Positions 1-64,000 of a stretch of 64,000 bases of DNA are shown in pieces. Positions within the stretch are counted from its first letter, which is position 1; each line of letters starts with the position of its first letter. The position numbers were made by a program, and so were the translations under genes. Below the pieces are notes generated by a model. That model saw only the letters and a list, made by a program, of their open reading frames with translations, was not told the DNA's origin and did not search any database. Origin of the DNA: a virus; the IMG/VR virus record IMGVR_UViG_3300020154_000003, positions 62,001 through 126,000 of that record; one strand, written 5' to 3'.

Positions 1-937
1 TCGTCAATTCCTTCTGCGTTGCACCAACTTCACCACTGTAAAAACCTCTAATTCCACCGATTGCCATTTTACATTTAGCAATAAATAAATCTCTAATCTG
101 AACTTTGGCAACACTGTTTAATTTTTCCCATTTAATGATGTCGATGGGAGCATCGCTAGGAAGTTTCACAACATCATTATTGGCTTCCAAGCACTTATCT
201 CTTCCGATATTGTTGGTATTGTAGTAAAAATACCAGACTTTGGTTCCTTCCATCGATTTACTGAAACCGTTGCTGATTTCATTTCTTTCTCCCGGAACAG
301 GATACAAATACAACAGTTTGGTTCCATTAGGGCCACCTGTTACACGGTATGTTAATTCAGACTGAAGAATACGTCTTTTTGTGCCCCTATCCTGCGCTGA
401 AAGCAACAATGAGTATGTGGGCTGTGCGTATTGGGCTGGTCTACCTAAATAACTCCATCCGAAGCTATTGGCGTTCCAATTCGACAATGCGAAAGGATCG
501 ACCAAACCACTGTCTATTTGAGGCGGGGTAGTCCAGAGCACTTCGTTGATCTCTCTATTGGCTGGAATTATGTAAACTTGGGTGTTTGCTGAGATCGTGA
601 CATAATCCCTATGGAGAACCCAAGAATCGCCAGATGGAGCGTTCATTCCAAGGCCAACCTGCTTAGAGTAGGCGTAGGTGAAACTCTCCATAAAGTCCGT
701 AGATTTCGTTGTATAGGCTTCAAAGAAATTGGAGCCATCGACCTGTAAACCTTGCAGGGATACCCACTGCTGCTCTATGAGCCAGTTGTTTACGATCATG
801 CTGTAGTCCTCAACCACCATTTCAAGATAGGAGTCAAGTTGTTCAGTTTTAAGTTCAAAGGGGCGCAATGGATACCCCAATTCGTGTTTAACTTGTTTGT
901 ATAATTTTTCTTTATCTACCTTTGAAATCAGTGACAT
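1..937 (-). CDS. Probable virion structural protein, 3' end outside window
   Basis: An uninterrupted frame of about 312 residues begins MSLISKVDKEKLYKQ at 937 and runs off the left edge, so its C-terminus is missing. It is rich in aromatic residues and has no transmembrane segment or Cys cluster. A late-type GTATTTAT motif lies 15 bases before the start, as for the capsid and terminase genes, which suggests a particle component. A neck or head-completion role is only a guess; I do not recognise the family. Confidence 0.6.
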   Translation of the reverse strand, partial: MSLISKVDKEKLYKQVKHELGYPLRPFELKTEQLDSYLEMVVEDYSMIVNNWLIEQQWVSLQGLQVDGSNFFEAYTTKSTDFMESFTYAYSKQVGLGMNAPSGDSWVLHRDYVTISANTQVYIIPANREINEVLWTTPPQIDSGLVDPFALSNWNANSFGWSYLGRPAQYAQPTYSLLLSAQDRGTKRRILQSELTYRVTGGPNGTKLLYLYPVPGERNEISNGFSKSMEGTKVWYFYYNTNNIGRDKCLEANNDVVKLPSDAPIDIIKWEKLNSVAKVQIRDLFIAKCKMAIGGIRGFYSGEVGATQKELT

Positions 938-952
938 AATTCGTTATTTTAC

Positions 953-960
953 ATAAATAC
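953..960 (-). promoter_or_regulatory. Late-type promoter motif GTATTTAT
   Basis: Coding-strand GTATTTAT lies 15 bases before the leftmost structural gene. It is one of about twenty copies that sit just upstream of late genes in this window. Confidence 0.5.
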
Positions 961-969
961 TAAAAAAGT

Positions 970-1446
970 ATGTTTTCATTTGAATATAATATAACTACTA
1001 ATGAGCACGGAAGGCCGATAATTGACATTTCCGATAAAACTTTAAAGGAACTCGATTCTATCGAACATAAATTCATGGCATTAGAGATGAGTCGAACTAT
1101 TATAGAAACTTCTGTTATTGCCAATCAGAAAAAACCAGTACTCAGTGAGGAAGAGTTTAATGAGTTAAAATCAGTATTGTTTGGATTACGTAAGATTTCT
1201 GATATATTTGCGCTCACGATAAAAAATCAAAACGCACTCCTAAACACCGTTTGGGACAACTTCGATGTAGAAGTTAAGACAATGGATGATCTTTATAAGT
1301 TAAATTATAATGGGTTCTTCTATAAAGATAGAATCTTCTCCCGGAAGATAGGTCTGAGAGTCAGAGTTATTGAAAACGGAAACGTGTATGAATTGAAGGA
1401 TGGTATTGATAACCAACATTGGGTAGATGTCACAAAAAAAGAATAA
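970..1446 (+). CDS. Hypothetical protein, 158 aa
   Basis: The frame starts at an ATG 32 bases from the divergent structural gene and ends 6 bases before the helicase, so the two probably form a unit. The protein is acidic and soluble. A helical first part (residues 25-100) is followed by a basic beta-rich tail. No family is recognised. The pairing with the helicase suggests a DNA transaction, which is inference only. Confidence 0.6.
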   Translation: MFSFEYNITTNEHGRPIIDISDKTLKELDSIEHKFMALEMSRTIIETSVIANQKKPVLSEEEFNELKSVLFGLRKISDIFALTIKNQNALLNTVWDNFDVEVKTMDDLYKLNYNGFFYKDRIFSRKIGLRVRVIENGNVYELKDGIDNQHWVDVTKKE

Positions 1447-1452
1447 TCTTAA

Positions 1453-2991
1453 ATGAGCGAAGAATTAGCACAACCACAAATAACACATGATTACGATCCT
1501 AGATCAACGGAGGAACAAGTAACAATATACAATTGGGTAGAATATGGTGAAGGTAATTTAGTAATCAGAGCACGGGCTGGTGCTGGTAAAACAACAACAT
1601 TGGTTGAAATCGCAAAGCTATTACCTGCTGATGCTTCAACCACATTTTTAGCATTCAACGTTCACATTAAGGATGAACTTAAGACCAAGCTTCCAAAAAA
1701 CGTATTTTGCTACACCACACACGGCTTAGGATACTCCGCTATCAAGCGAAAATATAAGGATGCTGAGGTTGATAATTTTAAGGCTGATAAGGTCATTGGT
1801 AAGCAAGCTAAAAAGTGGAATCTCGATGGAATCGACAATAAGCTTGATTACATGACCAACATGAAAAAATTGGTCAGCTTAATTCGATTGTCATTAACTC
1901 ATGATAAAAAGTATGTCCCGGACATTTGTGAACGCCATGATATAAAATTTGATGGTGAAGACATTAATCGTGCATTTCAAGTACTGGAAGAAATGTATAA
2001 CGATAAGAAAACCATTGACTATGTTGATATGGTTTACATGCCTTGTGTCGATCCTAAGATATGGTTATTCCCGCAAGATTATGTACTGGTTGATGAAGCA
2101 CAAGATTTATCTCGTGCTCAACATGAACTAATCAAGAAGTGCGTAAAGAAAAATAAGGCAGGTCAGTTTATCGGTAGAATGATTTATGTGGGTGATGACA
2201 TGCAAGCTATCTACGGATTTGCTGGTGCTGATTCTTACTCATTCAACAGTCTAACCAAGATACCTAACACAATAGTACTTCCTCTCACAACTAGTTTTAG
2301 GTGTGCTAAGAACGTTATTCTGGAAGCCAATAAATTGGTTGCAGACATTAAAGCTTTACCTGATGCACCCGATGGTATTGTACGTAAGGGTAGCGTACTT
2401 ATGGAAGTTAAGGATGGTGATTTTGTCTTGTCAAGAAAGACATTTCCGTTGGTAAAATTATTCTTTGAACTTCTCGTTGAAGATCGAAAGGCGTATATTA
2501 AAGGAAGTGATATTGGAGCATCATTAATCGAGTTTACTGAAAACCACAACACGCCCTCACAGTTGGATGCTTCGCTAACGAATAAATTGGCTGAATACCG
2601 AGAAAATTTAAGAGCACATGGAGTCCTTAATTATCAAGAAGATACTCGATACGTTGCTTTAAACGATAAAGTAAAAATATTGAGATTCCTAATGGGTATG
2701 GTCGATAATGTCGCGGCCTTAAAACAAAGAATCAACTATATCTTCAAAGAAACCAGTAATGAGGGTATTGTTCTGAGTACTGTCCATAAAGCAAAGGGTC
2801 TTGAGGCAGATAAAGTGTTTATTATCATGCCTAAAGATTTACCTTTAAGAACTGGAATACCTCAACAGTACGTACAGGAATTAAATTTGAAGTACATCGC
2901 AATTACACGGGCCAAGTATGAACTTGTCTTTGATGAAGATTGGACAGTTGATGACGGTACGTTTGAAGAATTTACATTAGATCACGAATAA
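1453..2991 (+). CDS. Superfamily 1 DNA helicase, UvrD/PcrA-like
   Basis: This 512-residue ATP-driven DNA helicase acts in phage replication or recombination. Walker A is RARAGAGKTTT near residue 40. Motif II is VLVDEAQDLS near residue 215, followed by YVGDDMQAIYGFAGA (motif III), TSFRC (motif IV), STVHKAKGLEADKV (motif V) and YIAITRAKYELV (motif VI) at the C-terminus. It is shorter than UvrD or PcrA (about 720) because the inserted 1B/2B domains are reduced, more like T4 Dda in size. Its 3' end overlaps the convergent membrane gene by 20 bases. Confidence 0.92.
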   Translation: MSEELAQPQITHDYDPRSTEEQVTIYNWVEYGEGNLVIRARAGAGKTTTLVEIAKLLPADASTTFLAFNVHIKDELKTKLPKNVFCYTTHGLGYSAIKRKYKDAEVDNFKADKVIGKQAKKWNLDGIDNKLDYMTNMKKLVSLIRLSLTHDKKYVPDICERHDIKFDGEDINRAFQVLEEMYNDKKTIDYVDMVYMPCVDPKIWLFPQDYVLVDEAQDLSRAQHELIKKCVKKNKAGQFIGRMIYVGDDMQAIYGFAGADSYSFNSLTKIPNTIVLPLTTSFRCAKNVILEANKLVADIKALPDAPDGIVRKGSVLMEVKDGDFVLSRKTFPLVKLFFELLVEDRKAYIKGSDIGASLIEFTENHNTPSQLDASLTNKLAEYRENLRAHGVLNYQEDTRYVALNDKVKILRFLMGMVDNVAALKQRINYIFKETSNEGIVLSTVHKAKGLEADKVFIIMPKDLPLRTGIPQQYVQELNLKYIAITRAKYELVFDEDWTVDDGTFEEFTLDHE

Positions 2992-3274
2992 TTCTATTCA
3001 AAGAATCTCGTTTCGCAGCACACTTATTCATTTCATTTTTATAATGAACAATAATACTATCCTGTGCCTTAATTGTTTCATTACTCACAATTAATGAATT
3101 CGTTAAGGCATCGTTTAGTTTTTTTACTTCTCTATACTGCTCGTCATTAGATTTTAAACTAACCTCAAGATTCGAACTATTGTTGAAAAACACTAACGAA
3201 CCGACACTCACAAGAAATACAATGATCGTTATGAACCCAATTATTCCAATATTATTGATTTTCCACTTCAACAT
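2972..3274 (-). CDS. Membrane-anchored coiled-coil protein, spanin-like
   Basis: This protein of about 100 residues has one N-terminal transmembrane helix (residues 8-28) followed by a long charged periplasmic coiled coil. That is the topology of an inner-membrane spanin or similar lysis accessory protein. I chose the ATG at 3274, which overlaps the upstream stop as TGATG, over the GTG one codon earlier. The two-gene membrane pair supports a lysis role but no spanin signature can be read, so this is inference. Confidence 0.5.
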   Translation of the reverse strand: MLKWKINNIGIIGFITIIVFLVSVGSLVFFNNSSNLEVSLKSNDEQYREVKKLNDALTNSLIVSNETIKAQDSIIVHYKNEMNKCAAKRDSLNRIIRDLM

Positions 3275-3561
3275 CACTTCGATATATTTAATTTAGTATA
3301 AATTTCTTGGATTTCAATTCTTAATTGCTCTTCAGATTTGATTCTTTCCTTAATGTCTTCGATTCTTTCCTTCTTCATTTGATTGATTTTAATCCATAAT
3401 TTAACAATGACTGCTGCCATAATTAAAATCACTAAGCAAAGAATCCCAAGTATTGCATTATTTTGTTTTAAACTATTAATAGCATGGTCAGTATTTACTG
3501 GATTTGCTTGAGTCAAGACGTAAGTGTAAAGAAATACTGAACTTAAGTATAATAGTTTCAT
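3274..3561 (-). CDS. Small secreted or membrane coiled-coil protein
   Basis: The 95-residue product has an N-terminal hydrophobic segment resembling a signal peptide (residues 1-18), a second hydrophobic helix (38-58) and a basic/acidic coiled coil to the end. It is translationally coupled to the next gene by a TGATG overlap. A late-type motif 17 bases upstream indicates late expression, consistent with lysis. No family is recognised. Confidence 0.5.
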   Translation of the reverse strand: MKLLYLSSVFLYTYVLTQANPVNTDHAINSLKQNNAILGILCLVILIMAAVIVKLWIKINQMKKERIEDIKERIKSEEQLRIEIQEIYTKLNISK

Positions 3562-3578
3562 GGTTTATCGTTTCACCT

Positions 3579-3586
3579 ATAAATAC
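3579..3586 (-). promoter_or_regulatory. Late-type promoter motif GTATTTAT
   Basis: Coding-strand AGTATTTATA lies 17 bases before the start of the coiled-coil membrane gene pair. Confidence 0.55.
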
Positions 3587-3620
3587 TTTTTTGCAGTTTG
3601 AAAAATTTTATCGAACAAAA

Positions 3621-3648
3621 AAAAGGGTAAGATTTCTCTTACCCTTTT
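3621..3648 (-). terminator. Intrinsic terminator after the capsid gene
   Basis: A 12-bp perfect hairpin (AAAAGGGTAAGA / TCTTACCCTTTT, loop TTTC) ends in a U run on the minus strand, 22 bases past the capsid stop. It can also act on the plus strand. Confidence 0.85.
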
Positions 3649-3669
3649 GTATTTTTTCTTACTCAATTA

Positions 3670-5340
3670 TTAGTTAAGTAAACCGATTCCGAATGTTTCC
3701 AAGCCATCGCACAACACTTTACCGAAGTAACGGTTGATGATGAACTTCTTAGCGTAACGGGTCATGATACCACGGATAGGCTTGAAGTCGAATGGATTAT
3801 ACATCACAGGAGTCAATTGCATAGGCACGTAAGGTGCGTAGATGTAACCAGACTCAAGGATTGATGAACCTTTGTGACCAACCAACAAAGTGTTAGCAGG
3901 AGCGTAAGGATCACGGAATACTTGGTATCTTCCTTGGAGTGAACCAATTTTCTCGATACCCATGTTATACTTATCCTGTTCAGGAGCAGCGTTAGATACG
4001 TGGAAGTACTCCAAGTTATCAAATACGGCACTGATTTCAGGAGATACTACAACCCAAGTTGCGCCACCTCTAAGAGTTGACTTATGGATTTGTGCAGAAA
4101 TCTGGTTGATCTTAGTGATCAAAGTTTGGTTCCAGTCTTTCTGAGTACCATGATAGGTGTTAGATTGCTTTCTCAAGCCATTGTAATCCCATCTTGTAAC
4201 CCAAGCTGCACCTCTTCTAAGGTCTCTAAGGATTTCACGGTCAACTTCAGCAGCCATCTGTTCTGACAACAATGCTGTCAATTCAGCTTCTGCATCAATG
4301 TTATGGAATGCACTTACGTCTTGCGCAAGTTCAGGAGTCCACTGTGCTCTCATCTTACGAGTCTCAACTGATACAGTTACTTCATCAAGACCGAAAGTTA
4401 CTTCAGCCATTTCTGAATCTTCTTCAAGATCAGAGTAAACTCTGTAAGAGTATACGAATCTAGTTGCACCACCAGTTGCAGCAGTAAGTGCTTGGTAACC
4501 GTTAGTACCTGCGTAAGTTAAGTCGATGATAACAACCAAGTTTCCAGAAGAATCAACGATTTGCTGACCATATTTCTGAACCTTTACGTTGAAAGGAATT
4601 GCAGCACCAGCAGCCAATGAAGCGTCTGAGTAACCTGCACCAGCGTTAAACGCCTTGTTTGAAGTGATTTGCAATGAAGCCAAGAAGCTTTCAGTGTCCA
4701 TAGGAACACCTTGAGGGCCAACAAGCTTACCTGCAGAAGTAGTTGAGAAACCACCGATTGTTGCAGTTACGTAAGTAGCACCAGTTGCATAAGCAGGAGA
4801 TACTGATGTGTTACCAGTTACGGTTACATATCTACCTTTGCTTCTATCGAACAATGATGAACCTTCGTTACCATATTCAGTTGCATAGAATGCATCGTAC
4901 AATGAAGTTGTTTCAAACTGAGTACCAGAGAAACCAGTAGCTGCAGCGTTTGAGTAAGCACCATCAGGTGAAGTGTGCTTCTGGTTAGGGCCAGCAGTTT
5001 GTCTAGTTGAAATCTTAGGGTTCATGTAGTACAACTTACCGATAGGCAAGTTCAATGCTTGAACTGATACGATTTCGTTAGCCAAAAGCTTTGCGAAAAC
5101 TCTTCTAATTACAGGGAATGCAACTGTTTCGAATGCACCGCTAGATGCTGAATCAGTAGATTCGTTGATCATATAAGACAACTGGTTCTCAAACAATTGA
5201 GCGCAGTTTTCTCTAATGTTACCTTCAAGACCTTTCAACAAACCGATTTTGTCCCATCTGTTTGTGATAAGTTCTCTTTGTTCACGAAGTTGTTTCAAAC
5301 CAATGTTACCAACTTCTTTACTTTCTGTTAAAAATCCCAT
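3670..5340 (-). CDS. gp23: Major capsid protein, T4 gp23-like
   Basis: The 556-residue product is the hexameric shell subunit of a T4-type head. The length fits gp23 (521). It starts MGFLTESKEVGNIG; a cleavable N-terminal segment of about 60-65 residues is expected for a gp21 substrate. The C-terminus holds the family's conserved segment GYIYAPYVPMQLTPV followed by RYAKKFIINRYFGKVL. Codon use is markedly optimised compared with its neighbours, as in highly expressed genes. It lies downstream of scaffold and protease and ends at a strong terminator. Confidence 0.93.
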   Translation of the reverse strand: MGFLTESKEVGNIGLKQLREQRELITNRWDKIGLLKGLEGNIRENCAQLFENQLSYMINESTDSASSGAFETVAFPVIRRVFAKLLANEIVSVQALNLPIGKLYYMNPKISTRQTAGPNQKHTSPDGAYSNAAATGFSGTQFETTSLYDAFYATEYGNEGSSLFDRSKGRYVTVTGNTSVSPAYATGATYVTATIGGFSTTSAGKLVGPQGVPMDTESFLASLQITSNKAFNAGAGYSDASLAAGAAIPFNVKVQKYGQQIVDSSGNLVVIIDLTYAGTNGYQALTAATGGATRFVYSYRVYSDLEEDSEMAEVTFGLDEVTVSVETRKMRAQWTPELAQDVSAFHNIDAEAELTALLSEQMAAEVDREILRDLRRGAAWVTRWDYNGLRKQSNTYHGTQKDWNQTLITKINQISAQIHKSTLRGGATWVVVSPEISAVFDNLEYFHVSNAAPEQDKYNMGIEKIGSLQGRYQVFRDPYAPANTLLVGHKGSSILESGYIYAPYVPMQLTPVMYNPFDFKPIRGIMTRYAKKFIINRYFGKVLCDGLETFGIGLLN

Positions 5341-5409
5341 GATTTTTTAAATATTTACTTTGTTTTTTATTTTATTTTATTCTTCCTAATTCAGTAATCT
5401 TTCTCTCGA

Positions 5410-6903
5410 TTACATGAGTGATTTTTTTTGTGTTATACCAGACAATCTCAATATCTTGTTTACTTGCTCATCTCCACCGCCCATTGATTCCTCAATCACG
5501 TTTTTAGAAGATGATTCAACAATAGTTGAAGCTATCTTGTTTTCGAGTGATTCAGTAAGAGTTTCTTTCTTCGTTTCTGCGTACTCCTTAAGAGTCTCTT
5601 TGTAAACTTTTTCAGATTCGTTGATTGAACCTACTTTCTTAAACTTCTCGATGATGTTTTTCTTATCGTCTTGTGAAAGTGCGAAACTCTCATTAACCAA
5701 CAAGTTATTTACATATGAAATGTTTGTGTTCAATACCGCCATTTCTTTCAATTGGTCTCTGTATTTTTCAAGAGCACCTTTGTAGTTTTCGTTCAAAGAA
5801 GTTACAGCATTTGCTTTCTTAGTTGCTTCAGTCAAAGAAGATTTAGCTTCCGCTAATTCAGCCTTAGCTGTATTCAACTGTTTCATCAAATTCATATTTT
5901 CCTTAAGCATGGCAGACATCTTTTTTTCGATAGACTCTTTTTGGAGAGCCAATCTTACTTTGTTTTCTGCATAACCTTTTCCATTGTCAAGGCTAGGTTG
6001 TGATTCTTGTCCAACAAGTTTATTGTGAGACAATGACACTCCGTGTCCTTCGTCAACTGGCTTTTCAGCAGCTTCAGCAGCAGGTGCTACTTCTTCTTGT
6101 ACCGGAGCCGCAGCAGGCTTTGAAGCACCACCTTTGGTTTTCTTGTACATGTCGAAAAGTTCGTTTACTTTAGATTCCTCCATTTGAGCCTTATATGTTT
6201 CACCATACATCTCAGACATTTTAGAATGGAATTCTTCCATCAATTGTTGATTTTCGTTCATTTCATCAATTTCTTTAAGATATTTACCCATTTCTTCATG
6301 TATTTGCTTAAATCTGTCAATGGGGTTATTGCTTGGTTGTTGTACTACAGCCTGTTGTTGAGGCTGTGCAGCAGCTTGTTGTGCTTGCATTTGTTCAGCT
6401 TGGTTGATTTCCTTCATCATTTCATCAATTTCACCTTCAATTGAAGTGAGATCAAAATTGTCCTCACCACCACTTGCAGGTAATTGCTGTTGATCTGCAG
6501 CACCGAGAACGGGAGCCTGCTGACTAGCATCGTCTCTCACTACTTGAAACTCATCTTCTGGTTGTGCGCTGTCGAACGCTGCCTCTACTTCAGCCAATGA
6601 AGCTTCCTTCATGTTGATCGTATTTGGTGCGCTAACCCCCACTACCTCTTGCGTTTCGCCAATTGGTTTTTGTACCATTGTTGACTCTTTAATATTGTCT
6701 TTTTTAGACTCTTTACCTTCTGCCATTACTGGCTCACTTGTATTAACGTTTTCTTGTAAAAATTTCTGGATCAAACTGTCAAGTTCAGCCTTGTTGTTTT
6801 CAACAAGTTTGCTCTTAGCAGCCTTTAGTACTTGCTCATATTCTAAAAGGGCTTCTTTTAAAACTGATTCATTTTTGAAATTTTCTTTGTTATTATCTTT
6901 CAT
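5410..6903 (-). CDS. Prohead core scaffold protein, gp22-like
   Basis: The product is 497 residues, very acidic and almost entirely helical. It has a Gln/Ala-rich stretch (about 165-200), a Pro/Ala/Glu linker (about 260-290) and long coiled coils to the C-terminus. Composition, position between the gp21-like protease and gp23, and size point to the internal scaffold that the protease digests during maturation. T4 gp22 is shorter (269), so it may combine several core functions. The assignment rests on synteny and composition. Confidence 0.75.
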   Translation of the reverse strand: MKDNNKENFKNESVLKEALLEYEQVLKAAKSKLVENNKAELDSLIQKFLQENVNTSEPVMAEGKESKKDNIKESTMVQKPIGETQEVVGVSAPNTINMKEASLAEVEAAFDSAQPEDEFQVVRDDASQQAPVLGAADQQQLPASGGEDNFDLTSIEGEIDEMMKEINQAEQMQAQQAAAQPQQQAVVQQPSNNPIDRFKQIHEEMGKYLKEIDEMNENQQLMEEFHSKMSEMYGETYKAQMEESKVNELFDMYKKTKGGASKPAAAPVQEEVAPAAEAAEKPVDEGHGVSLSHNKLVGQESQPSLDNGKGYAENKVRLALQKESIEKKMSAMLKENMNLMKQLNTAKAELAEAKSSLTEATKKANAVTSLNENYKGALEKYRDQLKEMAVLNTNISYVNNLLVNESFALSQDDKKNIIEKFKKVGSINESEKVYKETLKEYAETKKETLTESLENKIASTIVESSSKNVIEESMGGGDEQVNKILRLSGITQKKSLM

Positions 6904-6934
6904 ACTAAAGAATGTCTTCTAAATAATTTTATTA

Positions 6935-6942
6935 ATAAATAC
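6935..6942 (-). promoter_or_regulatory. Late-type promoter motif GTATTTAT
   Basis: Coding-strand GTATTTATT lies 31 bases before the scaffold start and lies just outside the 3' end of the protease gene. Confidence 0.5.
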
Positions 6943-6994
6943 AGATGTTTTTACGAAAAGTGTTGCTTTTTATACTTTTTTGTAAAAAAATCCT

Positions 6995-7729
6995 TTATAA
7001 CAAGAATTTATTGATGCTTGTTATGATTTTTTTATGTTTATCGTTTTCATTGATGACATTTTCCCCTTTTACAGTGCCTTCAGTGAAACTCTTAGAAATC
7101 TCAGGAAATAGGTACGCTCCCGGAGTACTAGGTGAATGAACTAAGTCAAAACAGATAAGTTCAAAATCATCCTGTACGATGTTTTGGCCTCTAACTTCTT
7201 TTAGACTACCAACACCTCGACTTGAAATACCTAATCTAATCCCTCTCTTTAAATACTCAACAATTTTATCTCCGATCATACAAACAAACCCATCTCTCAT
7301 ATAAGCAGGAGATGTGATTATTTCTAGTGTGCCATAAAGAATGTGTTTATCTTCACCTTCTCCCCACCACATTTTAGTAATTCTGTGAGATACGTTTAAC
7401 AATGAAACTACTGAAGATTCAGGGTGATCAGCTTCACTTATAGCAGAATTCATATTTACTTGTTCCATGTACCTTTGTACTTCAGGAACTAAAACTTCTG
7501 CTGGATAAATTCTACCGTTCTTATTTTTTACACCCCATTTCTGAAGAATGCAATTTATAAGTACTGGTTGATTAGGTTTAATTTGAAAGTTCTCATTCAC
7601 CATTCTGTCAAACAAGTCCTTATTCATCATCTTGTCTACATACCCTGCATCCTCTTCAATGAGTAAACCAAAACCAGTTTCATTTGGCGATAATATTTTA
7701 CTTTCTCTAATTCTCAGTGAGTTCTTCAT
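6995..7729 (-). CDS. gp21: Prohead maturation protease, T4 gp21-like
   Basis: This 244-residue serine protease of the U9/S80-type family cleaves scaffold and capsid inside the prohead. Seen directly: the His motif SEADHPESS near residue 100 and the nucleophile motif GISSRGVGS near residue 170, with LVHSPSTPGAYL further on. Length matches T4 gp21 (212). It is the first gene of the protease-scaffold-capsid order typical of T4-like phages. Confidence 0.92.
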   Translation of the reverse strand: MKNSLRIRESKILSPNETGFGLLIEEDAGYVDKMMNKDLFDRMVNENFQIKPNQPVLINCILQKWGVKNKNGRIYPAEVLVPEVQRYMEQVNMNSAISEADHPESSVVSLLNVSHRITKMWWGEGEDKHILYGTLEIITSPAYMRDGFVCMIGDKIVEYLKRGIRLGISSRGVGSLKEVRGQNIVQDDFELICFDLVHSPSTPGAYLFPEISKSFTEGTVKGENVINENDKHKKIITSINKFLL

Positions 7730-7750
7730 TATTGTTAGAAACTTTTTGTT

Positions 7751-7758
7751 ATAAATAC
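7751..7758 (-). promoter_or_regulatory. Late-type promoter motif GTATTTAT
   Basis: Coding-strand AAGTATTTATAAC lies 21 bases before the protease start. Confidence 0.55.
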
Positions 7759-7798
7759 TTGAGTTCTATGAATAAATAGTTTAAAAACCCTAGATTTA

Positions 7799-7806
7799 CT
7801 ATTTAT
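7799..7806 (+). promoter_or_regulatory. Late-type promoter motif variant CTATTTAT
   Basis: CTATTTATT lies 14 bases before the ATG of the hub-like gene, on the plus strand. It is divergent from the protease promoter. Confidence 0.45.
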
Positions 7807-7820
7807 TGGAAAGAATAATC

Positions 7821-10800
7821 ATGGCAGCATCGGATAACATTATAGACCCAAATGAAATTATAACCTCTGACTCGTTTAATAAATTGGGGCTTAACGGTAT
7901 GCCAGATCATTCCAAAATGTATTTGTTCGTAGAATTAACCGCAAAAAGAAGAGGTGGCAGTATTTTAGTGACTGATGGAGTGGGATCATCTTCAAAAAGA
8001 ATATTGAAAGATGAAAATGATGCAATAAGTATCAATATGATGGGGTTCGATCAGAACACTAAAAATTACACTACAAGATGGAGCAAGAATTCTGATAATA
8101 ATGAAACAAATTTTGAAGGTTTTGGGATCACGGAAATAAATATCAACACAACCAGTAGTTATGTTCCAGTGGTTGATATTGAATTCGTTGACATTAGAGG
8201 TTCATCTTTATTTACTTTCGGTTCAAAATCCCCGTATTCAGTACTATTCAGCTTTCCACCGCCAGTATTTACCTTAACTGTTAAGGGTTATTACGGTAAG
8301 GCTTTAACCTATAATTTACATCTGGTACGCCAATCAAGTAGATTCGATGCTGCGTCAGGAAATTATTACATATCAGCCAATTTTGTTGCTCAAAAGTTTG
8401 CACCATTAACGGATGTCCTTTTCAAGTATATTGACGTTGTGCCTTTGATTAATGACACTTCTGGAGGTTCTGGTTTAAATGGCGTTGATTTTGATTTTAG
8501 CCAACCACCCAAAAATACTAGAGAACTTATCGTAAGAGCACAAAAACTATATGACGATCTTGAGAAGTTTAAAGCCAATTCTCAATTGGCAAATGATGCA
8601 GATAAATTCAGATCGGATTTTAACACCTCCCAATCACTTCTCTCGACCATAAACAATTTCAAAGCAAAGCTTGATCTTAACCTTCAAAATTTGAGTGATC
8701 TATATGTCATGGAAGTACCTAAGGATAATCCAAATGATGGTGGTGGTAATTTAAATAATGTTATCACTGAAAGATTTACTCCAATCACTTTACAGGAGTA
8801 TAATAATTTAATTAGGGTAGAGTCCCCTAATTTTCAGTCATCAAATATCAGTAGTAGATTATATATTTCTACAAAATTTGCAAATGCAGATACAACAACT
8901 GTGACTGGAACTACTGCATCGATCACAAAAAGAATAAAAAGTAACTTGCTCCAGTTGAAATTAACTATGTTAGGTGAGGCAAGTAGAGTTAACGCGAACA
9001 TTAAACCTAAAAGTAACGACATCAGAGACCCAAAAGAATTTATGGGGTCTGACGATAGATATTTTGGTATTGATATTACTGATTACTACATCAAAATCTT
9101 TCAAGATATTGAAACTAAAAGAAATCAGTTTCAAGCAAAACAAACTGAATTTAAAGATAAGGTTAATGATATTTCAGTAAGTGCATTAGGTAAAACTCCG
9201 ACAATTAAATTTATATTCGACATCCTATGTAATGATGTTGATAAGTTTTTTAATAAGCTTAAGGACGTAGATTACCTTTCCGAAATACATCACCAAAAAT
9301 ACTTTAGTCAAATCGTAACAAATAACGAATCCAAGAAAAATAAAATATCGCCTTTTCCATTAATTAAAAAGAAAACTGTTATCTCGAATTTGAATGATAG
9401 TACAACAGGTAGCATTGAGCGTGAAGAACGTGCTTATCCTCAAGAAGTGTTTAAGGATATTGAAACATTCCCTGAAGTACAGTTTGTTGAAAGCTTTATC
9501 ACTACGTTTTTGGATATTATTAAAAGCGATGAAATTCTTGACCTTAAAGAAGGAACTGACGAACAAGGTAATAATAAGTGGATACCTATCAACCCATTGG
9601 ACTCAGTTGTTAATGGTCGAATTAGTGCAATAACCCCGTATTTCGGTAAACTAAATCCAATACCTGAATTAATTACTGAGTTATTAACTAGATATTATGT
9701 GGTGACGCAATTTAGTTATGGTGAATTATTTTATCATAAGGATGGAAATATTATTACTGAATTTTTCGGTGTTGAAAGCAAACAAAATGATCTCATCTCA
9801 TTTTTAGCTAAAGCTGAGGCTGCTAATATCATAAATTCTATTGTTGATAGTAATCTTCTCAATGGACTTTCTGCACAAGCGACTCAGTGGAAATCAAATA
9901 TTCAAACTTTCTACGATTCTCTTTCTAATAACGTATCAACCTATAATACGATTCCAACTCATGGAACTGCGGGAGTTACATATTTAGAATTGAATGGCCA
10001 ACCAATTGTAAAGGATCGAACAAATTTTCTATATAAAGGATTTGAATTGTTGACTGGCGGTAAGCCAGACTTAAGGAATCCTTCTGACGATGGTAGTAAT
10101 ACAGGTGAGTTGAATGTTGTGGATAAATTTTTGGACAGATTCGCGAATAGTAGAGTTAGAAACTTTTTATTTGAAAATTTTGAATTTGAAGACTTCACTA
10201 AACAAAACATCATTTATGTTAAGGATGAGGCAAGCAGCGATAGTGGCGGGAATGATAGTGATTTTATAAAAAATGGTACAGTTCTCGACTCTGATTTATT
10301 CAGTTTCAATAGAAACGTAGATAAAACTATTTCAAACATTTATGCAGCAACATTAAGTAAAGCTGATAGCACCTTATTAACTATATTGAACGATCCTGAT
10401 ATTACAAACACAGTCAAAACTATGGTGTTTGTGTCAATGTTCGGTAGAACTCTCTCTTATTTTGATAAGGCAGTAAATAAGAAATTTGCATTCCCATCAG
10501 TAATCGAGGCTCCGAAATTTGCACATTTATACATGGGAGGTTTGGCATATTTCTACAAAGACCCAACAACCTTAATTAATGATGAAATTGACACATACAA
10601 TAATAAGTATGCAAGTTTCTTGCGTTTTGATAAGAATCTTGAAAGTGCAATACAAGTACAAAACATATCATCAATCGATGCTGAGGAATTGAAAACATAC
10701 TTCGAATCTTTTGCATCAGACACCACCTCAACTGGCTACATAACATTTGAAAACAGTGTAATTGCGTTGATCGAGGAAGTTCAAGCCCTTGGAATTAGCG

Positions 10801-12122
10801 ATACTGACGATAAATTTGATGAATATTTTAGAAGATTGACGGATGATGAACTTGATTCAGATAAAAATGAAAACGACTATAGCTTTCTTATAAATAAATT
10901 GAATGAGCAGTTATATGTTTTGAATTATACTCAAACAACATTTTATCCAGACACTACCGTTGATCCAGAATTCACAGCCTTGTCTTTATTGAACTTAAAC
11001 GCATCGTTTAAGTCTACCAATGACAAATATTTCAAAGAATTCTTCACTGAAGTAATTAAACTCATTGAAGAAAGAAATAAAAAATTGAAGGAAATTGAAC
11101 AAAGATTCCAACAAAGTATTGAAGATAAAGATATTAAAACCCAATGCTACTATTCATTTAAATCAATATCAGATAAGTGGGTTTTAGGATATGGTAAGGA
11201 AGGTATTATGGGTAATACAACACCTCTCATTGATGATTTTATTTTTGTTGATAGAGCCTTCAATGATATTGGTGATAAAGTTGTTATAGATTTTAGGCCA
11301 ATCATCGAGATGTCAAAAGATTTCGATGTGAGCGTTTTTACTGTAATGTCAAGATTATTATCGCTAAATGGTTTTGAATTTTTTCCAGTACAGAATTTTA
11401 TGAATTTCAAACAAGGGCAGAATCAGTGGGAAGATGCATTTAAAATTTCCGACTCTGCAAAAGTCGATGTCAGCACCAGTCCTAAATTCATATGTATGTA
11501 CGTTGGTGGCGCATCATCCCAATTGGATGATCCTTATGGTGATTTCGATGATGATGGAGTACAGAATTTGTCTGAGTTACCGGACTTCAAAGAAGGAAAC
11601 GTCTTTGGATTTAAAGTTGCATTTGCTAAACAAAATCAATCGTTGTTCACTAATATTGAACTAAACACTAATGAACATAAAGAGACGAATGAAAGCTTGG
11701 CAATACTGTCTGAAATCGCACAAGATCAAAGCGCATCCTCACCAGTACCTAAGGGTCAGAACTTGTTTTCAACTTTTGAACAAAGAAGTTATACGTGTAA
11801 AGTCGAGATGTTGGGCGATATAATGATTCAACCAACTCAGTATTTTTTATTAGAAAACGTACCGATGTTCAAAGGAGCGTATTTAATCCTACAAGTACAG
11901 CACAACATTGTCCCTAATTTTATGAAGACTAGTTTTGAGGGAGTAAGAATTAGAAAGGTTCCTCAACCATTTGTTCAGGAATTTGCAACTGCGGTGGGGG
12001 TTAAAGGAGGTGCTTCCGATTCTACGTTGGTTGGTGAGAATGACGTAAACAATAACCTTAACAACATACCAACTATAAATCCTATTACAACTGATCAAAC
12101 ATCCAGATTGATCAGTCCTTAA
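7821..12122 (+). CDS. Large baseplate-hub-like structural protein
   Basis: The product is 1433 residues. I take the ATG at 7821 (MAASDNIIDP) over an in-frame TTG five codons earlier because it fits the upstream motif. The last 130 residues (CKVEMLGDIMIQPTQYF, then GAYLILQVQHNI and TSFEGVRIRKVP) resemble the end of tail hub proteins of the gp27/late-control-D type: a beta-barrel module that binds the spike or tube. The middle is mostly unrecognised, with helical stretches. The next gene is a wall hydrolase, as gp5 accompanies gp27 in T4. The hub role is an inference from the C-terminus and context. Confidence 0.65.
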   Translation: MAASDNIIDPNEIITSDSFNKLGLNGMPDHSKMYLFVELTAKRRGGSILVTDGVGSSSKRILKDENDAISINMMGFDQNTKNYTTRWSKNSDNNETNFEGFGITEININTTSSYVPVVDIEFVDIRGSSLFTFGSKSPYSVLFSFPPPVFTLTVKGYYGKALTYNLHLVRQSSRFDAASGNYYISANFVAQKFAPLTDVLFKYIDVVPLINDTSGGSGLNGVDFDFSQPPKNTRELIVRAQKLYDDLEKFKANSQLANDADKFRSDFNTSQSLLSTINNFKAKLDLNLQNLSDLYVMEVPKDNPNDGGGNLNNVITERFTPITLQEYNNLIRVESPNFQSSNISSRLYISTKFANADTTTVTGTTASITKRIKSNLLQLKLTMLGEASRVNANIKPKSNDIRDPKEFMGSDDRYFGIDITDYYIKIFQDIETKRNQFQAKQTEFKDKVNDISVSALGKTPTIKFIFDILCNDVDKFFNKLKDVDYLSEIHHQKYFSQIVTNNESKKNKISPFPLIKKKTVISNLNDSTTGSIEREERAYPQEVFKDIETFPEVQFVESFITTFLDIIKSDEILDLKEGTDEQGNNKWIPINPLDSVVNGRISAITPYFGKLNPIPELITELLTRYYVVTQFSYGELFYHKDGNIITEFFGVESKQNDLISFLAKAEAANIINSIVDSNLLNGLSAQATQWKSNIQTFYDSLSNNVSTYNTIPTHGTAGVTYLELNGQPIVKDRTNFLYKGFELLTGGKPDLRNPSDDGSNTGELNVVDKFLDRFANSRVRNFLFENFEFEDFTKQNIIYVKDEASSDSGGNDSDFIKNGTVLDSDLFSFNRNVDKTISNIYAATLSKADSTLLTILNDPDITNTVKTMVFVSMFGRTLSYFDKAVNKKFAFPSVIEAPKFAHLYMGGLAYFYKDPTTLINDEIDTYNNKYASFLRFDKNLESAIQVQNISSIDAEELKTYFESFASDTTSTGYITFENSVIALIEEVQALGISDTDDKFDEYFRRLTDDELDSDKNENDYSFLINKLNEQLYVLNYTQTTFYPDTTVDPEFTALSLLNLNASFKSTNDKYFKEFFTEVIKLIEERNKKLKEIEQRFQQSIEDKDIKTQCYYSFKSISDKWVLGYGKEGIMGNTTPLIDDFIFVDRAFNDIGDKVVIDFRPIIEMSKDFDVSVFTVMSRLLSLNGFEFFPVQNFMNFKQGQNQWEDAFKISDSAKVDVSTSPKFICMYVGGASSQLDDPYGDFDDDGVQNLSELPDFKEGNVFGFKVAFAKQNQSLFTNIELNTNEHKETNESLAILSEIAQDQSASSPVPKGQNLFSTFEQRSYTCKVEMLGDIMIQPTQYFLLENVPMFKGAYLILQVQHNIVPNFMKTSFEGVRIRKVPQPFVQEFATAVGVKGGASDSTLVGENDVNNNLNNIPTINPITTDQTSRLISP

Positions 12123-12123
12123 A

Positions 12124-12131
12124 GTATTTAT
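12124..12131 (+). promoter_or_regulatory. Late-type promoter motif GTATTTAT
   Basis: AAGTATTTATTAAC lies only 4 bases before the ATG of the hydrolase. If it works as a promoter, the transcript would be leaderless or start inside the gene. Confidence 0.5.
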
Positions 12132-12135
12132 TAAC

Positions 12136-13578
12136 ATGGCATATAAACCGCTCACCAATAAAGGTAAAGAATTCATTAGAACTAGATGTACGTCTGCAGG
12201 CGATAGATTATCTGGAAAGCAGAACTATGCATTAGGCAGAAGTAATGTTCCTGCTGGAACCGTATTCACCTCAAACGCCTACAATGATGGTGACCCAAAA
12301 ACAACTGTCGATGATCGTGAAAAAATCACAACGAATGAGCAGTTAGCTGAAAACTTGATCACATGGTTCAATTATTATGCTGAAGAATATCTGCTTGATG
12401 CTAATATTATGGCTGCTCAATGTTATGTGGAAAGCAACTATAATTTATGGGCTTTTTCCTATGGTGGTAAAAGAGGGAGTAGTGCGATGGGTATAACTCA
12501 ATTTATTGATGTTTCCATCTACGACATAATATTCAAGAATTCATATTCGTTTGAACCTGAAATTGTACTTTTAGGACACAACTTAACTGGTGACACATCA
12601 GACATAAGAACGATAGTTCCATATTATAATAATCAAGCTGCTTCAATTATAAGCACTCCCACAACAAATGCTAGAGCGATTGCCAATAGGAAACAGTTGT
12701 TTCAAAATATTGTGGATAATCCTAAAGCAATGATTAAGGCTCAGTGTCATTTAATGCATAAGATTGGGGAGAGAAACAATAATTTAGCTGCATCTTCATT
12801 ATTTGCTTACAATAGAGCAGCTAGTTTGAGGTCTAAAACCTATAATGAAGCTATTGATAAGGCGGTTAAAAAGAAGATACGAATAGAGGAAGGTACTTCT
12901 TATGTTGATAAAATATTCAAACTTTTGAATGGGACATATGGAACCAGAACAGAGAGTAGCTTTGGTAATGGAATATATCAAGGCGAAGGATTTGGGTATG
13001 GTTTTCCGAATGAAATTGATGCGGTAGCTAATAGAAATTTATCCAACACTTTATTAGTTTCAGGAAATTTTGGATTAAATACAGTTCAGGAAAAGTTCAT
13101 ACAGTCATTGCATCCAGTAGCACAAGATAAATTTAGATTGTTTTTATCTACAATAGAAAAACAGACTCCATTCACGGTTTCTTTACAAAGTGCATATAGA
13201 TCATACGCACATCAGCAAAGATTAAAAAAAGAATATGCTGTAACCAAGCCATCTGTACCTGTTTCCTCTCCGGGAAATAGTTATCATAATTTTGGATTGG
13301 CACTGGATATTGTACTGGTTAATGGATACGTTACATACGGGCATGGTCAAACTAAAAAAGAATGGATTGCAACTGGAGTTCCTAAAATAGCTTCAGACCT
13401 TGGACTAGTATGGGGTGGAGATTTTAGTAATTATGATCCTGTACACTTCGATTTGAGCAACACTTACGCTTTGAATTCATTAAAGTCTGCAGCAACGGCA
13501 CAGTTTGGTACTGATCCTAACAAGGTTAACGGAAATCAAATAGCTAATTTACAACCATCTGAAGGAGGTTATTCTTAA
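12136..13578 (+). CDS. Tail-associated cell-wall hydrolase, lytic transglycosylase plus M15 peptidase
   Basis: The product is 480 residues with two wall-degrading domains. Residues 75-260 look like a transglycosylase (NIMAAQCYVESNYN with the catalytic Glu, then SSAMGITQF). Residues 310-450 are a VanY/M15 D,D-peptidase with SAYRSYAHQQ, the zinc motif SYHNFGLALDI and DPVHFDLS. It follows the hub gene directly, so it probably acts at the baseplate during entry, as T4 gp5 lysozyme does. Its 3' end overlaps the convergent next gene by 4 bases. Confidence 0.88.
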   Translation: MAYKPLTNKGKEFIRTRCTSAGDRLSGKQNYALGRSNVPAGTVFTSNAYNDGDPKTTVDDREKITTNEQLAENLITWFNYYAEEYLLDANIMAAQCYVESNYNLWAFSYGGKRGSSAMGITQFIDVSIYDIIFKNSYSFEPEIVLLGHNLTGDTSDIRTIVPYYNNQAASIISTPTTNARAIANRKQLFQNIVDNPKAMIKAQCHLMHKIGERNNNLAASSLFAYNRAASLRSKTYNEAIDKAVKKKIRIEEGTSYVDKIFKLLNGTYGTRTESSFGNGIYQGEGFGYGFPNEIDAVANRNLSNTLLVSGNFGLNTVQEKFIQSLHPVAQDKFRLFLSTIEKQTPFTVSLQSAYRSYAHQQRLKKEYAVTKPSVPVSSPGNSYHNFGLALDIVLVNGYVTYGHGQTKKEWIATGVPKIASDLGLVWGGDFSNYDPVHFDLSNTYALNSLKSAATAQFGTDPNKVNGNQIANLQPSEGGYS

Positions 13579-14363
13579 GACAAACTTTCCTTAAGTTCGT
13601 GAAGCGAAAGAATATCGTTAGCGTATGTTTCATCATTGAAACTCATTGAGTTTATTTTCTCAACGGATTCGTTAATTCTTTCGTCAACTTCGGTAGATTC
13701 CCCTAATAATGATGAAAGAGTGTGAATTGTTTCACTTTTTAATGAATTAAAGAACCCTAATTTTTCTGATCTGCTTTCAGAAATAATACTTTTGAACAGT
13801 TTCTTCTCGCTTTCATTTAATGCGTTATACTTGTCATTAAATTTGTCGATAGCCTTCTTAATGAAGAATTCTTTGGGTATTGAACTGAATTCTGAGAAAT
13901 CTTCACTTTCAACTAGCTTAGGCTTATTATTTTTAATGTGCTCTAGGACGTAAGTAAATGATTCGTGAAGTTTATCAACGTCAGTTAATGACTTTCCTTT
14001 AAGCGATTCATAGATGAGCGTATGGATGTGATTGTAAAGAGATTCTTTATTGTTGGATACTCTAATCGATAGACCCTCAACCAGAGGGAATAATTTGGCA
14101 TTTTCAGCGATCAACGATTCTCTAGTAAATCCGTTGTCTGAAAACAATTTAAGATTTTCATCTATGTATTTTATGGCAAGATTTTCGTTAGGTAGATACT
14201 TATCCTCCAAACTCTTATAAACTTTGAATTCAGTCTGAAGTAGTGCTGATTCTTTAATCAATTTCATGAAATCTTTGAACATATCTTTGGCAAAAATGTT
14301 CTCTGACTCATTAAGATAATAAGTAAACGTAGCTTTGATTACCCCAAAGTTAAATTTTGTCAT
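13575..14363 (-). CDS. Hypothetical head-region protein, 262 aa
   Basis: An acidic, all-helical protein with many Leu/Lys/Glu/Ser repeats and no Cys. It lies downstream of portal and terminase on the same strand with its own late-type motif. Composition resembles prohead core or internal proteins of T4-like heads. No family is recognised. Confidence 0.6.
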   Translation of the reverse strand: MTKFNFGVIKATFTYYLNESENIFAKDMFKDFMKLIKESALLQTEFKVYKSLEDKYLPNENLAIKYIDENLKLFSDNGFTRESLIAENAKLFPLVEGLSIRVSNNKESLYNHIHTLIYESLKGKSLTDVDKLHESFTYVLEHIKNNKPKLVESEDFSEFSSIPKEFFIKKAIDKFNDKYNALNESEKKLFKSIISESRSEKLGFFNSLKSETIHTLSSLLGESTEVDERINESVEKINSMSFNDETYANDILSLHELKESLS

Positions 14364-14374
14364 AAAGTTTAATA

Positions 14375-14382
14375 ATAAATAC
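14375..14382 (-). promoter_or_regulatory. Late-type promoter motif GTATTTAT
   Basis: Coding-strand GAGTATTTATT lies 11 bases before the 262-residue gene. Confidence 0.55.
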
Positions 14383-14403
14383 TCTTTTTTTGAATAAAAG
14401 TTA

Positions 14404-16425
14404 TTAGCTGGACATTGAATTTATAATATCATCGTCTATATCCTTCAATTTTTCGTCCTCCAATTCGTTAGACTTAACCACATTTTCTACCTTATTTTCC
14501 TTATAAGCGAAGTTTTCTGGATTTGTCGCCTCATTGTTAAATGTACCATTACTGTATAATAGCTTATCAATTTCGGTGATCATAGTCCTTGCGGTCTTAT
14601 TTAACTGATCGTTTTTCTTGGCAAATTCATCCTCACTTTGCTTTGCAGCCGTGACGTTTTGTTTGCCCATCAAATCTTCTAATAATTCATCAAATGTTTT
14701 CTTTTCAGTAATAATGTTCTTTTGTGAACTTACTGATTCTTGAGTATTTCCCCCTGCTGGTGCGGCTTGACTTGCACTGCCTTGTGGCTCAGGTAAGGCA
14801 GCAGGAGTTTGCGGAGCGTTAGTTGCTCCACCTTCTGGTGGTGGATTGCTTTCAGGCTGTCCTTCACCTCCCTGTGGAGGTGGGCCACCTTGAGTCAATG
14901 CAGCATCAGGGTTTCCGTATTTCTGGTCAATGTCATCAAATACACCAGTCTTAGGGATAATAACGGCAGTATCTTGAAGTTCTTGACTAATCGCTCTTTC
15001 CATTCTCTGGTTTTTCAAATCTTCAACAATTTCTTTATCAGACCAGCCAAGGATATTTCTCTTAGCCCATGTATGTGAAGATGCTGCGATTCCTGATCCT
15101 TCGTTGCGAGTAATTTCAGTGTACAACTGAATTTTAGCAGTTAATGTTTCTGTCTTAAGCTTATCTGCTTGTGTTGAAGGATTGGTTAATGAAAGACTGA
15201 ATTCGTGTAAATCATTTTCATATCCCTTGAGGAACAAATGAATGATTGCCATTTTATTCAATTCTTGCAATAATGCTTGTTGTATTTTGTTGATTTTTTT
15301 AGCAAATCTAACATCCATCTGTGCAAGGTTTTTACCTTCACCTGCACTACCTGAGAAACCAAGGAAAGGTTTAGGGATTCCAAGACCACTAAATAAATTG
15401 TCACGCAAGTAAGCGATGTCAGCAATAGCGTCCAAGTTGGTTGCTCCGGGTAATGTTTCAATCACTGTGCTTTTGCCATCACGTACTGGTACAAATATAT
15501 CTTCGTCATTCCCTAAGATATTAAATCTGTAGTCGATTTGACCGTTGTTTTTATAAACTTGTTGTTGTTTCTTGAATTTAGTAGCAACTTTATATACGTA
15601 TGCTTCAATGTCTTTATCGTCAATGTTACCTACTTCTATTTTGAAAACTCTTTTTTCACCTGCTCTCAAAATACGATAAGTTAACATTGCATCTTCAGCC
15701 ATAACTAATTGTCTGAATACTCTTCTTATTTTATTAAGTACAGAAGAACCATACGGTAAGTGCTTGTCATCACCAAGTAGTCTGAAGTGAGCAATTTCAA
15801 ACATGTTGAATTCGTCACCAGTTACTTTATTTTTGAAAACAGTACGTGCTTTTCTGTCTTTAACTTCGTCTTTTCTTTCCATGTCGAAGTTAACTAGCTG
15901 ACGTACATAACGTATACCCTTTCCTTTTTCTCCTAGCGTGTACACAAAATTATCACCGTATTTGGCAAGATTTCTAGCCCAAAAAGGTAAATTAACATTT
16001 ACGTTTACAACACCGTAGAAAAAGTCTTCAAGAATAGTTTTAATTCTTTCCTTCTTTGAAAATATATTAAGCATTTTACCATTATCACCAATGGTAGTTG
16101 CTTCTTCTGAAATTAAATCGAGGGCTGATGCGATAAGTGGATAGTACTCCATACCTTCGTAGTCGACGTATGCAGGTATTCTATGACCTTCATACTGCAT
16201 GGCTTTTTGAAAACCGTGCTGTTGTACTTGGTAAAATTTATCAAAGATAAGTTCTCTCTGCTGAAGTTCTAATGCTGCTCGTTGAATATCTTCAGGAGTT
16301 TCAGCCTTAAGAATAATTTTCTTTTCTGGTTGTTGGTTCTGATTAGTTTGACCGCCAAACCCGAAACCATCCAAATTAAGAAATGAATTTATATCCTGAT
16401 ATATCGTTTTTTTGTTCTCAGCCAT
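14404..16425 (-). CDS. gp20: Portal protein, T4 gp20-like
   Basis: The product is 673 residues; gp20-type portals form the dodecameric ring through which DNA is packed. Seen: VPAYVDYEGMEYYPLIASALDL-like N-terminal region, DDKHLPYGSSVLNKIRRVF, and YLRDNLFSGLGIPKPFLGF in the core, which are typical of T4-family portals. Residues about 500-580 form a Gly/Pro/Gln-rich linker followed by an acidic helical tail, making it longer than T4 gp20 (524). It lies immediately downstream of the terminase. Confidence 0.9.
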   Translation of the reverse strand: MAENKKTIYQDINSFLNLDGFGFGGQTNQNQQPEKKIILKAETPEDIQRAALELQQRELIFDKFYQVQQHGFQKAMQYEGHRIPAYVDYEGMEYYPLIASALDLISEEATTIGDNGKMLNIFSKKERIKTILEDFFYGVVNVNVNLPFWARNLAKYGDNFVYTLGEKGKGIRYVRQLVNFDMERKDEVKDRKARTVFKNKVTGDEFNMFEIAHFRLLGDDKHLPYGSSVLNKIRRVFRQLVMAEDAMLTYRILRAGEKRVFKIEVGNIDDKDIEAYVYKVATKFKKQQQVYKNNGQIDYRFNILGNDEDIFVPVRDGKSTVIETLPGATNLDAIADIAYLRDNLFSGLGIPKPFLGFSGSAGEGKNLAQMDVRFAKKINKIQQALLQELNKMAIIHLFLKGYENDLHEFSLSLTNPSTQADKLKTETLTAKIQLYTEITRNEGSGIAASSHTWAKRNILGWSDKEIVEDLKNQRMERAISQELQDTAVIIPKTGVFDDIDQKYGNPDAALTQGGPPPQGGEGQPESNPPPEGGATNAPQTPAALPEPQGSASQAAPAGGNTQESVSSQKNIITEKKTFDELLEDLMGKQNVTAAKQSEDEFAKKNDQLNKTARTMITEIDKLLYSNGTFNNEATNPENFAYKENKVENVVKSNELEDEKLKDIDDDIINSMSS

Positions 16426-16450
16426 TTTATAGTTTTTTATACTTTTTTAT

Positions 16451-16458
16451 ATAAATAC
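16451..16458 (-). promoter_or_regulatory. Late-type promoter motif GTATTTAT
   Basis: Coding-strand CAGTATTTATA lies 25 bases before the portal start. Confidence 0.55.
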
Positions 16459-16494
16459 TGATTTGTTTAAGCAAAATCCTCTATTAACGTTAAA

Positions 16495-18546
16495 TTATCG
16501 GTATTTATTTCCGAAGACCCATGCGTTTGAGCCATAGGGGTTATTTCTATGAACTACATAATCATGTGAGTCTGGCATTTTAGTTTCTGCCTCTCTAATA
16601 TGCTCATTATCATTTACAACCAGTATTGCATTTAACATACTTTTAACTCTTTCTACATTATCATTGACTTTATGTAGTTCGCAGTTAATTACATATAGTG
16701 CAATCGCCAATCCCATAATCAAATCATCATGGAATGTTCGTTTATGGTCAGCAAGACGATTCTTATTTTCAACAATTACGAAGGTTTTGAATTCGTTGGT
16801 CAACCTAACCGAACGAATAACAACATCCTCCATCCTGACACATCTCTCCATTTCTTGAAGTACCAAAGGGCGATTACTACCAATCATAAATCCCGGAATT
16901 AAGTCAACCTTTTTAGTTTGACCATTACCAGCATCGCGTTCAACAGTCTTCACATAAACGTTAAGTCTGTCTCTTGATGGCTTGTGCTGGACATCGGAAT
17001 AGTGTACGTTATTATATCCGAACATTTTCAATGATTCCATTGCAGACACACCGTAACCACCACTCACGTCAATTACACAATATGCATTATTGTACTTTTG
17101 TCCATAGTAATAGGCCATTTCAGCTAATTGCTGTGGTGTTACTTTACCACAGTATTCAGCAACTTCTTCTGAAATAGTTCTTTTTCTCTTTCTCGTTTTT
17201 TTGATTCCGTTATGTAGGTATTCTTGATCGACTAATGTTTCAGTAGTTTTCAGAATCACGATAGTTGAAAAGTCTTCTCCATAACCACTGGCAACGTCAA
17301 GAGCCATAACGTATTTTGCTTCAGGAATTGGGTCTTCGAAAATGTACATGAATTTATCTGTGTACTCAGTACGAAGAGGCTGTCTTTGTTCGTTATCTTC
17401 AATACGCTTTACAAATTCCTCATTGATGAAGTTATCACCAGAACCTAAAAACGAACAAAGAATCTCTTGAGCAAGTCTTCGCATGTCACCGTTGTAACCT
17501 GCCTTTGCATTTTCAAACCAACTACTGGTTGCAGAAAATCTTTTCTTAATTAACTCATCACGAACTTCTTTTGTAAAATTGTCGTCCTTAATTCGTATTT
17601 CAGTATCTTTTCCTTCGTCCTTAACCCACTCAAGATCAATCTCACCAGTTTCTTTATTGCGTATGTATCTAGGATCGTTATACCACCACAATTCAATAGC
17701 ATTAACGTATGGTTTTTTACCTTCCGATCTAGCTACAACGGATGAGTTGAAGGTTTTATAAAAAATAGGGTCTAAACCATTTGGAGTCGAAACAAAAATT
17801 ACGCGACCGCCAGTGTTTCGTACTGCAGGGCCAGCAGATTCCCAAAACTTTTCTCCCTTCTCCGTCCACGCAGTTTCATCCCAAAATACTAGCGTAGGTG
17901 TCGGCCCTCTAAGTTTGGTCGCAGCAAAAGCTTTTACTTGACTACCATTCGAATATTTTTTGTGACCCATAGAATCTTTACCACCGACTTTAGCAAGGCT
18001 AGGTCGCACGTATGATGGACAGTTCTCAATGAAATCAATGATGTCACTCATCAACTCATCACGAGCGGTTTCAAGTTTATCCGCAATAACTGCTACGTAT
18101 CTATTTTTATTGAAAGTAATATACCACGCGATATATGCACAAGTTGTTGTTGACACACCAGCCTGTCTGTATTTGTTAGCTACATTCTCTTTGTTAGACA
18201 TGTAAGCTTTGATGAGTTCCTTTTGGAATGGGAAAAGTTTGAAAGGCACGATTGAACCACCATCTCCGACTGTTTGGTCAAATACGGTTAGATAAGTCTC
18301 AATGTAATAAACTGGATCGATACCACATCTGTAGATTTCATATGCCTGTTCATCAACATTGAGAAGATTCGCTGGTTTAGCTTCCCCACTTTTTGTGATT
18401 ACAATGGGTTGGTTAACGTGTCGTTTTCTTAACTCACTAACTAATTTTTTGAGTTCTATCTTCCTGAGTTCATCAGTAGTAAGTGGACGATCATTATTAT
18501 CCGGTATAAAGTCTAAATCATCATCATCAGTTTTTTTCTTACTCAT
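16495..18546 (-). CDS. gp17: Terminase large subunit, T4 gp17-like
   Basis: The 683-residue DNA-packaging motor and headful nuclease. The Walker A variant KYRQAGVSTTT lies near residue 140 and Walker B PTLVFWDETAW near residue 225. The RNase H-like nuclease acidic residues are in MALDVASGYGEDF (about 440), YCVIDVSGGYG (about 510) and HDDLIMGLAIA (about 630). Length is a little above T4 gp17 (610). No small-subunit gene is visible beside it. Confidence 0.94.
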   Translation of the reverse strand: MSKKKTDDDDLDFIPDNNDRPLTTDELRKIELKKLVSELRKRHVNQPIVITKSGEAKPANLLNVDEQAYEIYRCGIDPVYYIETYLTVFDQTVGDGGSIVPFKLFPFQKELIKAYMSNKENVANKYRQAGVSTTTCAYIAWYITFNKNRYVAVIADKLETARDELMSDIIDFIENCPSYVRPSLAKVGGKDSMGHKKYSNGSQVKAFAATKLRGPTPTLVFWDETAWTEKGEKFWESAGPAVRNTGGRVIFVSTPNGLDPIFYKTFNSSVVARSEGKKPYVNAIELWWYNDPRYIRNKETGEIDLEWVKDEGKDTEIRIKDDNFTKEVRDELIKKRFSATSSWFENAKAGYNGDMRRLAQEILCSFLGSGDNFINEEFVKRIEDNEQRQPLRTEYTDKFMYIFEDPIPEAKYVMALDVASGYGEDFSTIVILKTTETLVDQEYLHNGIKKTRKRKRTISEEVAEYCGKVTPQQLAEMAYYYGQKYNNAYCVIDVSGGYGVSAMESLKMFGYNNVHYSDVQHKPSRDRLNVYVKTVERDAGNGQTKKVDLIPGFMIGSNRPLVLQEMERCVRMEDVVIRSVRLTNEFKTFVIVENKNRLADHKRTFHDDLIMGLAIALYVINCELHKVNDNVERVKSMLNAILVVNDNEHIREAETKMPDSHDYVVHRNNPYGSNAWVFGNKYR

Positions 18547-18562
18547 GCTTTTACACTTTTTT

Positions 18563-18570
18563 ATAAATAC
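18563..18570 (-). promoter_or_regulatory. Late-type promoter motif GTATTTAT
   Basis: Coding-strand GAGTATTTATA lies 16 bases before the terminase start. Confidence 0.55.
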
Positions 18571-18589
18571 TCGGTTATATAAAACCGCA

Positions 18590-18620
18590 AAACCCGAAAC
18601 ATATCAAGATGTCCGGGTTT
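18590..18620 (-). terminator. Terminator-like hairpin upstream of terminase
   Basis: AAACCCG / CGGGTTT with an inner ACAT / ATGT pair closes a compact hairpin followed by TTTT on the minus strand. It lies between the acidic 163-residue gene and the terminase promoter. Confidence 0.55.
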
Positions 18621-18663
18621 CGAATCTCCTTCCTCCGAGTATGGCAGGATGAGCAAATCTTAA

Positions 18664-19155
18664 TTAATCCTCTTCTTCGTATTCAGGTTCCTCTTCATCT
18701 TCTGAGTTTGCACTGTTTACGGTTTCAGATTTACTTATTTCAACTTCCTTGAGCATAATATCTCTCGACATGAACAATTCTTTAACTTCACCAGCCTTCA
18801 TCCCATAATGAAATACTAGTAGCGGTGTTTCATCAAATAGAATATCGTTATTACTACTCTCAATATTCTCGTATGCTAGGCAGTGGATGGTATAATACCC
18901 ATCAATGTATGCTCTATCATCAAGTTCGTGTAAACATTTGAAATCAATTTTATTTGATTTTAGCGATAATATCATGTCGACATCGCCTTCTTCAGGTGGG
19001 TTCGCATTATTGCTTGCTGGTGCATCATCCCATCCTAATGATGCTGTGTCAATTGCAGATGCATCTTTAACGAATATGAATTCGTATAATCCTTCTTGTT
19101 TGCTGTTGTATCCTATCTTAAGGATATACACTAATTTTAAATCATCTTTATTCAT
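18664..19155 (-). CDS. Hypothetical protein with acidic tail, 163 aa
   Basis: A beta-rich acidic protein with a strongly acidic C-terminus (EDEEEPEYEEED). It lies between two terminators, so it may be a single-gene transcript, and no GTATTTAT motif is visible because its upstream region is the preceding gene's terminator. Similar acidic proteins occur near packaging genes in other T4-like phages, but no family is recognised. Confidence 0.6.
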   Translation of the reverse strand: MNKDDLKLVYILKIGYNSKQEGLYEFIFVKDASAIDTASLGWDDAPASNNANPPEEGDVDMILSLKSNKIDFKCLHELDDRAYIDGYYTIHCLAYENIESSNNDILFDETPLLVFHYGMKAGEVKELFMSRDIMLKEVEISKSETVNSANSEDEEEPEYEEED

Positions 19156-19162
19156 GAAAATA

Positions 19163-19195
19163 AAAGCCCTAACACATTACGTTTTAGGGCTTTTT
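19163..19195 (-). terminator. Intrinsic terminator after the repeat protein
   Basis: A 10-bp hairpin, AAAGCCCTAA / TTAGGGCTTT, with U-rich flanks on either strand, lies 21 bases past the stop of the 720-residue gene and abuts the start of the next gene. Confidence 0.8.
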
Positions 19196-19215
19196 GTTTA
19201 ATTGAAAACTGATTA

Positions 19216-21378
19216 TTACTTTATATTAAATTTTTTCAAGAAATCTTTGTTGTTCTTAATCTCTTCGTTGATCATTGCATCAATTCTCTTTGAAAGATTT
19301 GATTTTGAACTTTCACTCAACGAAGGCTTTCTCAAACCTAAACGCTCTTGAATTTTTGTCTTAATGATCGACTTCAATTTGTTAACACTTTCAGAAACTT
19401 CTTCTTTTTTTTCTTCCTTTTTGTCTTCTTTCTTATCTTCTTTCTTTATAAGTGAATCACCAGCAGGAGCGAATTTAATTTCGTTCTTTTTAGGTTCTTC
19501 AACTACTTCTTCAGCGACAACTTTAGGTTCTTTTGAAGCGTATTTCTTGGGTTTAACTGAGAAAGTGTCAACACTTTCAGCCAAAGTTCCAAAACCACAT
19601 TCAACAACACCTTCTTTAACTTCTGGTGACCAGAATTCAGCGATTGCTTTAACGTCAGCTTGTGACAAGTCACCGCATTCATTTGCATATCCGCTAACCA
19701 ATGAAACCATTTCCATAATAGAAACTTCATTAACATTTTCAGCATCGTAACCTCTTTCTGCCATGTAACCTTTAAAAGGTTTCACTTCAGTTTCGCCACC
19801 TTCTTCGCCATTCACCATGTCTGAAAGATGTGCGTTGATAGCTTCTTCAATTTCCTTGTCATCAGGTTCGCCTTCAGCACCAGCTTCTTCACTACCTTCA
19901 GCACCACTGAAATCAGGAGCACTTGAAGCTTCTGGTTCAGCACCACCATCAACAGGTTCAGCAGATTCAGGAGAACCGTTAGATTCTTCACCTTCAGCGT
20001 CAGCTTTCAATATGATATTTGCAAGTTCTTTTCTGAAATCAGAATCGAGTTCAGGAATTTTTGCATCGAATGATTTCAACAATGCTTTCAAGAAACCGCC
20101 AGCCATTTCAGGAGTCAACTCAGTAGTTCTTACTTTTTGACCTGTCTTACCAACTAATTTCTCAACATCTTTTACTGCAGCGTCATCGCCAATTGCAGCA
20201 TTTGCAGTTCCGCTTGCAGGAGCATCATCGATAGGAGCAGCTTCTGCGCCAGCATCTGCAACAGGTGCTTCAGCACCGCCTTGAGCAGCACCATCAACAT
20301 CTGAAGAAGTGATGTCCAAGTTATCCAAAGCTTGAGCAGCAGCGTCTAAGCTTGCATCTTCATCACCAGCAGCAGGTACTGCATCAGATGCAGCAGGGGT
20401 TGGAGCCTGAGTTTCAGGTGCGCTTTGTGCAGGAGCAGCATCAGCCACAGGAAGTTCTTCTTCTTGTCCGAAAGCTTCCGCAATCTGAACAGTTTTAACG
20501 CTTGCGTTAATTTGAGAATCTGCAGTAGCTAAAGGCGATGGTTGGCTATGACCAGCATCAGCTTTAGATTTTGCGTTAGTATCGTTTATAGGAGCCGTAG
20601 CTTTTTCTTTTCCAGTAGTTTTGTTAGCCACTACATCAGAATCCTTAATTTCAGAATCTTCAGTTGAAGGAGCAGCAGGAGTTTTCAAACCTGCGTCAGC
20701 CTTTGTCTTTGCAGTAGCATCATTAACAGGTGCCTGAGGTTTTTCTTTACCGCCTTGTTTGTTAGCAACCATGTCACCGTCAGCAATTTCAGAATCGGCA
20801 GTTGCCAATGCTTCACTTTCAGCGATTTTCTTTGTAGGGGTAGATACTGATCTCTCAGAATCTGCAGTTGCTAATGGAGAAGGTTGGCTAGTTCCTTTGT
20901 CTGCTTTTGATTTTGCGTTGCCATCGTTGACTGGTGCTTGAGGGGCACCTTTGCCTCCTGTTTTGTCTGATACGATGTCAGAATCTTTTATTTCAGAATC
21001 AGCAGTTGCAAGTGCTGCTTGTTCGTTCAACGTTTTTGCGGGGTTGAATTTTCTATCTAAACTTTCGTTAATGTTTTGAATGTAGAAGTTTCTAGTTTTA
21101 ACCGCTTCAGACAAACTTGCATATTTGTACTTAAGCTTGTTTTCCAATCCACCAATATATGTGAAATTTTCAACACCAATGTTATCACCTTTAACGTTTG
21201 ATGACTTTATGTAAAAGCTATCATTCTCTTTTATGATACCTAATGCTGACCCATCGTTTGCTCTTGCGTATTCGATAAGAGTTGCATTTTCCAAAGAACC
21301 TGATTTTGAAGGAGATTCGACATTACCTAGTTCTCTTAGTCTCTTATAAAAATTTTCTTGATTTGAAAATTGTCTCAT
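19216..21378 (-). CDS. Ala/Glu-rich repeat protein of the head region, 720 aa
   Basis: After an ordered N-terminal 100 residues, positions about 120-310 hold imperfect repeats of roughly 50 residues. Each has the pattern ATADSEIKDSD, then GGK...PQAPVND, then AKSKADAG. Next come a low-complexity Ala/Pro/Asp region, an acidic region (about 470-540) and a Lys/Glu-rich tail. The composition suggests a disordered, highly expressed particle or core protein. The late-type promoter and its own terminator make it a single-gene unit. Function is unknown; the repeats probably grew by tandem duplication. Confidence 0.7.
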   Translation of the reverse strand: MRQFSNQENFYKRLRELGNVESPSKSGSLENATLIEYARANDGSALGIIKENDSFYIKSSNVKGDNIGVENFTYIGGLENKLKYKYASLSEAVKTRNFYIQNINESLDRKFNPAKTLNEQAALATADSEIKDSDIVSDKTGGKGAPQAPVNDGNAKSKADKGTSQPSPLATADSERSVSTPTKKIAESEALATADSEIADGDMVANKQGGKEKPQAPVNDATAKTKADAGLKTPAAPSTEDSEIKDSDVVANKTTGKEKATAPINDTNAKSKADAGHSQPSPLATADSQINASVKTVQIAEAFGQEEELPVADAAPAQSAPETQAPTPAASDAVPAAGDEDASLDAAAQALDNLDITSSDVDGAAQGGAEAPVADAGAEAAPIDDAPASGTANAAIGDDAAVKDVEKLVGKTGQKVRTTELTPEMAGGFLKALLKSFDAKIPELDSDFRKELANIILKADAEGEESNGSPESAEPVDGGAEPEASSAPDFSGAEGSEEAGAEGEPDDKEIEEAINAHLSDMVNGEEGGETEVKPFKGYMAERGYDAENVNEVSIMEMVSLVSGYANECGDLSQADVKAIAEFWSPEVKEGVVECGFGTLAESVDTFSVKPKKYASKEPKVVAEEVVEEPKKNEIKFAPAGDSLIKKEDKKEDKKEEKKEEVSESVNKLKSIIKTKIQERLGLRKPSLSESSKSNLSKRIDAMINEEIKNNKDFLKKFNIK

Positions 21379-21429
21379 TGTATAGTGTGTTAATTTAATT
21401 ATTCGTATAAGTTTATTTAAACTTTTTTT

Positions 21430-21437
21430 ATAAATAC
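21430..21437 (-). promoter_or_regulatory. Late-type promoter motif GTATTTAT
   Basis: Coding-strand GAGTATTTATA lies 51 bases before the repeat protein start, the longest spacing seen in the window. Confidence 0.5.
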
Positions 21438-21518
21438 TCTTTTTAGGTTGAAAAATACACTTTCTTACAAATTTTTATAACATTTCCGCAGATTTTACGT
21501 ATATTTTAAAAAAAGTTT

Positions 21519-21866
21519 ATGAAAACACTGTTTATAGTAGTCATATCCATGTTCATGGCGATAGCGTCATTTGGCCAGACTGCATCCTATTATGTCGCCT
21601 ACGTAAAAGATACCAACTGTGGGACTACTATAATCTTGGAAAATGCCAAGCGAGTTCGTACCCAAAAAGTCGCAAATTTCCTTGAAAAGTACCCTGTGCT
21701 GACCTTAATTAAGGATTTTGACAAAGCCAAGAAATACTCCTTGATTAATTCGCACTTGGTAAAAGGACTTCCAGAAGAAAAAGGGAACAACATCATTTTT
21801 TATCTTATCAACGGCCAAAAATACGTTGTGAAAGGTAAAAAAAGAGTGACTTTTAGTTCACTTTAA
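21519..21866 (+). CDS. Small exported protein, 115 aa
   Basis: MKTLFIVVISMFMAIASFGQ is a clear signal peptide, probably cut after Ala or Gly near residue 19, leaving a basic mature domain of about 95 residues. An upstream TATATTTT with flanking AT resembles a Bacteroidota minus-7 element, so it may be early, unlike its minus-strand neighbours. It overlaps the convergent OmpA-like gene by 14 bases. Family unknown. Confidence 0.65.
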   Translation: MKTLFIVVISMFMAIASFGQTASYYVAYVKDTNCGTTIILENAKRVRTQKVANFLEKYPVLTLIKDFDKAKKYSLINSHLVKGLPEEKGNNIIFYLINGQKYVVKGKKRVTFSSL

Positions 21867-23076
21867 ACTGTACTGGACATTTGCTGACATCAGCAGGTTT
21901 GTTGCTGCCTTTCTCAACGTTCAACTTGATACCCATATCCTTTACTTTAAGAAAAATGTATCGGTAAGAAGGAACATCTTCAGTTTCGGTCTCAACAATT
22001 CTACCCTTAATTACAACATTCACATACTGGTACTGATCATATTCCTCTAAGTTTTCCAGAGGGGCTTCCTGAGCGTTAGATTTCCACAAGGAGGCATCAA
22101 TACCTCTTTGTTGGTAACTAGCTACTGCTTGCGGATCGACTTCATACGGGCTTTTAGGGCCAGAAGTTCCATCACCGTTTTGGCCTGCCACATTTATCTT
22201 AATCTTTTCAGCCGTAATCGCTCCCTTTTTATTTACTCCCTGACCACCAAGGTCTTGTTCCATACCGTTAATTAAGCTTACGATGGTCTCTGCTCTTTTT
22301 TGAGAAGATTGCTGCCATGTCATACCTTCAAATTCCCCTCTGTTTCTTAGGGTTGATGAAGATGCTTCAATGATTACACTATCCACTTCGGTGAACATAT
22401 TCATCATTTCTTGAACTTGTGCTTTAACTTGTTCAGGGCTTTCTAATTGTGCCGAGTTAGGCTTAAATGTACGCTTCAATGGAACTGACATTGTACTGAT
22501 CACAGTATCTACTCTGATCACTTGCTGTGAATTCTGATCGAATTGTATAGCGTTAGGATTGTTATCTTGATTCTTCTGCCATCCACCGATACTTGCATAG
22601 TTGAATTTATCAACATCCTCAAGACTCTTTATTTTACTTTTAATACCATTAAGTATATTCTGTTTCTGTTCTGGCGATAGCTTGTTATAAGCATTTAAAC
22701 TACCTTCAAGCCCGTTCTTTTTCATTACTCGAATAAGTCTGTTCTCAATTTTTGCCAATGGAATGTCACCATCAGTTTGTTGTCCAGATACTTGTTCAAT
22801 TTTTTCTTTAGGAACACCAGCAGCCATAAGTTGCTGCGCATTTACGTTGTTCGCCAGAAGGGTAGAGATCACTGCAGCAGTTAATAAACCTTTGGTCGCA
22901 TAACTTTTAATCGTATCAACAATACCTTCCTCAATAAGAGCAGCTTCGTTTAGCGAACTTCTCTTTTTTCTGATTTCCTCCATTATTTGGGTACAAACAA
23001 GCTTTTCCTTTTTCTTGGATTCGACTAACGCTTTGAATTGACTTTCAGTAATGTAATAGGTTCTATTTGTACTCAT
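21853..23076 (-). CDS. OmpA-like domain protein, 407 aa
   Basis: Residues about 45-85 contain a hydrophobic stretch (GLLTAAVISTLLANN). Residues about 205-300 resemble an OmpA/MotB peptidoglycan-binding fold, with FKPNSAQL, VIIEASSSTLR and SSQKRAETIVSLI in family order. The Asp and Arg that bind diaminopimelate are not certain. It follows a nucleotidyltransferase-like gene with no gap. A wall-anchoring or virion role is inferred. Confidence 0.65.
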   Translation of the reverse strand: MSTNRTYYITESQFKALVESKKKEKLVCTQIMEEIRKKRSSLNEAALIEEGIVDTIKSYATKGLLTAAVISTLLANNVNAQQLMAAGVPKEKIEQVSGQQTDGDIPLAKIENRLIRVMKKNGLEGSLNAYNKLSPEQKQNILNGIKSKIKSLEDVDKFNYASIGGWQKNQDNNPNAIQFDQNSQQVIRVDTVISTMSVPLKRTFKPNSAQLESPEQVKAQVQEMMNMFTEVDSVIIEASSSTLRNRGEFEGMTWQQSSQKRAETIVSLINGMEQDLGGQGVNKKGAITAEKIKINVAGQNGDGTSGPKSPYEVDPQAVASYQQRGIDASLWKSNAQEAPLENLEEYDQYQYVNVVIKGRIVETETEDVPSYRYIFLKVKDMGIKLNVEKGSNKPADVSKCPVQFKVN

Positions 23077-23931
23077 TTATTTTTCTGTTTTAATTTCATC
23101 TGATGATACTGTACGATCAAAACTATCATTCTTAAGATTTGATAACTTATCTAAGTACCCTGTATTTCTTAATATTTTAAATGCTAAATTTTCTGGAGAA
23201 AACTCACCTTCTTTATATAGGCCAGCTTGTCTCATTTTTTTTATCTTCTCTTTGATCATTGTTGCCTTGTTTGCAACATCTTCACCCTTGTTAAACTCGT
23301 CAACCAAAGTGTCGATTCTATTCATAATATCTGCGGCTTTTAGTTGAACTGCAGATTCATCAATATTTATGAACTTCTTTATTGGCTTTCTAACCCAATC
23401 GTTATTCATTAATGAGTAAATACCTAATGATGCGTTCGGTTCTTCAGTACTTTGAACGTAGCATTCAACAGTATGGTCATCGATTGAAATGTCGTGCTGT
23501 ATTCCCCACAACTCTTTCTTTGCTTTAAAAAACTCACCAATGATTTCAGGTTCAGCCTTGATTTGTGAAAAATTCAATACAATGTGTAGGTCTATGTCTG
23601 AATAGGGTGAATAATTATAATTTGCGTTACTGCCAAGAACGACTATATCACTAAACTTTTTATCTTCAACTTTACAAAATTTAATAAATTCAACTGCGAT
23701 CTTCAGTAGCTTCTGCCTGATGTCCTCTTTTAATTTGTCGTTTTTATCCCAAAGCACTGGATTTAGGTCATCATTCAACTTTATTGAAGACATATCAATC
23801 TCTTCAGGTTCAATAACTTCTTGCAAAACTTGCTTTATTGAAGCATTGTTCCAGTACTTACCACACCAATTTCTCGGATTTTTGATACTAGTTTTATCCT
23901 TTTTATCAATGTTTTCAGCCTTTTTTGCCAT
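23077..23931 (-). CDS. Nucleotidyltransferase-fold protein, 284 aa
   Basis: The pol-beta-type signature is visible near residue 100: VVLGSNANYNYSPYSDIDLH, with Gly-Ser and Asp-x-Asp, and a further acidic strand at HTVECYV. Such enzymes move nucleotides onto RNA, DNA, proteins or small molecules; the substrate cannot be read. It is fused end to end with the OmpA-like gene. Three late-type motifs lie upstream. Confidence 0.75.
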   Translation of the reverse strand: MAKKAENIDKKDKTSIKNPRNWCGKYWNNASIKQVLQEVIEPEEIDMSSIKLNDDLNPVLWDKNDKLKEDIRQKLLKIAVEFIKFCKVEDKKFSDIVVLGSNANYNYSPYSDIDLHIVLNFSQIKAEPEIIGEFFKAKKELWGIQHDISIDDHTVECYVQSTEEPNASLGIYSLMNNDWVRKPIKKFINIDESAVQLKAADIMNRIDTLVDEFNKGEDVANKATMIKEKIKKMRQAGLYKEGEFSPENLAFKILRNTGYLDKLSNLKNDSFDRTVSSDEIKTEK

Positions 23932-23956
23932 GAGTGATCAATAAATATAGTTTTTT

Positions 23957-23964
23957 ATAAATAC
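23957..23964 (-). promoter_or_regulatory. Late-type promoter motif GTATTTAT
   Basis: Coding-strand TGTATTTATA lies 25 bases before the nucleotidyltransferase-like gene. An inexact copy (ATATTTAT) follows at 23941-23948. Confidence 0.5.
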
Positions 23965-23975
23965 AGAAATTTCCA

Positions 23976-23983
23976 ATAAATAC
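23976..23983 (-). promoter_or_regulatory. Second late-type motif GTATTTAT
   Basis: A further minus-strand copy 44 bases before the same gene, in the divergent promoter region. Confidence 0.4.
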
Positions 23984-23995
23984 CATTTCAATTTA

Positions 23996-24003
23996 GTATT
24001 TAT
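23996..24003 (+). promoter_or_regulatory. Late-type promoter motif GTATTTAT
   Basis: AGTATTTATG lies 14 bases before the fibre gene on the plus strand. Confidence 0.5.
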
Positions 24004-24017
24004 GAAAAAAAGAAGAA

Positions 24018-25904
24018 ATGATGGATTTAAATTGTCTTAACACAATTATTACTGATAACTTGGCTGTTCACATCGATTTAACCAGCTTAAAATCATGGAA
24101 TTTGAATACTGGTTACACATCGGTTAGCTTAAATAAATGGGCAGGTGCTGTTTCAGACAATATATTTCTATACGATTTCGGGTTAACAGCATTCGACAAC
24201 GGAAGAGTTGATCACATGCATGATACCTTAACCATTACTCCTAGTGATAATAAAGTAACATTATACCGTATCGGGTATAATAACAGTACTGGCGGTACTT
24301 TCTATACCCCATCGGGTATAACTGCAGTGACTGCGCTCACGGCAACAACGGTCGGTAACTACTTCCAACTTAATGGGGATTACTTACAAGGCTTCTTTAA
24401 ATTGAAAGACTATAACTACGAATTGATTCCAGCACGTTATGGTAAAGGTATTACCATTGAAACTCTTATCAATATTAGTGAGGATTCCTTCAATGACGGA
24501 TATTTCTATTTGATGGGTGCAAGAGCAGAAAGTAAGTACATTCCACCTTTCTCAGGAGAATCATCAGTGTTTAGTAGTGGTTATACCGAAGCTAACGGTA
24601 AACATGTAATTGAGAAGGCAAAGATTGTTTTCAGTGGCGTGACAACTAGCGAAGGTCATTACTTAAATAATTATGTCGAGACTGAAGTACTAAAAACAAG
24701 TATCAATAGCGAAAAATACTTCGACACTCTTTGGGTAGAAAATGACGACAACGGTATCAACAATAACGTAATTGGATTTTTCATCTCATCCGATCAAAGA
24801 ATTGGATTCACACGAATCAACAATCAAGGATTGATTGAAACTCAATCATCTGACAATTTGCTTTCGACTGGATGGACACTCATAACTATTGTCTTCAAAC
24901 CATATGAAATTATTACTGATACTGAAGTTCTAAAATGTACTCCAAGCAGAAAGGGTGATTTCACAATTTATGTGAACGGTAGAAGATTTTGGAAGATAGA
25001 AGATTTTGATGAATACTATTTCAAAGGTTTCAAAACACAAAAAGAAAAACAATTAGGTGTTCCATATAATATTAGTTGGGGTGGTGGTAGTTTCGGATTG
25101 AGACATTCACATCATTATGATCTCAACACAAGAACTATATTCAATGGAAATAGTGAATTAAGCGTTGGAACTGGCTTCACATTTATCAATAACCCGAATC
25201 CTATTGATAGCTGCGAATTACCTAATGTAAGTGGATTCACACAGTACGTAGTGGTAACTGGCGACAACACAACCTTCACTGTTGCTGACGAGTGTGGTAC
25301 TGGTACGACTGGTCAGACTGTTTTGAAAATTCACAATACGGGCACTACAACTGGATTGACAACTAACGAATACTATCTCCAATTCAATGAAGAATATGAG
25401 TTACTGAGTAATCGCGACTATATCTTTACAGTTCAAGTTTATGATGCTGGTATATTCACAAATAACGATGGTGTGATTGGACTGTTCTTCTCAGGCAGCA
25501 CAGGAATAACCGTTGTTGAAGCAATTAACTACAATCAAATTGGTTATGCTGTGAATACATGGAACCAACTTCGATATAAAATAAGAACTACTGAAAATAC
25601 TGGTCTATCAACAGTTAAGGTTGGTCTATATATGAAATCAGCATATGAATTGAGTGATAATTTCCTTCTTTATTTTAATGAATTCAGTTTTGTTGGCCCT
25701 GACAAACTTACCCACGATATAATTAAGGATGATCAGACAATTGAAAATACGTATTCACAATCATTTGTCGGTAGCATCCAGAAGTTAAGAATATACGACA
25801 CCGCATTCAATTCACAGATGGTATTGCACAATGCTTCAATAGAAAGTAGAACTGCAGGTTATAATATGGTTGTTAATAGAGGTGGTAGAATAATTAATGG
25901 ATGA
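24018..25904 (+). CDS. Lectin-like tail fibre or surface protein, 628 aa
   Basis: A beta-rich protein with two concanavalin/LamG-like regions. Residues about 120-365 contain GITIETLINISEDSF and DFTIYVNGRRFWKI, then GGGSFGLRHSHHYDLN. A second beta-sandwich (about 400-560) has YVVVTGDNTTF and LQFNEEYELLSN. The end SIQKLRIYDTAFNSQMV is typical of LamG domains. Such proteins bind surface glycans, so a fibre or adhesin is likely. Start is ATG-ATG at 24018. The 3' end overlaps the next gene by 8 bases. Confidence 0.75.
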   Translation: MMDLNCLNTIITDNLAVHIDLTSLKSWNLNTGYTSVSLNKWAGAVSDNIFLYDFGLTAFDNGRVDHMHDTLTITPSDNKVTLYRIGYNNSTGGTFYTPSGITAVTALTATTVGNYFQLNGDYLQGFFKLKDYNYELIPARYGKGITIETLINISEDSFNDGYFYLMGARAESKYIPPFSGESSVFSSGYTEANGKHVIEKAKIVFSGVTTSEGHYLNNYVETEVLKTSINSEKYFDTLWVENDDNGINNNVIGFFISSDQRIGFTRINNQGLIETQSSDNLLSTGWTLITIVFKPYEIITDTEVLKCTPSRKGDFTIYVNGRRFWKIEDFDEYYFKGFKTQKEKQLGVPYNISWGGGSFGLRHSHHYDLNTRTIFNGNSELSVGTGFTFINNPNPIDSCELPNVSGFTQYVVVTGDNTTFTVADECGTGTTGQTVLKIHNTGTTTGLTTNEYYLQFNEEYELLSNRDYIFTVQVYDAGIFTNNDGVIGLFFSGSTGITVVEAINYNQIGYAVNTWNQLRYKIRTTENTGLSTVKVGLYMKSAYELSDNFLLYFNEFSFVGPDKLTHDIIKDDQTIENTYSQSFVGSIQKLRIYDTAFNSQMVLHNASIESRTAGYNMVVNRGGRIING

Positions 25905-26103
25905 GTTTAATGAAATTGTGAATGGGTGGAAGAATTACATATTCAAAACCCCTGAAACAGAAGAGTTAGCTAAGAAAAGATTGCGAAGCTGTCTTATGTG
26001 TAGACACTATATGAATGCATCAAAGCGATGTAGATTATGTGGTTGCCCTGTCGCAGCAGCAGTTAGATCAATTCCTAAAAAATGTCCCGTAGGTAAGTGG
26101 TGA
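25897..26103 (+). CDS. Small Cys-cluster protein, 68 aa
   Basis: A cluster CLMCRHY...CRLCGC...CPVGKW (residues 34-66) probably binds zinc. It overlaps the fibre gene stop. Similar Cys-rich small proteins accompany structural genes in related phages. No specific role can be given. Confidence 0.6.
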   Translation: MDEFNEIVNGWKNYIFKTPETEELAKKRLRSCLMCRHYMNASKRCRLCGCPVAAAVRSIPKKCPVGKW

Positions 26104-26763
26104 TTAGTCTCTAAATCCAAGTATATTCAATAAAAATTTCTTTCTAAAAACTGGAATGTTTGTTTCCTTAAGTGGATACATTTCTTTGAATATTACGTCA
26201 AATACATTTTTCTTAAATCTAGCATCATAGTAGTCAGTTAAATCAGCCTTATAGGTTTTTAAAACGAAGTGCGGATGTGGATGTATTTTTCTAATCACCT
26301 CATAATACAAAATCTTTTCCTTGTTGTTGTCATACTTTAAAATTATGAAACCAGTATATGGATTAAAAATTTCGACCTTACATCCTGAGATAATAATGTT
26401 ATTATTGACTTCTTCTAGTAAGCCACTGAATTTCATATATAGATCAACTAGAATTTCCTTCGAGAATTGTGCGATTGCTTTGATTTCATTAAGGGATTTA
26501 TCGTCAACCAGAGACTGCGTTACAGCTTGCATATTTTTTAGATCGAAACCAACAACGCTAGTTTTTGATTCTTCCATCTTCTTAGTGTTACTCAAAAATT
26601 CATTAACGATTTTTATTTTATCGATAATGTCAGTCAAGTAAGGATAAATTTTTTTCTGATCTAAGTAATTGGTGCTTGCCTGATCATATGCTAAAAGCAA
26701 GTATTTTTTATATTCAAAATCTATGGGGTCACTGGTCAGCCAATTATTGTCAAGTTTCTGCAT
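26104..26763 (-). CDS. Hypothetical protein, 219 aa
   Basis: The first half is helical and the second half beta-rich with many Tyr and Lys. No motif is recognised. A late-type motif lies 4 bases before its ATG, and the stop is directly beside that of the convergent Cys-cluster gene. Confidence 0.6.
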   Translation of the reverse strand: MQKLDNNWLTSDPIDFEYKKYLLLAYDQASTNYLDQKKIYPYLTDIIDKIKIVNEFLSNTKKMEESKTSVVGFDLKNMQAVTQSLVDDKSLNEIKAIAQFSKEILVDLYMKFSGLLEEVNNNIIISGCKVEIFNPYTGFIILKYDNNKEKILYYEVIRKIHPHPHFVLKTYKADLTDYYDARFKKNVFDVIFKEMYPLKETNIPVFRKKFLLNILGFRD

Positions 26764-26767
26764 GTAT

Positions 26768-26775
26768 ATAAATAC
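26768..26775 (-). promoter_or_regulatory. Late-type promoter motif GTATTTAT
   Basis: Coding-strand AAGTATTTATATAC lies 4 bases before the ATG of the 219-residue gene. Confidence 0.5.
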
Positions 26776-26848
26776 TTACATAAAAATGACAATAATTTAA
26801 CTTATTCACAAATAATGCGTATAATTGTAATATATACAAAATGCTCTT

Positions 26849-27109
26849 ATGGAAGTTGAAGTGTTGAACGCATTTGTTACCAAATGGAATGATACCACGG
26901 TAATATGTTACATGGTTGAGGAAGAGTCACTTAGAGAGTTCAATAGGACACCATTATTTGCTGATTATAAGCTATTTAAAGGTAAGGAAGTAACGTTCGA
27001 AGTGAACATCCAGCCCGGAGAAATGAAAGTGCTATGTAAGGAGAAAGGAACTAAGAAAATAGTTCAAAAGAAACGGTACTGGCTTTGGAAGCTTAAAAAT
27101 ATGTTTTAG
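26849..27109 (+). CDS. Hypothetical protein, 86 aa
   Basis: A small mixed protein with a basic C-terminus rich in Lys and Trp. It ends TAG-TAA, a double stop, and the next bases begin the minus-strand tRNA cluster. No family is recognised. Confidence 0.55.
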   Translation: MEVEVLNAFVTKWNDTTVICYMVEEESLREFNRTPLFADYKLFKGKEVTFEVNIQPGEMKVLCKEKGTKKIVQKKRYWLWKLKNMF

Positions 27110-27110
27110 T

Positions 27111-27180
27111 AACCATGATTGGAATCGAACCAATATCCTTCGAGTCAGAGTCGAAAATAATAACCGTTATACTACATGGT
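27111..27180 (-). tRNA. tRNA-Gln(CTG)
   Basis: The cloverleaf has anticodon loop CTCTGAC on stem TTCGA/TCGAA, T-loop TTCGATT and acceptor ACCATG/CATGGT. The innermost acceptor pair is a mismatch. It reads CAG. Confidence 0.8.
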
Positions 27181-27182
27181 AG

Positions 27183-27255
27183 TTTTCCTGTCAGGATTCG
27201 AACCTGAACTGAGTAATCCAAAGTTACTCGTGCTGAACCGTTACACTACAGGAAA
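27183..27255 (-). tRNA. tRNA-Gln(TTG)
   Basis: Acceptor TTTCCTG/CAGGAAA is perfect; the anticodon loop is CTTTGGA on AGTAA/TTACT. It reads CAA. Confidence 0.88.
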
Positions 27256-27258
27256 ATA

Positions 27259-27334
27259 TGGGGCGATGAGTAGGAGTCGAACCTACATCTGCCCGCCTCA
27301 ATGCAGGCCGTGTTACCACAACACTTCCCTCGCC
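27259..27334 (-). tRNA. tRNA-like gene with an 8-base anticodon loop
   Basis: Acceptor GCGAGGG/TCATCGC has one mismatch. It has a G at -1, C73 and an encoded CCA, which are histidine-type identity elements. The D-stem is GTGT/ACAC and the T-arm is normal. The anticodon stem GCCTG/CGGGC closes an 8-base loop CATTGAGG, and bases 8-9 are AA instead of a U8. The isotype cannot be assigned; a tRNA-His(GTG) exists separately at 27602. Confidence 0.55.
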
Positions 27335-27336
27335 AT

Positions 27337-27519
27337 TTAACTTACAAACTTGAATTTCTTCATGAAATCACTTTGAGTAAACCATTGTTTACAATTAATT
27401 CCTTCTTTAGTTCGGGCAGTACGAGTGACTTCAATTGAGTTACTTGTCTTACCAGTAATTTTTTCAATTACTTTTCCATCCAATACGGAATCACCAATTT
27501 TTATTTCTTCGAAACTCAT
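27337..27519 (-). CDS. Small hypothetical protein, 60 aa
   Basis: The start MSFEEIKIGD lies 2 bases from the tRNA-Pro gene and the stop 2 bases from the irregular tRNA. A longer frame would read through the tRNA and is not credible. The sequence resembles a small beta-barrel with a basic C-terminus. Family unknown. Confidence 0.55.
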   Translation of the reverse strand: MSFEEIKIGDSVLDGKVIEKITGKTSNSIEVTRTARTKEGINCKQWFTQSDFMKKFKFVS

Positions 27520-27521
27520 AG

Positions 27522-27595
27522 TCGGGGCAGCAGGATTCGAACCTGCGATTTCTTGCTCCCAAAGCAAGCGCGATACCGGACTTCGCTATACCCCG
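27522..27595 (-). tRNA. tRNA-Pro(TGG)
   Basis: Acceptor CGGGGTA/TGCCCCG with the C1-G72 pair usual for bacterial proline tRNAs; loop TTTGGGA on CTTGC/GCAAG. Confidence 0.88.
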
Positions 27596-27601
27596 TGTTT
27601 G

Positions 27602-27677
27602 GGTGATTGAGGGGACTCGAACCCCCGTTCTTCAGAGCCACAATCTGACGCTTTCGGCCAACTAAGCTACAACCACC
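27602..27677 (-). tRNA. tRNA-His(GTG)
   Basis: Loop TTGTGGC on TCAGA/TCTGA; an extra 5' G pairs with the 3' C, as in histidine tRNAs. Confidence 0.88.
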
Positions 27678-27684
27678 ATGTATA

Positions 27685-28020
27685 TTAAAAATCAAAATTC
27701 TTTGTCAATCTTTTTAAAATATAATCTTTGACACAAGAAGCCAACACCTTACTTCTTTTATAACCTAAAACTTTTTTCGTGTAACTGCCAGTACCTTTGC
27801 AATCACTGCACTCAGGATCATAATTATTTCCGTAATCATAGTTCTCATTGCAGTAACACGTTTCATTTCTAGTTGTATCTTCTAAATTACCTCCACCACT
27901 ACTATTCTCACTAGAGAATGAAACCCAATCCACATAATCATCAGTACAATTGGTGACGATGCAGATGCTACCATAAGGGCTTTTAATTACGTTACCTGTT
28001 CTAAAGGGTGTCATGTTCAT
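27685..28020 (-). CDS. DnaJ-type zinc-finger-like protein, 111 aa
   Basis: The C-terminal half holds CYCN and CSDCKGTGSYTKK, the CxxCxGxG pattern of DnaJ-like cysteine-rich domains; only about one and a half repeats are present. The N-terminal half is a small beta domain. It lies inside the minus-strand tRNA cluster. The role is unknown. Confidence 0.6.
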   Translation of the reverse strand: MNMTPFRTGNVIKSPYGSICIVTNCTDDYVDWVSFSSENSSGGGNLEDTTRNETCYCNENYDYGNNYDPECSDCKGTGSYTKKVLGYKRSKVLASCVKDYILKRLTKNFDF

Positions 28021-28030
28021 TTTTATTTAA

Positions 28031-28063
28031 AAACTGGACATACTATCATAATGTGTCCAGTTT
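28031..28063 (-). other. Hairpin between tRNA-Pro and the zinc-finger gene
   Basis: AAACTGGACA / TGTCCAGTTT is a perfect 10-bp stem with a 13-base loop, adjacent to the tRNA 3' end. The U tract is short (UUU), so it may serve tRNA 3' processing or weak termination. Confidence 0.5.
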
Positions 28064-28064
28064 G

Positions 28065-28143
28065 TCGCGTAGGCAGGATTCGAACCTGCGCAAATCTCCT
28101 GTGTCCAAGACAGGCGGGAACGGCCAGACTTCCCCACTACACG
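28065..28143 (-). tRNA. tRNA-Pro(TGG), second copy
   Basis: Acceptor CGTGTAG/CTACGCG, again C1-G72; loop CTTGGAC on CCTGT/ACAGG. The sequence differs throughout from the copy at 27522, so it is not a recent duplication. Confidence 0.8.
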
Positions 28144-28154
28144 ATATAAACAAA

Positions 28155-28183
28155 AAAAACCCAAGCTTTTGGCTTGGGTTTTC
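28155..28183 (-). terminator. Intrinsic terminator of the tiny ORF cassette
   Basis: AAAACCCAAGC / GCTTGGGTTTT, 11 bp with a short loop, lies 21 bases downstream of the 32-residue frame and upstream of the tRNA-Pro gene. Confidence 0.75.
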
Positions 28184-28203
28184 TGTATTGTCCTAATTAT
28201 ATT

Positions 28204-28302
28204 TTATCTATTTAGTGGACATAGAATACAAAATCCTCCCAAGCATGAGCATTGTGGCTGATGTTGGGGGTGTTGAAGTGCTATGTTTACTAATGTTTTC
28301 AT
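28204..28302 (-). CDS. Tiny Cys-containing peptide, 32 aa
   Basis: The frame starts MKTLVNIALQ and ends with two close Cys pairs (CSC, then CILC). It has a near-perfect Bacteroidota promoter 16 bases upstream and a terminator downstream, which is the reason I call it. A function cannot be read. It belongs to a set of tiny single-gene cassettes (31319, 39880, 51455, 63023). Confidence 0.45.
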   Translation of the reverse strand: MKTLVNIALQHPQHQPQCSCLGGFCILCPLNR

Positions 28303-28317
28303 TTCGTTATTGTGATG

Positions 28318-28348
28318 CAAATGTAATAGTAAATACGTAGATTCCAAA
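28318..28348 (-). promoter_or_regulatory. Bacteroidota-type promoter
   Basis: Minus-strand TTTG (minus-33), exactly 19 bases, then TACATTTG (minus-7 TANNTTTG), just before the tiny Cys peptide. Confidence 0.75.
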
Positions 28349-28375
28349 AAAAGGTTCAATTATTTTTTCACTTTT

Positions 28376-29422
28376 TTATTTAGGGCCAAAACTTCTATTT
28401 GGATTACCCCACAATTTAGCAGCAGAATCGGAGTGGGGAACATCAGGATGCAATGTCTCGCCAGTAAGTTCCTCAACCCATTTATACATCTCAGATGCAA
28501 TACCCATCCTTCTTTTATCGGGTCTCACATCAATACTTGCTTTCATTATTGAAGACTCATGCTGTTTACCGTAACTTACGTGACCTACCTCAGTACCATC
28601 TTCATTATCGAATGCGTATATATCGCCCCAAAGAAACCATTTCTCTTCAGGATATGGGTCTTTAATATGTATTAATGTAACCTTCGGAAGAACTTTCTTT
28701 TGATCGTAATTGGTGTAGTCCTTAAGTTTTTCTCTTTTATTTTTAACAAATTCAACACCAACATCATCATATGCCTCTTGAATCATTTCACCAACAAAAG
28801 CTGGTACTGGTCGCTTCGATCTATTCAATGAAAGTTCTAAACCCTTCTTCCAGTTAGGAGGCAAATTTGTAACGACATCGTTTATGTCTGTTTTTGTTTT
28901 TTCAAAATAATCTAAGATTTGGTCTTCCTGATGATCTTGAATATCTGGTGACACTAAAAATATAGTCCTGTTTGGAAACTCTATAAAGTAGTTCGTACTA
29001 ACTCTTTTAAGGCTGTCCCACACTCTGGTTGCATCGACTGTTCTATCAGTGTCAGTTGTTTTGTCTTTGTCTGATGACGATACAAACCCTAATTGATCGG
29101 AAAGCTTCTCATATATTTTCTTACCTAAACCGAGATTTCTAAAAGTATTTGGGATAGGCTCAACCGTCAAAATGTAATTAAAATTGGTAGGATCAATCAT
29201 GATTGATGGATTCCCAATTTCAGAATCAGCTTTAAACTGTGCATTAATTTCAGGGTCTCTGAAACCAATTTCATACCTACGATTATTGGCTTTTGGGATC
29301 AAAAGAATATCGTCTTTGGAAAGATTTTTGACTTTTTGCTGAATAGGGCTAACAGCATTGTCTGGTACGAGTTCAGAAATGTAGTTTTCCAGTTCTTCCT
29401 TAATTAAGTATTTTAAATCCAT
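28376..29422 (-). CDS. GNAT-like acetyltransferase, 348 aa
   Basis: Two regions look like N-acetyltransferase cores. An N-terminal one has ILTVEPIPNTFRNLGLGKKI (residues about 85-105). A clear C-terminal one has SIDVRPDKRRMGIASEMYKW, the acetyl-CoA binding loop, near residue 300. The substrate is unknown. Its late-type motif is 13 bases upstream. Duplicated GNAT-type proteins of this size occur in large T4-like phages. Confidence 0.7.
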   Translation of the reverse strand: MDLKYLIKEELENYISELVPDNAVSPIQQKVKNLSKDDILLIPKANNRRYEIGFRDPEINAQFKADSEIGNPSIMIDPTNFNYILTVEPIPNTFRNLGLGKKIYEKLSDQLGFVSSSDKDKTTDTDRTVDATRVWDSLKRVSTNYFIEFPNRTIFLVSPDIQDHQEDQILDYFEKTKTDINDVVTNLPPNWKKGLELSLNRSKRPVPAFVGEMIQEAYDDVGVEFVKNKREKLKDYTNYDQKKVLPKVTLIHIKDPYPEEKWFLWGDIYAFDNEDGTEVGHVSYGKQHESSIMKASIDVRPDKRRMGIASEMYKWVEELTGETLHPDVPHSDSAAKLWGNPNRSFGPK

Positions 29423-29435
29423 TTAAGATTTTTTT

Positions 29436-29443
29436 ATAAATAC
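29436..29443 (-). promoter_or_regulatory. Late-type promoter motif GTATTTAT
   Basis: Coding-strand AAGTATTTATA lies 13 bases before the acetyltransferase start. Confidence 0.55.
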
Positions 29444-29455
29444 TTAACTTTATGC

Positions 29456-29463
29456 TATATTTG
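29456..29463 (+). promoter_or_regulatory. Bacteroidota minus-7 element TATATTTG
   Basis: It lies 6 bases before the ATG at 29470, implying an almost leaderless transcript. No clear minus-33 TTTG is visible. Confidence 0.45.
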
Positions 29464-29469
29464 TATTTT

Positions 29470-29955
29470 ATGGGATTGGACATCAATACAAGTAAAGGTC
29501 AACTTTCACTCACTCAGGAACGAGAGGTTCAGGAGATTGTTAGTAGTAAATGGAAGGTTGACGTAATTGAAACAGGGAAGGACTCGATTGCTGCCTGTGA
29601 TGGCTTTCTAAGCCGAAATAACGTGATTATAGCCTGTTTTGAGACTAAATGCAGGTATGACATGACTTATGAGGAACTACTGGACAGGGGTAGCTGGTTG
29701 GTCACTTTCGATAAAATAAAGAAGTGTCAATTAGTGTCAAAATTGTTGCAAGTTCCCTTTATAGGGTTCCTTTATTTGCTACCTAAAAGCAACCCGGAAC
29801 AAAAATTGTTGGTCTATTGGAAGATTACGGATAAACAAGGGAACTTTGTTTTTGATTTTGAGGTAATGGATCAGGCAACGCAAAGGACGATTAACGGTGG
29901 AGAGACGGTCAGGCGAAATGCTTATCTTCCCGTAAATGAAATGGTTATTCTATAA
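29470..29955 (+). CDS. PD-(D/E)XK nuclease-like protein, 161 aa
   Basis: The start MGLDINTSKG is chosen because a longer frame would cross the promoter. The core CDGFLSRNNVIIACFETKCR (about residues 45-65) gives Asp, then Glu-x-Lys, as in PD-(D/E)XK nucleases; a helix with DRGSWLVTFDKI follows. It may be a DNA end-trimming or restriction-like nuclease. The assignment rests on this pattern only. Confidence 0.5.
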   Translation: MGLDINTSKGQLSLTQEREVQEIVSSKWKVDVIETGKDSIAACDGFLSRNNVIIACFETKCRYDMTYEELLDRGSWLVTFDKIKKCQLVSKLLQVPFIGFLYLLPKSNPEQKLLVYWKITDKQGNFVFDFEVMDQATQRTINGGETVRRNAYLPVNEMVIL

Positions 29956-29963
29956 GTATTTAT
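29956..29963 (+). promoter_or_regulatory. Late-type promoter motif GTATTTAT abutting ATG
   Basis: AAGTATTTAT is followed directly by the ATG at 29964. Either the motif is not a promoter here or translation starts at the second ATG at 29976. Confidence 0.4.
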
Positions 29964-30479
29964 ATGAAAAACAAAATGAAAAAGCCTACTAACGAATCGA
30001 TTACTAAAAATGCTGCTAATCTGGACGAGATCATCAACAATGTGGATGAGATGGAAATGATTCTACAGTCTAAAGAATTCCAAACCGCATTGGTTAATGA
30101 TTTAATCAGTGGGAAAAGGAATGTTGTAGAGTGGAAGTTGATTGACGGTAGTGGTAGTTTGGATGATGTTGAAAAGGGAACAATCAAAGACTATTTTGGT
30201 ATTGATTATAGCTTCGACTTCAAATACAGATACAATGGAAAGGTAATTCCTTTGACATTGTTCATTGGTGGTAGAGTGCATTTTAATGCGACACCAGTAC
30301 GTAGTGGAGATTGGATGACACCTCCCGAAGGTGGTGAAGTAACGGTAGATGAGAAGAACTTAGGGAGCGGTCTTGAATTAAGTTTGTTTGATCAAGAAGG
30401 TTCAGAAATTAGTGTGAAATGGCTAACACCTGATTTAGAGAAAAAATTAGCCAGAGAAATTATTAAGGATTACGTTTAA
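29964..30479 (+). CDS. Hypothetical protein, 171 aa
   Basis: A helical N-terminal 50 residues precedes a beta-rich domain containing WMTPPEGGEV and VKWLTPDLEK. It is directly followed by the receiver-like gene with no gap, so the two are probably cotranslated. No family is recognised. Confidence 0.55.
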   Translation: MKNKMKKPTNESITKNAANLDEIINNVDEMEMILQSKEFQTALVNDLISGKRNVVEWKLIDGSGSLDDVEKGTIKDYFGIDYSFDFKYRYNGKVIPLTLFIGGRVHFNATPVRSGDWMTPPEGGEVTVDEKNLGSGLELSLFDQEGSEISVKWLTPDLEKKLAREIIKDYV

Positions 30480-30887
30480 ATGAAAAAGTACAATCTCTAT
30501 TTGGATGATGTTAGAAAGCCAATTGATTCTTTGGATTATACCAAGAATAAGGCATATGTTACAGAAGAATGGGAGATCGTAAGATCATATGATGCTTTTG
30601 TGGCGCATATTACGAAGCATGGTTTGCCCGAACTTGTTTCGTTCGACCATGACTTGGCAGAGCCACATTATCATGAAAGCATGTATAAAGATGGGAAGGT
30701 TTATATGAAATATTTGGAAACCATTTCTGAAAAAACTGGCATGGATTGCGTTAAGTGGTTGGTGGAATACTGTCTCGATAACGGAAAAAAATTCCCAAAT
30801 TGGTACTTACACACCATGAATCCAGTTGGCCACGAGAACATGAAATCGTACATAATGTCGTTTTTGAAGCATTCAAGCACGATTTAG
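30480..30887 (+). CDS. Cyclic-phosphate-processing receiver-like protein, 135 aa
   Basis: The pattern LYLDDVRKP at the N-terminus, LVSFDHDLAE near 60, GMDCVKWLVEYC near 95 and HTMNPVGHENM near 115 matches the predicted cREC family, a receiver-like fold thought to act on cyclic phosphates in RNA repair. T4-type RNA repair genes also lie in this window (43407, 48813), which supports a role in RNA end healing. Family recall, not a search, so activity is unproven. Confidence 0.7.
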   Translation: MKKYNLYLDDVRKPIDSLDYTKNKAYVTEEWEIVRSYDAFVAHITKHGLPELVSFDHDLAEPHYHESMYKDGKVYMKYLETISEKTGMDCVKWLVEYCLDNGKKFPNWYLHTMNPVGHENMKSYIMSFLKHSSTI

Positions 30888-30951
30888 TATAGTTTACATT
30901 ATATTGGCATTAGGTTCGCATAAGGACTAATGTATTTAACCCCAAAGTGTA

Positions 30952-31266
30952 ATGAAACTGTTTGATAAGGTTAGTAATTTCCAAGAAGGCAAGGCAAATG
31001 TCCTTTATAATGAGATCGTTGATAAATTATCAGGTGATACTACCAATGAGAAAATCAGAACCGTTTGCCTTGACATTCTTGATAAGAAAATCAAGTTTGC
31101 TAACTCGCATAGAAAAAAAGGGAAAATAAATTTGATGGAAAATGAAATTTTCTTTGCAAATACGATAATTCATAATATCTTTGCGCCAGAGTATTCGATC
31201 ATCATCTCGAACGATGAGTTCGGACTCTCAGGAAGAAAAATCAAAAATAAATGGGAAAAACTGTAA
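30952..31266 (+). CDS. Hypothetical protein, 104 aa
   Basis: A basic, mostly helical protein. It lies between the receiver-like gene and a tiny ORF cassette. No motif is recognised. Confidence 0.5.
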   Translation: MKLFDKVSNFQEGKANVLYNEIVDKLSGDTTNEKIRTVCLDILDKKIKFANSHRKKGKINLMENEIFFANTIIHNIFAPEYSIIISNDEFGLSGRKIKNKWEKL

Positions 31267-31318
31267 CATTTTATAATTTTTTCCGTATTTACTAACAAAC
31301 CAGATAATACATTCGAAA

Positions 31319-31435
31319 ATGAAAACTTTAATATCATCAGTAACTTTAGAAGCATTAGCATTGAACGCTATGGCGGTTGCCTTAGTGGAGGATGATATGC
31401 GTCATGGGTTTTCTGATATTATAGTTGGATTCTAA
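31319..31435 (+). CDS. Tiny peptide, 38 aa
   Basis: It starts MKTLISSVTLEALALNAM, with a hydrophobic first half and an acidic second half. A strong terminator lies 23 bases downstream. Its promoter is weak: TACATTCG ends 3 bases before the ATG, one base off TANNTTTG. It is grouped with the other tiny cassettes by architecture. Confidence 0.4.
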   Translation: MKTLISSVTLEALALNAMAVALVEDDMRHGFSDIIVGF

Positions 31436-31458
31436 AAAAATAACAACATCAAATCAGG

Positions 31459-31486
31459 AAACCCGACCGAAAGTCGGGTTTTTTGT
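31459..31486 (+). terminator. Intrinsic terminator
   Basis: AAACCCGAC-CGAAA-GTCGGGTTT followed by TTTG. Nearly the same stem ends the cassettes at 39880 and 51455. Confidence 0.85.
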
Positions 31487-31517
31487 TTTTAGGAGTTCTT
31501 TGAAAATAAAAAGTAAT

Positions 31518-31699
31518 CGATGCGTGGTGGAATTGGTATACACTGCCTTTGAAACGCGATAAAACACATGAGCAACCAGTAAGCTGTTGTCATGATGCGC
31601 TGAGTAGTTGGACTGTCCGATGAAATCTAATCGGGCTGCGGGGGATAAACCGTGGGTTGTTTTCAACATCCAATACAGGTTCGAGTCCTGTCGCTGAAG
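31518..31699 (+). ncRNA. Long tRNA-Leu-like element, about 180 nt
   Basis: The 5' part (TGCGTGGTGGAATTGG) is a leucine-type acceptor/D region and the 3' end has a perfect T-arm ACAGG-TTCGAGT-CCTGT. About 100 extra bases with strong hairpins lie between (CATGA(G)CAAC/GTTGTCATG, CCGAT/ATCGG). The acceptor ends pair over only 3 bp and no anticodon can be fixed. It could be a decayed leucine tRNA with an insertion, or another RNA. Confidence 0.35.
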
Positions 31700-31717
31700 A
31701 TTGCTAGTAATTAAAAT

Positions 31718-31794
31718 GGTGCATTGGTGAAGTTGGTTATCATGCTTGCCTGTCACGCAAGAGTTCACGGGTTCGAGTCCCGTATGCACCGCCA
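31718..31794 (+). tRNA. tRNA-Asp(GTC) with encoded CCA
   Basis: Acceptor GGTGCAT/ATGCACC, loop CTGTCAC on CTTGC/GCAAG, and G73-CCA encoded, unlike most of the array. Confidence 0.9.
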
Positions 31795-31797
31795 CTT

Positions 31798-31869
31798 AGT
31801 CAGTGGGTACGTAGGTATGTATGTCCGGCTGTCACCCGGAAGAAGCGGGTTCAATTCCCGTACTGACTG
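31798..31869 (+). tRNA. tRNA-Asp(GTC), second
   Basis: Acceptor AGTCAGT/ACTGACT; loop CTGTCAC on TCCGG/CCGGA. A different body from the first Asp tRNA. Confidence 0.85.
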
Positions 31870-31895
31870 CGAAGGATGGTTGCAAACATCAGGGT

Positions 31896-31967
31896 TGTAT
31901 GTTCGTCTAGGGGTCTAGGACACTCCCTTCATCGGGGGAAACATTGGTTCGAATCCAATACATACTC
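31896..31967 (+). tRNA. tRNA-Glu-like with shortened anticodon loop
   Basis: D-arm TCGTCTAGGGGTCTAGGAC and the whole body align with bacterial tRNA-Glu. One base is missing between positions 27 and 43: stem CTCCC/GGGGG closes only TTCATC. Depending on pairing the anticodon could read TTC, TCA or CAT. Two normal Glu(TTC) tRNAs exist at 33039 and 33317. Confidence 0.5.
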
Positions 31968-31972
31968 AAATT

Positions 31973-32080
31973 GGTTGTGTAGTTTATGCGACTGTAAAAT
32001 CGGTCGGGCGTGTGATGCGCAGCATGTTTGGTTAGAATACTCTGGAATGAGAGAAGCAGGTTCGAATCCTGACACAACCG
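31973..32080 (+). ncRNA. tRNA-like element of 108 nt
   Basis: Acceptor GGTTGTG/CACAACC is a perfect 7 bp and the T-loop TTCGAAT is normal. The interior has two anticodon-like hairpins (CGACTG-TAAAAT-CGGTCG and CTCT-GGAATG-AGAG) and a D-loop-like GTTTGGTTAGA between them. The isotype is unresolved; it may be a fused or inserted tRNA. Confidence 0.45.
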
Positions 32081-32094
32081 CAAAAAAAGAAGAA

Positions 32095-32220
32095 ATGAAA
32101 ATTGAATTTATCACAATTGGGAACGTGCAGTTTTGGAGAGTCACAACATATGACTATTCATATAGCAGCAAAGATTTAGGTAAAGCTATTTTCAAATGCA
32201 TTGGCAGAATGCCCCAATGA
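32095..32220 (+). CDS. Small protein, 41 aa, stop inside a tRNA
   Basis: It starts MKIEFITIGN right after the 108-nt tRNA-like element. Its last codons ATG-CCC-CAA-TGA form the first ten bases of tRNA-Leu(CAA). Unknown function. Confidence 0.5.
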   Translation: MKIEFITIGNVQFWRVTTYDYSYSSKDLGKAIFKCIGRMPQ

Positions 32221-32294
32221 TGGAACTGGTAGTCATGCCACACTCAAAATGTGGTGCTCGTAAGGGCGTGTAGGTTCGAATCCTACTTGGGGTA
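32211..32294 (+). tRNA. tRNA-Leu(CAA)
   Basis: Class II tRNA with loop CTCAAAA on CCACA/TGTGG; acceptor GCCCCAA/TTGGGGT. It overlaps the preceding gene by 10 bases. Confidence 0.88.
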
Positions 32295-32304
32295 CAATAA
32301 ATAT

Positions 32305-32376
32305 GGGGCCATCGTATAATGGCTATTACTCCTGACTTGCACTCAGGGAATTAGGGTTCGAATCCCTATGGCTCCA
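32305..32376 (+). tRNA. tRNA-Ala(TGC)
   Basis: Acceptor GGGGCCA/TGGCTCC, loop CTTGCAC on CCTGA/TCAGG. The next gene starts one base later. Confidence 0.9.
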
Positions 32377-32377
32377 C

Positions 32378-32590
32378 ATGTATAAGAAATATAGTAAAGA
32401 AGAGTTTGGAAAAATATTTAACAAAGTTGTTGAAGAAGCTTTTTCAGAAGATGAAGTAGGTGAAACTGGTGTGTTGATTAAAGCGGGTGATATGGTGGTA
32501 TATACTAGTAGAGAGTTTTACGAAGAATTTAAAACTGATTTAATAAGACAATCACTCAAACCAGATGGAACCACTACGGAAGGAAATTAA
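32378..32590 (+). CDS. Hypothetical acidic protein, 70 aa
   Basis: The ATG is one base past tRNA-Ala, so its mRNA is probably released by tRNA processing. Helical, acidic, no motif. It overlaps the next gene by 26 bases. Confidence 0.55.
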   Translation: MYKKYSKEEFGKIFNKVVEEAFSEDEVGETGVLIKAGDMVVYTSREFYEEFKTDLIRQSLKPDGTTTEGN

Positions 32591-32765
32591 TACTAGATTC
32601 AAATTTGCTAAAGAGCAAGGTGAAATCTTTTTTAAACAGATAAAGAATGTTGAACGTGGAGGTGGAAATGTAGTCTCTTGTCTCGCAGCAAGAAAATATA
32701 GACAGGCTGGAAGAATTTACGATCATTATCAAAAGGAGTTTACTAAATATATAAACCAGAAATGA
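32565..32765 (+). CDS. Hypothetical basic protein, 66 aa
   Basis: Basic and helical with a central CLAARKYRQAGRIYDHY. It overlaps the previous gene in another frame. No family. Confidence 0.5.
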   Translation: MEPLRKEINTRFKFAKEQGEIFFKQIKNVERGGGNVVSCLAARKYRQAGRIYDHYQKEFTKYINQK

Positions 32766-32799
32766 AAAAGAAGGCACGATTATGTCGCCACGATAGCAA

Positions 32800-32884
32800 G
32801 GCTTCGTGGTGGAACGGCAGACACGCTAGACTTAAAATCTAGTGCTCAGTAATGGGCGTATGGGTTCAAGTCCCATCGAGGCTA
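32800..32884 (+). tRNA. tRNA-Leu(TAA)
   Basis: Class II; loop CTTAAAA on CTAGA/TCTAG; acceptor GGCTTCG/CGAGGCT with two G-U pairs. Confidence 0.88.
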
Positions 32885-32905
32885 CAATTTAAATGTAGTA
32901 AAGTT

Positions 32906-33034
32906 ATGAATGAAAAAAGATTAGAGCAATTAAGAGAAACGTGGGTTAAGAACGTAATGAAAGTTCAGAACATCACAAGAGCAGAGGCTGAAGTTTTATA
33001 TAGTAAAATTCAACCTCACAATTTAGCCAAGTAA
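32906..33034 (+). CDS. Small basic protein, 42 aa
   Basis: The ATG at 32906 gives MNEKRLEQLRETWVKNVM, a single amphipathic helix-rich protein between two tRNAs. Unknown. Confidence 0.45.
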   Translation: MNEKRLEQLRETWVKNVMKVQNITRAEAEVLYSKIQPHNLAK

Positions 33035-33038
33035 AAAT

Positions 33039-33111
33039 GGCGCATAGGACGATAGGCTAAGTCACAACCCTTTCAAGGTTGAAAAACAGGGTTCGAGTCC
33101 CTGATGCGCTA
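33039..33111 (+). tRNA. tRNA-Glu(TTC)
   Basis: Loop CTTTCAA on CAACC/GGTTG; acceptor GGCGCAT/ATGCGCT. Confidence 0.88.
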
Positions 33112-33113
33112 CG

Positions 33114-33311
33114 ATGGAACAAAAGAAATTTAAGTTAGTCTTTGATGTTGAAAAACTTGTCAAAGAAGGTAAGGCAACCATAATACCTGAGCATGAAGTT
33201 CAAAATTCTTTTAGGAGAATTAATGCTGAAATGAAAAAAGCACATCGTGATTTTAGACGTAAATCAAAGATGTCAGAACTGAGGGCCAGTAAGATTATAT
33301 TGAATTCTTAA
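33114..33311 (+). CDS. Small basic protein, 65 aa
   Basis: The ATG follows tRNA-Glu by 2 bases. The second half is very basic (RDFRRKSK region), so nucleic-acid binding is possible. No family. Confidence 0.5.
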   Translation: MEQKKFKLVFDVEKLVKEGKATIIPEHEVQNSFRRINAEMKKAHRDFRRKSKMSELRASKIILNS

Positions 33312-33316
33312 TTAAG

Positions 33317-33388
33317 GCTCCCATCGAATAACGGTTAGTTCGCGTCACTTTCAATGACGAAATAGGGGTTCGATTCCCCTTGGGAGTA
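33317..33388 (+). tRNA. tRNA-Glu(TTC), second
   Basis: Loop CTTTCAA on CGTCA/TGACG; acceptor GCTCCCA/TGGGAGT. Confidence 0.86.
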
Positions 33389-33446
33389 CAAAAAAAGTTC
33401 TTTGAAATTTTGAATATTGTAACTTGTTTATTAAGTTTACATAAAT

Positions 33447-33519
33447 GGCGATATAGTATAACGGCTTATTACGTCCCTCTCATAAGGGGAAAAAGATGGT
33501 TCGATTCCATCTATCGCTA
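33447..33519 (+). tRNA. tRNA with CAT anticodon (Met or Ile2)
   Basis: Loop CTCATAA on TCCCT/GGGGA; acceptor GGCGATA/TATCGCT. It lacks initiator features, so it is elongator Met or lysidine-modified Ile. Confidence 0.8.
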
Positions 33520-33522
33520 CTT

Positions 33523-33598
33523 ACGACAGAATAATCACAAGTGGTGCTTGTGGCTTCCGTGCTTTGGAAGTGATCATGGTTCGATTCCATCTGTCGTT
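33523..33598 (+). tRNA. Irregular tRNA with GCT anticodon and long D-stem
   Basis: Acceptor ACGACAG/CTGTCGT is perfect. The D-arm is an unusual 6-bp stem CACAAG/CTTGTG, the loop is GTGCTTT on CTTCC/GGAAG, and no long variable arm is present although GCT is a serine anticodon. A normal Ser(GCT) is at 54393. Confidence 0.5.
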
Positions 33599-33605
33599 AC
33601 AACAT

Positions 33606-33693
33606 CGCGGGATAGAGTAGTGGCCTAACTCGTCAGTCTCATAAGCTGAACCGTCTCATAAGGATGGCGTTGGTTCGAATCCAACTCCCGCTA
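33606..33693 (+). tRNA. Initiator-like tRNA(CAT) with duplicated anticodon hairpin
   Basis: Acceptor CGCGGGA/TCCCGCT leaves C1 unpaired, as in tRNA-fMet. The loop CTCATAA sits on TCAGT/GCTGA. The variable region is a second hairpin CCGTC-TCATAAG-GATGG. GTCTCATAAG occurs in both hairpins, which suggests a duplication of the anticodon arm. Confidence 0.65.
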
Positions 33694-33716
33694 CAAAATT
33701 TGTTAAACTTAAAGGT

Positions 33717-33911
33717 ATGTATTATGGATGTCCAAAATGTGGTTCAACTCAAGTAAGTGTTCTAACAGAAAATTATTATATCTGTTTGGGTTGTAACAAT
33801 ACATGGACTGAAAATATAAAAAATAAACATCGCGGGGTGGAGAAGTCGGTATCTCGTTTGGCTCATAACCAAAAGGTCGCAGGTTCAAGTCCTGCTCCCG
33901 CTACAAAGTAA
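33717..33911 (+). CDS. Zinc-ribbon protein running through a tRNA
   Basis: The first 40 residues hold a zinc ribbon, CPKCG then CLGCNNTW. The frame has no stop before tRNA-fMet and continues through it to a TAA at 33911, so the C-terminal 25 residues are encoded by the tRNA sequence. If the tRNA is cut out, the mRNA has no stop codon. Confidence 0.45.
   Translation: MYYGCPKCGSTQVSVLTENYYICLGCNNTWTENIKNKHRGVEKSVSRLAHNQKVAGSSPAPATK
33831..33903 (+). tRNA. tRNA-fMet(CAT), initiator
   Basis: CGCGGGGTGGAGAAGTC, unpaired C1-T72, and GGCTCATAACC anticodon arm with AGGTCG match bacterial initiator tRNA closely. Confidence 0.9.
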
Positions 33912-33912
33912 A

Positions 33913-34305
33913 ATGAGGAATAAGGAAAAACAAAAGCAGTATGCTAGGAAACATTATTTAAAGAATAAGGATAAAGTAAAAAAAAGTGCTGCATTTTATA
34001 AAAAAATTTCTAAAAAAAGAAATAAAGATTTTGTTATTGATTATTTATTAAAGCATCCATGTATTGATTGTTCAGAATCAGATATTGTTGTATTGGATTT
34101 TGATCATGTAAAAGATGATAAAATAATGAATATCGCTGATGCGATAAATAATGGTTGGTCAATAGAAAAACTAAAGACAGAAATTGAAAAATGTGTTATT
34201 CGATGTGCAAATTGTCATAGAAGAATAACACATCTAAGAAGACATAGCAGCTTGCGCATAGCTGGTAAACTTGTTAGATCGGATCATGCCCGAATCGGAC
34301 TTTAA
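33913..34305 (+). CDS. HNH homing-type endonuclease, 130 aa
   Basis: A Lys-rich N-terminus is followed by CIDCSESD, VVLDFDHVKDDK, and CANCHRRITHLRR: the paired Cys-x2-Cys zinc sites and the DFDH of HNH enzymes. It sits between tRNA genes, a common site of free-standing homing endonucleases in T4-like phages. Its C-terminus (after about residue 110) may be non-native. Confidence 0.85.
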   Translation: MRNKEKQKQYARKHYLKNKDKVKKSAAFYKKISKKRNKDFVIDYLLKHPCIDCSESDIVVLDFDHVKDDKIMNIADAINNGWSIEKLKTEIEKCVIRCANCHRRITHLRRHSSLRIAGKLVRSDHARIGL

Positions 34306-34357
34306 TCTGCGGAGCAATAGCTTACATTGGGGTCTGAATCAAGTATGCTGCAATTAT

Positions 34358-34430
34358 GCTTTCGTAGCTTAGTGGCAAAAGCACCATCTCGACAAGGTGG
34401 GAACCGTGAGTTCGAGTCTCACCGAAAGTA
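34358..34430 (+). tRNA. tRNA-Val(GAC) with C33
   Basis: It aligns base for base with the Val(TAC) at 34622, but the loop is TCGACAA, giving C at position 33 where nearly all tRNAs have U. Acceptor GCTTTCG/CGAAAGT. Confidence 0.75.
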
Positions 34431-34431
34431 C

Positions 34432-34620
34432 ATGAATGTTAAAACAGTTGACGAAAAAATTATTGGCCTCACAATAGATGAGGCTAAAAAATTATGGGAT
34501 GATATTCGTGTTATAGAAATTGATGGAAATCAAACAGTAATAACAAGGAATTACGTTCTAATGAGAATGAATGTAAAAGTAAGAGACGGTAAAATTGTTG
34601 AGTTCGTCAACTTCGGATAA
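34432..34620 (+). CDS. I78-family-like peptidase inhibitor, 62 aa
   Basis: The ATG is one base past tRNA-Val. IIGLTIDEAKKLW, IRVIEIDGNQTVIT and YVLMRMNVKVRDGKI follow the pattern of potato-inhibitor-like I78 proteins (GxxxxEA, then the Arg-Val loop and RxN). It is cytoplasmic here, as there is no signal peptide. It may block a host protease. Confidence 0.6.
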   Translation: MNVKTVDEKIIGLTIDEAKKLWDDIRVIEIDGNQTVITRNYVLMRMNVKVRDGKIVEFVNFG

Positions 34621-34621
34621 C

Positions 34622-34694
34622 ACTTTCGTAGCTTAGTGGCAAAAGCATCTGCATTACAAGCAGACAACCGGGGGTTCGAGTCCCTCCGAAAGTA
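34622..34694 (+). tRNA. tRNA-Val(TAC)
   Basis: Loop ATTACAA on TCTGC/GCAGA; acceptor ACTTTCG/CGAAAGT. Confidence 0.88.
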
Positions 34695-34700
34695 CAACAT

Positions 34701-34774
34701 GCCCACGTAACTCAGTGGTTCAGAGAGGTCGCCTTACAAGCGATCAGTCGGGAGTTCGATTCTCTCCGTGGGTA
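34701..34774 (+). tRNA. tRNA-Val(TAC), second
   Basis: Loop CTTACAA on GTCGC/GCGAT; acceptor GCCCACG/CGTGGGT. Its body differs from the first. Confidence 0.86.
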
Positions 34775-34775
34775 C

Positions 34776-35126
34776 TTATTTTTTAAGATTCTTGAAAAAA
34801 GGTATGACATATTTTATCCAAGCGTATGGCTTACGCTCGAATAAATAAGTCAGGTTGCTTTCATTATCATAAGCTTCATGCTCAAACGGATTTTGACGAT
34901 AAGCTTTGTAATGATCCTTGGTAGCCAATCTCTTAATTAAATAGAAGATACCATAAAGAATCCAATGAAATATAAAACCCATTTCAACTTGTTGGTGGAA
35001 ATGAACTAACTCATGATTGATAAGAACGTGATCATTCAATTTTGATTTATCTTTTAAGAAGATAAAAATGAAAATTGACATACCGTTAAAGTTTTTTAGG
35101 AGTTTAGGTGCTACAATTTTGAACAT
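34776..35126 (-). CDS. HExxH metalloprotease-like membrane protein, 116 aa
   Basis: INHELVHFHQQVEMG (residues about 38-52) is a zinc-peptidase HExxH motif, followed by a hydrophobic helix (FIFHWILYGIFYLI) and HEAYDNES, which may supply a third ligand. The protein is short and basic. The substrate is unknown. Confidence 0.65.
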   Translation of the reverse strand: MFKIVAPKLLKNFNGMSIFIFIFLKDKSKLNDHVLINHELVHFHQQVEMGFIFHWILYGIFYLIKRLATKDHYKAYRQNPFEHEAYDNESNLTYLFERKPYAWIKYVIPFFKNLKK

Positions 35127-35140
35127 AAGAAGGTTTATTA

Positions 35141-35148
35141 ATAAATAC
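35141..35148 (-). promoter_or_regulatory. Late-type promoter motif GTATTTAT
   Basis: Coding-strand CAGTATTTATT lies 14 bases before the metalloprotease-like gene. Confidence 0.5.
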
Positions 35149-35156
35149 TGAAAAAA

Positions 35157-35762
35157 GTGAAAATAGAATTAAAAAATAAGAGTTGGTTTTCTAGTGATTT
35201 TCACTTAGGTCACACAAATATTGCAGGGAAAAAAGTATCGAAATGGAATGGCGGCTATAGGGATTTCGATAGTGTTAGCCAGATGGATGAAACGATTATA
35301 AATACAATCAATCGCTATGTTGGAGTAGAGGACACGTTGTTTTTTTTAGGTGATTTTACATTCGCAAGAAAAGAAGCAGTGGCTAATTATCGTGATAGAA
35401 TTTATTGTCAAACAATTCATTTTGTAAAAGGTAATCATGATCCGCACGTTGACATGTATGCGGAAAAGTTTACTTCAGTAGGGACTGAACTTTTATTCGA
35501 ATACGAACCAAACAAACGATTGTACCTCCATCATTTCTCACACAGAGTATGGCACAGTTCGCACAGAGGTACAATTCATTTGTATGGCCATTCACATGGG
35601 ACAATTCCTGATCATGGTAAATCTATGGATGTTGGGGTTGATGTAGCCTACAGAATGTTCGGAGAATATAGACCATTCTCACTTGAAGAAATAATTGATA
35701 TAATGGCAAAAAAGGAGATACCAAATCTTGATCATCACAGAGCCAAGTTGGTAAGAGGATAA
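35157..35762 (+). CDS. Calcineurin-like phosphoesterase, 201 aa
   Basis: The metal-site motifs are in order: FSSDFHLGHTNI (GD-H variant), FFLGDFTF, FVKGNHD, and HLYGHSHG. The start is a GTG at 35157. It overlaps the second phosphoesterase by one base. Such phage enzymes hydrolyse phosphodiesters or nucleotides. Confidence 0.85.
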   Translation: MKIELKNKSWFSSDFHLGHTNIAGKKVSKWNGGYRDFDSVSQMDETIINTINRYVGVEDTLFFLGDFTFARKEAVANYRDRIYCQTIHFVKGNHDPHVDMYAEKFTSVGTELLFEYEPNKRLYLHHFSHRVWHSSHRGTIHLYGHSHGTIPDHGKSMDVGVDVAYRMFGEYRPFSLEEIIDIMAKKEIPNLDHHRAKLVRG

Positions 35763-36475
35763 TGAAAGTAGTAGTAATTGGAGATATTCATGGTAGAGAC
35801 AATTGGAAAGCAATTATTCCTAAAGTAGACGAATACGATAAAATTGTCTTCGTGGGGGACTATACTGACAGTTATGAATTGCCAAATCCAGTAATTCTTC
35901 AAAACCTACAGGAGATCATTAAATTCAGAAGAGAATTTCCTGATAAAGTCGTGACATTGGTGGGGAACCATGATATTGCTTATATGTGGTATGGTGAAAC
36001 ATTATTCTTAAATAACGGTTTTAGACCTGAAGCAGCACACGATTTATCTACAATTTTTAGAGCACATCACGATATTTTTGATGTTGCATGGCAAAGCGGT
36101 AAAACTATCATCACCCATGCTGGTATTACAAATGGATGGATGAGATACAATGCTGAAACGATTCAACATGCTCGTGAAAGATATAAAACTGAAACGATTG
36201 CAGATACATTTAATATGATGTTACGTAATTATACGTATAATCGGTGTTTACATCAACTCAGTGGTAAAAGAGGTGGCCCGTATAACTACGGAGGAATTAC
36301 TTGGGCAGATAAACAAGAAACCGAAAAAGACGGTTTGAAAGGATACATACAGGTAGTAGGACACACACCTGTTGAAGACATCACAACAGTGAAGTTGGAA
36401 GATTATGATTTCCAAATTACGTATTGTGATGTATTATGGAAAAAGACATCATTTTATGAATTTATTATTGACTAA
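35762..36475 (+). CDS. Metallophosphoesterase, 237 aa
   Basis: VVIGDIHGRDNW, FVGDYTDSY, LVGNHDIAYMW, THAGIT and VVGHTPVE are the five PPP/calcineurin motifs. It is coupled to its neighbours (TAATG overlaps at both ends), giving a three-gene operon. It may be a Ser/Thr phosphatase or ApaH-type hydrolase. Confidence 0.87.
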   Translation: MKVVVIGDIHGRDNWKAIIPKVDEYDKIVFVGDYTDSYELPNPVILQNLQEIIKFRREFPDKVVTLVGNHDIAYMWYGETLFLNNGFRPEAAHDLSTIFRAHHDIFDVAWQSGKTIITHAGITNGWMRYNAETIQHARERYKTETIADTFNMMLRNYTYNRCLHQLSGKRGGPYNYGGITWADKQETEKDGLKGYIQVVGHTPVEDITTVKLEDYDFQITYCDVLWKKTSFYEFIID

Positions 36476-36684
36476 TGGGAGAAATTGAATTAAATATATC
36501 AGTAAACAGAAGAACGAAAGAACTAATTGGATATTGGTCGCCTGACGGTGATCCGATAGGAATTATTGTTAAGGCATATGCTGTTGATGATCTCGAAAGA
36601 AAATTCGAGGAAGCAAAAAAACAATACATAAACTTGCATGGTGGTAGCCATGAGGTGTATGTGCAATTAAAAAAAGAGGACTAA
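36475..36684 (+). CDS. Hypothetical protein, 69 aa
   Basis: A small alpha/beta protein at the end of the phosphoesterase operon. It starts in a TAATG overlap and ends at a terminator. No family. Confidence 0.6.
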   Translation: MGEIELNISVNRRTKELIGYWSPDGDPIGIIVKAYAVDDLERKFEEAKKQYINLHGGSHEVYVQLKKED

Positions 36685-36698
36685 TAATCCTCTTTTTT
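36672..36698 (+). terminator. Intrinsic terminator, bidirectional
   Basis: AGAGGA-CTAATAA-TCCTCT with A and U tracts on the two sides, shared by the converging operons. Confidence 0.85.
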
Positions 36699-36699
36699 C

Positions 36700-37449
36700 T
36701 TATGCTTTCTGACAATCTACATGCAAGCAGTTGTTTTCCCTTTCTGCAAGATACCCTCTCAATCCGGGGATTTTTTTATCTTTCATGGCCTTTAGAATAA
36801 TTGCAAGTTCGTCATTAATACCATTACCTCCACCGCCAATGTCAAGTGCTAAACCCGGAGCATGTGGTGATGAACCAATAACTTTACCTTTTCTATTCAC
36901 CGTACCACGGATGTAGTTCATCAATACTGTTGCAGGTAGTGGTGGATTAATAATTACATTTATGTTGAGTAGATTACTCCAAGCCATTTGCCAAACATAG
37001 TCACCGTTCGGTAACTTATCGTTCACATCACAACTCATCGCTTCAGGATATTTCTTATCCAAACCTTTTCTAACTAGATAACCTTTAATGATGCGAAGTT
37101 GATCTTTCGAATCTCTCAGACCAGATGTTACGTATGCTTTGTGATTTGCTTCTTCAAAATACTTATCTAAAGCCACGATTACTGGCTCAATAACAGGTGT
37201 TAAAACAACACTATCTTGTACGATCAGCCATTTGTTGTCTTCAGCAGATGGAACCCCTAAAGCATTCCATGATATTTTACCTACAACACCATCAGCCAAA
37301 AGACCTTTTTTCTGTTGAAATTCTTTTACTTTGGCTTCAGTACCGTTACCGAAATCACCATCAGCTATACAAGTAAACCCATGTTTTGTTAGCAGTTCTT
37401 GCAATTGAACGACTAAAACGCCATCATCACCCTTTTTTAATACAGTCAT
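36700..37449 (-). CDS. Endolysin: peptidoglycan-binding domain plus M15-like peptidase
   Basis: Residues 1-70 are a PG_binding_1 repeat (VLVVQLQELLTKHGF, DGDFGNGTEAKVKEFQ, DGVVGKISWNALG). The C-terminal half has SSPHAPGLALDIGG and ENNCLHVDCQ, the zinc ligands of a VanY-type D,D- or L,D-peptidase. No signal peptide, so it would need a holin. A variant late motif lies 17 bases upstream, as expected for lysis. Confidence 0.82.
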   Translation of the reverse strand: MTVLKKGDDGVLVVQLQELLTKHGFTCIADGDFGNGTEAKVKEFQQKKGLLADGVVGKISWNALGVPSAEDNKWLIVQDSVVLTPVIEPVIVALDKYFEEANHKAYVTSGLRDSKDQLRIIKGYLVRKGLDKKYPEAMSCDVNDKLPNGDYVWQMAWSNLLNINVIINPPLPATVLMNYIRGTVNRKGKVIGSSPHAPGLALDIGGGGNGINDELAIILKAMKDKKIPGLRGYLAERENNCLHVDCQKA

Positions 37450-37466
37450 ATTATTTATAATTTCTT

Positions 37467-37474
37467 ATAAATAG
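37467..37474 (-). promoter_or_regulatory. Late-type motif variant CTATTTAT
   Basis: Coding-strand CTATTTATAAG lies 17 bases before the endolysin start. Confidence 0.45.
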
Positions 37475-37480
37475 TTGACT

Positions 37481-39244
37481 TTAGATTTTTACGACACCGT
37501 GTTTATATTTACCTTTAGATGTAACAAAAATCATTTCGTTGTTCATCACATACTGCTCAACAATAATTTCCTTTTCTGGTTCAGGTTCGTTTGGTATCGG
37601 TTCAGGTTCTGGCTCAGTTGTAGTAACAATACCCTTCACACCGAATCCTTTTGCCTTCCAGTAACAATCATCAGCTAAACGAAGATCATCAGGAGGGAAA
37701 AATGATTGAACAGTATTCGGATTATGTCCAGCTTTATCATTTCTGATACCATTTTCATCCCATGTCAATGTTAAAAATTGCTCACTTTCTTTTGGTCTAA
37801 TAACAGTTGCACCAGTTTTTGTTACGTGATCTTGGATACATTTACAAAAAACATATGTACCATCTTCTCTTGAATCAATCGCGATGTCATCGTATTTCCA
37901 GATTGTTGGAGTGTTATCAGGGCCATCAAAATACTTTCCATATGTTTGATGCCATACCTTAATTTTACTTACAGGAGTTTCACCGAAACCACTGTTAATA
38001 TATTTTGGTGCTGGTAAAGCTTTGTCGAGAATGACTTCACCAATTTCAGTTGCTAAGAAGTCTCTAGTATCTTCAAATACTCTTTCTTTAGAACCGTCAT
38101 GTATAATTCTTTCGTAATGTACGGGGTCAGTACCGTGTCTGTTGGAGATGATATAAGGAATTTTCTTTTCGCCAGTACCATCAGCATATGAATTATTGAA
38201 GCCACGGAAGTAAACGTTTTTGTATTTCCACGTAATACCCATCTTGGCACTGTTGTGAAGGTATTGACCTTGATTCCTTCCATCATTAAGGAGAACATTT
38301 TCAACTAATGAAACACCGTTAGGTGCATTTGTAGGGTCTTCACCCGAACCGTATACTGCCAATCCTTGAGATGCAAAACCGTCAAGAATAACGTTACTTA
38401 ATTTGTTAACACCTGACGACACAACCCACTGCATACCAGTATCTTGATAAGGCTGGAAGGCATGTAAATAATCCATATCTGATCCGTAGATAACAATGTC
38501 AGCTACATCTGCACCACCGATCATATGTTGTAACTGAAGCGATTCAGCAGCAGTTCTAGCCACAATACCATTCTTAATTTTGAGATTTCTCAATTTAGCT
38601 TTGGCTCCTGATTGTGTTGAGCCGATGTAGAATCCTTCGCCACCGCCAGTGTCATGTATATAGAAATTACTAATGTCGATGCTTTCGACAAATATATCGA
38701 CCGCACTGCTGTATAATCTAACTCCTGAGAAACCGAATTGAATTTCGAATCCGTCAAGTTTAATTGATCCACCATTTAAAGTTGAAAGTTCAATACCATG
38801 ACCACCAGTCATGTTTAGATTTTTAACGTGTATACCGAAGTTTCCTGTAAGGAATTTTCTTGAGTAAGGCCATTCGAGAAGACCTTTATATTTTTCACAC
38901 ACACCAGAAATGTGTAGGTTCACTAAGCCATGTGATGTTATTGCTCCACATACAACTTTTGTATTTGGAATATTTTTTATTGATGCTGACTTAATCAGCC
39001 ATCCTGTTTGTCCGTTTGAAGTATTCCTAAATTGATATTTATTAACGAAACCTAACTTCTCGCCATCAAGCCAGATCACTGCACCTTCCCTTAAAGTCGG
39101 CCATTCTTTAACCATGAAGTAGTAGCTTACTTCTTTTGAACCATCTTCAAATGTTCTGGTTGGTGAATCGATAATTAAATCTCCGGGTGTGATATAATTT
39201 CCGTATAAGGAAATGTCTTCTGCTTTTGCAATTCTATTTGCCAT
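37481..39244 (-). CDS. Beta-helix tailspike or pectate-lyase-fold protein, 587 aa
   Basis: Residues about 80-360 are a right-handed beta-helix with repeated GI/V-N-L rungs (GNFGIHVKNLNMTGGHGIE, SIDISNFYIHDTGGG, KIKNGIVARTAAE). The C-terminal part holds a WDENGIRND-type carbohydrate-binding module and a Pro-Glu hinge (about 540-560). This fits a receptor-degrading tailspike. No exact late motif is seen upstream. Confidence 0.78.
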   Translation of the reverse strand: MANRIAKAEDISLYGNYITPGDLIIDSPTRTFEDGSKEVSYYFMVKEWPTLREGAVIWLDGEKLGFVNKYQFRNTSNGQTGWLIKSASIKNIPNTKVVCGAITSHGLVNLHISGVCEKYKGLLEWPYSRKFLTGNFGIHVKNLNMTGGHGIELSTLNGGSIKLDGFEIQFGFSGVRLYSSAVDIFVESIDISNFYIHDTGGGEGFYIGSTQSGAKAKLRNLKIKNGIVARTAAESLQLQHMIGGADVADIVIYGSDMDYLHAFQPYQDTGMQWVVSSGVNKLSNVILDGFASQGLAVYGSGEDPTNAPNGVSLVENVLLNDGRNQGQYLHNSAKMGITWKYKNVYFRGFNNSYADGTGEKKIPYIISNRHGTDPVHYERIIHDGSKERVFEDTRDFLATEIGEVILDKALPAPKYINSGFGETPVSKIKVWHQTYGKYFDGPDNTPTIWKYDDIAIDSREDGTYVFCKCIQDHVTKTGATVIRPKESEQFLTLTWDENGIRNDKAGHNPNTVQSFFPPDDLRLADDCYWKAKGFGVKGIVTTTEPEPEPIPNEPEPEKEIIVEQYVMNNEMIFVTSKGKYKHGVVKI

Positions 39245-39368
39245 AATTCTTTCGCCTCCACCGTTAAATAGTTTGGGATTTCCAAACGAAGCGGCTGTAT
39301 CGGCAGAATGTCGATAAAATAGTTTAAGTCGAAAAAAACATTTTCTTGACTTTTACGTAAAAGACTGT

Positions 39369-39779
39369 ATGGAACAAATATTCTTAGTTTTAGGGTTACT
39401 GTCTCCGGGAGATTTTAAGCCTTGCCAATGTGTTGTAAATCAGAACATGCAGGTAGTGGGCGAAACTGAAATCCTAGTCAAAGGTACTGGTGATGAGAAG
39501 TGTATGGTCGATTTGACGAATCTCATAATTGAGATCACCCCGGAAGACGATAATTACTTAAATAAGAAATATGAAGTTACCTTGGTTTCCTCCAAAAGGG
39601 GTGAAATTGAGGGTTATGTGCTTTCTGGTTTCACCAGTAGCATGAGGGGTTGGAAAACCCAAAATCTTATTATTCAACAGCGATTTGTGGCCAAAAAGAA
39701 TGAGAAAATCTGGTTTAAAGTCAAAACAGTGACCGAATCAGAGCCAAATTTCCTCTTTTCGATGAGCAAAATGTATTAA
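39369..39779 (+). CDS. Hypothetical beta-rich protein, 136 aa
   Basis: The N-terminus (MEQIFLVLGLLSPGDF) is hydrophobic but not a convincing signal peptide. The rest is beta-rich. TTTTACGTAAAA precedes the start. No family. Confidence 0.55.
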   Translation: MEQIFLVLGLLSPGDFKPCQCVVNQNMQVVGETEILVKGTGDEKCMVDLTNLIIEITPEDDNYLNKKYEVTLVSSKRGEIEGYVLSGFTSSMRGWKTQNLIIQQRFVAKKNEKIWFKVKTVTESEPNFLFSMSKMY

Positions 39780-39812
39780 GCGATATTATTTACATCAATT
39801 TTGAAACTTTTT

Positions 39813-39843
39813 TTTGGAAATTACGTATTTATCTTTACCTTTG
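39813..39843 (+). promoter_or_regulatory. Bacteroidota-type promoter
   Basis: TTTG, 19 bases, TACCTTTG: an exact fit to minus-33/minus-7, driving the 22-residue tiny frame. Confidence 0.8.
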
Positions 39844-39879
39844 TGCAACAATTGCGAAGGCAAAAAAGAAAAAGAAATC

Positions 39880-39948
39880 ATGAGAACTTCAAAGACATAT
39901 AAAACTTATAAGTATCAGCCACAAGCTGAGTCGAGTTTTATTGTCTAA
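39880..39948 (+). CDS. Tiny peptide, 22 aa
   Basis: MRTSKTYKTYKYQPQAES, basic and Tyr-rich. Exact promoter and 10-bp GAAA-loop terminator flank it, so transcription is certain even if translation is not. It may instead be a small RNA of about 155 nt. Confidence 0.4.
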   Translation: MRTSKTYKTYKYQPQAESSFIV

Positions 39949-39972
39949 AAATATCTTGCAAGGAAGACACCA

Positions 39973-40005
39973 AAAACCCGATTCAGAAATGAGTCGGGTT
40001 TTTTG
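39973..40005 (+). terminator. Intrinsic terminator with GAAA tetraloop
   Basis: ACCCGATTCA-GAAA-TGAGTCGGGT, then TTTTT. Confidence 0.88.
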
Positions 40006-40019
40006 TTTTATAGAGATTT

Positions 40020-40277
40020 ATGCTAGACCTGAAAAAAATAAGTGGCGAGTTTGATGCTCTCTTGAAAACCAAGACCAAAGAGGATTTGGAGAAATGGTTG
40101 CGCATGGATAAAAAGCGAATGAAAAAAGAACGAATACCGAGGAAGGATAAAAAATCCTTGAAAAAAGAAGGTGAGCGTTTCAAAAAGGAATTGAAAAACA
40201 GTCCACTGCTAAAAGGTACTGGACGATCATTTAAAACGGCAGAAGAATTTAAAAGTTATGTCAACAAAAAAGGATAA
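40020..40277 (+). CDS. Very basic small protein, 85 aa
   Basis: Nearly a third Lys/Arg; helical, with KKERIPRKDKKSLKK in the middle. Probably binds nucleic acid. No family. Confidence 0.55.
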   Translation: MLDLKKISGEFDALLKTKTKEDLEKWLRMDKKRMKKERIPRKDKKSLKKEGERFKKELKNSPLLKGTGRSFKTAEEFKSYVNKKG

Positions 40278-40395
40278 ATGTGAGATTGGAATTTGCGTGT
40301 TGTCGATCATTCGTTCAACTACGAGTGCGACTACACCATGCGATCACACATGCCAATACTACGATAAAATGAAAAAGATGAAACGAAAACAATAA
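40258..40395 (+). CDS. Small Cys-containing protein, 45 aa
   Basis: The frame overlaps the previous gene by 20 bases, starting MSTKKDKCEIGICVLS. CDHTCQYYD gives possible zinc ligands, and the C-terminus is basic. Weakly supported. Confidence 0.4.
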   Translation: MSTKKDKCEIGICVLSIIRSTTSATTPCDHTCQYYDKMKKMKRKQ

Positions 40396-40398
40396 AAC

Positions 40399-40433
40399 TA
40401 CACTACCAGTGAGTCATGTCACGGGTGTGTAGT
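40399..40433 (+). other. Hairpin before the Lys tRNAs
   Basis: ACTACAC/GTGTAGT with a 21-base loop. No U tract follows, so a processing or spacer role is more likely than termination. Confidence 0.4.
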
Positions 40434-40441
40434 TAAAAAAC

Positions 40442-40529
40442 GCATCCGTGGCAGAATGGAGAATGATGCCCCACACTTTTAATGTGGACTGTCGTAAGAC
40501 TAACGTAGGTTCGATCCCTACCGGATGCA
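40442..40529 (+). tRNA. tRNA-Lys(TTT) with a class II variable arm
   Basis: Acceptor GCATCCG/CGGATGC is perfect; loop CTTTTAA on CCACA/TGTGG reads AAA. The variable region is 17 bases with GTC-GTAA-GAC hairpin, and the D-loop is Leu-like. Lysine tRNAs normally have a 5-base variable loop. Confidence 0.7.
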
Positions 40530-40543
40530 CAAACGTAGATTTA

Positions 40544-40572
40544 TGCGGTGAATAGAGACGCTATTCATCGCA
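40544..40572 (+). other. 12-bp hairpin between the two Lys tRNAs
   Basis: TGCGGTGAATAG-AGACG-CTATTCATCGCA pairs over 12 bp with one G-U. No U tract; probably a processing signal or spacer RNA. Confidence 0.5.
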
Positions 40573-40591
40573 GAATATGCGGAGATTAGTC

Positions 40592-40663
40592 GCCTCCTTA
40601 ACTCAATGGTAGAGTACCATACTTTTAATATGGGAGTTATCAGTTCGAATCTGATAGGGGGTA
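40592..40663 (+). tRNA. tRNA-Lys(TTT)
   Basis: Normal length; loop CTTTTAA on CCATA/TATGG; acceptor GCCTCCT/AGGGGGT. Confidence 0.88.
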
Positions 40664-40779
40664 CTAGGGCTTTGCAGATTGTTTCTCAATTGCATAGAAC
40701 ATGTGCCCATATCAAACAAGGGTTCATAGAAATTGAAATACGGGTTGACTTTCGGTGTGGAGAACCGAGCCGCCTATAG

Positions 40780-40888
40780 GGGCGGTGCCATTGTGCTAAG
40801 GTAAAATAATGTAGAATGCTGCTGAATAGAATAGATGCGCATAAAGATTCAGTAAGGTCTACAGTAGGTTCGAATCCCCTGCAGCCCA
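40780..40888 (+). ncRNA. Degenerate tRNA-like element, about 109 nt
   Basis: GGGCGGT/GCAGCCC gives 6 of 7 acceptor pairs, CATT/AATG a D-stem with GG in the loop, and TGTAGA/TCTACA an anticodon-position stem. That stem encloses a 6-bp insert hairpin CTGAAT/ATTCAG. The T-stem is weak although the loop TTCGAAT is intact. The upstream 110 bases hold more hairpins (TTCGGT/AACCGA, CCGCC/GGCGG). Confidence 0.4.
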
Positions 40889-40894
40889 CAATAT

Positions 40895-40967
40895 ACCTTC
40901 GTAGCTTAACTGGTAGAGTAGGTGACTCTTAATCATCGGGTTGTGGGTTCGAGTCCCACCGGAGGTA
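40895..40967 (+). tRNA. tRNA-Lys(CTT)
   Basis: Loop CTCTTAA on GGTGA/TCATC; acceptor ACCTTCG/CGGAGGT. Confidence 0.88.
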
Positions 40968-40968
40968 C

Positions 40969-41130
40969 ATGAATGAAATTAATACCATATGTATGGATTG
41001 TGGAAAAGAGTGTGAACGATGGCAAATCGTAAATACTGCCATGATCGGAAAAGTATGGGAAGTGTGGTGTTATTGTAAGGAATGTAACGTTGAAACTTTT
41101 CATCCTTTTGAGGGTGGAGAAGATGATTAA
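40969..41130 (+). CDS. Small zinc-finger protein, 53 aa
   Basis: The ATG is one base past tRNA-Lys. CMDCGKEC and CYCKECN give two Cys pairs spaced like a zinc ribbon; the tail is acidic. Function unknown. Confidence 0.55.
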   Translation: MNEINTICMDCGKECERWQIVNTAMIGKVWEVWCYCKECNVETFHPFEGGEDD

Positions 41131-41272
41131 AAAAAACAATGTTATGAATATTGCGTATAAGTTATAAAGTTCGTAATATTGTCTTCCCAATCGCAGTTAA
41201 TTCTAAGGCGTAGAATGTCACGATAGGAATAAGGTTATATCAAAATGAGGGAGTAGCAATACTTCCTCACAT
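41131..41272 (+). other. Noncoding spacer with hairpin
   Basis: No credible frame. GAGGGAGTA-GCAA-TACTTCCTC (9 bp, GCAA tetraloop) ends just before the first Tyr tRNA and may guide 5' processing. Confidence 0.45.
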
Positions 41273-41357
41273 GGGTAGGTAGCAAAGTTCGGTTAAATGC
41301 GCCACGCTGTAAACGTGGTCTCTTCGGAGTTCGGTGGTTCAAATCCATCCCTGCCCA
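41273..41357 (+). tRNA. tRNA-Tyr(GTA), first
   Basis: Class II variable arm; loop CTGTAAA on CCACG/CGTGG; acceptor GGGTAGG/CCTGCCC. Confidence 0.9.
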
Positions 41358-41545
41358 CAAGACACATCATGGTACTCTGACCGAGAACGATAGTGTGCTG
41401 GATGAAATATAGGTAAGGCCAGCAGAGCGGATAGGAGATTGAATAAGACTACAATCGTCAGTCACTTCCGAGTATAGTTGCACTTCAGAGAGTTTGAGCA
41501 TGTCGGTTATATCGCTTAGATGAAAGGTTCTTGATGTTCTTACAT
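41358..41545 (+). other. Noncoding spacer, 188 nt
   Basis: No frame or tRNA is credible. Short inverted repeats only; I see no clear function. Confidence 0.4.
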
Positions 41546-41630
41546 AGGTTGGTAGCAAAGTTCGGTCAAATGCGCTGCGCTGTAAACGCAGTCTCTTCGG
41601 AGTTCGGGGGTTCAAATCCCTCTCAACCTA
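41546..41630 (+). tRNA. tRNA-Tyr(GTA), second
   Basis: Loop CTGTAAA on CTGCG/CGCAG; the variable arm is identical to the first copy, which suggests duplication with its leader. Confidence 0.9.
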
Positions 41631-41634
41631 CAAA

Positions 41635-41796
41635 ATGGACTTAATTAAAGAAACGTATATCGATAAGGAAACTGGCATGTATGTCTCTGTGATTAATAAA
41701 GAAGCATTGATTGATCGAGAGAGTAAAACACCTCAGGAAGCCTTAATAAGATCGTACAATCGATTCATGGATGCAATAAAGAAGCCATTGAAAAAT

Positions 41797-41802
<6 letters not shown>
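41635..41802 (+). CDS. Small protein, 55 aa, TAG stop inside tRNA-Tyr
   Basis: Starts MDLIKETYIDKETGMY, helical C-terminus. Its TAG is bases 4-6 of the third Tyr tRNA. Unknown function. Confidence 0.55.
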
Positions 41803-41879
<77 letters not shown>

Positions 41880-41888
41880 CTATTTATG

Positions 41889-41918
41889 ATGAGACCTATG
41901 TAAATGGGTCTCATTTTA
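41889..41918 (+). terminator. Terminator of the 40-42 kb tRNA cluster
   Basis: ATGAGACC/GGGTCTCAT hairpin followed by TTTATTTTAT. Confidence 0.8.
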
Positions 41919-41953
41919 TTTTATAATAATTTTATTTTTGAAAAGAGTGCAGT

Positions 41954-42223
41954 ATGTTTTACGTGGTGCAGAAAAAAGATTTGAAAGATGGGTATTACTA
42001 TTCAGGATTAATTACTCAGAACTGGTGTGCTGTTAGTAAGGAGCAGCCAATGATTATTGGGAAATGGGATAAGGAAGATGGATGTTTTTATTTTTGGGAA
42101 TTTGATGGAAACATAAAATCAAAATCAAAGCTGTACTATCTGCCTGATATAGATAATGAAATTGAACTTGGGTTTTTCCCTATTAAAGAAATCATTCCGA
42201 AAGATGAACATGTTATTGAGTAA
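41954..42223 (+). CDS. Hypothetical protein, 89 aa
   Basis: An aromatic-rich soluble beta domain (DGCFYFWEFDG). Pfam-type small phage protein of unknown role; the frame is clean. Confidence 0.55.
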   Translation: MFYVVQKKDLKDGYYYSGLITQNWCAVSKEQPMIIGKWDKEDGCFYFWEFDGNIKSKSKLYYLPDIDNEIELGFFPIKEIIPKDEHVIE

Positions 42224-42267
42224 TGTTTGAACATTACAAATAGTTTGTTATTTTTGGTTTTGATAAT

Positions 42268-42275
42268 CTATTTAT
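42268..42275 (+). promoter_or_regulatory. Late-type motif variant CTATTTAT
   Basis: Lies 15 bases before the 87-residue gene. Confidence 0.35.
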
Positions 42276-42290
42276 AGTAAATATACCTAT

Positions 42291-42554
42291 ATGTCTGAAA
42301 ACAAATTTTATTGCCTATACAGTGACAGTGATCAAACAAAATTCTTGAGTATGGCTTCTACTCTGGAAAAATTGAAAGAGGAAAGTGAATATTGGAGCGA
42401 GGGTGTATGGTTCGAATACACGCACAAAGATGGCAGCAATTTGCTTGAGAATGAAACAGAAATGGCTGGTATCGAATTTCCTAAAGACCCTAAAAAAAGA
42501 TCATTTAAAGAAATCGAAGGAACACCAAAAACCGCATTTAAGTGGGTATCTTAG
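42291..42554 (+). CDS. Hypothetical acidic protein, 87 aa
   Basis: Starts MSENKFYCLYSDSD. It ends in TAG, 4 bases before the next start. No family. Confidence 0.55.
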   Translation: MSENKFYCLYSDSDQTKFLSMASTLEKLKEESEYWSEGVWFEYTHKDGSNLLENETEMAGIEFPKDPKKRSFKEIEGTPKTAFKWVS

Positions 42555-42558
42555 TCAC

Positions 42559-42756
42559 ATGGACTATAAGTATTTTACATACGGCAGTAAGGTCGTTGTA
42601 AAAAAATCCATTATTAAAAACGGTGTCGATTTGGAAAATAAAACTGGTTTTATTGTCAACAAAAACAGAAACCTTAAGGGTATTGTGAAGGTATTAATTA
42701 CGGAGTTGGAGTTAACTTATAACCTTCACTATACCGATCTCACAATAGTGAATTGA
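42559..42756 (+). CDS. Hypothetical protein, 65 aa
   Basis: MDYKYFTYGSKVVVKKS; a small beta-barrel-like protein coupled to the previous gene. The 3' end overlaps the convergent gene by 17 bases. Confidence 0.55.
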   Translation: MDYKYFTYGSKVVVKKSIIKNGVDLENKTGFIVNKNRNLKGIVKVLITELELTYNLHYTDLTIVN

Positions 42757-42991
42757 GGTATGTTAATATTTTTTGAACGTCCTCTTCAGCGTAAATGTCA
42801 ATCGGACTGAATTCGTAACCATCCCTGTCAATCAACTTCTGATCCTTGATCAGCACTATCGTAATTCTTCCTAACAGGTCTATACCGTCTCTCTCGGTGT
42901 GTAGTTCAAAAACAATATCTTGCTTAGGTATTGCAAGGGGATATTCAAGGTTATATATTTTTTCTTGGAGTAGTTCTTTAGATGGGGTCAT
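42740..42991 (-). CDS. Hypothetical protein, 83 aa
   Basis: Small alpha/beta protein, overlapping the next upstream gene by ATGA. No family. Confidence 0.5.
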   Translation of the reverse strand: MTPSKELLQEKIYNLEYPLAIPKQDIVFELHTERDGIDLLGRITIVLIKDQKLIDRDGYEFSPIDIYAEEDVQKILTYLNSLL

Positions 42992-43389
42992 GATAATCTC
43001 TTTCTGAAAAATTTTATTTTTCTATCGTAATTTAGGTTTTTACTTTTGATGAATTTCTTTACATGGTATCGCATGAGACCATCGAATTCATTGTCAGTAT
43101 ATTTAAGTTCCTTTTTTAGTACGTACCAAATATCTTCTGAGGGTTCGGTAAGTTCATGGAAATGGAAATGACAGAATTTGCTGTTGTATGTAAAATACGT
43201 ACCGGCTAAATGTCCACGAATACTTCCATTGTTATATTTCCCGAACCTCATTTCATCAGTAAAAGATACTGCTGAGTTCATATGTTCGAAAATCGTAAAC
43301 ACAAAACTCTCAACCTCCTTTTTGTAAAGTTGCTTGATGGGTTTTTCCGTGAATTGGGAGATGTGTTGTAAATATTCGATGCGAGTCAT
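42988..43389 (-). CDS. Hypothetical protein, 133 aa
   Basis: A basic protein with a His/Phe-rich central region (KFCHFHFHELTEPSED), possibly metal-binding. It starts just past the terminator of pseT. Confidence 0.55.
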   Translation of the reverse strand: MTRIEYLQHISQFTEKPIKQLYKKEVESFVFTIFEHMNSAVSFTDEMRFGKYNNGSIRGHLAGTYFTYNSKFCHFHFHELTEPSEDIWYVLKKELKYTDNEFDGLMRYHVKKFIKSKNLNYDRKIKFFRKRLS

Positions 43390-43390
43390 A

Positions 43391-43419
43391 AAAAAGGGGT
43401 GAGTAATTAATACTCACCC
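43391..43419 (-). terminator. Terminator overlapping the end of pseT
   Basis: GGGTGAGTA/TACTCACCC, 9 bp, with a U tract on the minus strand; the stem includes the last codons of pseT. Confidence 0.85.
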
Positions 43420-44315
43420 TTGCTTACTTGGAACACTTTAAGTCCGTTTTCTCTCCACATGTTGACAACTGGTTGACGATCCTCCAGTACTGCCCGGACA
43501 GAATATTTCCCCTTCACATTTTCCACCCACAATTCTCTCTTTACGACAATATCCTTACGGAAATCATCCATCTTACGCATCAACAGCAGGTCATACTCAA
43601 CACCATATGTTCTTAGCGACAGTTCGGTGCCCTCACGGGATTCCTCACTTCTACCAGTACAGATGATGATCGTGTAACCAGCAGCTTTGTAACAAAGATA
43701 GGTTTCGTATACAACCTGATCAAGATCATCCCGATCAACTTTATGCCAATCGAAATAACCACGCTTACCGTTCGCGTGAAACAATGTGCCATCCAGATCA
43801 ATCATAACGGCTTTAGGAAGCGCAGGATCGAATTCTGGTTCTTTGTACACGTAAGTCTTTTTAGACTGGTTTTGCAAAGCAAAGCTGTCCATTAAGATCA
43901 TGTAGTCTTCGTACATTTTCTTGATAACTTCCTCACCGACTGGTCTTTCACGAACACTGTCCCTCTCAACTGCCTTCTCGAATGAGATGTCAAATACCAT
44001 GAATTCAACGTCCGCACGATATTCCACGTACTTGATCATATCCTCAATGTATCTGGATTTGACGTGAGTAGCGTCAAGCAGGATGTTAAGTCTTCTATCC
44101 AAAGCCACATCGATGGCGTTCAAAACCAATTGAGTAATCATATCCTCAATCTTTGGTTCGCAAAATCCTTGATCCTTCAACATATAGCGGAAGTCATCCC
44201 GGTTAATTCTCACATAATCAGGGTTTTTGCGGACATATTCCTTTGACCACGTTGATTTACCTGCTGCAGGGATTCCGATAAGGATTTTGACGATTTGATT
44301 CTTTTTCTGTGCCAT
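43407..44315 (-). CDS. pseT: Polynucleotide 5'-kinase/3'-phosphatase, T4 PseT (Pnkp)
   Basis: The 302-residue enzyme matches T4 Pnkp (301). The kinase half has P-loop GIPAAGKSTWS and the RINRDDFR and ERDSVRERPVG catalytic segments. The phosphatase half has the haloacid-dehalogenase motif VMIDLDGTLF near residue 168, IICTGRSE and LEDRQPVV. In T4 it heals tRNA ends cut by host anticodon nucleases before RNA ligase seals them, which fits this tRNA-rich genome. Confidence 0.95.
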   Translation of the reverse strand: MAQKKNQIVKILIGIPAAGKSTWSKEYVRKNPDYVRINRDDFRYMLKDQGFCEPKIEDMITQLVLNAIDVALDRRLNILLDATHVKSRYIEDMIKYVEYRADVEFMVFDISFEKAVERDSVRERPVGEEVIKKMYEDYMILMDSFALQNQSKKTYVYKEPEFDPALPKAVMIDLDGTLFHANGKRGYFDWHKVDRDDLDQVVYETYLCYKAAGYTIIICTGRSEESREGTELSLRTYGVEYDLLLMRKMDDFRKDIVVKRELWVENVKGKYSVRAVLEDRQPVVNMWRENGLKVFQVSKGEY

Positions 44316-44391
44316 AATGTAAAGTTACTATAATTATATGTTATACGAAAACTTTGTATAAATGTTTCAAAACATATTAAATAATATTACG

Positions 44392-44399
44392 TATATTTG
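44392..44399 (+). promoter_or_regulatory. Bacteroidota minus-7 element TATATTTG
   Basis: Lies 14 bases before the ATG at 44414; no clear minus-33 match. Confidence 0.45.
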
Positions 44400-44413
44400 T
44401 GAAAAGTACAAGG

Positions 44414-44704
44414 ATGCCTGAATTTAGATATGAAGATTTGCCTAACGGGGAAAAAACTCGTGCAAAAGATGTGTATCGGCAGTTAGATGTATTCCGAAAG
44501 TTTCAAAATAAAGCGTCATTACCTCTCTTTACTTACCTTTTTAAGGAAAGGGGAGAACATCTGTTTGTTGAGGTATTTGTGAGAAAATCCAATAGAAATC
44601 TCCTTGATTTTTTTAACCGAGTAGATGCAGACGTTCATGAAATAATTATAATGAATGTTATGTTTAACGAATCGCTATACGCCCACGACTTTTTATATGA
44701 ATAA
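44414..44704 (+). CDS. Hypothetical protein, 96 aa
   Basis: The ATG at 44414 is chosen over a GTG at 44399 that overlaps the promoter. Basic/acidic mixed helix-strand protein. It overlaps the next gene by 8 bases. Confidence 0.5.
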   Translation: MPEFRYEDLPNGEKTRAKDVYRQLDVFRKFQNKASLPLFTYLFKERGEHLFVEVFVRKSNRNLLDFFNRVDADVHEIIIMNVMFNESLYAHDFLYE

Positions 44705-44993
44705 ATATCAACGCTTAATTAAGGATTTGGAAGAAACTGGTACTGGAAAGATGAAAGTTTTCGGTCAGTCCATGAAACCCTTAATTTACACAGGCTCCCT
44801 ACTCACCTTCACGAAAGTCTCTGAATACGAAGTCGGGGATATTGTCTTTTGCAAAGTAAAAGGCAGATTCATTGACGCACATCTCATAACCAAAAAAGAT
44901 CAAAACAAAGGCTTCATGATCTCCAATAATCATGGGTATGATAACGGATGGACTAAAACAATTTATGCTAAAGTAACTAATATCGAAGCATGA
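44697..44993 (+). CDS. S24/S26 (signal-peptidase-like) protein, 98 aa
   Basis: MKVFGQSMKPLIYTGSLLTF matches the GxSMxP nucleophile box, and VGDIVFCKVKGRFIDAHLITKK supplies the barrel and a Lys. NNHGYDNGWT is also typical. No transmembrane anchor, so it resembles LexA/UmuD-type self-cleaving or small peptidase folds. Coupled to both neighbours. Confidence 0.72.
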   Translation: MNKYQRLIKDLEETGTGKMKVFGQSMKPLIYTGSLLTFTKVSEYEVGDIVFCKVKGRFIDAHLITKKDQNKGFMISNNHGYDNGWTKTIYAKVTNIEA

Positions 44994-45331
44994 AATATTT
45001 ATTTGTCGGAGAGAAAAGAAGTGAATTGGCTAAAAAAATGAAAGTTACGTGGACTGACGGAAGGTTGGCTGCAAAACAATTATTTGATGCTTTCGTATAT
45101 TGTGGTATCGATCCTGAAAAACAGGAATTTTGCAACTGGTTTGAAGGGGGTAAAACTAAGGTACGATCTTACAACGGAACTATCGTAGCAATGGGTAAAA
45201 AGGTAAGTGATGCTCTTACTAAGGAAAAAATTAATCATATTTACATTGTTCATCCAGCAGCCAGAGGCAAAATCAGGAAAAAAGAATTATATTTCCAACA
45301 CGTAAAACAAGCACTAATAAAAACAAATTAA
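44990..45331 (+). CDS. Uracil-DNA-glycosylase-like protein, 113 aa
   Basis: The C-terminal IYIVHPAARGKIRKKELYF recalls the HPS/A-R segment of UDG-superfamily enzymes, and TIVAMGKKV fits the preceding strand. It is much shorter than true UDGs, with no clear catalytic Asp. Tentative. Confidence 0.45.
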   Translation: MKYLFVGEKRSELAKKMKVTWTDGRLAAKQLFDAFVYCGIDPEKQEFCNWFEGGKTKVRSYNGTIVAMGKKVSDALTKEKINHIYIVHPAARGKIRKKELYFQHVKQALIKTN

Positions 45332-45344
45332 ACTATAAACCAAA

Positions 45345-45893
45345 ATGAAAGGATTACTTATTGCCCTACTATTATTCGGTATTCTCGGTGTCACATTTTT
45401 CGTTATGTACATCTCTTACGACAACAAGTTTGTCACCACCAAGAATCTTTACGAAGCACAGGTCTCACAAGACCAGATCATCCACGATGAAATGTGGAAA
45501 GTTATTCAGCAGCAAGCTGGAGTTTCTGAAAAGTACAGCGAAGATTTCACTCGTAACTATAAAGAAATTATGAATGCCAGAAACTATGGTGGTGAATTGA
45601 TGAAATGGATTACTGAACAGAACCCTAATTTCAGTCCTGATTTATATTCCAAACTCATGAACACCATTGAAGTTCAAAGAAATAAATTTACTGTAGTACA
45701 ATCCAAGCTGATCTCCATTCATAATGAAATGAAAAATCAACTTACATTATTTCCGAGTAGATTGTTTTTGGTAAATATTGGTGGCCACGTATTGCCTGAC
45801 CTTAACATCGTAACTAGTTCACGTACTGATGAAGTATTCAGAACCGGGAAGGATGATGATGTCCAGCTTTTCAAGTCTGACACTGCAAAATAA
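45345..45893 (+). CDS. LemA-family membrane protein, 182 aa
   Basis: One N-terminal transmembrane helix (residues 3-24) is followed by the LemA-type helical bundle (NLYEAQVSQDQIIHDEMWKV...). It is followed by a membrane protein, as in other large phages. Role unknown. Confidence 0.65.
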   Translation: MKGLLIALLLFGILGVTFFVMYISYDNKFVTTKNLYEAQVSQDQIIHDEMWKVIQQQAGVSEKYSEDFTRNYKEIMNARNYGGELMKWITEQNPNFSPDLYSKLMNTIEVQRNKFTVVQSKLISIHNEMKNQLTLFPSRLFLVNIGGHVLPDLNIVTSSRTDEVFRTGKDDDVQLFKSDTAK

Positions 45894-45944
45894 TTCATGG
45901 GGTGCTGCCACTGGTAGCACCCTTCACTTCTTAAACCAACTCCA

Positions 45945-47096
45945 ATGGTTCTCTATCTAGCTTTTGCTATTCCGGTCTTAGCTGCTTTAGTTCTATACAC
46001 ATTCTTCAAACACAAAACCAAGATATGGGAAGTAGCAATTCCGATGCTCTTCACAATCCTTTTGATTTTGGGTGCAAAAGCCATTTGTGTTAGTTCACTA
46101 ACTGGCGACACAGAATATTTGGGTGGGATGGTTTATGAAGTTAGATATTACGAAGAATGGGATGAATACATTCACCAGACTTGTAGTAGAGAATGTTGCT
46201 GCTCAAAAGATTCAGATGGACATGAATCATGTAGCACCGAATACTACGATTGTTCTTACGTGGATAACCATCCAGAATATTGGGAGGTAGTGACAACCCT
46301 AGGCTCATTCAATGTCTCTGAAAATTATTATAGGTATCTGGTAAAAAAATTCGAAGTTGCCCCGACCTTTAAAGACATGCATAGAGATTATCACAGCATC
46401 GATGGTGATATGTACTTTGCGAAATGGGATAACACAGACGAAAAGTTGGAACCTGTCACTATTACTCATTCGTATGAAAATCGACCTAAAGTATCAAGCA
46501 GCATTTATCGCTTCGAAGAAGTTGATACTTTTGATATAAGACAATATAAACCATACAACTATCCTGAAGTTAATGGACTGAAACAGCGTGTTATATTGGG
46601 TTATGACGATCCTAAAGCGGAACATGCACTACAAGTTCTTAATTCAAGGTTGGGTAAAGAGAAACAAGTAAGGGTTTATTTTTTGATTTTTAAAAATCAA
46701 CCATTAGATGCTGGTTCGATTCAGGAACGGTATTGGGAAGGTGGAAATAAAAATGAGTTGAATGTGTGCATCGGGATTGACGATAATAATAACGTCAAGT
46801 GGGCCTACGTTTTCTCGTGGACAGAACAAAGCGAAGTCAAAGTAAATATCAGAACGCATATTCAGGAATCAAAAAAGCTTGATCTTTATGAATATGTTAA
46901 CTATACGAAAGCAGAGGTTCTTGAGAATTGGGTTAGGAAGCAATTTAAAGATTTTGATTATCTGACAATCGAACCAACCATGAAGCAGATCATATGGATT
47001 TATATCTTGACGATCATCTTCAATGCAGGTATTTGTGTCTGGATAGTTAATAATGAATTTGATGATGAACCGAGAGGAAAATACTACTGGAAATGA
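45945..47096 (+). CDS. Cys-rich membrane protein, 383 aa
   Basis: Two N-terminal transmembrane helices (residues 1-20 and 26-48) precede a large outside domain containing CSRECCCSKDSDGHESC and YYDCS. A C-terminal helix (about 345-365) anchors it again. Paired with the LemA-like gene; possibly envelope remodelling or superinfection exclusion, by inference. Confidence 0.6.
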   Translation: MVLYLAFAIPVLAALVLYTFFKHKTKIWEVAIPMLFTILLILGAKAICVSSLTGDTEYLGGMVYEVRYYEEWDEYIHQTCSRECCCSKDSDGHESCSTEYYDCSYVDNHPEYWEVVTTLGSFNVSENYYRYLVKKFEVAPTFKDMHRDYHSIDGDMYFAKWDNTDEKLEPVTITHSYENRPKVSSSIYRFEEVDTFDIRQYKPYNYPEVNGLKQRVILGYDDPKAEHALQVLNSRLGKEKQVRVYFLIFKNQPLDAGSIQERYWEGGNKNELNVCIGIDDNNNVKWAYVFSWTEQSEVKVNIRTHIQESKKLDLYEYVNYTKAEVLENWVRKQFKDFDYLTIEPTMKQIIWIYILTIIFNAGICVWIVNNEFDDEPRGKYYWK

Positions 47097-47569
47097 AAGT
47101 GAAACCAAGAATACCAGAAACTTTATACAAGTCGAGAGTCATATTACATTCACAAAAAAGAGCAAAGGAACGATACGACATATATCTGATCACTGACGTT
47201 TATTCCATCAACAGGGTAATACGAAGTGAACTGGAAGCTAAGAACCCAAATCCAAACACACTATTACTGCTGTATCGGGAAAATAAAAAATCAAATAGAT
47301 TTCATTATTTGGTGTATTGGAGGAATAACTATTATTGGGTGGTTTGGAATGATACATTGAAAACAATTCACACATTTATGCCGACCGATGGGCTACAAAC
47401 CAGAATAAGTAGGTTTACGAATTCCGTAGCTGCATTTTTATCGTGCAGAGGATTGATTGATATGCAGCAATATAGAAGAATGAAAATTCTTAATATCTCG
47501 AAAAAGAAGCCTTCTGCTTTGGTGCATAGTGATCTTGGTAAACATCATCATTTAGACCATAATCAATAA
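47093..47569 (+). CDS. Hypothetical basic protein, 158 aa
   Basis: HSQKRAKERYDIYL near residue 20 resembles the start of phage proteins with a small beta domain. ATGA overlap with the membrane gene. It overlaps the convergent kinase-like gene by 80 bases, so its C-terminus is doubtful. Confidence 0.5.
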   Translation: MKVKPRIPETLYKSRVILHSQKRAKERYDIYLITDVYSINRVIRSELEAKNPNPNTLLLLYRENKKSNRFHYLVYWRNNYYWVVWNDTLKTIHTFMPTDGLQTRISRFTNSVAAFLSCRGLIDMQQYRRMKILNISKKKPSALVHSDLGKHHHLDHNQ

Positions 47570-48173
47570 TCACGATTTCTGGCTGGCCATTTCTGTTGAC
47601 TTCTCCGTAGGAAGAGATTCTACTAAGATCGCCAGATGGCATGTCGTAATTCAGCATAAGATCAAGAATTGTGCTTGCGAATTCGTTATTCTCAACCATT
47701 TCCAGTTGTTCTGGTGTCATCTCTGACCCCATCTTCCCCCTGCCTTTGTTTTCAGCATGTTTTTTCCAGAGATATGTGCTGAGAGTTTTGATGTCAATAC
47801 CAGTTAATTCTCGGAATCTTGTGGGTGTCACTCTTTTAGCATGTTCAGCCTCAATCCATTCGTCTTTAGGGTGTGTTTTGAAGACTTGGGCCACCATGTC
47901 CCTGATATAATAATCGTTGCTTAAACTGGCCTCTAATTCATTCTGAGCGATGCCTTTGGCGTTCTTTGCAAGTTTCAGAACCGACTTATCGTCAATTTCG
48001 TATACAATCCGTGCGCTGCCAGCACCAATTTTTCTTAAATGTTGGGCGCAGTAACGTACTCTTTCAGCGAATGAGCGTAAATTGGCGAATTCCTCATGGT
48101 TGAATGACGCTGGATAGTCCTCTTTCATGAAATATCCTGCTAATTCTTCAAAAACCATGTCGCGAATGTTCAT
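47490..48173 (-). CDS. Protein-kinase-fold protein, 227 aa
   Basis: IGAGSARIVYEIDD is a Gly-rich loop, SVLKLAKN gives the Lys, QNELEAS a possible helix-C Glu, and IVIIDYGLND a DFG-like site. The catalytic loop is SGDLSRISS, lacking the usual HRD. It may phosphorylate host proteins or be inactive. Confidence 0.6.
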   Translation of the reverse strand: MNIRDMVFEELAGYFMKEDYPASFNHEEFANLRSFAERVRYCAQHLRKIGAGSARIVYEIDDKSVLKLAKNAKGIAQNELEASLSNDYYIRDMVAQVFKTHPKDEWIEAEHAKRVTPTRFRELTGIDIKTLSTYLWKKHAENKGRGKMGSEMTPEQLEMVENNEFASTILDLMLNYDMPSGDLSRISSYGEVNRNGQPEIVIIDYGLNDDVYQDHYAPKQKASFSRY

Positions 48174-48190
48174 AATTTGCTAACTTTACT

Positions 48191-48198
48191 ATAAATAC
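48191..48198 (-). promoter_or_regulatory. Late-type promoter motif GTATTTAT
   Basis: Coding-strand TTGTATTTATAG lies 17 bases before the kinase-like gene. Confidence 0.5.
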
Positions 48199-48248
48199 AA
48201 CAAAAACCTGTATTTTACGTATTACCAAGTATCAAAAACACTCATTTT

Positions 48249-48485
48249 ATGAAAGTACGAGACTTAATTAAGCAATTGGCAAAGTTTGATCAGAATTCCA
48301 CTGTGATTGTGACTTCTAGCAATTTTGAATTGGATGGAAGTCAAGTGGCTGTCACTTCTGTTTACGGAACTGAAGAGGGTTCAAAAAAAGAACAGACTTT
48401 CAGAGATGCTTTCGATGGGGAATCATACAACAAAACCACATGGTCAACACAGGGAGGAAAACTCAAAGTGGTGAAAATATCTTAA
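48249..48485 (+). CDS. Hypothetical protein, 78 aa
   Basis: MKVRDLIKQLAKFDQNSTV resembles small phage proteins of unknown role that begin with an LI-x-L-x-x-D-x-x-x-V helix-strand unit. Ends 2 bases before the next gene. Confidence 0.55.
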   Translation: MKVRDLIKQLAKFDQNSTVIVTSSNFELDGSQVAVTSVYGTEEGSKKEQTFRDAFDGESYNKTTWSTQGGKLKVVKIS

Positions 48486-48487
48486 CA

Positions 48488-48802
48488 ATGAATTATTTAG
48501 AAAAAGAAATAGCCCTTTTCAAAAGGAGAAAACAACTTTTGAACCAGCCAATATTGAAAGTTGTTGGGGAAGGTTGTCAAGCAATTAGCGAATTTCAATG
48601 GATTGGAAAAGTAATCGGTTTCGAAGAAGATAAGGAAAAGGGTTGGACTGTGGCAGTCATCAAAATTTTGAAACATAATCGTTCATACGGTGATGCCAGA
48701 GACGCTAAGGAGGATGAAATTTATACTTATCCAATAGCGAACAAGTATTACATGATCAATGACATTCAAAACGTTGATGGTGTATGGATACTTTACACAT
48801 AG
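48488..48802 (+). CDS. Hypothetical protein, 104 aa
   Basis: The start MNYLEKEIALFKRR is just past the previous stop. A helix then a beta-barrel-like domain. Ends with TAG, 10 bases before the ligase gene. Confidence 0.55.
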   Translation: MNYLEKEIALFKRRKQLLNQPILKVVGEGCQAISEFQWIGKVIGFEEDKEKGWTVAVIKILKHNRSYGDARDAKEDEIYTYPIANKYYMINDIQNVDGVWILYT

Positions 48803-48812
48803 AAATGCGGAT

Positions 48813-49874
48813 ATGTTACTAACTAGAGATCAATTCAGGGAAGGTGTCTTTAAAAGAGATAAATACAGATGTGTCGTGTGCTTTAATCCTGCAGTTGATG
48901 CTCACCATATCATTGAAAGAAAATTATGGGATGACGGTGGATACTATTTGGATAACGGGGTTTCTCTTTGTGAACGTTGTCACATGAAAGCAGAACAAAC
49001 GATTATTTCTTGCGATGAGTTAAGAAATTCTGTTGGTATCACAACTAATCATTTACCAGCAATATTGTTTGATCGATTGATGGATGACAACAGAATCACG
49101 AATATAGGAAAGGTAAGTTTCGATAAATGGGGTAACCTAATACTGGCAGACGGTAGCCGTAGACCGGGGCCAATGTTTAATACGGAACAGGTTCAAAAAA
49201 TCATAAAGCAAGCCAATTTATTACATCTGTTTGTGGAAGATAAATATGTAAAATATCCAAGGACGTATCACTTACCATACAGCGAAAAAGCCTCTGCAGA
49301 CGATAAAAGATTATCCAGTACTGAGCAATTCGCAGGTAAGGAAGTGGTAGCAACCATCAAACTTGATGGGGAAAACACCACTTTGTATCAAGATCATATC
49401 CATGCAAGGTCTTTGGATTCAGCACATCATCCCTCTCGCGATTGGGTTAAAGGTTTGTGGGGAAGTTTCAAACATGAAATACCTGACGGTTGGAGAATTT
49501 GTGGTGAGAATGTTTACGCACTGCACACAATACCCTACAACAACTTAGAAACATACTTCTACGTTTTTTCCATATGGGATAATACGAATACCTGCCTTTC
49601 GTGGGATGAAACGGTTGCATACTGTGAAATGCTCGGACTAAAAACAGTACCCGTAATTTATCGTGGTGATTTTGATCAAGCGAAAATACAAGCTGCTTTT
49701 CCTGCAACACACAATGGTGATCCCACTGAAGGATATGTGGTTAGACTGACCGAACGTTTTCATTACGATGAGTTTGAAAATTCGTTAGCTAAATATGTGT
49801 CAAAGTCCTTCATTATCGAAGGCGCACAACATTGGATGCAGAATGCAATAATACCAAACAAGCTTTCTTCTTAA
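48813..49874 (+). CDS. HNH nuclease fused to RNA ligase, 353 aa
   Basis: Residues 1-75 are an HNH domain: CVVCFNPAVDAHHIIERKLW then SLCERCHMKAEQ. From about 140 a nucleotidyltransferase RNA ligase follows: adenylated-Lys motif ATIKLDGENTTLY, ARSLDS, WRICGENVYA (motif III-like), EGYVVRL (motif IV) and LAKYVSKS (motif V). It probably seals broken RNA after Pnkp healing. Both halves are intact; the ATG at 48813 avoids overlap. Confidence 0.88.
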   Translation: MLLTRDQFREGVFKRDKYRCVVCFNPAVDAHHIIERKLWDDGGYYLDNGVSLCERCHMKAEQTIISCDELRNSVGITTNHLPAILFDRLMDDNRITNIGKVSFDKWGNLILADGSRRPGPMFNTEQVQKIIKQANLLHLFVEDKYVKYPRTYHLPYSEKASADDKRLSSTEQFAGKEVVATIKLDGENTTLYQDHIHARSLDSAHHPSRDWVKGLWGSFKHEIPDGWRICGENVYALHTIPYNNLETYFYVFSIWDNTNTCLSWDETVAYCEMLGLKTVPVIYRGDFDQAKIQAAFPATHNGDPTEGYVVRLTERFHYDEFENSLAKYVSKSFIIEGAQHWMQNAIIPNKLSS

Positions 49875-49877
49875 TAG

Positions 49878-50051
49878 ATGGACATTGAAACATATTTCTT
49901 TCAAGATAAAATTATTGTAGAGGTTTATAACGCCTATATTGATGGTTTATCTTCGCAGGATATTGCATTTAAAATGAATTTGTTTCACGATGTTAGTCTT
50001 GACGAAAATCAAATAAATAATATTATCGATCTCATAAACCAAATTTTATAA
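49878..50051 (+). CDS. Small acidic protein, 57 aa
   Basis: Starts MDIETYFFQDKIIVEVYN. GLSSQDIAFKM suggests a small helix-turn-helix-like motif. It is coupled by TAATG to the SGNH gene. Tentative. Confidence 0.5.
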   Translation: MDIETYFFQDKIIVEVYNAYIDGLSSQDIAFKMNLFHDVSLDENQINNIIDLINQIL

Positions 50052-50644
50052 TGTTTAAAACATCTCGCTTCTTAGTCATTTTGTCTATATTTTTTTTATG
50101 TTCCTTCGTGTCGAATAAAGAAGTAATGGTGATTGGCGACAGCATAACAGCTAATGGCACTTTTGTGGATTACCTTAAAGTTGAAACTGGTATGAACTTT
50201 AAATCGTATGGGTTCACTGGTGAAGGAACTTCACATATATTGAAGAGGTTGAAAAACATCAATGTCACAAAATACAATTACATCATTATTGAAGCGGGTA
50301 TAAACAACATCGACAATGCTTCTCAAGTAATGAGTGATATGAAGGAAATGTTTCAATACGCAAAATCTGAAAACCCTGACATCAAGGTTATCGTGTTGAC
50401 AATCGTACCATTCAAAGGTTATCCAACATGGACACCGAAGAAACAAGAAAATCTTCTGAAAGTAAATTCATGGCTTTTAACAAAACCAGAAAATGTCGAT
50501 ATTGTTGTTGATATTTATGATGTCATGTCCGTTAATGGATTTCAACCACACTCGACTGATGGTCTTCATCCTTCCAGAAAGGGACATAGATTAATGGCTG
50601 ATTTGATAAAACCTCATTTACAAGATGGCATACGGAGTTATTGA
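50051..50644 (+). CDS. Exported SGNH/GDSL hydrolase, 197 aa
   Basis: The signal peptide MFKTSRFLVILSIFFLC is followed by VMVIGDSITANG (nucleophile Ser), GFTGEGTS (Gly), EAGINNI (Asn) and DGLHPSRKGH (Asp-His). It is a periplasmic or surface esterase, probably removing acetyl groups from envelope glycans. Confidence 0.87.
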   Translation: MFKTSRFLVILSIFFLCSFVSNKEVMVIGDSITANGTFVDYLKVETGMNFKSYGFTGEGTSHILKRLKNINVTKYNYIIIEAGINNIDNASQVMSDMKEMFQYAKSENPDIKVIVLTIVPFKGYPTWTPKKQENLLKVNSWLLTKPENVDIVVDIYDVMSVNGFQPHSTDGLHPSRKGHRLMADLIKPHLQDGIRSY

Positions 50645-51053
50645 ATACGATGATGATGGCAATCCCATTTGTGAGATTTGTAAAAAATCTTTCAAAAGAG
50701 TATTGAGTCATGTTCGCCAAAAGCATGACATGAATGAACGAGAGTATAAGCTTAAGTTCGGTTTTGATCTCACCAAGGGAATATGCAGTGAAGAAAGTTC
50801 GGAAGCATCAAGAATTATGGTGTACCAGAATTATGATCGCTGTATATCTAAGAATTTAATAAGAAAGGGTGTTAAAACCAGATACAAAAAAGGTGATCCC
50901 GGACGAACCAAAGATATGGTGCAAGAACAAACCAGAATTGCATTAATTGAACGGTTAAAAGAACCGAAGATGGTCAAAGCAATGAAAGCGTCTGGTAAGA
51001 AAGTAGGGAAAACAGGTTTAGGAAATTTAGCCCGATGGGGTAAAAAAAGTTAG
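50625..51053 (+). CDS. MucR/Ros-like zinc-finger regulator, 142 aa
   Basis: CEICKKSFKRVLSHVRQKHD then EREYKLKFGF is the zinc finger and helix of MucR/Ros-type DNA-binding proteins, also common in large phages. The rest is basic. It overlaps the hydrolase gene by 20 bases. It may regulate phage or host promoters, or bind DNA as an HNH-associated module. Confidence 0.72.
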   Translation: MAYGVIEYDDDGNPICEICKKSFKRVLSHVRQKHDMNEREYKLKFGFDLTKGICSEESSEASRIMVYQNYDRCISKNLIRKGVKTRYKKGDPGRTKDMVQEQTRIALIERLKEPKMVKAMKASGKKVGKTGLGNLARWGKKS

Positions 51054-51083
51054 TAAATGTTGAATAGTATTCATTTCTCTTCC

Positions 51084-51091
51084 TATATTTG
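51084..51091 (+). promoter_or_regulatory. Bacteroidota minus-7 element TATATTTG
   Basis: Four bases before the ATG at 51096; a TTG lies 21 bases upstream. The transcript would be essentially leaderless. Confidence 0.5.
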
Positions 51092-51095
51092 AGAC

Positions 51096-51371
51096 ATGAA
51101 TTTGATCGGTGAGTTGGGGACTGCATTTACTAAATTAAGACTGTATTGGAAATATTTCGGTCTGCCTGCGGAAGATAAAAAGTTGTTAGTTGAGATTGAA
51201 ATGTTGGCAATGGAGCCTGATTCACCTCAAAAATGGGGACTTCTTGCTGAACGGTACTGGAAGCTAATTGAGTGTCATGATGGTTTAAGCAGGCACTCAA
51301 TTGAACATTACGCGAACCAATACACTGCTTGTAGAACTAAGTTTCTGAAGAAAAGTCTGCCTCTTAATTAA
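51096..51371 (+). CDS. Hypothetical helical protein, 91 aa
   Basis: All-helical with GLLAERYWKLIECHDG; no family. Has its own promoter. Confidence 0.55.
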   Translation: MNLIGELGTAFTKLRLYWKYFGLPAEDKKLLVEIEMLAMEPDSPQKWGLLAERYWKLIECHDGLSRHSIEHYANQYTACRTKFLKKSLPLN

Positions 51372-51408
51372 TTTTTATAAAAAAATACATAAAAAATCGC
51401 AACTTTTA

Positions 51409-51439
51409 ATTGCAAGTCTCGTATTTATGGTTACATTTG
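51409..51439 (+). promoter_or_regulatory. Bacteroidota-type promoter
   Basis: ATTG, 19 bases, TACATTTG, in front of the tiny 43-residue frame. Confidence 0.7.
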
Positions 51440-51454
51440 CAACGCATTAAAAAA

Positions 51455-51586
51455 ATGGAAAAACTAACGTCAAATATTAATCGATCAAACTGGTGTGGAA
51501 GTAATTCTATATCAGGGAATATTCTTGGCTCTACATTTAGAGGCACGAACGGGTTAATGTTTGATACAGATGGTGGAACACTGTAA
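51455..51586 (+). CDS. Tiny peptide, 43 aa
   Basis: Starts MEKLTSNINRSNWCGSNS; Asn/Gly/Ser-rich with one Cys. A promoter and terminator flank it. Function unknown. Confidence 0.42.
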   Translation: MEKLTSNINRSNWCGSNSISGNILGSTFRGTNGLMFDTDGGTL

Positions 51587-51610
51587 ATAGAAGAAAAAAT
51601 ATCAAACACT

Positions 51611-51638
51611 AACCCGACCCAAAAAGTCGGGTTTTTTT
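51611..51638 (+). terminator. Intrinsic terminator
   Basis: AACCCGAC-CCAAAAA-GTCGGGTT then TTTTT. Confidence 0.87.
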
Positions 51639-51646
51639 ATGTCTAT

Positions 51647-51740
51647 ACATCGGCATTCATTGGTGAGATAAGCAGTCTCCAAAACTGTGCGAAAGGAGTA
51701 ATTACTGAGTAGCTTGTGGGTTCGAATCCCACCCTTTGTG
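51647..51740 (+). tRNA. Degenerate tRNA-Trp(CCA) with a long variable arm
   Basis: Loop CTCCAAA on GCAGT/ACTGT and a perfect T-arm, but acceptor ACATCGG/CCTTTGT has only 5 of 7 pairs, the D-stem is poor and the variable region is 27 bases. A normal Trp tRNA is at 57149. It may be decaying. Confidence 0.45.
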
Positions 51741-51754
51741 CGAAAATAGTAAAT

Positions 51755-51826
51755 GGATAGGTAGCTTAATGGTGAAGCTTTCGGCTGTTAACCGAATGAG
51801 TGTGGGTTCGAGTCCCACCCTGTCCT
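51755..51826 (+). tRNA. tRNA-Asn(GTT)
   Basis: Loop CTGTTAA on TTCGG/CCGAA; acceptor GGATAGG/CCTGTCC. Confidence 0.9.
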
Positions 51827-51835
51827 CAATAATAA

Positions 51836-51908
51836 GGGGTTCAAGCTAATCTGGTGAAAGCGTCTGCCTGAAGAGCAGAAGAGTTCGGTTCGAAACCGAA
51901 GTTCCCCA
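51836..51908 (+). tRNA. tRNA-Phe(GAA)
   Basis: Loop CTGAAGA on TCTGC/GCAGA. Acceptor GGGGTTC/GTTCCCC has two T-T mismatches in the middle. Confidence 0.8.
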
Positions 51909-52007
51909 CCGTGATCTAAAGTATTTCGAGACCTAAATCGGGTACTGGTGATGACAACGATCATTGACATGCTGGAAAAAAATTTGATAAAATTAGGTTA
52001 ATTTTGG

Positions 52008-52051
52008 AAAAAGTTAACTATGTTTACAATTGTTGAACAAGTTAACTTTTT
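52008..52051 (+). terminator. Long inverted repeat, probable terminator
   Basis: AAAAAGTTAACT and AGTTAACTTTTT, a perfect 12-bp pair with a 20-base loop and a U tract, after tRNA-Phe. It could also be an operator. Confidence 0.6.
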
Positions 52052-52059
52052 CTATATTT

Positions 52060-52143
52060 GCCGATGTCGCATAGTGGTTGATTGCACCTGACTTGTAATC
52101 AGGAAGATAATATCTCGCGGGGGTTCGAATCCCTCCATCGGCT
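52060..52143 (+). tRNA. tRNA-Thr(TGT) with expanded variable arm
   Basis: Acceptor GCCGATG/CATCGGC; loop CTTGTAA on CCTGA/TCAGG. The variable region has 15 bases with AGAT-AAT-ATCT, not the 5 expected for Thr. Confidence 0.75.
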
Positions 52144-52159
52144 CAAGAAATTTTAAAAC

Positions 52160-52504
52160 ATGATTATTGATCAATACTTAATAATATCTGAAGGAAAAAA
52201 GAAGTGGAATCCCAATGTTAAATTGGTGAAAACATTGAAAGGCAACATGCCTTCGAATGCTATCGCTCTTAAACTTAACATTGACATACCCGACAGTATT
52301 TTCAAGCGTCCTCAGCTTCAAGCTTCAATTAAGATTAATGAAGAAGACATTGCCAAACCAGTAATTAATGGACAGGTACTGGATAACATTAAAGAAGTGT
52401 TTAAGCAGCAGCTTGGAGTTGAAGTAACCTTACAACACATTCAACCTGATTTAGAACTTGCTAATTATAATATTGGTGTTAAGAATTTCCTAAAGGAAGA
52501 ATAA
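52160..52504 (+). CDS. Hypothetical protein, 114 aa
   Basis: Basic start then a beta-rich middle (NAIALKLNIDIPDSIF) and a helical end. Lies between tRNAs. No family. Confidence 0.6.
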   Translation: MIIDQYLIISEGKKKWNPNVKLVKTLKGNMPSNAIALKLNIDIPDSIFKRPQLQASIKINEEDIAKPVINGQVLDNIKEVFKQQLGVEVTLQHIQPDLELANYNIGVKNFLKEE

Positions 52505-52510
52505 TAATTT

Positions 52511-52583
52511 GCCTTCGTAGTTCAACGGAAGAACATCACTCTTCTAAAGTGTATGGTTGGGGGTTCGAATCCCTCCGAAGGTA
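52511..52583 (+). tRNA. tRNA-Arg(TCT)
   Basis: Loop CTTCTAA on TCACT/AGTGT; acceptor GCCTTCG/CGAAGGT. Confidence 0.88.
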
Positions 52584-52597
52584 CGATTTAATGAAAT

Positions 52598-52669
52598 GCC
52601 CTTGTAGTTCAATGGATAGAATAGTTGCCTTCTAAGCAATTGATATTGGTTCGATTCCAATCAGGGGTA
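52598..52669 (+). tRNA. tRNA-Arg(TCT), second
   Basis: Loop CTTCTAA on GTTGC/GCAAT; acceptor GCCCTTG/CAGGGGT. Confidence 0.87.
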
Positions 52670-52673
52670 CTAA

Positions 52674-52808
52674 ATGGAAAAAAGAAGAGTAAGACCTTCT
52701 GCTTTAATGTGGTGGAGAATACAATTAATGATCGCAATATTAATGTATCTTTTTTCACATGAGATTGCTGAAGTTATAGTTATATTAGTACAAGCCCTTA
52801 TAGATTAA
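52674..52808 (+). CDS. Small membrane protein, 44 aa
   Basis: A basic N-terminus followed by one long hydrophobic helix (residues 16-43). Its 3' end overlaps tRNA-Arg(ACG) by 15 bases. Confidence 0.5.
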   Translation: MEKRRVRPSALMWWRIQLMIAILMYLFSHEIAEVIVILVQALID

Positions 52809-52866
52809 CTGGAAAATCACTCCGCTACGAACGGAGAGACTGTAGGTTCGACTCCTACTAGGGGTA
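52794..52866 (+). tRNA. tRNA-Arg(ACG)
   Basis: Loop CTACGAA on CTCCG/CGGAG; needs inosine at 34 to read CGN. Acceptor GCCCTTA/TAGGGGT. Confidence 0.87.
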
Positions 52867-52870
52867 CAAT

Positions 52871-53083
52871 ATGAAAAACAAAAGGGTTATTAAAATAAAG
52901 TTTTATGGGTTTGCCCAATTACTTACTGTCCTATTTATAGGATTGAAATTAACAGATCATATTGACTGGTCATGGTTATGGGTTCTATCCCCGTTATGGT
53001 TGCCTGCAGTAGTTGTGATTTCAATATTATTAATTATGTTTCTATTCATGTTAATTGTTGCAGCAGCTTCAAGTAGTAGATAA
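52871..53083 (+). CDS. Two-helix membrane protein, Fragile-X-F-like, 70 aa
   Basis: IKFYGFAQLLTVLFIGLKLT, then IDWSWLWVLSPLWLP and a second long hydrophobic helix, is the pattern of short phage proteins annotated as transmembrane Fragile-X-F. Inner-membrane location; role unknown. Confidence 0.7.
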   Translation: MKNKRVIKIKFYGFAQLLTVLFIGLKLTDHIDWSWLWVLSPLWLPAVVVISILLIMFLFMLIVAAASSSR

Positions 53084-53089
53084 ATAAAT

Positions 53090-53263
53090 TGTAGAGTGGC
53101 GAAATTGGCAGACGTTGCCCATCGGTCTCATGGGAGGGGAGCAAGAAATAAAGATGAAACAATGTTGTTTGTTGGTTGGAAATCAATAAACGGGTGGCGA
53201 AAGAAATTTTAACATTAAAGTAATCCTAATCTCCCCGTGTAGGTTCGACCCCTACCTCTACAG
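53090..53263 (+). tRNA. Leu-like tRNA gene of 174 nt with a large variable-arm insertion
   Basis: Acceptor TGTAGAG/CTCTACA and T-arm GTAGG/CCTAC are perfect and the D-arm is Leu-like. The stem CCCAT/ATGGG closes a 7-base loop CGGTCTC lacking U33. GGGGAG/CTCCCC then closes a variable arm holding about 85 bases. No normal Leu anticodon is visible. Confidence 0.5.
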
Positions 53264-53277
53264 CAAAAAATACAAGT

Positions 53278-53511
53278 ATGGAAGGGCCAACGAAATTATT
53301 TTTCCCTGCAAGGGAAGAACTTCATTGTTCAGGATGTAAATATTATGATTATCATTTAGTGAAAAGTGGTCATCATCCTGTTTATGCGAAGCATTGTACT
53401 CACCCAACAGTTGAGCAATCAATGTGGTGTTTCGAAGGAAATTTACCTAAAGATGGTATCACTCCTGAATGGTGTCCATACTTGAAGAAAAATGAAAGAT
53501 CAACATATTAG
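53278..53511 (+). CDS. Cys-rich small protein, 77 aa
   Basis: CSGCKYYDYH, HCTHP, WCFEGN and WCPYL give six Cys, as in small redox or zinc proteins. It overlaps the next gene by 20 bases and ends in TAG. Confidence 0.6.
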   Translation: MEGPTKLFFPAREELHCSGCKYYDYHLVKSGHHPVYAKHCTHPTVEQSMWCFEGNLPKDGITPEWCPYLKKNERSTY

Positions 53512-53713
53512 TAGAGCACGAGCACATTGCTCGTTATGTGATATAAATTTCGTTGCGTCTGCAACACATGAAATTTCGGTTGAAGCTGAATTGAAATCAA
53601 TTGATCAATTAAAAGAACAATTAGAAGAACATTTTATTACTTCAATGCATCAAAAAAATGTTGAAGCATTTAAGCAATACAATGAAGAAATAGTCGGGTA
53701 TATCAACGGTTAG
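53492..53713 (+). CDS. Small zinc-finger-like protein, 73 aa
   Basis: AHCSLCDINFVASATHE then a coiled helix with HFITSMHQ (C2H2-like spacing). The final 22 bases, including the TAG, are the start of tRNA-Ile. Confidence 0.55.
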   Translation: MKDQHISRARAHCSLCDINFVASATHEISVEAELKSIDQLKEQLEEHFITSMHQKNVEAFKQYNEEIVGYING

Positions 53714-53764
53714 ATTGTCATCCTGATAAGATGAAGGTAGTGGGTTCGACTCCCACCCTGACTA
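53692..53764 (+). tRNA. tRNA-Ile(GAT), first
   Basis: Loop CTGATAA on TCATC/GATGA; acceptor AGTCGGG/CCTGACT. Confidence 0.85.
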
Positions 53765-53850
53765 CTGAGATATGTTATGAATTAATAACAGTGTTTTGAA
53801 ATTCTGTAGAACGTGTACAGAAACACGAGAGCAATCTCGTCTCAAAGAAT
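53765..53850 (+). other. Structured spacer between Ile tRNAs
   Basis: TTCTGTA/TACAGAA within GTGTTT/AACAC, then CGAGA-GCAA-TCTCG. No frame; probably a processed spacer. Confidence 0.4.
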
Positions 53851-53922
53851 GGGCGGTTCATATAAGGGTAAATATGCGAAGCTGATAACTTCGACACAGC
53901 AGTTCGACTCTGCTACTGCCTA
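53851..53922 (+). tRNA. tRNA-Ile(GAT), second
   Basis: Loop CTGATAA on CGAAG/CTTCG; acceptor GGGCGGT/ACTGCCT; D-stem CATAT/ATATG. Confidence 0.85.
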
Positions 53923-54025
53923 CTTGCATCGAAGGATGGTGTAGTTTCATCTTAGGCCAATGTAACCTGAGCCTTAATCACTGAACGTGGGAGCAGAAAG
54001 AGAGATGATTAGCATATCGATATAT

Positions 54026-54100
54026 TGGCCCTTAGCTTAGTCCGGTGAAAGCGACACACTCATAATGTGAAGATCGGGGGTTCGAATCCCTCAGGGCCAA
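54026..54100 (+). tRNA. tRNA with CAT anticodon (Met or Ile2)
   Basis: Loop CTCATAA on CACA/TGTG; acceptor TGGCCCT/AGGGCCA. The preceding 103 bases hold no recognisable gene. Confidence 0.8.
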
Positions 54101-54109
54101 CTTAAAATT

Positions 54110-54388
54110 ATGGAAGAAAGAATATACACAATTGATCGAGTTCGTTTCGAAGGGAAATGGGTCGAGTACTGGTTCGTTGAAAAACCGCTTGAAGGAAGAA
54201 TGAGTTTTGATGCTTGCTCTAAAGGCTACATGCTTTGGAATGCAATAGATAAAGCGGGTATTTATGATGAAGTCGTTTCAAACGGACTTAAAGGAAGAAA
54301 AATGAAATGGGTTAAGAATGAAAATTCATATGTTTTCGAACCAAAAGAATTTGTGATGGACGTTTCTTGTTTCTGTAATCAAGATTAA
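54110..54388 (+). CDS. Hypothetical protein, 92 aa
   Basis: Mixed protein with basic middle and C-terminal CFCNQD. Clean frame between tRNAs; no family. Confidence 0.55.
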   Translation: MEERIYTIDRVRFEGKWVEYWFVEKPLEGRMSFDACSKGYMLWNAIDKAGIYDEVVSNGLKGRKMKWVKNENSYVFEPKEFVMDVSCFCNQD

Positions 54389-54392
54389 AAAT

Positions 54393-54482
54393 AGAGAGTT
54401 ACCCAAGCTGGTGAAGGGGCCGATTTGCTAAATCGGTAGGTCATGTTAAAGTGGCGCGAGGGTTCGAACCCCTCACTCTCTG
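54393..54482 (+). tRNA. tRNA-Ser(GCT)
   Basis: Class II; loop TTGCTAA on CCGAT/ATCGG; acceptor AGAGAGT/ACTCTCT. Confidence 0.9.
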
Positions 54483-54495
54483 CGAGAATGAATAC

Positions 54496-54542
54496 ATGCC
54501 AAGTTGAAAGGGAACTCACAGTGGGAGCACTGCCCCTTGGCT
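54496..54542 (+). other. Nested hairpin spacer
   Basis: GCCAAG/CTTGGC encloses GGG/CCC and CAGTG-GGAG-CACTG. No frame; a compact RNA element between Ser and Gly tRNAs. Confidence 0.45.
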
Positions 54543-54546
54543 CCAT

Positions 54547-54617
54547 GCAGATGTGGTATAGTGGTATTACGTTAGCTTGCCAAGCTAAGGACGAGGGTTC
54601 GATTCCCTTCATCTGCT
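54547..54617 (+). tRNA. tRNA-Gly(GCC)
   Basis: Loop TTGCCAA on TTAGC/GCTAA; acceptor GCAGATG/CATCTGC. Confidence 0.9.
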
Positions 54618-54620
54618 CAT

Positions 54621-54977
54621 ATGTTTTACGAAAATTATCCAATTGAAGAAATTCCTAATGATATTAGGGAAATCTATGAACGTGATGTTAAACCATACAT
54701 CGGTCAATTAGTATTAAATGGCCATGAGGTTGTAAGGTTAGCAGGAATGACATTAGCTGGCGATGGAGAATGGTGTTATCGATACATGATTTTTCCTTCA
54801 TTTTATTATTGGAATCAAAATCGTAAACAAGAAATTTGTGAACCATCACTTTTGATTATGCATCCAATCCCGCTTAAAGGAGTTTTACCGGATGAGACTT
54901 ATGATGAGTTAGAAAGAGTATGGAAAATGAATGAAGAACGTTGTCCTTATTCTAAAGATTGGTTTAAGGAATTTTAA
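54621..54977 (+). CDS. Hypothetical protein, 118 aa
   Basis: Aromatic, acidic protein (GDGEWCYRYMIFPSFYYW). Starts 3 bases past tRNA-Gly. No family. Confidence 0.55.
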   Translation: MFYENYPIEEIPNDIREIYERDVKPYIGQLVLNGHEVVRLAGMTLAGDGEWCYRYMIFPSFYYWNQNRKQEICEPSLLIMHPIPLKGVLPDETYDELERVWKMNEERCPYSKDWFKEF

Positions 54978-54980
54978 AAT

Positions 54981-55052
54981 GCGAGTGTGGTGCTAGTGGT
55001 AACACAGTGGACTTCCAATTCACAGTCGCGGGTTCGATTCCCGCTACTCGCT
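54981..55052 (+). tRNA. tRNA-Gly(TCC)
   Basis: Loop CTTCCAA on GTGGA/TTCAC; acceptor GCGAGTG/TACTCGC. Confidence 0.9.
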
Positions 55053-55057
55053 CAATA

Positions 55058-55144
55058 GGAGAATTAGCATAATTGGTAATGCAGCACTCTCGAAAAGTGC
55101 CATGACTGTAAAAGGTCTTGTAGGTTCGAGTCCTACATTCTCCG
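55058..55144 (+). tRNA. tRNA-Ser(CGA)
   Basis: Class II; loop CTCGAAA on GCACT/AGTGC; acceptor GGAGAAT/ATTCTCC. Confidence 0.9.
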
Positions 55145-55161
55145 CAAAAATCAAATTTTAC

Positions 55162-55665
55162 ATGAAAGTAATCAATATATTCGGTGGCCCCGGAACGGGT
55201 AAATCAGTAACTGCAGCAAAGTTGTTTGCAGAATTAAAGATCAAAAAGTATAATTGTGAACTAATCACAGAATACGCAAAAGAACTAGTTTACGATGAAT
55301 CTTTTAAGTTGATGGAAAATCAGATTTGGATTTTTGCCAATCAGCACCACCGAATGCATCGCCTCAGGGACAAAGTGGACTACTTAATTACGGATTCACC
55401 GTTATTTAACTCTATTGTTTATTCGGGAAAAGGTGAAGAACACAAAACTTTTCATAGTTTTATCATGACAGAGTTTAACAAATACAACAATTTAAATGTA
55501 TATTTGGAACGTGAAACCGAATACCAAACTGTTGGTAGGTATCAGGATGAGGAAGGTGCGAAACAGGTTGATTTAGAGGTTCTTAGACTGTTTAAATACT
55601 TTGATGTTCCGTATGTGAAGATCGGTTTACATAATGTAACAAGTAATATAATGAATCTTTTATGA
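55162..55665 (+). CDS. P-loop NTPase/kinase (AAA_28-like), 167 aa
   Basis: INIFGGPGTGKSVTAAKLF is Walker A; YLITDSPLFNSIVY holds the Walker B-type Asp; LERETEYQTVGRYQDEEGAKQ is the lid with two Arg. This layout fits NadR-like nucleoside or nicotinamide-riboside kinases. Coupled by ATGA to the next gene. Confidence 0.8.
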   Translation: MKVINIFGGPGTGKSVTAAKLFAELKIKKYNCELITEYAKELVYDESFKLMENQIWIFANQHHRMHRLRDKVDYLITDSPLFNSIVYSGKGEEHKTFHSFIMTEFNKYNNLNVYLERETEYQTVGRYQDEEGAKQVDLEVLRLFKYFDVPYVKIGLHNVTSNIMNLL

Positions 55666-55892
55666 TAACGGAGGAACAACTTGACTCACTCCTTGAATTC
55701 GGGAAAGAAGCTGATGGAAGTTATTGCGATAGATGGCAGTTTTCCATCAAAAAGAGATTCGGGAAATGGAATTTTTACCTGTTTTGTGAGGTAGATGGTA
55801 AATTAACACATATTAAAGTTTTAAAAGACTTTGAAGATTTGAAAAATGTGTATAAAGCCATCACCGATCAAGAATTAGAATATAAAAAATAG
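55662..55892 (+). CDS. Hypothetical protein, 76 aa
   Basis: Acidic alpha/beta protein. Its TAG stop shares two bases with the start of tRNA-Ser(TGA). No family. Confidence 0.55.
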   Translation: MITEEQLDSLLEFGKEADGSYCDRWQFSIKKRFGKWNFYLFCEVDGKLTHIKVLKDFEDLKNVYKAITDQELEYKK

Positions 55893-55977
55893 AGAGTTGC
55901 CAGAGTGGTTTATCGGGGCGGTCTTGAAAACCGTTGAACTGTAACAGGTTCCGGGGGTTCGAATCCCTCACTCTCTG
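55891..55977 (+). tRNA. tRNA-Ser(TGA)
   Basis: Class II; loop CTTGAAA on GCGGT/ACCGT; acceptor AGAGAGT/ACTCTCT. Confidence 0.9.
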
Positions 55978-55978
55978 C

Positions 55979-56308
55979 GTGATATACGTAGTTAACAAAT
56001 ACAAGCACACCCCAACAGAATTTGATGTCAAAATATCAAGACCATCACCTTTGGGTAATCCCTTTACTTCGAAAGATGTTAAATCTACTAGAGCAAAATA
56101 TCAGTCGAGTTCAAGGGAAGAGTCAATCAAAAACTTTGAAAGTTACATAGTTGCTAAGATTGCACAACGCGACAAAGCAATATGTGATGAACTTAACAAG
56201 ATATATTTGATGGCCAAAAGGGGTGATGTGTATTTGGTGTGTTTTTGTAAACCGCAGGACTGTCACGGTGACATCATAAAGAAAATTGTTGAAAGTAAAT
56301 TAGCATGA
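55979..56308 (+). CDS. DUF4326-family protein, 109 aa
   Basis: SRPSPLGNPFTSKD and LVCFCKPQDCHGDIIKK are the two family motifs (SPLGNPF and CxCxPxxCHGD). I take the GTG at 55979, one base past the tRNA, because an upstream ATG lies inside the tRNA. Family function unknown. Confidence 0.8.
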   Translation: MIYVVNKYKHTPTEFDVKISRPSPLGNPFTSKDVKSTRAKYQSSSREESIKNFESYIVAKIAQRDKAICDELNKIYLMAKRGDVYLVCFCKPQDCHGDIIKKIVESKLA

Positions 56309-56643
56309 CCAGAACATTAAAATTTGAAAAAGATACCTTATCACAGTGGTTTGCTGTGATTCCTGAATGGTCTGGTAGCAGAGATGATTTACAAATGGTA
56401 ATGGGTGCTGATACATTACTTGAGATCATTGCCCAAGGAGAAAATAACGTGGAGGTTTTATTTAGTACAGAACCTTTTGAAGGAAGCAATGTCCTCAATT
56501 GGAGTGAAGATGATCTAGTAATTGGCGGTGGTTATTACGAACTACCTACTTACATGAACATTGAATATAATCTAAACATATGGCTTTGTGATGTCACCAA
56601 ATTTGTGTTTGGAGATATGCCAAGACATATTTACTTTAAATAA
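56305..56643 (+). CDS. DUF6717-like hypothetical protein, 112 aa
   Basis: Beta-rich with Trp-flanked strands (WSGSRDDLQMVMGAD). ATGA overlap upstream. Similar small proteins are common in phages and bacteria; function unknown. Confidence 0.5.
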   Translation: MTRTLKFEKDTLSQWFAVIPEWSGSRDDLQMVMGADTLLEIIAQGENNVEVLFSTEPFEGSNVLNWSEDDLVIGGGYYELPTYMNIEYNLNIWLCDVTKFVFGDMPRHIYFK

Positions 56644-56644
56644 C

Positions 56645-56812
56645 ATGGCAAGCGAAATTTTAGCGGTTCCTGAAGAATATCTGGAGGAAGTAATTAAGGT
56701 CATCCGCACAGGGTTGAAACACACAAAAGTTTCAAAAAGCGTAAAATCCAATCTAACTAAATGGTGTAATGAAGAAGAGCAGTATTTATTGGAAATGGAT
56801 GATGACGAATGA
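56645..56812 (+). CDS. Small acidic-tailed protein, 55 aa
   Basis: MASEILAVPEEYLEEVIKV resembles phage proteins with a short helical core. ATGA overlap with the next gene. Confidence 0.55.
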   Translation: MASEILAVPEEYLEEVIKVIRTGLKHTKVSKSVKSNLTKWCNEEEQYLLEMDDDE

Positions 56813-57003
56813 AACCATACGGAAGAAGAGAAAAAGGCGTTCAATTCCACTCAAAAACCGATCATAACATCAGGTTCAAAAATCGAAAGATCGGAAATTG
56901 GTGGGAAGATATAGGTTCTTCTAGTAAGAAAACGGAACGTCAAAAAGCTAAAAAATATTGTAATGAAGAAATGGTGGTATACAATAAGACCGAACCAAAG
57001 TGA
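56809..57003 (+). CDS. Small very basic protein, 64 aa
   Basis: Lys/Arg-rich, with NWWEDIGSSSKKTERQKAKK; nucleic-acid binding is likely. It overlaps the next frame by 41 bases. Confidence 0.5.
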   Translation: MKPYGRREKGVQFHSKTDHNIRFKNRKIGNWWEDIGSSSKKTERQKAKKYCNEEMVVYNKTEPK

Positions 57004-57142
57004 GACTGTTCGTAAATTAATTGCCTTAGGTAAGGGCAGAGATATTATGAACGCAATTCAAATAGAAATGAGATCAGGGAAAGGTCATGGCACTTACAAT
57101 GGGATTAGGGTTGAGCGGGTTGGAAGAATTATTATTGATTAA
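56963..57142 (+). CDS. Small basic protein, 59 aa
   Basis: MKKWWYTIRPNQSETVRKL then a glycine-rich strand region. It starts inside the previous gene in another frame. Unknown. Confidence 0.45.
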   Translation: MKKWWYTIRPNQSETVRKLIALGKGRDIMNAIQIEMRSGKGHGTYNGIRVERVGRIIID

Positions 57143-57148
57143 ATAAAT

Positions 57149-57220
57149 ACGGGTATCGTACAGTGGCTAGTATAGCGATCTCCAAAATCGTTGACGTGGG
57201 TTCGAATCCTACTACCCGTG
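57149..57220 (+). tRNA. tRNA-Trp(CCA)
   Basis: Loop CTCCAAA on GCGAT/ATCGT; acceptor ACGGGTA/TACCCGT; discriminator G. Its anticodon arm is nearly identical to that of the amber suppressor at 61540. Confidence 0.88.
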
Positions 57221-57236
57221 CAAGTTTTAATTTATT

Positions 57237-57479
57237 ATGGCGAAGAAAGTTAAAAAAGTAGAAGATATATTAGGTCAACCAGACATCATAGAATCGTTTA
57301 GTGTTTTTTATTATCAAGATCAAAAATCAAAAGGTTACTCAATATTCTCTGACGAGTTTCCATTCTTTGGGTCTCAAGGCGAAACAAAAGAATTGGCATT
57401 TGAAAACTTCATAAAAGATTTAGGTGCGATTCTCGCCATACAAAGACGAGACAAAGAAAAAAGAAAGAAGAAAAAATAA
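57237..57479 (+). CDS. HicB-like antitoxin-fold protein, 80 aa
   Basis: GYSIFSDEFPFFGSQGETKE recalls the HicB partial RNase H fold (xPxxxGxxTxG). Lys-rich ends. No HicA toxin gene is adjacent, so it may be a solo antitoxin or unrelated. Confidence 0.5.
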   Translation: MAKKVKKVEDILGQPDIIESFSVFYYQDQKSKGYSIFSDEFPFFGSQGETKELAFENFIKDLGAILAIQRRDKEKRKKKK

Positions 57480-57486
57480 AATATAT

Positions 57487-57576
57487 TCTTGGGTTGCTAT
57501 AGTGGCCGAATAGTCCAGACTGTTAATCTGGTGAACGCAAGTTCCATCGCAGGTTCGACTCCTGCCCCAAGAGCCA
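57487..57576 (+). tRNA. tRNA-Asn(GTT) with class II variable arm and encoded CCA
   Basis: Acceptor TCTTGGG/CCCAAGA; loop CTGTTAA on CCAGA/TCTGG. The variable region is a 17-base arm with hairpin GAAC-GCAA-GTTC. G73-CCA is encoded. Asn tRNAs normally have a short variable loop; a normal one is at 51755. Confidence 0.75.
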
Positions 57577-57593
57577 CACATTAAATAATTGAA

Positions 57594-58520
57594 ATGAACA
57601 AGGAATTACTAGACTTCGTAAGGGTTTTATCTGAAAACGATAAAAAGAATCTATGTCAAAAAGCATTGAAAACCTCTGAAGAAGTTGGTGAATTAGCGAA
57701 AGCAGTATTACCATTTGAAAATGCTGCAGGTACGCTGCATAGATTTTCTGACCGAAGAAAAATTCTTGAAAATGTTGCTGACGTTATTTTGAGTGCAATA
57801 TCAATAGCATATGATATGAAGTTCACGGATGAGGCGATTGAAGATATGATGCTTGAGAAGTCTAAAAAGTGGCAGGGAATACAGGCGAAGGAAGACAAAA
57901 CAAAATTTCCTTTACCATATGAAATTCATGTCACGGTTCAACGACCTGAGGATATTGAGGAATTTAAGAAAGTGTGCGGTGTGATTGGGGTTAAACCGAT
58001 CATCATTGAATTGGAAAAGAATCAGGAAGTGGTAATGCAGGATGTTATGACATCATCCGTTCATTTCGGGGATAATAGGTCTGCTTACGAAGAGGTTGAA
58101 AGAATCTCAAAAAGATTGGCATTACATTCGTTCAATGTTTTGAGAAGTAAAATTGAGACTGTGCCTTGGCATCCCGCAGCACCGACAAGGAATGGTGAAA
58201 GTAAAATGCCAATGGACTGTTATTTTGAGTCGCATTTAAGAATTGTAACTGACAAAACTAAATACGATAATTTGAGGGCGATTGCGGAATATCATGAAGC
58301 ACATTTATCAAGAAACTACTTTAAGAAATTAAGCGAAACGGAATACATCATCATGATGACGTTAAGATCGTATGATGATAATGCAGAAAATTTCAAAAGT
58401 AGAGTGGAAGCATTAAAGAACGAATTGCGTGATTTGAATTTTAATGTTGATAAGGTTGAAATTGAATTTGCGGTTTACGATACAAAAACATCTCACGACA
58501 TTGCGTGGATAGGGAAATAA
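57594..58520 (+). CDS. MazG-like pyrophosphohydrolase with extra C-terminal domain, 308 aa
   Basis: Residues 1-100 are MazG-like: KTSEEVGELAKAVLPFEN, ENVADVILSAISIAYD. From 105 an unrecognised domain of about 200 residues begins YEIHVTVQRPEDIEEF and holds two similar halves (EIHVTV..., ESHLRIVTDK...), like a ferredoxin-type fold duplicated. MazG enzymes hydrolyse NTPs and can lower ppGpp. Confidence 0.75.
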   Translation: MNKELLDFVRVLSENDKKNLCQKALKTSEEVGELAKAVLPFENAAGTLHRFSDRRKILENVADVILSAISIAYDMKFTDEAIEDMMLEKSKKWQGIQAKEDKTKFPLPYEIHVTVQRPEDIEEFKKVCGVIGVKPIIIELEKNQEVVMQDVMTSSVHFGDNRSAYEEVERISKRLALHSFNVLRSKIETVPWHPAAPTRNGESKMPMDCYFESHLRIVTDKTKYDNLRAIAEYHEAHLSRNYFKKLSETEYIIMMTLRSYDDNAENFKSRVEALKNELRDLNFNVDKVEIEFAVYDTKTSHDIAWIGK

Positions 58521-58523
58521 AAA

Positions 58524-58874
58524 ATGGACTACAATACGTTTCTTGAAGAATACAAGAAGAATGAAAAAGATGGTGTCTATTGGATAATGACAACACTTAA
58601 GGATATGGGGAATAATAAGGAATATGATGATTTCCAAACTATCCTTGATAATGCGGAACCAGAAATTTTTAAAGACGGATCAGTAACAATTGCCTTAGTT
58701 GCATGGTGGTTTGGAGATCATCTTGATCGCTCGAATTACGTAAAGAAGGCCATCCAATATTACGATGAATTAAAGGGCGATGGCTACGGTGAAAAATTGT
58801 TTGGTCGATTTGGTAATGGTTCATGGAAACCTTCATTCGGATTTGAAAGACGAATGTTTGATATTAAAGAATAG
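58524..58874 (+). CDS. Hypothetical protein, 116 aa
   Basis: Helical N-terminus and basic/aromatic C-terminus (GRFGNGSWKPSFGFERR). Its TAG overlaps tRNA-Ser(GGA) by two bases. Confidence 0.55.
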   Translation: MDYNTFLEEYKKNEKDGVYWIMTTLKDMGNNKEYDDFQTILDNAEPEIFKDGSVTIALVAWWFGDHLDRSNYVKKAIQYYDELKGDGYGEKLFGRFGNGSWKPSFGFERRMFDIKE

Positions 58875-58961
58875 AGAGATGACCGAGTGGCTGATGGTGC
58901 CTGCTTGGAAAGCAGGTTTACGTGTAAAAGCGTAACAAGGGTTCGAATCCCTTTCTCTCTG
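58873..58961 (+). tRNA. tRNA-Ser(GGA)
   Basis: Class II; loop TTGGAAA on CCTGC/GCAGG; acceptor AGAGAGA/TCTCTCT. Confidence 0.9.
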
Positions 58962-58967
58962 CAACAT

Positions 58968-59040
58968 GCGAAGGTAGTTTAACTGGATAAAGCAGCCCCC
59001 TCCGAAGGGGTAGATGTAGGTTCGACTCCTGCCCTTCGCA
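58968..59040 (+). tRNA. tRNA-Arg(CCG)
   Basis: Loop CTCCGAA on GCCCC/GGGGT; acceptor GCGAAGG/CCTTCGC. Confidence 0.88.
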
Positions 59041-59045
59041 CAAAG

Positions 59046-59184
59046 TAAGCGAAAGGTTGTGGGTTGGATTCCCATCATCCGCATCGAAATAGAGATAAAC
59101 CGAATCTGAAAATTCGGTCGTCAGCTATCAGGTAGTCAGGAAGTACAACTGTAGGATGTAACTCAATGTCAGAGTAGTCGCTTA
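59046..59184 (+). ncRNA. Candidate circularly permuted tRNA gene
   Basis: A 3' tRNA half (59046-59083: TAAGCG, variable AGGTT, T-arm GTGGG-TTGGATT-CCCAT, acceptor CATCCGC, A) lies upstream of a 5' half (59152-59184: TAGGATG, TA, D-stem ACTC/GAGT, then GTCGCTTA). The halves pair: GGATG/CATCC in the acceptor and TCGCTTA/TAAGCGA at the anticodon stem. Between them lies a 68-base linker with hairpin ACCGAAT/ATTCGGT. Confidence 0.4.
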
Positions 59185-59191
59185 TTTATTT

Positions 59192-59266
59192 GCCTTAGTG
59201 GTGTCTCAACGGCTAACACACGCCCTTGGTAAGGGCGAGATTCGAGTTCGATTCTCGACTAAGGCT
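59192..59266 (+). tRNA. tRNA-Thr(GGT)
   Basis: Loop TTGGTAA on CGCCC/GGGCG; acceptor GCCTTAG/CTAAGGC. Confidence 0.9.
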
Positions 59267-59270
59267 CACA

Positions 59271-59441
59271 ATGAAAAGATTGAAAAAGACACAATATTGT
59301 ATTTATTGTAAGGAACAAAAAATACACCCCGCATTTAAAGAGGAACTTTTGTGTGGTACTTGTGCTAGTGATTGCTTTGAAGACTATCGAGATAGAATTT
59401 CAACGTATCATAAAAATAAAATTTCTATAATGCCCTCATGA
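59271..59441 (+). CDS. Small zinc-binding protein, 56 aa
   Basis: CIYCKEQKIHP then CGTCASDC gives two Cys pairs. The TGA stop is within the next tRNA. Confidence 0.58.
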   Translation: MKRLKKTQYCIYCKEQKIHPAFKEELLCGTCASDCFEDYRDRISTYHKNKISIMPS

Positions 59442-59514
59442 TGTAACGGTAGCCATGCTGGTCTAAGAAGCCAGTGCTGTAAAAGGCGTGTCAGTTCGAA
59501 TCTGACTGAGGGTA
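59432..59514 (+). tRNA. tRNA-Leu(AAG)
   Basis: Class II; loop CTAAGAA on CTGGT/GCCAG; A34 is uncommon for Leu in bacteria. Acceptor GCCCTCA/TGAGGGT. Confidence 0.83.
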
Positions 59515-59533
59515 CAAAAACTTAAAATTTAAT

Positions 59534-59695
59534 ATGGCAGTTTATAGACCAGTATGTATTTGTCCTGATTGTGGAAAACCGTTTGAAGAAGTACACAAAC
59601 AGTATGATCCTTCTGTAGTGTTTGTTGGAGATACTTTTATGTATTATGATTTCGATGGACATGTCTGCGAAAGGAAGGAAGAAGAAGTTGAATGA
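59534..59695 (+). CDS. Small Cys protein, 53 aa
   Basis: CICPDCGKPF and HVCERKEE suggest a zinc site. ATGA overlap with the next gene. Confidence 0.55.
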   Translation: MAVYRPVCICPDCGKPFEEVHKQYDPSVVFVGDTFMYYDFDGHVCERKEEEVE

Positions 59696-59901
59696 AAGAA
59701 TATGAACCATACCATGTTTGGATGTATAGAAAAGCACCCGAACTTCCTGTTGATTACATATTGAGCAATAAGGAGTGTATGGATTATTTGATGAAGGATG
59801 ATAATTTATTTGATTGGTTGGAAGTTTTAGTTGCTCTTAAAGAGCATAACATGATGGTTGAAATTGCGGATAAGAACCTCGATGAAATCCTATCTACTTA
59901 A
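59692..59901 (+). CDS. Hypothetical acidic protein, 69 aa
   Basis: All-helical (DYLMKDDNLFDWLEVLVALK). No family. Confidence 0.52.
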   Translation: MKEYEPYHVWMYRKAPELPVDYILSNKECMDYLMKDDNLFDWLEVLVALKEHNMMVEIADKNLDEILST

Positions 59902-59905
59902 GAAA

Positions 59906-60148
59906 ATGGAAGACTTGTTTTTTGATAGTTATTACGATGAACTAATCTCTGAAAGAGAGAATGAGATAACTAGGAAAGCATTATTAAGTAATAGAATTTT
60001 AAAAGGATCAATGTATATGGATGTAGGATATGTTTATGCACCATACATACCTATAACTACAACACCATTGACCGTTAACCCAAATATTGTGGGTCGATAT
60101 AAAAAGAAGTGCGTTATGGGAAAATATTATGGAAGACTCGTTCTTTGA
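59906..60148 (+). CDS. Mini protein with a gp23 C-terminus-like segment, 80 aa
   Basis: Residues 42-80 (GYVYAPYIPITTTPLTVNP, then KKCVMGKYYGRLVL) closely resemble the C-terminal segment of the major capsid protein at 3700-3860 (GYIYAPYVPMQLTPVMYNP, KKFIINRYFGKVL). Residues 1-40 instead resemble the next gene. It may have captured a capsid fragment. Confidence 0.6.
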   Translation: MEDLFFDSYYDELISERENEITRKALLSNRILKGSMYMDVGYVYAPYIPITTTPLTVNPNIVGRYKKKCVMGKYYGRLVL

Positions 60149-60344
60149 TGAGTATGAAGAATTAATACGTAAAAGAGAAAAACAGGTAACTGATCACGCC
60201 TTTGCAATGAACAAGTTAGATCGTTCAATGGGCGACATACAACAAAAACTAGTATTATTAGGTACATCAATAAATAATTTTGGTGAGGTACTTACTACAC
60301 ACAATCTGAAATTAGAAGAAGTTCTAAAAAAGATGAAAAAATAA
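60129..60344 (+). CDS. Paralogue of the preceding N-terminus, 71 aa
   Basis: MEDSFFDEYEELIRKREKQV parallels MEDLFFDSYYDELISERENE of the gene before, but continues as a coiled coil without the capsid-like tail. It overlaps that gene by 20 bases. Confidence 0.58.
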   Translation: MEDSFFDEYEELIRKREKQVTDHAFAMNKLDRSMGDIQQKLVLLGTSINNFGEVLTTHNLKLEEVLKKMKK

Positions 60345-60347
60345 TTA

Positions 60348-60430
60348 GCCCCCGTGGTGGAACGGCAGACACAGCAGACTTAGAATCTGCCGCCTTCAGT
60401 GGCATGAGAGTTCGAATCTCTCCGGGGGCA
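60348..60430 (+). tRNA. tRNA-Leu(TAG)
   Basis: Class II; loop CTTAGAA on GCAGA/TCTGC; acceptor GCCCCCG/CGGGGGC. Confidence 0.9.
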
Positions 60431-60432
60431 CT

Positions 60433-60561
60433 ATGAAAGAATTTAAATTTAAAATCAGATTTTATTACTGGTACTGGTTTACATTCTCTAACTGGAAATA
60501 TTTCTTGAGATTCATACTCCTATTTCCAATCATGTACTGGTTAACACAATTTATATTATGA
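60433..60561 (+). CDS. Small aromatic membrane protein, 42 aa
   Basis: Basic and Trp/Tyr/Phe-rich N-terminus, then one hydrophobic helix (FLRFILLFPIMYWL). ATGA overlap with the next gene supports it. Confidence 0.55.
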   Translation: MKEFKFKIRFYYWYWFTFSNWKYFLRFILLFPIMYWLTQFIL

Positions 60562-60779
60562 AAAATTGGGGAAATATTTTTAATATTGAATCTAAAGATG
60601 GAACATGGGAAATCACTCATCATGAGGAAGATAATATCCTGTCATTTCAATTTTGGAATTATGAGAATCAAGGAACAGAGGGAGAGAAACTAAAAAATAA
60701 GAAATATATGTTTCTTACCTATGAACAAGCTAACTCATTGATCGATTTTATTGAGGAAGTAAAAAAGAGGGTAGAATAA
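60558..60779 (+). CDS. Hypothetical protein, 73 aa
   Basis: Beta-rich start and helical end; similar small phage proteins of unknown role. Coupled to the membrane peptide. Confidence 0.55.
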   Translation: MKNWGNIFNIESKDGTWEITHHEEDNILSFQFWNYENQGTEGEKLKNKKYMFLTYEQANSLIDFIEEVKKRVE

Positions 60780-60786
60780 AATAAAT

Positions 60787-60861
60787 GCACGTATGGCTGA
60801 GTGGTCAAAAGCATCTGCCTGCAAAGCAAAAAAATCGTTGGTTCGAATCCAACTACGTGCT
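60787..60861 (+). tRNA. tRNA-Cys(GCA)
   Basis: Loop CTGCAAA on TCTGC/GCAAA (one mismatch); acceptor GCACGTA/TACGTGC. Confidence 0.85.
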
Positions 60862-60862
60862 C

Positions 60863-61258
60863 TTACAATTCGTATAATTTTTTCAGATTTTTTTCCTGTA
60901 CATACATTTTGATGAAGTTACCAGCCTTCACATTGGCTTCGTCTTCAGCAAACCCGCCAATCGCGGTATAGTTGTCACCGATCTGGCCCTTATCTTCCTG
61001 CTTCTTATGCACCATCTCGTGAGCGATGGTTTTGAGAATGTCAACCAAGGCTCTGCCTTCAGCGACAGCCCAAATAGTATCATCATTTCTTTGGTAAAGG
61101 CCAGTACTGCATCCTTCCTTTTCTCCCCTTTTGACGAGAAATATATTAATGTCGTTCTGGAAGGGTAGTTTGGTGGTTACGAATTTGGCAAAATCCAGCA
61201 TGAAATCCAGATATTCATCTGAAAGTTGTAAGGACGGTTTTTTATGGATTTTTATCAT
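60863..61258 (-). CDS. HExxH zinc-protease-like protein, 131 aa
   Basis: TIAHEMVHKKQ near residue 82 is the zinc motif; GGFAEDEANVKAG supplies a downstream Glu ligand. CSTGLYQRNDDTIW precedes it. Resembles short SprT/minigluzincin-type proteases. ATGA overlap with the upstream gene. Confidence 0.68.
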   Translation of the reverse strand: MIKIHKKPSLQLSDEYLDFMLDFAKFVTTKLPFQNDINIFLVKRGEKEGCSTGLYQRNDDTIWAVAEGRALVDILKTIAHEMVHKKQEDKGQIGDNYTAIGGFAEDEANVKAGNFIKMYVQEKNLKKLYEL

Positions 61259-61377
61259 TTCTTCAAATGCATTAAGCGGATCAAAGCACCTACTTTATTC
61301 CATTTATACCCGTGATTATAGAGATTTATTAAATTCTGCTTTTTATCTCCCGTGGGTTTTGGTGGTGTTTTTGCCAT
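61255..61377 (-). CDS. Small basic protein, 40 aa
   Basis: MAKTPPKPTGDKKQNLINLY; the start is 7 bases past a late-type motif. Unknown; coupled to the protease-like gene. Confidence 0.5.
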   Translation of the reverse strand: MAKTPPKPTGDKKQNLINLYNHGYKWNKVGALIRLMHLKK

Positions 61378-61384
61378 TATATTG

Positions 61385-61392
61385 ATAAATAC
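61385..61392 (-). promoter_or_regulatory. Late-type promoter motif GTATTTAT
   Basis: Coding-strand CAGTATTTATC lies 7 bases before the 40-residue gene. Confidence 0.5.
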
Positions 61393-61464
61393 TGCAACAA
61401 AAATCAAAATAAGTCGTATAATTGCACATAGTCTTTCATCCAACCGGAATCCTAAATGTTCAAA

Positions 61465-61508
61465 CCGACTATTGGGCTATGACACAGGGAAGGTCGGCAC
61501 TCCTGTGT
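61465..61508 (+). other. Possible pseudoknot before the amber suppressor tRNA
   Basis: CCGACT (61465-61470) pairs with GGTCGG (61492-61497), and ACACAGGG (61482-61489) with TCCTGTGT (61501-61508). The stems interleave, so they form either a pseudoknot or a switch. A hairpin CAAGG-TGGAA-CCTTG follows at once. Confidence 0.45.
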
Positions 61509-61539
61509 ATTCAAGGTGGAACCTTGTGGAGGATTATAC

Positions 61540-61612
61540 GTCTTAGTAGCACAATTGGCGGTGCAACGATCTCTAAAATCGGAGGATGCGGGTTCGATCC
61601 CCGCCTAAGGCA
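61540..61612 (+). tRNA. Amber suppressor tRNA(CTA)
   Basis: Acceptor GTCTTAG/CTAAGGC, T-arm GCGGG/CCCGC and D-arm are normal. The loop is CTCTAAA, giving anticodon CUA, which reads UAG. Its anticodon arm CGATCTCTAAAATCG differs from that of tRNA-Trp (57149) by one base, so it may descend from Trp. The discriminator is A, so the charged amino acid is not certain (Gln, Trp or other). Confidence 0.9.
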
Positions 61613-61613
61613 C

Positions 61614-61797
61614 AAATAATTCTCCTGCTTGAAAGCCATACAACCACGAATATGACCTATTCGCTTGACAAAGACCAGTTCTGTTCCAGCAGTTAATGGT
61701 GGCCTAGGGATAAGATGAATCCATTAGGATGGAACCTCGTAAGAGTGATAAGAATTACGTCTTATTCCAATCTGGAAGTTGGACAGGAGAATTATTT
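61614..61797 (+). ncRNA. Structured RNA, 184 nt, closed by a perfect 14-bp stem
   Basis: AAATAATTCTCCTG and CAGGAGAATTATTT are exact complements at the two ends. Inside are CCTA(G)GGAT/ATCC(AT)TAGG, GAATA-TGACC-TATTC and AAGA/TCTT hairpins. No frame. It starts 2 bases past the suppressor tRNA, so it is probably cut from the same transcript. The class is unknown. Confidence 0.6.
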
Positions 61798-61844
61798 AAA
61801 TTGTATTGTTTTTTTGAAATGTAGTATTTACTTTTACTAAAATT

Positions 61845-61866
61845 CAGACCCTTAAGGTCTGGTTTT
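61845..61866 (+). terminator. Terminator after the structured RNA
   Basis: CAGACC-CTTAA-GGTCTG followed by GTTTTG. Confidence 0.65.
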
Positions 61867-61894
61867 GAAATAATATTACATTTTCAAGAAGATA

Positions 61895-62674
61895 ATGAAA
61901 GCAAAAAAAACTAAGAAAACTGCTAAAACCAGCACAAAAAGACCCGCCAAGAAGAAGCCTACCGCAAAAGCAAAAGCCTCATCAAAGACCAAAGCGAAAG
62001 CTAAGGTTAAATCCAAATTGGATTATACACACATAATCGCAGTACTGGACAAATCCAGTTCTATGCATTCAGTAGCGAATGCTGCCATGAAAGGTTTTAA
62101 TGAATTCCTGACATCACAAAAAGCCTTAAAAGGGAAAGCCACTATGGACGTGTTATTGTTCAGTAGTGCTGATAAAATCGACTATATCTCGCAGGGTGTT
62201 GACATCAGTGAGGTTGCTGAATTAACCTCTGAGACTTATCGTCCTCAGGGCACTACAGCATTATTCGATGCAATCGTGAAAGCCACTTCAACTTACAAAC
62301 TGAAGTATGATGAATTGAAGCCTTCAAAGAGACCCGATAAGATTTTGGTAATTGCTATTACTGATGGAGAAGAAAATAGCAGCACAGAATTTCCTATAAG
62401 TAAAGTTGGTGATGTCAAAGCATTGATCACAAAACGTAAGTCGGAAAACTGGCAGTTTATGTTCTTGTGCTCGACTGAAGATGCCGTGTTAACTGGCGAA
62501 TCTCTTGGAGTTTCAAGAGGTAACACAATGCAGTTTACCAATAGCGATCTTGGTAATCAAGCCATGTACTCTGCTGTGGCATCTGCTGCGACCATGTACA
62601 GATCGACTTCACTGAGAAGTAAGAGTTTTAGCAAGGTCAGCGATAATTTGCTGGCTGAGGATGATATTTCCTAA
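61895..62674 (+). CDS. VWA-domain protein with histone H1-like tail, 259 aa
   Basis: Residues 1-42 are almost only Lys, Ala, Thr, Pro and Ser (KKTAKTSTKRPAKKK...), like H1 or Hc1 tails that bind DNA. Residues 44-235 are a von Willebrand A domain with a MIDAS: AVLDKSSSMH, QGTTALFD and AITDGEENS. A DNA-bound, metal-dependent adaptor is suggested. Ends at a strong terminator. Confidence 0.82.
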   Translation: MKAKKTKKTAKTSTKRPAKKKPTAKAKASSKTKAKAKVKSKLDYTHIIAVLDKSSSMHSVANAAMKGFNEFLTSQKALKGKATMDVLLFSSADKIDYISQGVDISEVAELTSETYRPQGTTALFDAIVKATSTYKLKYDELKPSKRPDKILVIAITDGEENSSTEFPISKVGDVKALITKRKSENWQFMFLCSTEDAVLTGESLGVSRGNTMQFTNSDLGNQAMYSAVASAATMYRSTSLRSKSFSKVSDNLLAEDDIS

Positions 62675-62683
62675 ATTTAATTA

Positions 62684-62716
62684 ATGGGTGGTATGAATAA
62701 TACCATCCATTTTTTT
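62684..62716 (+). terminator. Intrinsic terminator after the VWA gene
   Basis: ATGGGTGGTAT-GAATA-ATACCATCCAT (11 bp, one G-U) then TTTTTT. Confidence 0.88.
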
Positions 62717-62977
62717 ATGAAACGAAAGAAAGAACCAGTACCAATATTTCGAGATTACGTAGTGTTCTATGAGGTTAAGAATGATAAAAACTCTACCAAA
62801 TGGGACATGTTATGGCGAGAAACAGGCGAAAAGGCAGGTGATGTAGAATTTTTTAAAGATAAATTCGACACTTATGTTTATAATGTTTTCCCACAATTTA
62901 AGCGTTTAAGCGGGGTTTGGGTTGATCTCAGGAAACTTATAAAAGAAAAATCTGGTCACGACATTGCAAAATTCTAA
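62717..62977 (+). CDS. Hypothetical protein, 86 aa
   Basis: MKRKKEPVPIFRDYVVFYEV; the upstream in-frame ATG at 62684 lies in the terminator, so the ATG at 62717 is used. Mixed alpha/beta with Trp; no family. Confidence 0.5.
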   Translation: MKRKKEPVPIFRDYVVFYEVKNDKNSTKWDMLWRETGEKAGDVEFFKDKFDTYVYNVFPQFKRLSGVWVDLRKLIKEKSGHDIAKF

Positions 62978-62994
62978 AACATTTTTTAGATTTG
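62963..62994 (+). promoter_or_regulatory. Bacteroidota-type promoter
   Basis: ATTG, 20 bases, TAGATTTG, before the amber-containing PTH2 gene. Confidence 0.6.
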
Positions 62995-63022
62995 CACGTA
63001 TATATAGAAAACACCAAAAATC

Positions 63023-63403
63023 ATGAAAAAAGAACTGTAGATTTCCAATCCTAGCGATCTTAAACTGGTAACCATTACCAGACAAGACCTACCAATGGGC
63101 GCAATCATTGCCCAAACAGTACATTCAACAGCATCATTTGCCATCCAGTACCCTGACAAATTTCGTCATTGGGAACAAACATCAAACTACGTAGCGTGTC
63201 TAGCTGCAAAGGATGAGCAAGAACTACTCAAGTATTACGACCGATTAATAAAGGCAGGAGCCGATGTGGTATTATTCCGTGAACCCGACATGGATAACCA
63301 AGCAACATCCCTATGCTTTTACGGCACTCCTGAGTTTCGGAAAATTACAAGCAGTTTACCATTAATGTTCAAGCAGAAGAAGGAGGTGGCTATGGCAGCA
63401 TAA
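63023..63403 (+). CDS. Peptidyl-tRNA hydrolase PTH2-type, with in-frame TAG at codon 6
   Basis: Reading from the ATG at 63023 gives MKKEL, TAG (63038-63040), then ISNPSDLKLVTITRQDLPMG and IIAQTVHSTASFAI, the PTH2 pattern with a strand, DLxMG and the QxxH helix. The core strand LVTITRQDLP lies before the internal ATG at 63095, so a start there would delete part of the fold. PTH2 frees tRNA from stalled peptides. Its own promoter precedes the first ATG. The TAG is probably read by the phage suppressor tRNA. Confidence 0.75.
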
Positions 63404-63411
63404 TTTCACAT

Positions 63412-63486
63412 CCTTTGGTAGCTTAAGCTGGTTAAAGCCCATGACTGATCCTCATGGAGATGGTTGTTCGAATCGGCCCCAAAGGA
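63412..63486 (+). tRNA. tRNA-Ile(GAT), third
   Basis: Loop CTGATCC on CATGA/TCATG; acceptor CCTTTGG/CCAAAGG; T-stem GGTTG/CGGCC with two G-U pairs. Confidence 0.78.
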
Positions 63487-63493
63487 CTTAAAA

Positions 63494-63573
63494 CCTCGTG
63501 TAGCTTAGTGGTCTAAAGCAGCATACTTATAATATGCCTATCGTCTTAAACGGTTCGAATCCTACCACGAGGA
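63494..63573 (+). tRNA. tRNA-Ile(TAT) with irregular T-arm
   Basis: Acceptor CCTCGTG/CACGAGG perfect; loop CTTATAA on GCATA/TATGC reads ATA. The variable region is long and the T-stem (AACGG/CCTAC) pairs over only two bases, though the loop TTCGAAT is intact. Confidence 0.65.
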
Positions 63574-63585
63574 CTTTAAAAAAAT

Positions 63586-63658
63586 GAGAGTATGGCTCAG
63601 TGGTTAGAGCAAGGACTTCTAAACTCCTAGGTCGTGGGTTCGAATCCCACTACTCTCT
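63586..63658 (+). tRNA. Probable second amber suppressor tRNA(CTA)
   Basis: Standard numbering from the D-arm and the 5-base variable loop AGGTC puts CTA at 34-36: stem AGGAC/CTCCT, loop TTCTAAA, with a C-C mismatch at 31-39. If the closing pair is ignored, CTTCTAA could be read as Arg(TCT), so this one is less certain. Acceptor GAGAGTA/TACTCTC. Confidence 0.65.
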
Positions 63659-63677
63659 CTCAATAAAATAAAAAGTT

Positions 63678-64000
63678 ATGAAAACAATTAGAGAAACAAG
63701 TCAACCAGTAATCGATGCTCTTTTGAAGCATGTCGATCTTTGTGATGATCATTAGATACTTGAACCTTCAGCAGGCTTCGGTAATCTTGCGGATGGAATC
63801 GTAAGAGCGTGTCCTGACATAAAAGTTGATTGTGTCGAATTGAATGAACGCAACGTACAAATTCTCAAGGAGAAAGGGCATAACGTAGTTGGTCGTGACT
63901 TCTTTCACTTCAAAACAGAAAAGAAGTACTGGTACATCATCGCAGCACCAAACTTCAAAGACAATATTGATGTCGAACACATCATGAAGATGTACACACA
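63678..64000 (+). CDS. DNA methyltransferase-like gene with in-frame TAG, 3' end outside window
   Basis: MKTIRETSQPVIDALLKHVD then TAG (63753-63755) then ILEPSAGFGNLADGIV, the SAM-binding motif of N6-adenine methyltransferases, DCVELNERNVQILK and IIAAPNF (NPPF-like, altered). The TAG lies one residue before the conserved ILEPSAG strand, where homologues have a residue, so the gene only makes sense with readthrough. Partial at the right edge. Confidence 0.7.

Follow-up and report, generated by a model that had tools for sequence, protein, structure and literature searches.

A conserved permuted cloverleaf in a phage tRNA array is probably a tRNA-mimic RNA with Y-RNA-like architecture

Two ordinary tRNA genes of a phage are separated by a gap that is exactly filled (59043 to 59187) by the two halves of a tRNA-like sequence in swapped order, which raises the question of whether a working tRNA is made from this locus or whether the swapped form is itself the product. 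An earlier note had taken the locus to be a circularly permuted tRNA gene. The window, by which we mean the whole 64,000-nucleotide stretch that was analysed, belongs to a record of 366 kb and carries 52 tRNA calls by ARAGORN; the phage is a T4-like jumbo phage with a Gp23 capsid, a T4-type portal and an S77 protease. Elsewhere in the window, a degenerate class-II-like tRNA missed by ARAGORN lies just before tRNA-Asn(gtt) (51646-51740; weak Rfam tRNA-Sec match, 27.1 bits), and a possible peptidyl-tRNA hydrolase 2 is encoded within the tRNA region (63095-63403; Pfam PTH2, 23.6 bits against a cut-off of 23).

The sequence and the fold show that in the element a 3' tRNA half comes first and is separated by a 69-nt insert from the 5' tRNA half, and all the pieces named in the earlier note were located on the sequence map. 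They are arranged as the anticodon-stem 3' strand, the variable AGGTT, the T arm, the acceptor 3' strand, the insert, the acceptor 5' strand, TA, the D arm and the anticodon-stem 5' strand (Table 1). The acceptor match GGATG/CATCC is present as the five inner pairs, which alone form in the window copy, and the anticodon-stem pairing proved to be longer than had been claimed, since the MFE fold extends it to a continuous basal helix of 10 bp. The G at position 56 of the T loop and the absence of GG from the D loop were likewise borne out. Given that the tRNA-Arg(ccg) ends at 59041 and the tRNA-Thr(ggt) starts at 59192, the element is not part of a neighbouring tRNA.

Table 1. Positions in the window of the permuted element, its parts, its neighbours and the two RNA repair genes.
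Feature	Position	Strand	Basis
Whole permuted tRNA-like RNA element	59043..59187	+	R2 model trained without the window copy; covariation
Basal helix 5' strand (anticodon-stem 3' strand and extension through anticodon-loop positions)	59043..59052	+	MFE fold; covariation
Variable-region equivalent AGGTT	59054..59058	+	Sequence; model alignment
T-arm equivalent, loop TTGGATT, G at position 56	59059..59075	+	Paired in all four copies
Acceptor 3' strand, only CATCC pairs	59076..59082	+	Pair counts over four copies
69-nt insert closing the acceptor stem, hairpin CCGAAT/ATTCGG	59083..59151	+	Fold
Acceptor 5' strand, only GGATG pairs	59152..59158	+	Pair counts over four copies
D-arm equivalent, loop AATGTCA, without GG	59161..59175	+	Loop AAYGTCA common to all four copies
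Anticodon-stem 5' strand	from 59177	+	Sequence map
Basal helix 3' strand	59178..59187	+	Fold; covariation
Flanking tRNA-Arg(ccg), abuts element	58968..59041	+	ARAGORN; Rfam tRNA 61.6 bits
Flanking tRNA-Thr(ggt), abuts element	59192..59267	+	ARAGORN; Rfam tRNA 33.6 bits
Polynucleotide kinase-phosphatase (Pnkp)	43407..44315	-	Pfam HAD_PNKP, E 4.5e-41
HNH-RNA ligase fusion	48759..49874	+	Pfam RNA_ligase, E 2.5e-34; HNH, E 4.9e-5

The same arrangement was found three more times in two other phages, which brings the total to four copies in three phages. Two are in L001, the phage with the closest neighbouring protein (60% identity), where copy a (L001a, about 10452-10638) and copy b (L001b, 10719-10812) flank a cta-anticodon tRNA on either side, between Ser(gga) and Thr(ggt). 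They are syntenic with the window element, the order Ser(gga), element, Thr(ggt)-Leu(aag)-Leu(tag)-Cys(gca) being common to both phages. The earlier note had reasoned that an ordinary tRNA at this site in relatives would mark the element as rearranged debris; what L001 has there is two permuted copies. The remaining copy turned up when the unusual D loop was used as a search pattern, and lies directly before a tRNA-Cys in L059 (6639-6804). The insert measures 69 nt in the window, 107 nt in L001a, 90 nt in L059 and 19 nt in L001b. In all four copies the D loop is AAYGTCA instead of AATGGTA and the T loop has TTRG instead of TTCG; should the contact between positions 19 and 56 persist, U19 would face G or A in every copy. 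Directly beside the L001 copies are two tRNAs (10814-10910 and 10379-10451) that are seen by Rfam and missed by ARAGORN, the former having about 25 extra bases around its anticodon arm.

No further copies were obtained from scans of IMG/VR with exact patterns for the 3' half or with gapped patterns, the matches being tRNAs, other genes and the known copies, and a DNA similarity search against named phages matched only ordinary tRNAs. A model built from all four elements (R1) returned only tRNA-tRNA junctions from 47 records of close capsid relatives; R1 loses copies with long inserts (the L059 copy surfaced in its own phage only as a 26-bit fragment), so that absence among these relatives is weak evidence. 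The family therefore appears to be rare or patchy within what was searchable here. An R1 match at L001 10555-10636 was rejected as a misaligned fragment of copy a. In L377 (2361-2437 and 2672-2748, minus strand) and L382 (2097-2181), R1 gave 34-38 bits to further RNAs whose loops are ordinary; they are likely permuted tRNA-like RNAs or Y RNAs but could be tRNA junctions.

Rearranged debris is ruled out for the element, because 14 of its 27 pairs change on both sides over the four copies, with 89% of cells paired. The covariation score was 0.617, compared with at most 0.19 for slid partners. Changes on both sides affect 8 of the 11 basal-helix pairs, and the extension of this helix beyond the anticodon stem covaries as well (column 4 reads AU/CG/GU/UA, and column 5 goes from AU to GC). 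All cells of the T arm are paired in the four copies, and three of its five pairs change on both sides, whereas the acceptor pairs 1-72 and 2-71 are formed in one copy and broken in the other three. In the alignments (A3 and A4) the insert was trimmed to 12 nt and one N was added in two rows for register. A covariance model built from the three other copies, with the window copy left out (R2), gave the window copy 62.9 bits (E 2.9e-14), double the score of its second match in the window, a junction of two tRNAs at 31.4 bits. When 0.95 Mb was scanned with a descriptor, the four copies ranked at the top with scores of 21-22.5, above the maximum of 20.0 in shuffled DNA; a tandem tRNA pair in L063, a known confounder, also reached 21.0. 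The RNAfold z values were modest (-2.5 for the window copy, and -1.2, -1.7 and -1.5 as other values across copies), and the case is therefore carried by covariation and not by energy. What is conserved is a permuted cloverleaf composed of a 10-bp terminal helix, a T arm, a short acceptor-like stem with an insert replacing the free CCA end, and a D arm.

The permuted order described in the earlier note is thus real and conserved, but its further proposal, a tRNA gene matured by circular closure, is not supported. In that scheme the RNA ligase and Pnkp of the phage would seal the two ends together, RNase P and RNase Z would excise the insert, and a decoding tRNA would result. In its favour, the 3' half lies upstream of the 5' half of one tRNA with 69 nt between them, a length inside the span of 1-74 seen in known permuted genes (PMC3978253), and Pfam confirms that both Pnkp and an RNA ligase are encoded in the window. 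Moreover, when an anticodon loop was supplied by hand, ARAGORN accepted L001a and L001b as tRNAs with any anticodon and L059 with one, indicating that the element body is clearly tRNA-derived; the window copy, however, was accepted with none. The positions that would make the anticodon loop (32-38) form instead a covarying helix, which runs for 8-11 bp without a loop. The anticodon read from the 3' half differs in every copy (AGU, AAC, CUG and UAA), and L059 has C at position 33, so that neither a functional anticodon loop with U33 nor one anticodon shared by the relatives was seen. In known permuted tRNA genes the junction forms a bulge-helix-bulge, and processing by a splicing endonuclease proceeds via a circle (PMC3978253), whereas the fold of the element has no bulge-helix-bulge there and shows the continuous basal helix. 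A seven-pair acceptor stem is also missing, the outer pairs being lost in three copies. The element is probably not a tRNA precursor, and maturation into a decoding tRNA is quite unlikely. It is highly doubtful that this is the first circularly permuted tRNA gene of the virus or bacterial world, with a transcript that the ligase and Pnkp close and an insert whose excision leaves a functional tRNA, perhaps of amber-decoding ancestry. These two phage enzymes fit general tRNA repair (PMC7824862) and need not act on the element. The ligase has an N-terminal HNH endonuclease domain, and HNH-RNA ligase fusions have been mentioned in jumbo phages (PMC7824862).

A relic of tandem tRNA duplication, in which two adjacent copies lost their outer halves and kept the 3' half of the first and the 5' half of the second, could give the same order. 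Tandem tRNAs do imitate the pattern, as in L063 and in many model matches of 20-34 bits, and the L001 cta tRNA is the closest match to the halves of both the window copy and L001a. Conservation in three phages, compensatory changes in every helix and the shared odd loops nevertheless show selection after such an event, and we regard a mere relic as very improbable. The origin is a separate matter, since only debris is refuted and a tandem duplication may still lie at the start. Ordinary cta tRNAs from other phages (L057 and L060) have the D loop AAYGTCA as well; together with the resemblance of the halves to the L001 cta tRNA, this makes a duplicated amber-type tRNA gene a plausible source of the element. 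Likely amber-decoding tRNAs with a cta anticodon, called Pyl by ARAGORN, are present in the window (61540-61613 and 63586-63659) and in L001 (10648-10720). The order of acceptor piece, spacer and 5' piece is identical in permuted two-piece tmRNA, whose spacer is transcribed. A shortened RNA of this type without the message is extremely improbable, however: neither ARAGORN nor Rfam called a tmRNA at the element, and a tag reading frame with pseudoknots would not fit into so short an insert. A tmRNA identity was rejected on the grounds that no tag message was seen and no tmRNA model matched.

Y RNAs of the YrlA type are not tRNA precursors; they bind Ro60 and PNPase and are modified by DusA/TruB. 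YrlA RNAs are 90-150 nt long with paired ends and a tRNA-like domain, and are regarded as tRNA mimics (PMC8394870); YrlA has been suggested to act as a competitive inhibitor of anticodon nuclease (PMC7790460). The topology of the element, permuted and tRNA-like with paired termini, is identical to that of RF02553, and one could envisage that it belongs to the YrlA family proper as a divergent member and cooperates with a host Ro60/PNPase system. TROVE and Y RNAs are present in phages of the same broad group, and jumbo phages with a TROVE protein have been described (PMC7824862). L001b matched the Rfam YrlA model with nearly all pairs formed, but at 20.3 bits (E 0.025) it fell far from the gathering threshold of 69 bits, and the window element gave no match up to E 10. 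No TROVE/Ro60 was found in the 366-kb record, which is linear and maybe incomplete, by a PF05731 search or with a phage TROVE HMM on six-frame ORFs, and TROVE, DUF2828 and DUF7788 proteins were all missing from the window phage and L001. A vWA-domain protein (61895-62674) is encoded 2.7 kb downstream of the element and is 61% conserved in L001; it was rejected as a Ro remnant (hhalign probability 0.2%).

In a search of 50 phage records, R1 also matched free-standing RNAs that do not overlap tRNAs and score 28-45 bits with Rfam YrlA. Four of these Y RNAs are located 0.8-1.5 kb from a TROVE gene in jumbo-phage records (L201, L202, L204 and L215); TROVE-adjacent YrlA-like RNAs also carry the labels L242, L243, L244 and L245 (records G036, G039, G043 and G029). 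Since R1 also matches tRNA-tRNA junctions, its Y RNA matches reflect a common layout and are no proof of common descent. The phage Y RNAs covary strongly among themselves, and a model built from them (R3) missed the window element with filters on or off and preferred tRNA junctions; common descent of the element with YrlA is therefore unsupported. Six aligned phage Y RNAs all keep C56, and all but one keep GG, both of which the element has lost. Taken together, membership in the YrlA family proper is rather unlikely. Some YrlA-like RNAs lie in other surroundings: one (L237, 5448-5514), in a phage without TROVE, has a DUF2828-DUF7788 protein (2901-4307, minus strand) at a distance of 1.1 kb; this protein carries a vWA-like motif and may be a second kind of Ro-like partner, although hhalign linked it to TROVE by the vWA start motif alone. 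In L239 (5641-5735) and L241 (5825-5908) a YrlA-like RNA occupies matching positions within a shared gene order, next to proteins of about 240, 377 and 604 aa and with no TROVE gene beside it.

We conclude that the element is probably a non-coding tRNA-mimic RNA with a Y-RNA-like permuted cloverleaf, Ro-less, that would act as a scaffold or decoy and is not joined up to make a functional tRNA. The presence of four copies in three phages, two of these syntenic, the strong covariation, the independent R2 model, the YrlA-like order of elements with its L001b match and the Y RNAs retrieved by R1 argue for a tRNA mimic; the lack of TROVE/Ro60 in the record, the failure of R3, the acceptance by ARAGORN of hand-closed L001a and L001b and the total of only four known copies argue against it. 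We propose that the element would be transcribed together with the tRNA array, its ends being set by processing of the flanking tRNAs. The RNA would stay a single linear molecule, since with the terminal helix in place there is no anticodon loop to be closed, and its acceptor end would be a poor site for RNase P and RNase Z because the outer acceptor pairs are broken. The predicted product is a stable L-shaped tRNA-like body that could be neither charged nor used in decoding, with both functional ends blocked by a helix in place of the anticodon loop and an insert in place of the CCA. Such a body may offer a scaffold or a decoy to a protein with affinity for the tRNA body. The likeliest targets, and the least certain step of the proposal, would be a host tRNA-acting enzyme or defence nuclease, or a host complex of the Ro60/PNPase type.

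Phages defend translation with tRNAs (for example PMC10264068). On the reading proposed here, the element adds a class of phage RNAs with a tRNA body in swapped order that are not tRNAs, have no Ro60 partner and reside in the tRNA arrays of giant phages. Should it act as a decoy that draws off tRNA-cutting defences or host RNA-decay enzymes, it would be an RNA-based counter-measure. The Y-RNA architecture also offers a ready alternative reading of permuted tRNA signals in bacterial or phage DNA, and ordinary tandem tRNAs can imitate the signals of both permuted tRNAs and Y RNAs.

Several known systems share the layout of the element. Like permuted two-piece tmRNA, it has an acceptor part ahead of a 5' part with a spacer between them, but it contains no message, tag or recognised pseudoknots, and its body helix ends the RNA. 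The permuted tRNA genes of red and green algae and of Thermofilum pendens also have a 3' half, an intervening sequence and a 5' half, and are split at the anticodon end; unlike these, the element has no bulge-helix-bulge, anticodon loop or conserved anticodon, its outer acceptor pairs are broken, and it is found in a phage. The TROVE-linked Y RNAs of jumbo phages have the same permuted cloverleaf and were retrieved by R1, yet differ in their short acceptor loops, their ordinary T and D loops and their nearby TROVE gene. The resemblance to YrlA (RF02553) extends to the basal stem of paired ends, the variable GUU, the T arm, the acceptor-like stem closed by a loop, the UA, the D arm and the return to the basal stem, as well as to a size in the 90-150 nt range (PMC8394870). 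Unlike YrlA, the element has an acceptor insert of 69-107 nt in three of the four copies, a T loop without C56 and a D loop without GG, and it sits inside a tRNA array in a phage without a Ro60/TROVE gene, with a score far below the Rfam cut-off. By analogy, then, the element may work like a Y RNA, and we do not file it as a member of YrlA.

Follow-up and report, generated by a model that had tools for sequence, protein, structure and literature searches.

A conserved stop codon near the start of a phage peptidyl-tRNA hydrolase gene that may be gated by phage-encoded suppressor tRNAs

Why would a phage place a stop codon within the first few codons of a gene and flank that gene with tRNAs whose anticodon matches the stop? 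The question arises from a stretch of 64,000 nucleotides ('the window'; positions 62001-126000 of the 366,038-base phage record IMGVR_UViG_3300020154_000003, hereafter G000) from a phage with major head, portal and terminase genes of T4 type. A first-pass annotation had proposed that amber codons are read through locally in this window, in nonstructural genes beside CTA suppressor tRNAs, and our analysis supports that proposal. ARAGORN placed two CTA tRNAs exactly where the annotation had reported a clear and a probable one (Table 1), the second of which also matched Rfam RF00005 at 67 bits (L002:1587-1659). They lie on both sides of a PTH2-type peptidyl-tRNA hydrolase gene and, according to ARAGORN, are the only stop-anticodon tRNAs among the 54 tRNAs of the 366,038-bp record. 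Two tRNAs at window positions 27259-27333 and 31896-31967 have a two-base anticodon that ARAGORN could not read. Elsewhere in the window, the match of the terminase large subunit (16495-18546, minus strand) stretches across 524 aa for 330 profile positions and may thus contain an insertion, and an RNA ligase bearing an N-terminal HNH domain is encoded at 48759-49874 (plus strand).

Table 1. Suppressor tRNAs and amber-interrupted genes at the right-hand end of the window.
Feature	Position in window	Strand	Evidence
Suppressor tRNA 1 (anticodon CTA), which may decode the ambers	61540..61613	+	ARAGORN
PTH2-type peptidyl-tRNA hydrolase gene, predicted to be read through; 126 aa with TAG as a residue	63023..63403	+	Pfam PF01981, AlphaFold2, Foldseek, homologues
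In-frame TAG at codon 6 of PTH2, followed by ATT (Ile)	63038..63040	+	sequence, homologue comparison
tRNA with anticodon CTA (suppressor tRNA 2)	63586..63659	+	ARAGORN; Rfam RF00005
Methyltransferase gene interrupted by TAG at codon 26; its frame extends beyond the window as far as TGA at record 126203-126205	63678..64000	+	homologues
In-frame TAG of the methyltransferase gene; Gln or Lys in homologues	63753..63755	+	sequence, alignment

The hydrolase frame opens with ATG at 63023, runs through TAG at 63038 and closes with TAA at 63403. Its PTH2 domain begins directly after the TAG (PF01981; score 31.3 bits, curated cut-off 23), and AlphaFold2 predicted a PTH2 fold for the read-through protein (pLDDT 88.5), with 2zv3, 1wn2, 3erj and 1q7s as the best PDB matches in Foldseek (2zv3: E 4.2e-7, TM about 0.7). 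The phage protein shares domain and fold with archaeal and eukaryotic Pth2 (PF01981), but its gene opens with a conserved in-frame stop, and its hydrolase activity is a prediction.

In code-15 phages, which include crAss-like and Lak phages, TAG is translated as an amino acid with the help of a phage CTA tRNA (PMC7886860, PMC9523058). The likeness to these phages drawn by the annotation held for the CTA tRNAs beside apparently read TAGs and broke down at the level of the genome. Of three code-15 hallmarks, a phage-encoded CTA suppressor tRNA was present here, whereas in-frame TAGs across many genes and rarity or absence of TAG as a terminator were not found. TAG terminated 16 of 223 long ORFs in the whole 366-kb record, and a coding-potential scan of this record for interrupted frames, as the annotation had suggested, returned TAG junctions that mostly represent neighbouring genes. 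We rejected genome-wide recoding of the crAss/Lak type: the rest of the genome uses TAG as an ordinary terminator, and the scan mostly returned adjacent genes. It is likewise very improbable that an ordinary code-15-style reassignment happened to fall on these genes. The CTA tRNAs would fit such a reassignment, as would a second TAG within the PTH2 gene of one large phage (LR756501, L112), but TAG is a normal terminator also in G009, G017, G039, G040, G002 and the phage pT24, opening TAG lengthened coding only slightly at most tested loci, and the PTH2 stop is confined to codon 2-10 of one gene. A CTA tRNA reading TAG would thus be common to both systems; here, however, one gene and one mini-ORF would be locked near their starts while TAG terminates genome-wide.

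Related huge phages were located via their major head protein and then searched for PTH2, and each homologue found in them carried a TAG soon after an in-frame ATG. The same layout recurred in distant phages: in metagenomic ones 462-735 kb long, in the cultured Tenacibaculum phage pT24 and in cultured mycobacteriophages (Bixzunavirus and Myrnavirus). Additional contigs from both groups showed it as well. Merging the loci and de-duplicating them at 95% identity left 38 non-redundant loci with a median pairwise identity of 46% (minimum 19%). All 38 opened with an in-frame ATG or GTG and reached a stop at codon 2-10 (most commonly codon 3), which was TAG in 37 and TAA in one; an Ile or Val codon (ATT, ATA, GTT, GTA or GTG) and then the domain followed. 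These loci, together with the position of the domain, bear out the claim that the PTH2 gene needs its TAG at codon 6 to be read, and sequence comparison indicates that the stop is conserved as a feature of this one gene in phages whose hosts belong to different phyla. Its recurrence in 38 of 38 loci goes far beyond chance. In a scan across genomes for further genes interrupted by stops, antisense frames dominated, and PTH2 was outstanding among the matches listed. One query against bacterial genomes returned no relative, and such a stop is absent from the divergent PTH2-like genes of XacN1, RAS14, AsFcp_2, CC2 and A4.

Truncated copies resembling the 5' end of PTH2 stand just upstream of the full gene in three records (G040:C1:50335, minus strand; G002:C1:159093, plus strand; G039:C1:38953, minus strand). 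In the clearest cases they consist of ATG..TAG and about 10-15 PTH2 residues, and they continue in frame into another ORF, similar in all three, that possibly encodes a homing endonuclease.

Homologues of the methyltransferase, the second interrupted gene of the window, align across its TAG without a gap, as expected if this codon too must be read, which the annotation had also claimed. No relative was found in 22 sister-phage records, and we therefore rejected this amber as a conserved feature. It is probably a tolerated amber, seen only here, the simplest reading being that a single-base amber could be tolerated since suppression was available. Pseudogenes or sequencing errors might be invoked instead: the methyltransferase TAG occurs in this phage alone, and one base change could have created it because the homologues carry Gln or Lys. 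For PTH2, such a reading is refuted by the 38 non-redundant loci, from separate assemblies as well as cultured phages, that have the stop in common, and by conservation of the remaining frame. As an account of the locus, it has a negligible probability.

The ATG-x-TAG could also be a short upstream ORF, with PTH2 initiating just past the TAG or internally, for example by re-initiation. An Ile or Val codon follows the stop in 38 of 38 loci; in the mycobacteriophages it is a GTG, the annotated PTH2 start, so that initiation at this codon is possible. Outside the mycobacteriophages, however, the next codon is ATT, ATA, GTT or GTA, and GTT and GTA are not known to serve as start codons. Several homologues offer their first ATG, GTG or TTG only at codon 38-82 past the stop, and at all 38 loci the upstream start shares the frame of PTH2. 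None of the PTH2 subfamily starts at a downstream ATG, a possibility that the annotation had raised against its own proposal. A promoter-like TTGACA...TANNNT precedes the upstream ATG or GTG of the mycobacteriophages by a few bases, which puts that codon in a leaderless-like position and favours it as the start; a simple promoter scan of Cane17 did not flag this promoter-like region. Re-initiation, moreover, would need no match between stop and anticodon, yet the sole TAA case has one. We consider a start after the stop unlikely, whereas these comparisons strongly support PTH2 read-through, and at least two groups of cultured phages probably carry a wrongly annotated PTH2 start.

A matching suppressor tRNA was present within about 4 kb of PTH2 in 31 of the 38 non-redundant loci. 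ARAGORN detected it in 23 of these; in pT24, for instance, one of three ARAGORN tRNAs has a CTA anticodon and lies about 2.5 kb from PTH2. The other eight were found by reading the sequence by eye because their D region is atypical. Six of the eight were measured, with the acceptor stem paired at 7/7 positions, the anticodon stem at 4-5 of 5 and an anticodon loop of YTCTAAA. The Rfam tRNA model did not match the atypical elements that were scanned, and the eight therefore stay candidates. At the remaining 7 of 38 loci (L111, L113, L115, L141, L150, L163 and L164), no CTA element was found in the examined sequence; L141 and L150 sit close to contig ends. A pattern search for remote CTA tRNAs returned no convincing one.

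Equating ARAGORN-negative loci with loci that lack a CTA tRNA proved wrong, as several hold CTA tRNAs with atypical D regions. Such tRNA-like genes, often with an AACTTAA/GCTTAA-type linker and missed by ARAGORN, lie upstream of PTH2 in L143, L145, L146, L165, L166, L167, L168, L171 and L174, and L169 and L172 have shorter CTA tRNA-like elements there without a clear D arm. Other tRNA-like genes carry insertions of 10-60 nt in the anticodon region (L243:14601-14730 and 14369-14455, minus strand; L145:3383-3466; L167:2988-3091).

Which isoacceptor a suppressor tRNA resembles differs between phages, and naming the inserted amino acid from tRNA similarity failed for this reason. The diversity suggests that the match between anticodon and stop matters more than the residue inserted. 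The 'tRNA-Pyl' label given by ARAGORN denotes the CTA anticodon only, not a pyrrolysine system, and a search for the PylS synthetase gave no PF01409 match in seven phage records.

Most of these phages also have, near PTH2, a mini-ORF of 9-12 codons that is itself interrupted by a stop. It comprises an ATG, usually three codons, a TAG, usually Ile or Val, a few codons, Arg-x-Pro and a stop (MKxx-TAG-[I/V]xx-R-x-P-stop). In G000 it reads MKNL-stop-SISRPP-stop and lies at record position 126665, just beyond the window; others include MKHT-stop-VARAP-stop, MKDK-stop-IKIRSP-stop and MS-stop-SRPP-stop. Scans of whole records covered eight genomes of this phage group, and each held exactly one such mini-ORF. 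Its position is conserved, usually about 90-180 nt ahead of an uncharacterised gene that often begins MET. In four phages of another lineage, a Pro-Pro-stop version precedes PTH2 itself, and its CCT-CCT-TAA pairs with GGAG/GGAGG upstream of PTH2 as one arm of a strong hairpin (z -3.6 to -5.4). The leaders matched no known Rfam family, a simple terminator scan at L163 detected no terminator, and the broad G035 pattern for the mini-ORF returned mostly noise and one possible candidate, MNA-stop-NITRGP-stop.

The mini-ORF resembles the RAPP arrest peptides ApdA, ApdP and ApcA (PMC10951233, PMC12992588) in being a short ORF with a C-terminal Arg-x-Pro in front of a gene, which it may regulate as a leader. 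It differs from them in its internal amber and in that its R-x-P meets a stop codon instead of Pro or Gly; the RAPP motif proper (R-A/G-P-P or RAPG, with Pro or Gly as the A-site residue) does not occur in it. Because the third residue of R-A-P-P/G occupies the P site during RAPP-type arrest (PMC12992588), a ribosome stall at R-x-P-stop is plausible, by analogy with a motif that is not identical.

The mini-ORF also bears on the match between stop and anticodon. The sole PTH2 gene with TAA (L154, record G031) has a tRNA with anticodon TTA about 0.9 kb upstream, the only stop-anticodon tRNA in this 41-kb record, and the G031 mini-ORF likewise uses TAA where others use TAG. This covariation is strong but single, because it comes from one lineage and from a single 41-kb fragment. 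An exception to the match is G002, whose mini-ORF has TAA though only a CTA tRNA was found there. In the same record, an RF-1/ArfB-like GGQ gene (G002:C1:169155-169310) contains an in-frame TAA shortly past its start codon.

Comparison across the loci shows a conserved frame, a conserved stop, an anticodon match, a mini-ORF and the parallel stop change of that mini-ORF. To judge from sequence, the phage's own suppressor tRNA is likely to gate translation of both PTH2 and the mini-ORF. Production of PTH2 would require the tRNA that matches its stop (CTA where the stop is TAG, TTA for the single TAA gene) to be both present and charged. Without this tRNA, ribosomes would finish after a peptide of 1-9 residues; with it, PTH2 would build up and could recycle peptidyl-tRNAs arising from suppression and stalling. 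The mini-ORF would probably sense the same suppression, stall at its Pro-stop and regulate the gene behind it, and the overall logic would be that of a coherent feed-forward switch. We infer a regulatory purpose from the arrangement of stop and tRNA, and likewise the charging of the tRNA, the actual read-through, its timing and the stalling. XacN1 counts against the gate: despite its two CTA tRNAs, its divergent PTH2 begins at an ordinary ATG.

The lambda bar minigenes are short ORFs whose peptidyl-tRNA needs recycling by Pth, and the ATG, 0-8 codons and stop that open the PTH2 gene resemble such ORFs. Peptidyl-tRNA released from short ORFs by early drop-off must be recycled by Pth (PMC10192219). 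The suppressor tRNA might accordingly serve mainly elsewhere, for example in lowering host UAG termination, the PTH2 amber being a sensor or autoregulator of the balance between RF1 and peptidyl-tRNA and the ATG-x-TAG a minigene that drops off peptidyl-tRNA. This explanation, which we regard as possible but rather doubtful, has the same read-through step as gating by the suppressor tRNA and differs from it in purpose.

We found no published description of an amber-gated PTH2 in the open-access literature. Suppressor tRNAs have been reported in Xanthomonas phage XacN1 (PMC5852040) and predicted in Stenotrophomonas phage Summit (PMC9022506), in both cases with targets stated as not identified, and a 2026 jumbo-phage survey discusses them in the context of whole-genome recoding (PMC13037316). 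Like XacN1, the phages studied here include large tRNA-rich phages with CTA tRNAs, and Summit shares a predicted suppressor tRNA; the recurrent target found here is missing from XacN1, where the divergent PTH2 carries no amber. A stretch of 2.5 kb that lies shortly beyond the two suppressor tRNAs of XacN1 (L257:18562-21050) has no annotated genes and contains tRNA-like pieces and a probable tmRNA. An engineered feed-forward loop in E. coli keeps a nonsense-codon gene silent unless a suppressor tRNA is supplied (PMC7969014). A nonsense-locked gene that needs a suppressor tRNA is common to both, but the loop proposed here would be natural, and its target belongs to a tRNA-recycling enzyme family.

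On balance, we favour a natural, widely conserved nonsense-gated circuit in which a suppressor tRNA, an anticodon-matched PTH2 and an amber-gated R-x-P-stop stalling mini-ORF would have been kept together across phages of unrelated hosts, with an amber-to-ochre co-switch in one lineage. PTH2 offers a recurrent, testable target for phage suppressor tRNAs that have repeatedly been reported without one (PMC5852040, PMC9022506), and cultured phages carry this target, among them many mycobacteriophages propagated on M. smegmatis. The layout spans distantly related tailed phages, from huge phages of Bacteroidota to mycobacteriophages, and the stop and the suppressor tRNA that usually adjoins it resemble a genetic lock with its key, here of natural origin. 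If confirmed, stop codon and suppressor tRNA together would constitute a natural on-switch, parallel to the synthetic circuit built in E. coli (PMC7969014).

Follow-up and report, generated by a model that had tools for sequence, protein, structure and literature searches.

Theta ribozymes are HDV-like RNAs that occur mostly in Bacteroidota phages. They cleave where a phage tRNA has its 3′ end, and a fifth of these tRNAs are suppressors (PMC10879173). In phage T4, the non-tRNA RNAs rnaD (species 2) and rnaC (species 1) follow the last tRNA of the tRNA cluster at a distance of 1 nt. ROOL and GOLLD are phage RNAs of unknown function that are encoded near tRNA islands (PMC12286853). The purpose of phage suppressor tRNAs and the way in which they are switched on is an open question, and the study of the jumbo phage XacN1 did not identify a gene that is targeted by its CUA tRNAs (PMC5852040). 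The element described here may bear on this question, as an RNA that is physically attached to a suppressor tRNA would be a candidate point of control. That attached RNAs can act is known from theta ribozymes.

The window, i.e. the whole stretch of 64,000 nt that was analyzed, comprises bases 62001–126000 of a virus record of 366,038 bases. Among its genes are those for T4-type head proteins (major head, portal, terminase), relatives of which, with 71–80% identity, are present on many large IMG/VR contigs. ARAGORN predicted 52 tRNA genes in the window, and two tRNAs, at 61540 and 63586, have a CUA anticodon. Promoters of the form TTG-N17-21-TAnnTTTG were seen in the phage and its relatives and, by comparison with known Bacteroidota promoters, this form points to a Bacteroidota host. 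The 184-nt element lies directly behind the first of the two CUA tRNA genes. Both this abutment to an amber suppressor and a perfect 14-bp closing stem (AAATAATTCTCCTG / CAGGAGAATTATTT, 156 nt between the arms) had been noted in a first-pass annotation and were confirmed (Table 1).

Table 1. Coordinates of the element, its neighbors, and the loci in other phages that were used for comparison (positions without a locus prefix refer to the window).
Feature	Position	Strand	Remark
Non-coding spacer before the CUA tRNA gene	61405..61539	+	43% GC; same intergenic block as the element
tRNA gene, anticodon CTA (amber suppressor)	61540..61613	+	ARAGORN; Rfam RF00005, 57.6 bits; BLAST matches to phage tRNA-Trp
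Closing helix, 5′ arm	61614..61627	+	Abuts the tRNA gene end at 61613
Element interior	61628..61783	+	Predicted hairpins within chance, z −1.0; pair probabilities computed
Closing helix, 3′ arm	61784..61797	+	
Candidate Bacteroidota-type promoter for the VWA gene	61806..61836	+	TTG-N20-TACTTTTA, one mismatch to TAnnTTTG; similar promoters just before the VWA gene in relatives
7-bp hairpin CAGACCCTTAAGGTCTG	61845..61861		Terminator-like on the minus strand only
VWA-domain-like protein gene	61895..62674	+	Downstream neighbor
Family X loci	L195:2967-3094, L198:3247-3377, L196:870-997(-), L193:4023-4150, L191, L192, L194, L188		
tmRNAs of relatives	L166:7508-7870, L167:4493-4854, L168:4440-4804, L171:5511-5873, L172:15920-16286(-), L173:6915-7280, L193:6474-6829		
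pth2 loci compared	L227-L234, L236-L242, L245-L247		

The closing helix is the sole perfect 14-mer pair with a spacing of 60–300 nt in the whole window. At least one such pair was present in 8 of 60 dinucleotide-shuffled windows, and an equally strong helix was found at 3 of 320 random positions. Therefore, the helix is unusual in comparison to chance, but the case is not overwhelming. The whole element folds to −52.1 kcal/mol, with a z-score of −3.4 to −3.7. This signal stems from the closing helix, because the interior without the closing stem has a z-score of −1.0 (51 of 300 shuffles folded equally well), and each half of the element alone has a z-score of about −0.9. The several internal hairpins that had been proposed are thus within the range of chance. 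Several other stretches with an equal or better z-score were found in a scan of 13 kb. Ordinary coding DNA also yields a fold signal of this kind, because a coding ORF for 60 amino acids (34434–34619), which is located between two tRNA-Val genes and starts at the very end of one of them, has a z-score of −4.63 and a perfect 10-bp end-to-end closing helix. This is a caution against RNA calls from fold energy. According to PMC8250186, the fold of a single sequence is no evidence of a functional RNA.

The strongest long-range helices starting within 15 nt of tRNA 3′ ends were compared for 256 tRNAs of the phage and its relatives. The helix of the element ranked first, and the runner-up is located behind the Trp-type CUA tRNA of the relative G019. 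Because the three random positions mentioned above reach the same helix strength, the weight rests on the coincidence with the kind of tRNA, a coincidence that was spotted post hoc. The suppressor tRNA in front of the element is itself of the Trp type: its best database matches are tRNA-Trp (BLAST), and its anticodon arm (GATCTCTAAAATC) is one base off that of the tRNA-Trp at 57149–57221 (GATCTCCAAAATC). The CCA end is not encoded in its gene. The GC content of the element is 40%, versus 23% in the following 97 nt, and its composition is above that of neighboring spacers and genic rather than spacer-like. The element does not contain a long ORF, but the claim that it is free of any frame was not borne out, as an ATG-initiated ORF of 41 amino acids (61715–61840), which has no Pfam match, overlaps it.

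Searches for relatives of the element were negative. BLAST and nhmmer did not detect a homologue in the 366-kb genome of the phage and up to 43 related jumbo-phage records, and none was found in annotated phages or plasmids. A single-sequence covariance model, which is a weak kind of model, retrieved nothing from 28 relatives, and exact scans of IMG/VR and GTDB with 16–20-mers yielded either no matches or unrelated coding ones. ACAACCACGAATATGA and comparable words gave short matches in relatives; these were discarded, as all of them are located in apparently protein-coding DNA. The intergenic block appears to be specific to the lineage of this phage, judged from a set of records that may lack those closest to its genome. 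Strict conservation of the closing pair had been taken as a sign of selection; this argument fails, as there is no homologue in anything that was searched, and two arms that pair perfectly in a single sequence do not amount to conservation. The first-pass annotation had left the element unclassified and had proposed an Rfam search. This description stands: a cmscan with the 4227 families of Rfam 15 (E up to 10) yielded no match to any family, 6S included, besides tRNA and chance matches. As a test for a decayed or divergent tRNA or tmRNA, the models RF00005, RF00023, and permuted tmRNA were compared with 61614–61797 and had no match inside it. Complete tmRNAs (RF00023, 69–112 bits), with tags that end in ELAIAA, ELAFAA, or similar, are present in the tRNA arrays of relatives (Table 1); ARAGORN predicted none in the genome of the phage itself.

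The comparison with the known systems revealed similarities of position and differences of structure. With theta ribozymes, the element shares the location directly 3′ of a phage tRNA, which is often an amber suppressor, and, judging by the promoters, the occurrence in Bacteroidota phages. It starts at 61614, one nucleotide after the tRNA end at 61613, and thus lies inside the ±5-nt margin around a tRNA 3′ end within which theta ribozymes cleave, a similarity that concerns position only. In contrast, theta ribozymes have a length of about 55 nt and fold into a nested double pseudoknot. Like rnaC and rnaD of T4, the element has the same orientation as the adjacent tRNA and lies within a few nucleotides of it. 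However, rnaD and rnaC are 119 and 139 nt long and exhibit only chance-level word matches to the element, and rnaC ends with a T-arm-like hairpin that the element does not have. The two T4 RNAs also had no match in the Rfam scan. ROOL and GOLLD resemble the element in their location near tRNAs of phages, but they are much larger, are represented in Rfam, and do not match it.

A parallel was found in relatives of the phage. The RNA that follows the CUA tRNA of G019 is also closed by a helix but differs from the element; it is about 125 nt long and belongs to the family X (Table 1). Homologues are located behind Trp-type tRNAs in G018, G041, and G006 and, together with L193, five phages have X at a distance of 3–10 nt 3′ of a Trp-type tRNA. 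The phages with this arrangement are jumbo phages of the Bacteroidota type. Some X copies have no tRNA in front, and copies elsewhere are found a few tens of nucleotides before a start codon. Exact scans with the X core ACCCAAGAGCAATATCAGTTA revealed 12 loci in IMG/VR and none in GTDB genomes. In an alignment of eight diverse members, 88% of the cells pair and 13 of 31 pairs are changed on both sides, and the covariation score was reached by none of 500 shuffles. X has no match in Rfam. Its covariance model matched in 5 of 40 relatives, and neither in the tRNA region of the window nor in the rest of the phage genome. Membership of the element in X was rejected, as the eight-member model R2 had no match in 61614–61797 (E up to 10, filters off). 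Both are helix-closed and lie directly 3′ of a Trp-type tRNA, and one of the X tRNAs is an amber suppressor, but X differs in length and has the conserved core GCAGGU ... ACUGAGG ... ACCCAAGAGCAAUAUCAGUUA. It is evident from family X that this group of phages does contain helix-closed RNAs attached to Trp-type tRNAs; the element itself is outside X. In the relative G015, a helix-closed candidate RNA of 106 nt with long closing arms and no Rfam match is located directly upstream of an X copy (L204:1387-1492).

The spacer upstream of the suppressor tRNA contains an imperfect inverted repeat of 13 nt (61410–61422/61533–61545), the 3′ arm of which enters the acceptor strand of the tRNA. The fold of the spacer is within chance (z −1.1). 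A pseudoknot is conceivable between CCGAC and the GUCGG of the loop that ACACAGG/CCUGUGU encloses. The idea that the spacer and the element, which share GGNTGGAACCT, form one family was dismissed, as they cannot be aligned and the genome has no further copy. A promoter scan did not reveal a recognizable promoter upstream of the CUA tRNA at 61540. On the other side of the element, a T-run is present at about 61808–61815. A downstream terminator had been claimed; the terminator scan did not call one on the plus strand, and the 7-bp hairpin qualifies on the minus strand only.

We tentatively prefer the explanation, to which we give somewhat less than an even chance, that the element is a lineage-specific helix-sealed RNA that is transcribed with the suppressor tRNA and is released by cutting at the tRNA 3′ end. 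It would form the 3′ portion of the transcript of the Trp-type amber suppressor. Because CCA is not encoded, the 3′ end of the tRNA is likely cut by an RNase Z-type activity after the discriminator base. A domain of about 184 nt would remain, with both ends clamped by the 14-bp helix. The freed domain might persist as an independent stable RNA, comparable to those of the T4 tRNA cluster, or serve as a trailer that determines the maturation rate of the suppressor tRNA. This explanation is favored by the top rank of the helix among the 256 tRNA 3′ ends, by a runner-up that is also behind a Trp-type amber tRNA and belongs to the covarying family X, by the precedent of rnaD and rnaC, by the genic composition, and by the candidate promoter that separates the element from the VWA gene. 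It is weakened by the insignificant fold of the interior, by the lack of a homologue and thus of covariation, by the position outside X, by the lack of a recognizable promoter upstream of the tRNA and of a clear terminator, and by the better z-score of the coding ORF at 34434–34619. Furthermore, no such helix exists behind seven other amber tRNAs of relatives, and the general notion that amber tRNAs carry a 3′ RNA was dropped for this reason; the second amber tRNA of the phage is also without a helix and is directly followed by coding sequence. The main rival is that a chance inverted repeat without any function as an RNA lies in an ordinary non-coding spacer and that the fold follows from a single fortuitous 14-mer. 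The shuffled windows and random positions with helices of this quality, the z-score of the interior, the coding ORF with the same kind of signal, and the lack of conservation argue for chance, and the exact abutment to the tRNA 3′ end, the composition, and the parallel RNA X at the same place argue against it, so that we regard it as unlikely but as a serious possibility. Even a mere chance repeat would be a useful warning that one strong helix alone gives a high z-score. The earlier designation as a structured RNA is plausible by the closing helix, the position, the composition, and the parallel with X, but its fold significance is reduced to one helix.

That the element acts in cis as a leader that controls expression of the VWA gene, either as a riboswitch or as an attenuator, would agree with the start codon of this gene, which follows 97 nt past the element on the same strand, and with the hairpin in between. 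However, the promoter candidate is located between the element and the gene, as in relatives, where VWA homologues adjoin tRNA arrays in 16 cases, none of which has the element. The conserved spacers between tRNA array and VWA gene in relatives consist of promoters and terminators, and the element is absent, which makes a leader improbable. The position, the host phylum, and the kind of tRNA would also fit a self-cleaving ribozyme that generates the tRNA 3′ end like theta (PMC10879173). A home-made descriptor of the HDV-like nested double pseudoknot (P1/P2/P3 with the catalytic C before the 3′ strand of P2) found none in the registers 61606 to 61640; applied to all tRNAs, it matched 12 of 246 versus 22 of 1230 shuffled sequences, and the matches were mostly implausible. 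The helix is simply nested and no Rfam ribozyme matches, and thus a ribozyme, which might then be of a new class, is distinctly improbable. The length of 184 bp, the perfect 14-bp ends, and the adjoining tRNA gene are reminiscent of a small MITE-like mobile element bounded by terminal inverted repeats, but a single copy in the 366-kb genome, no copies in relatives, and flanks in which no clear target-site duplication could be read make this very improbable. The first-pass annotation had compared the element with 6S RNA, and a 6S-like decoy for RNA polymerase would agree with the size of roughly 180 nt and the long closing stem only. No 6S family matches, the interior is devoid of significant structure, and no central bubble is supported, so that the probability of such a decoy seems next to negligible.

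A possible target of the suppressor tRNAs is located downstream. The gene for a peptidyl-tRNA hydrolase, pth2 (63023–63403), begins with MKKEL[TAG]ISNPSDLKLVTITRQDL, with the TAG at 63038–63040, and no ATG, GTG, or TTG follows the TAG before the conserved first strand is reached. A TAG at codon 3–6 of pth2 was found in all eight pth2-bearing relatives, seven of which have a CUA tRNA. Start-proximal TAG codons are also present in pth2 of the huge phages LR745206, LR756500, LR756501, LR756504, LR756502, and LR756511 and of the Tenacibaculum phage pT24. In the mycobacteriophages Myrna, Cane17, and BadAgartude, pth2 begins with GTG-TAG-GTG or ATG-TAG-GTG and is annotated from the second codon. The amber codon is absent in the Stenotrophomonas phage RAS14 and in Lak-A1; altogether, 19 of 21 phages examined have it right after the start. 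A full-text search, which is weak evidence due to its partial coverage, found no report of it in the literature. Because the codon after the TAG is always ATA, ATT, or GTN, suppression and re-initiation are both possible, and the sequences suggest either gating by the amber suppressor or autoregulation by a minigene or re-initiation. The pth2 amber codon could supply the suppressor tRNAs with a target and is possibly more important than the element. It is a long shot that both belong together, i.e. that a class of helix-sealed RNA domains on Trp-type (suppressor) tRNAs of large Bacteroidota phages sets the level of mature amber suppressor and thereby gates the amber-interrupted pth2 1.2 kb downstream of the element.

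Two further observations were made in the window. An N6-methyltransferase-like ORF (63678–64000), directly behind the second CUA tRNA, contains an in-frame TAG at 63753–63755 just before the motif ILEPSAGFGNLADG. Upstream of a tRNA array, the region 51410–51640 contains a promoter, a leader ORF of 43 amino acids with 6 Asn, and an antiterminator-like hairpin that overlaps a strong terminator, and it looks like an attenuator. The first called tRNA of the array downstream is a tRNA-Asn, and ARAGORN may have overlooked a Trp-like tRNA at about 51655–51745.
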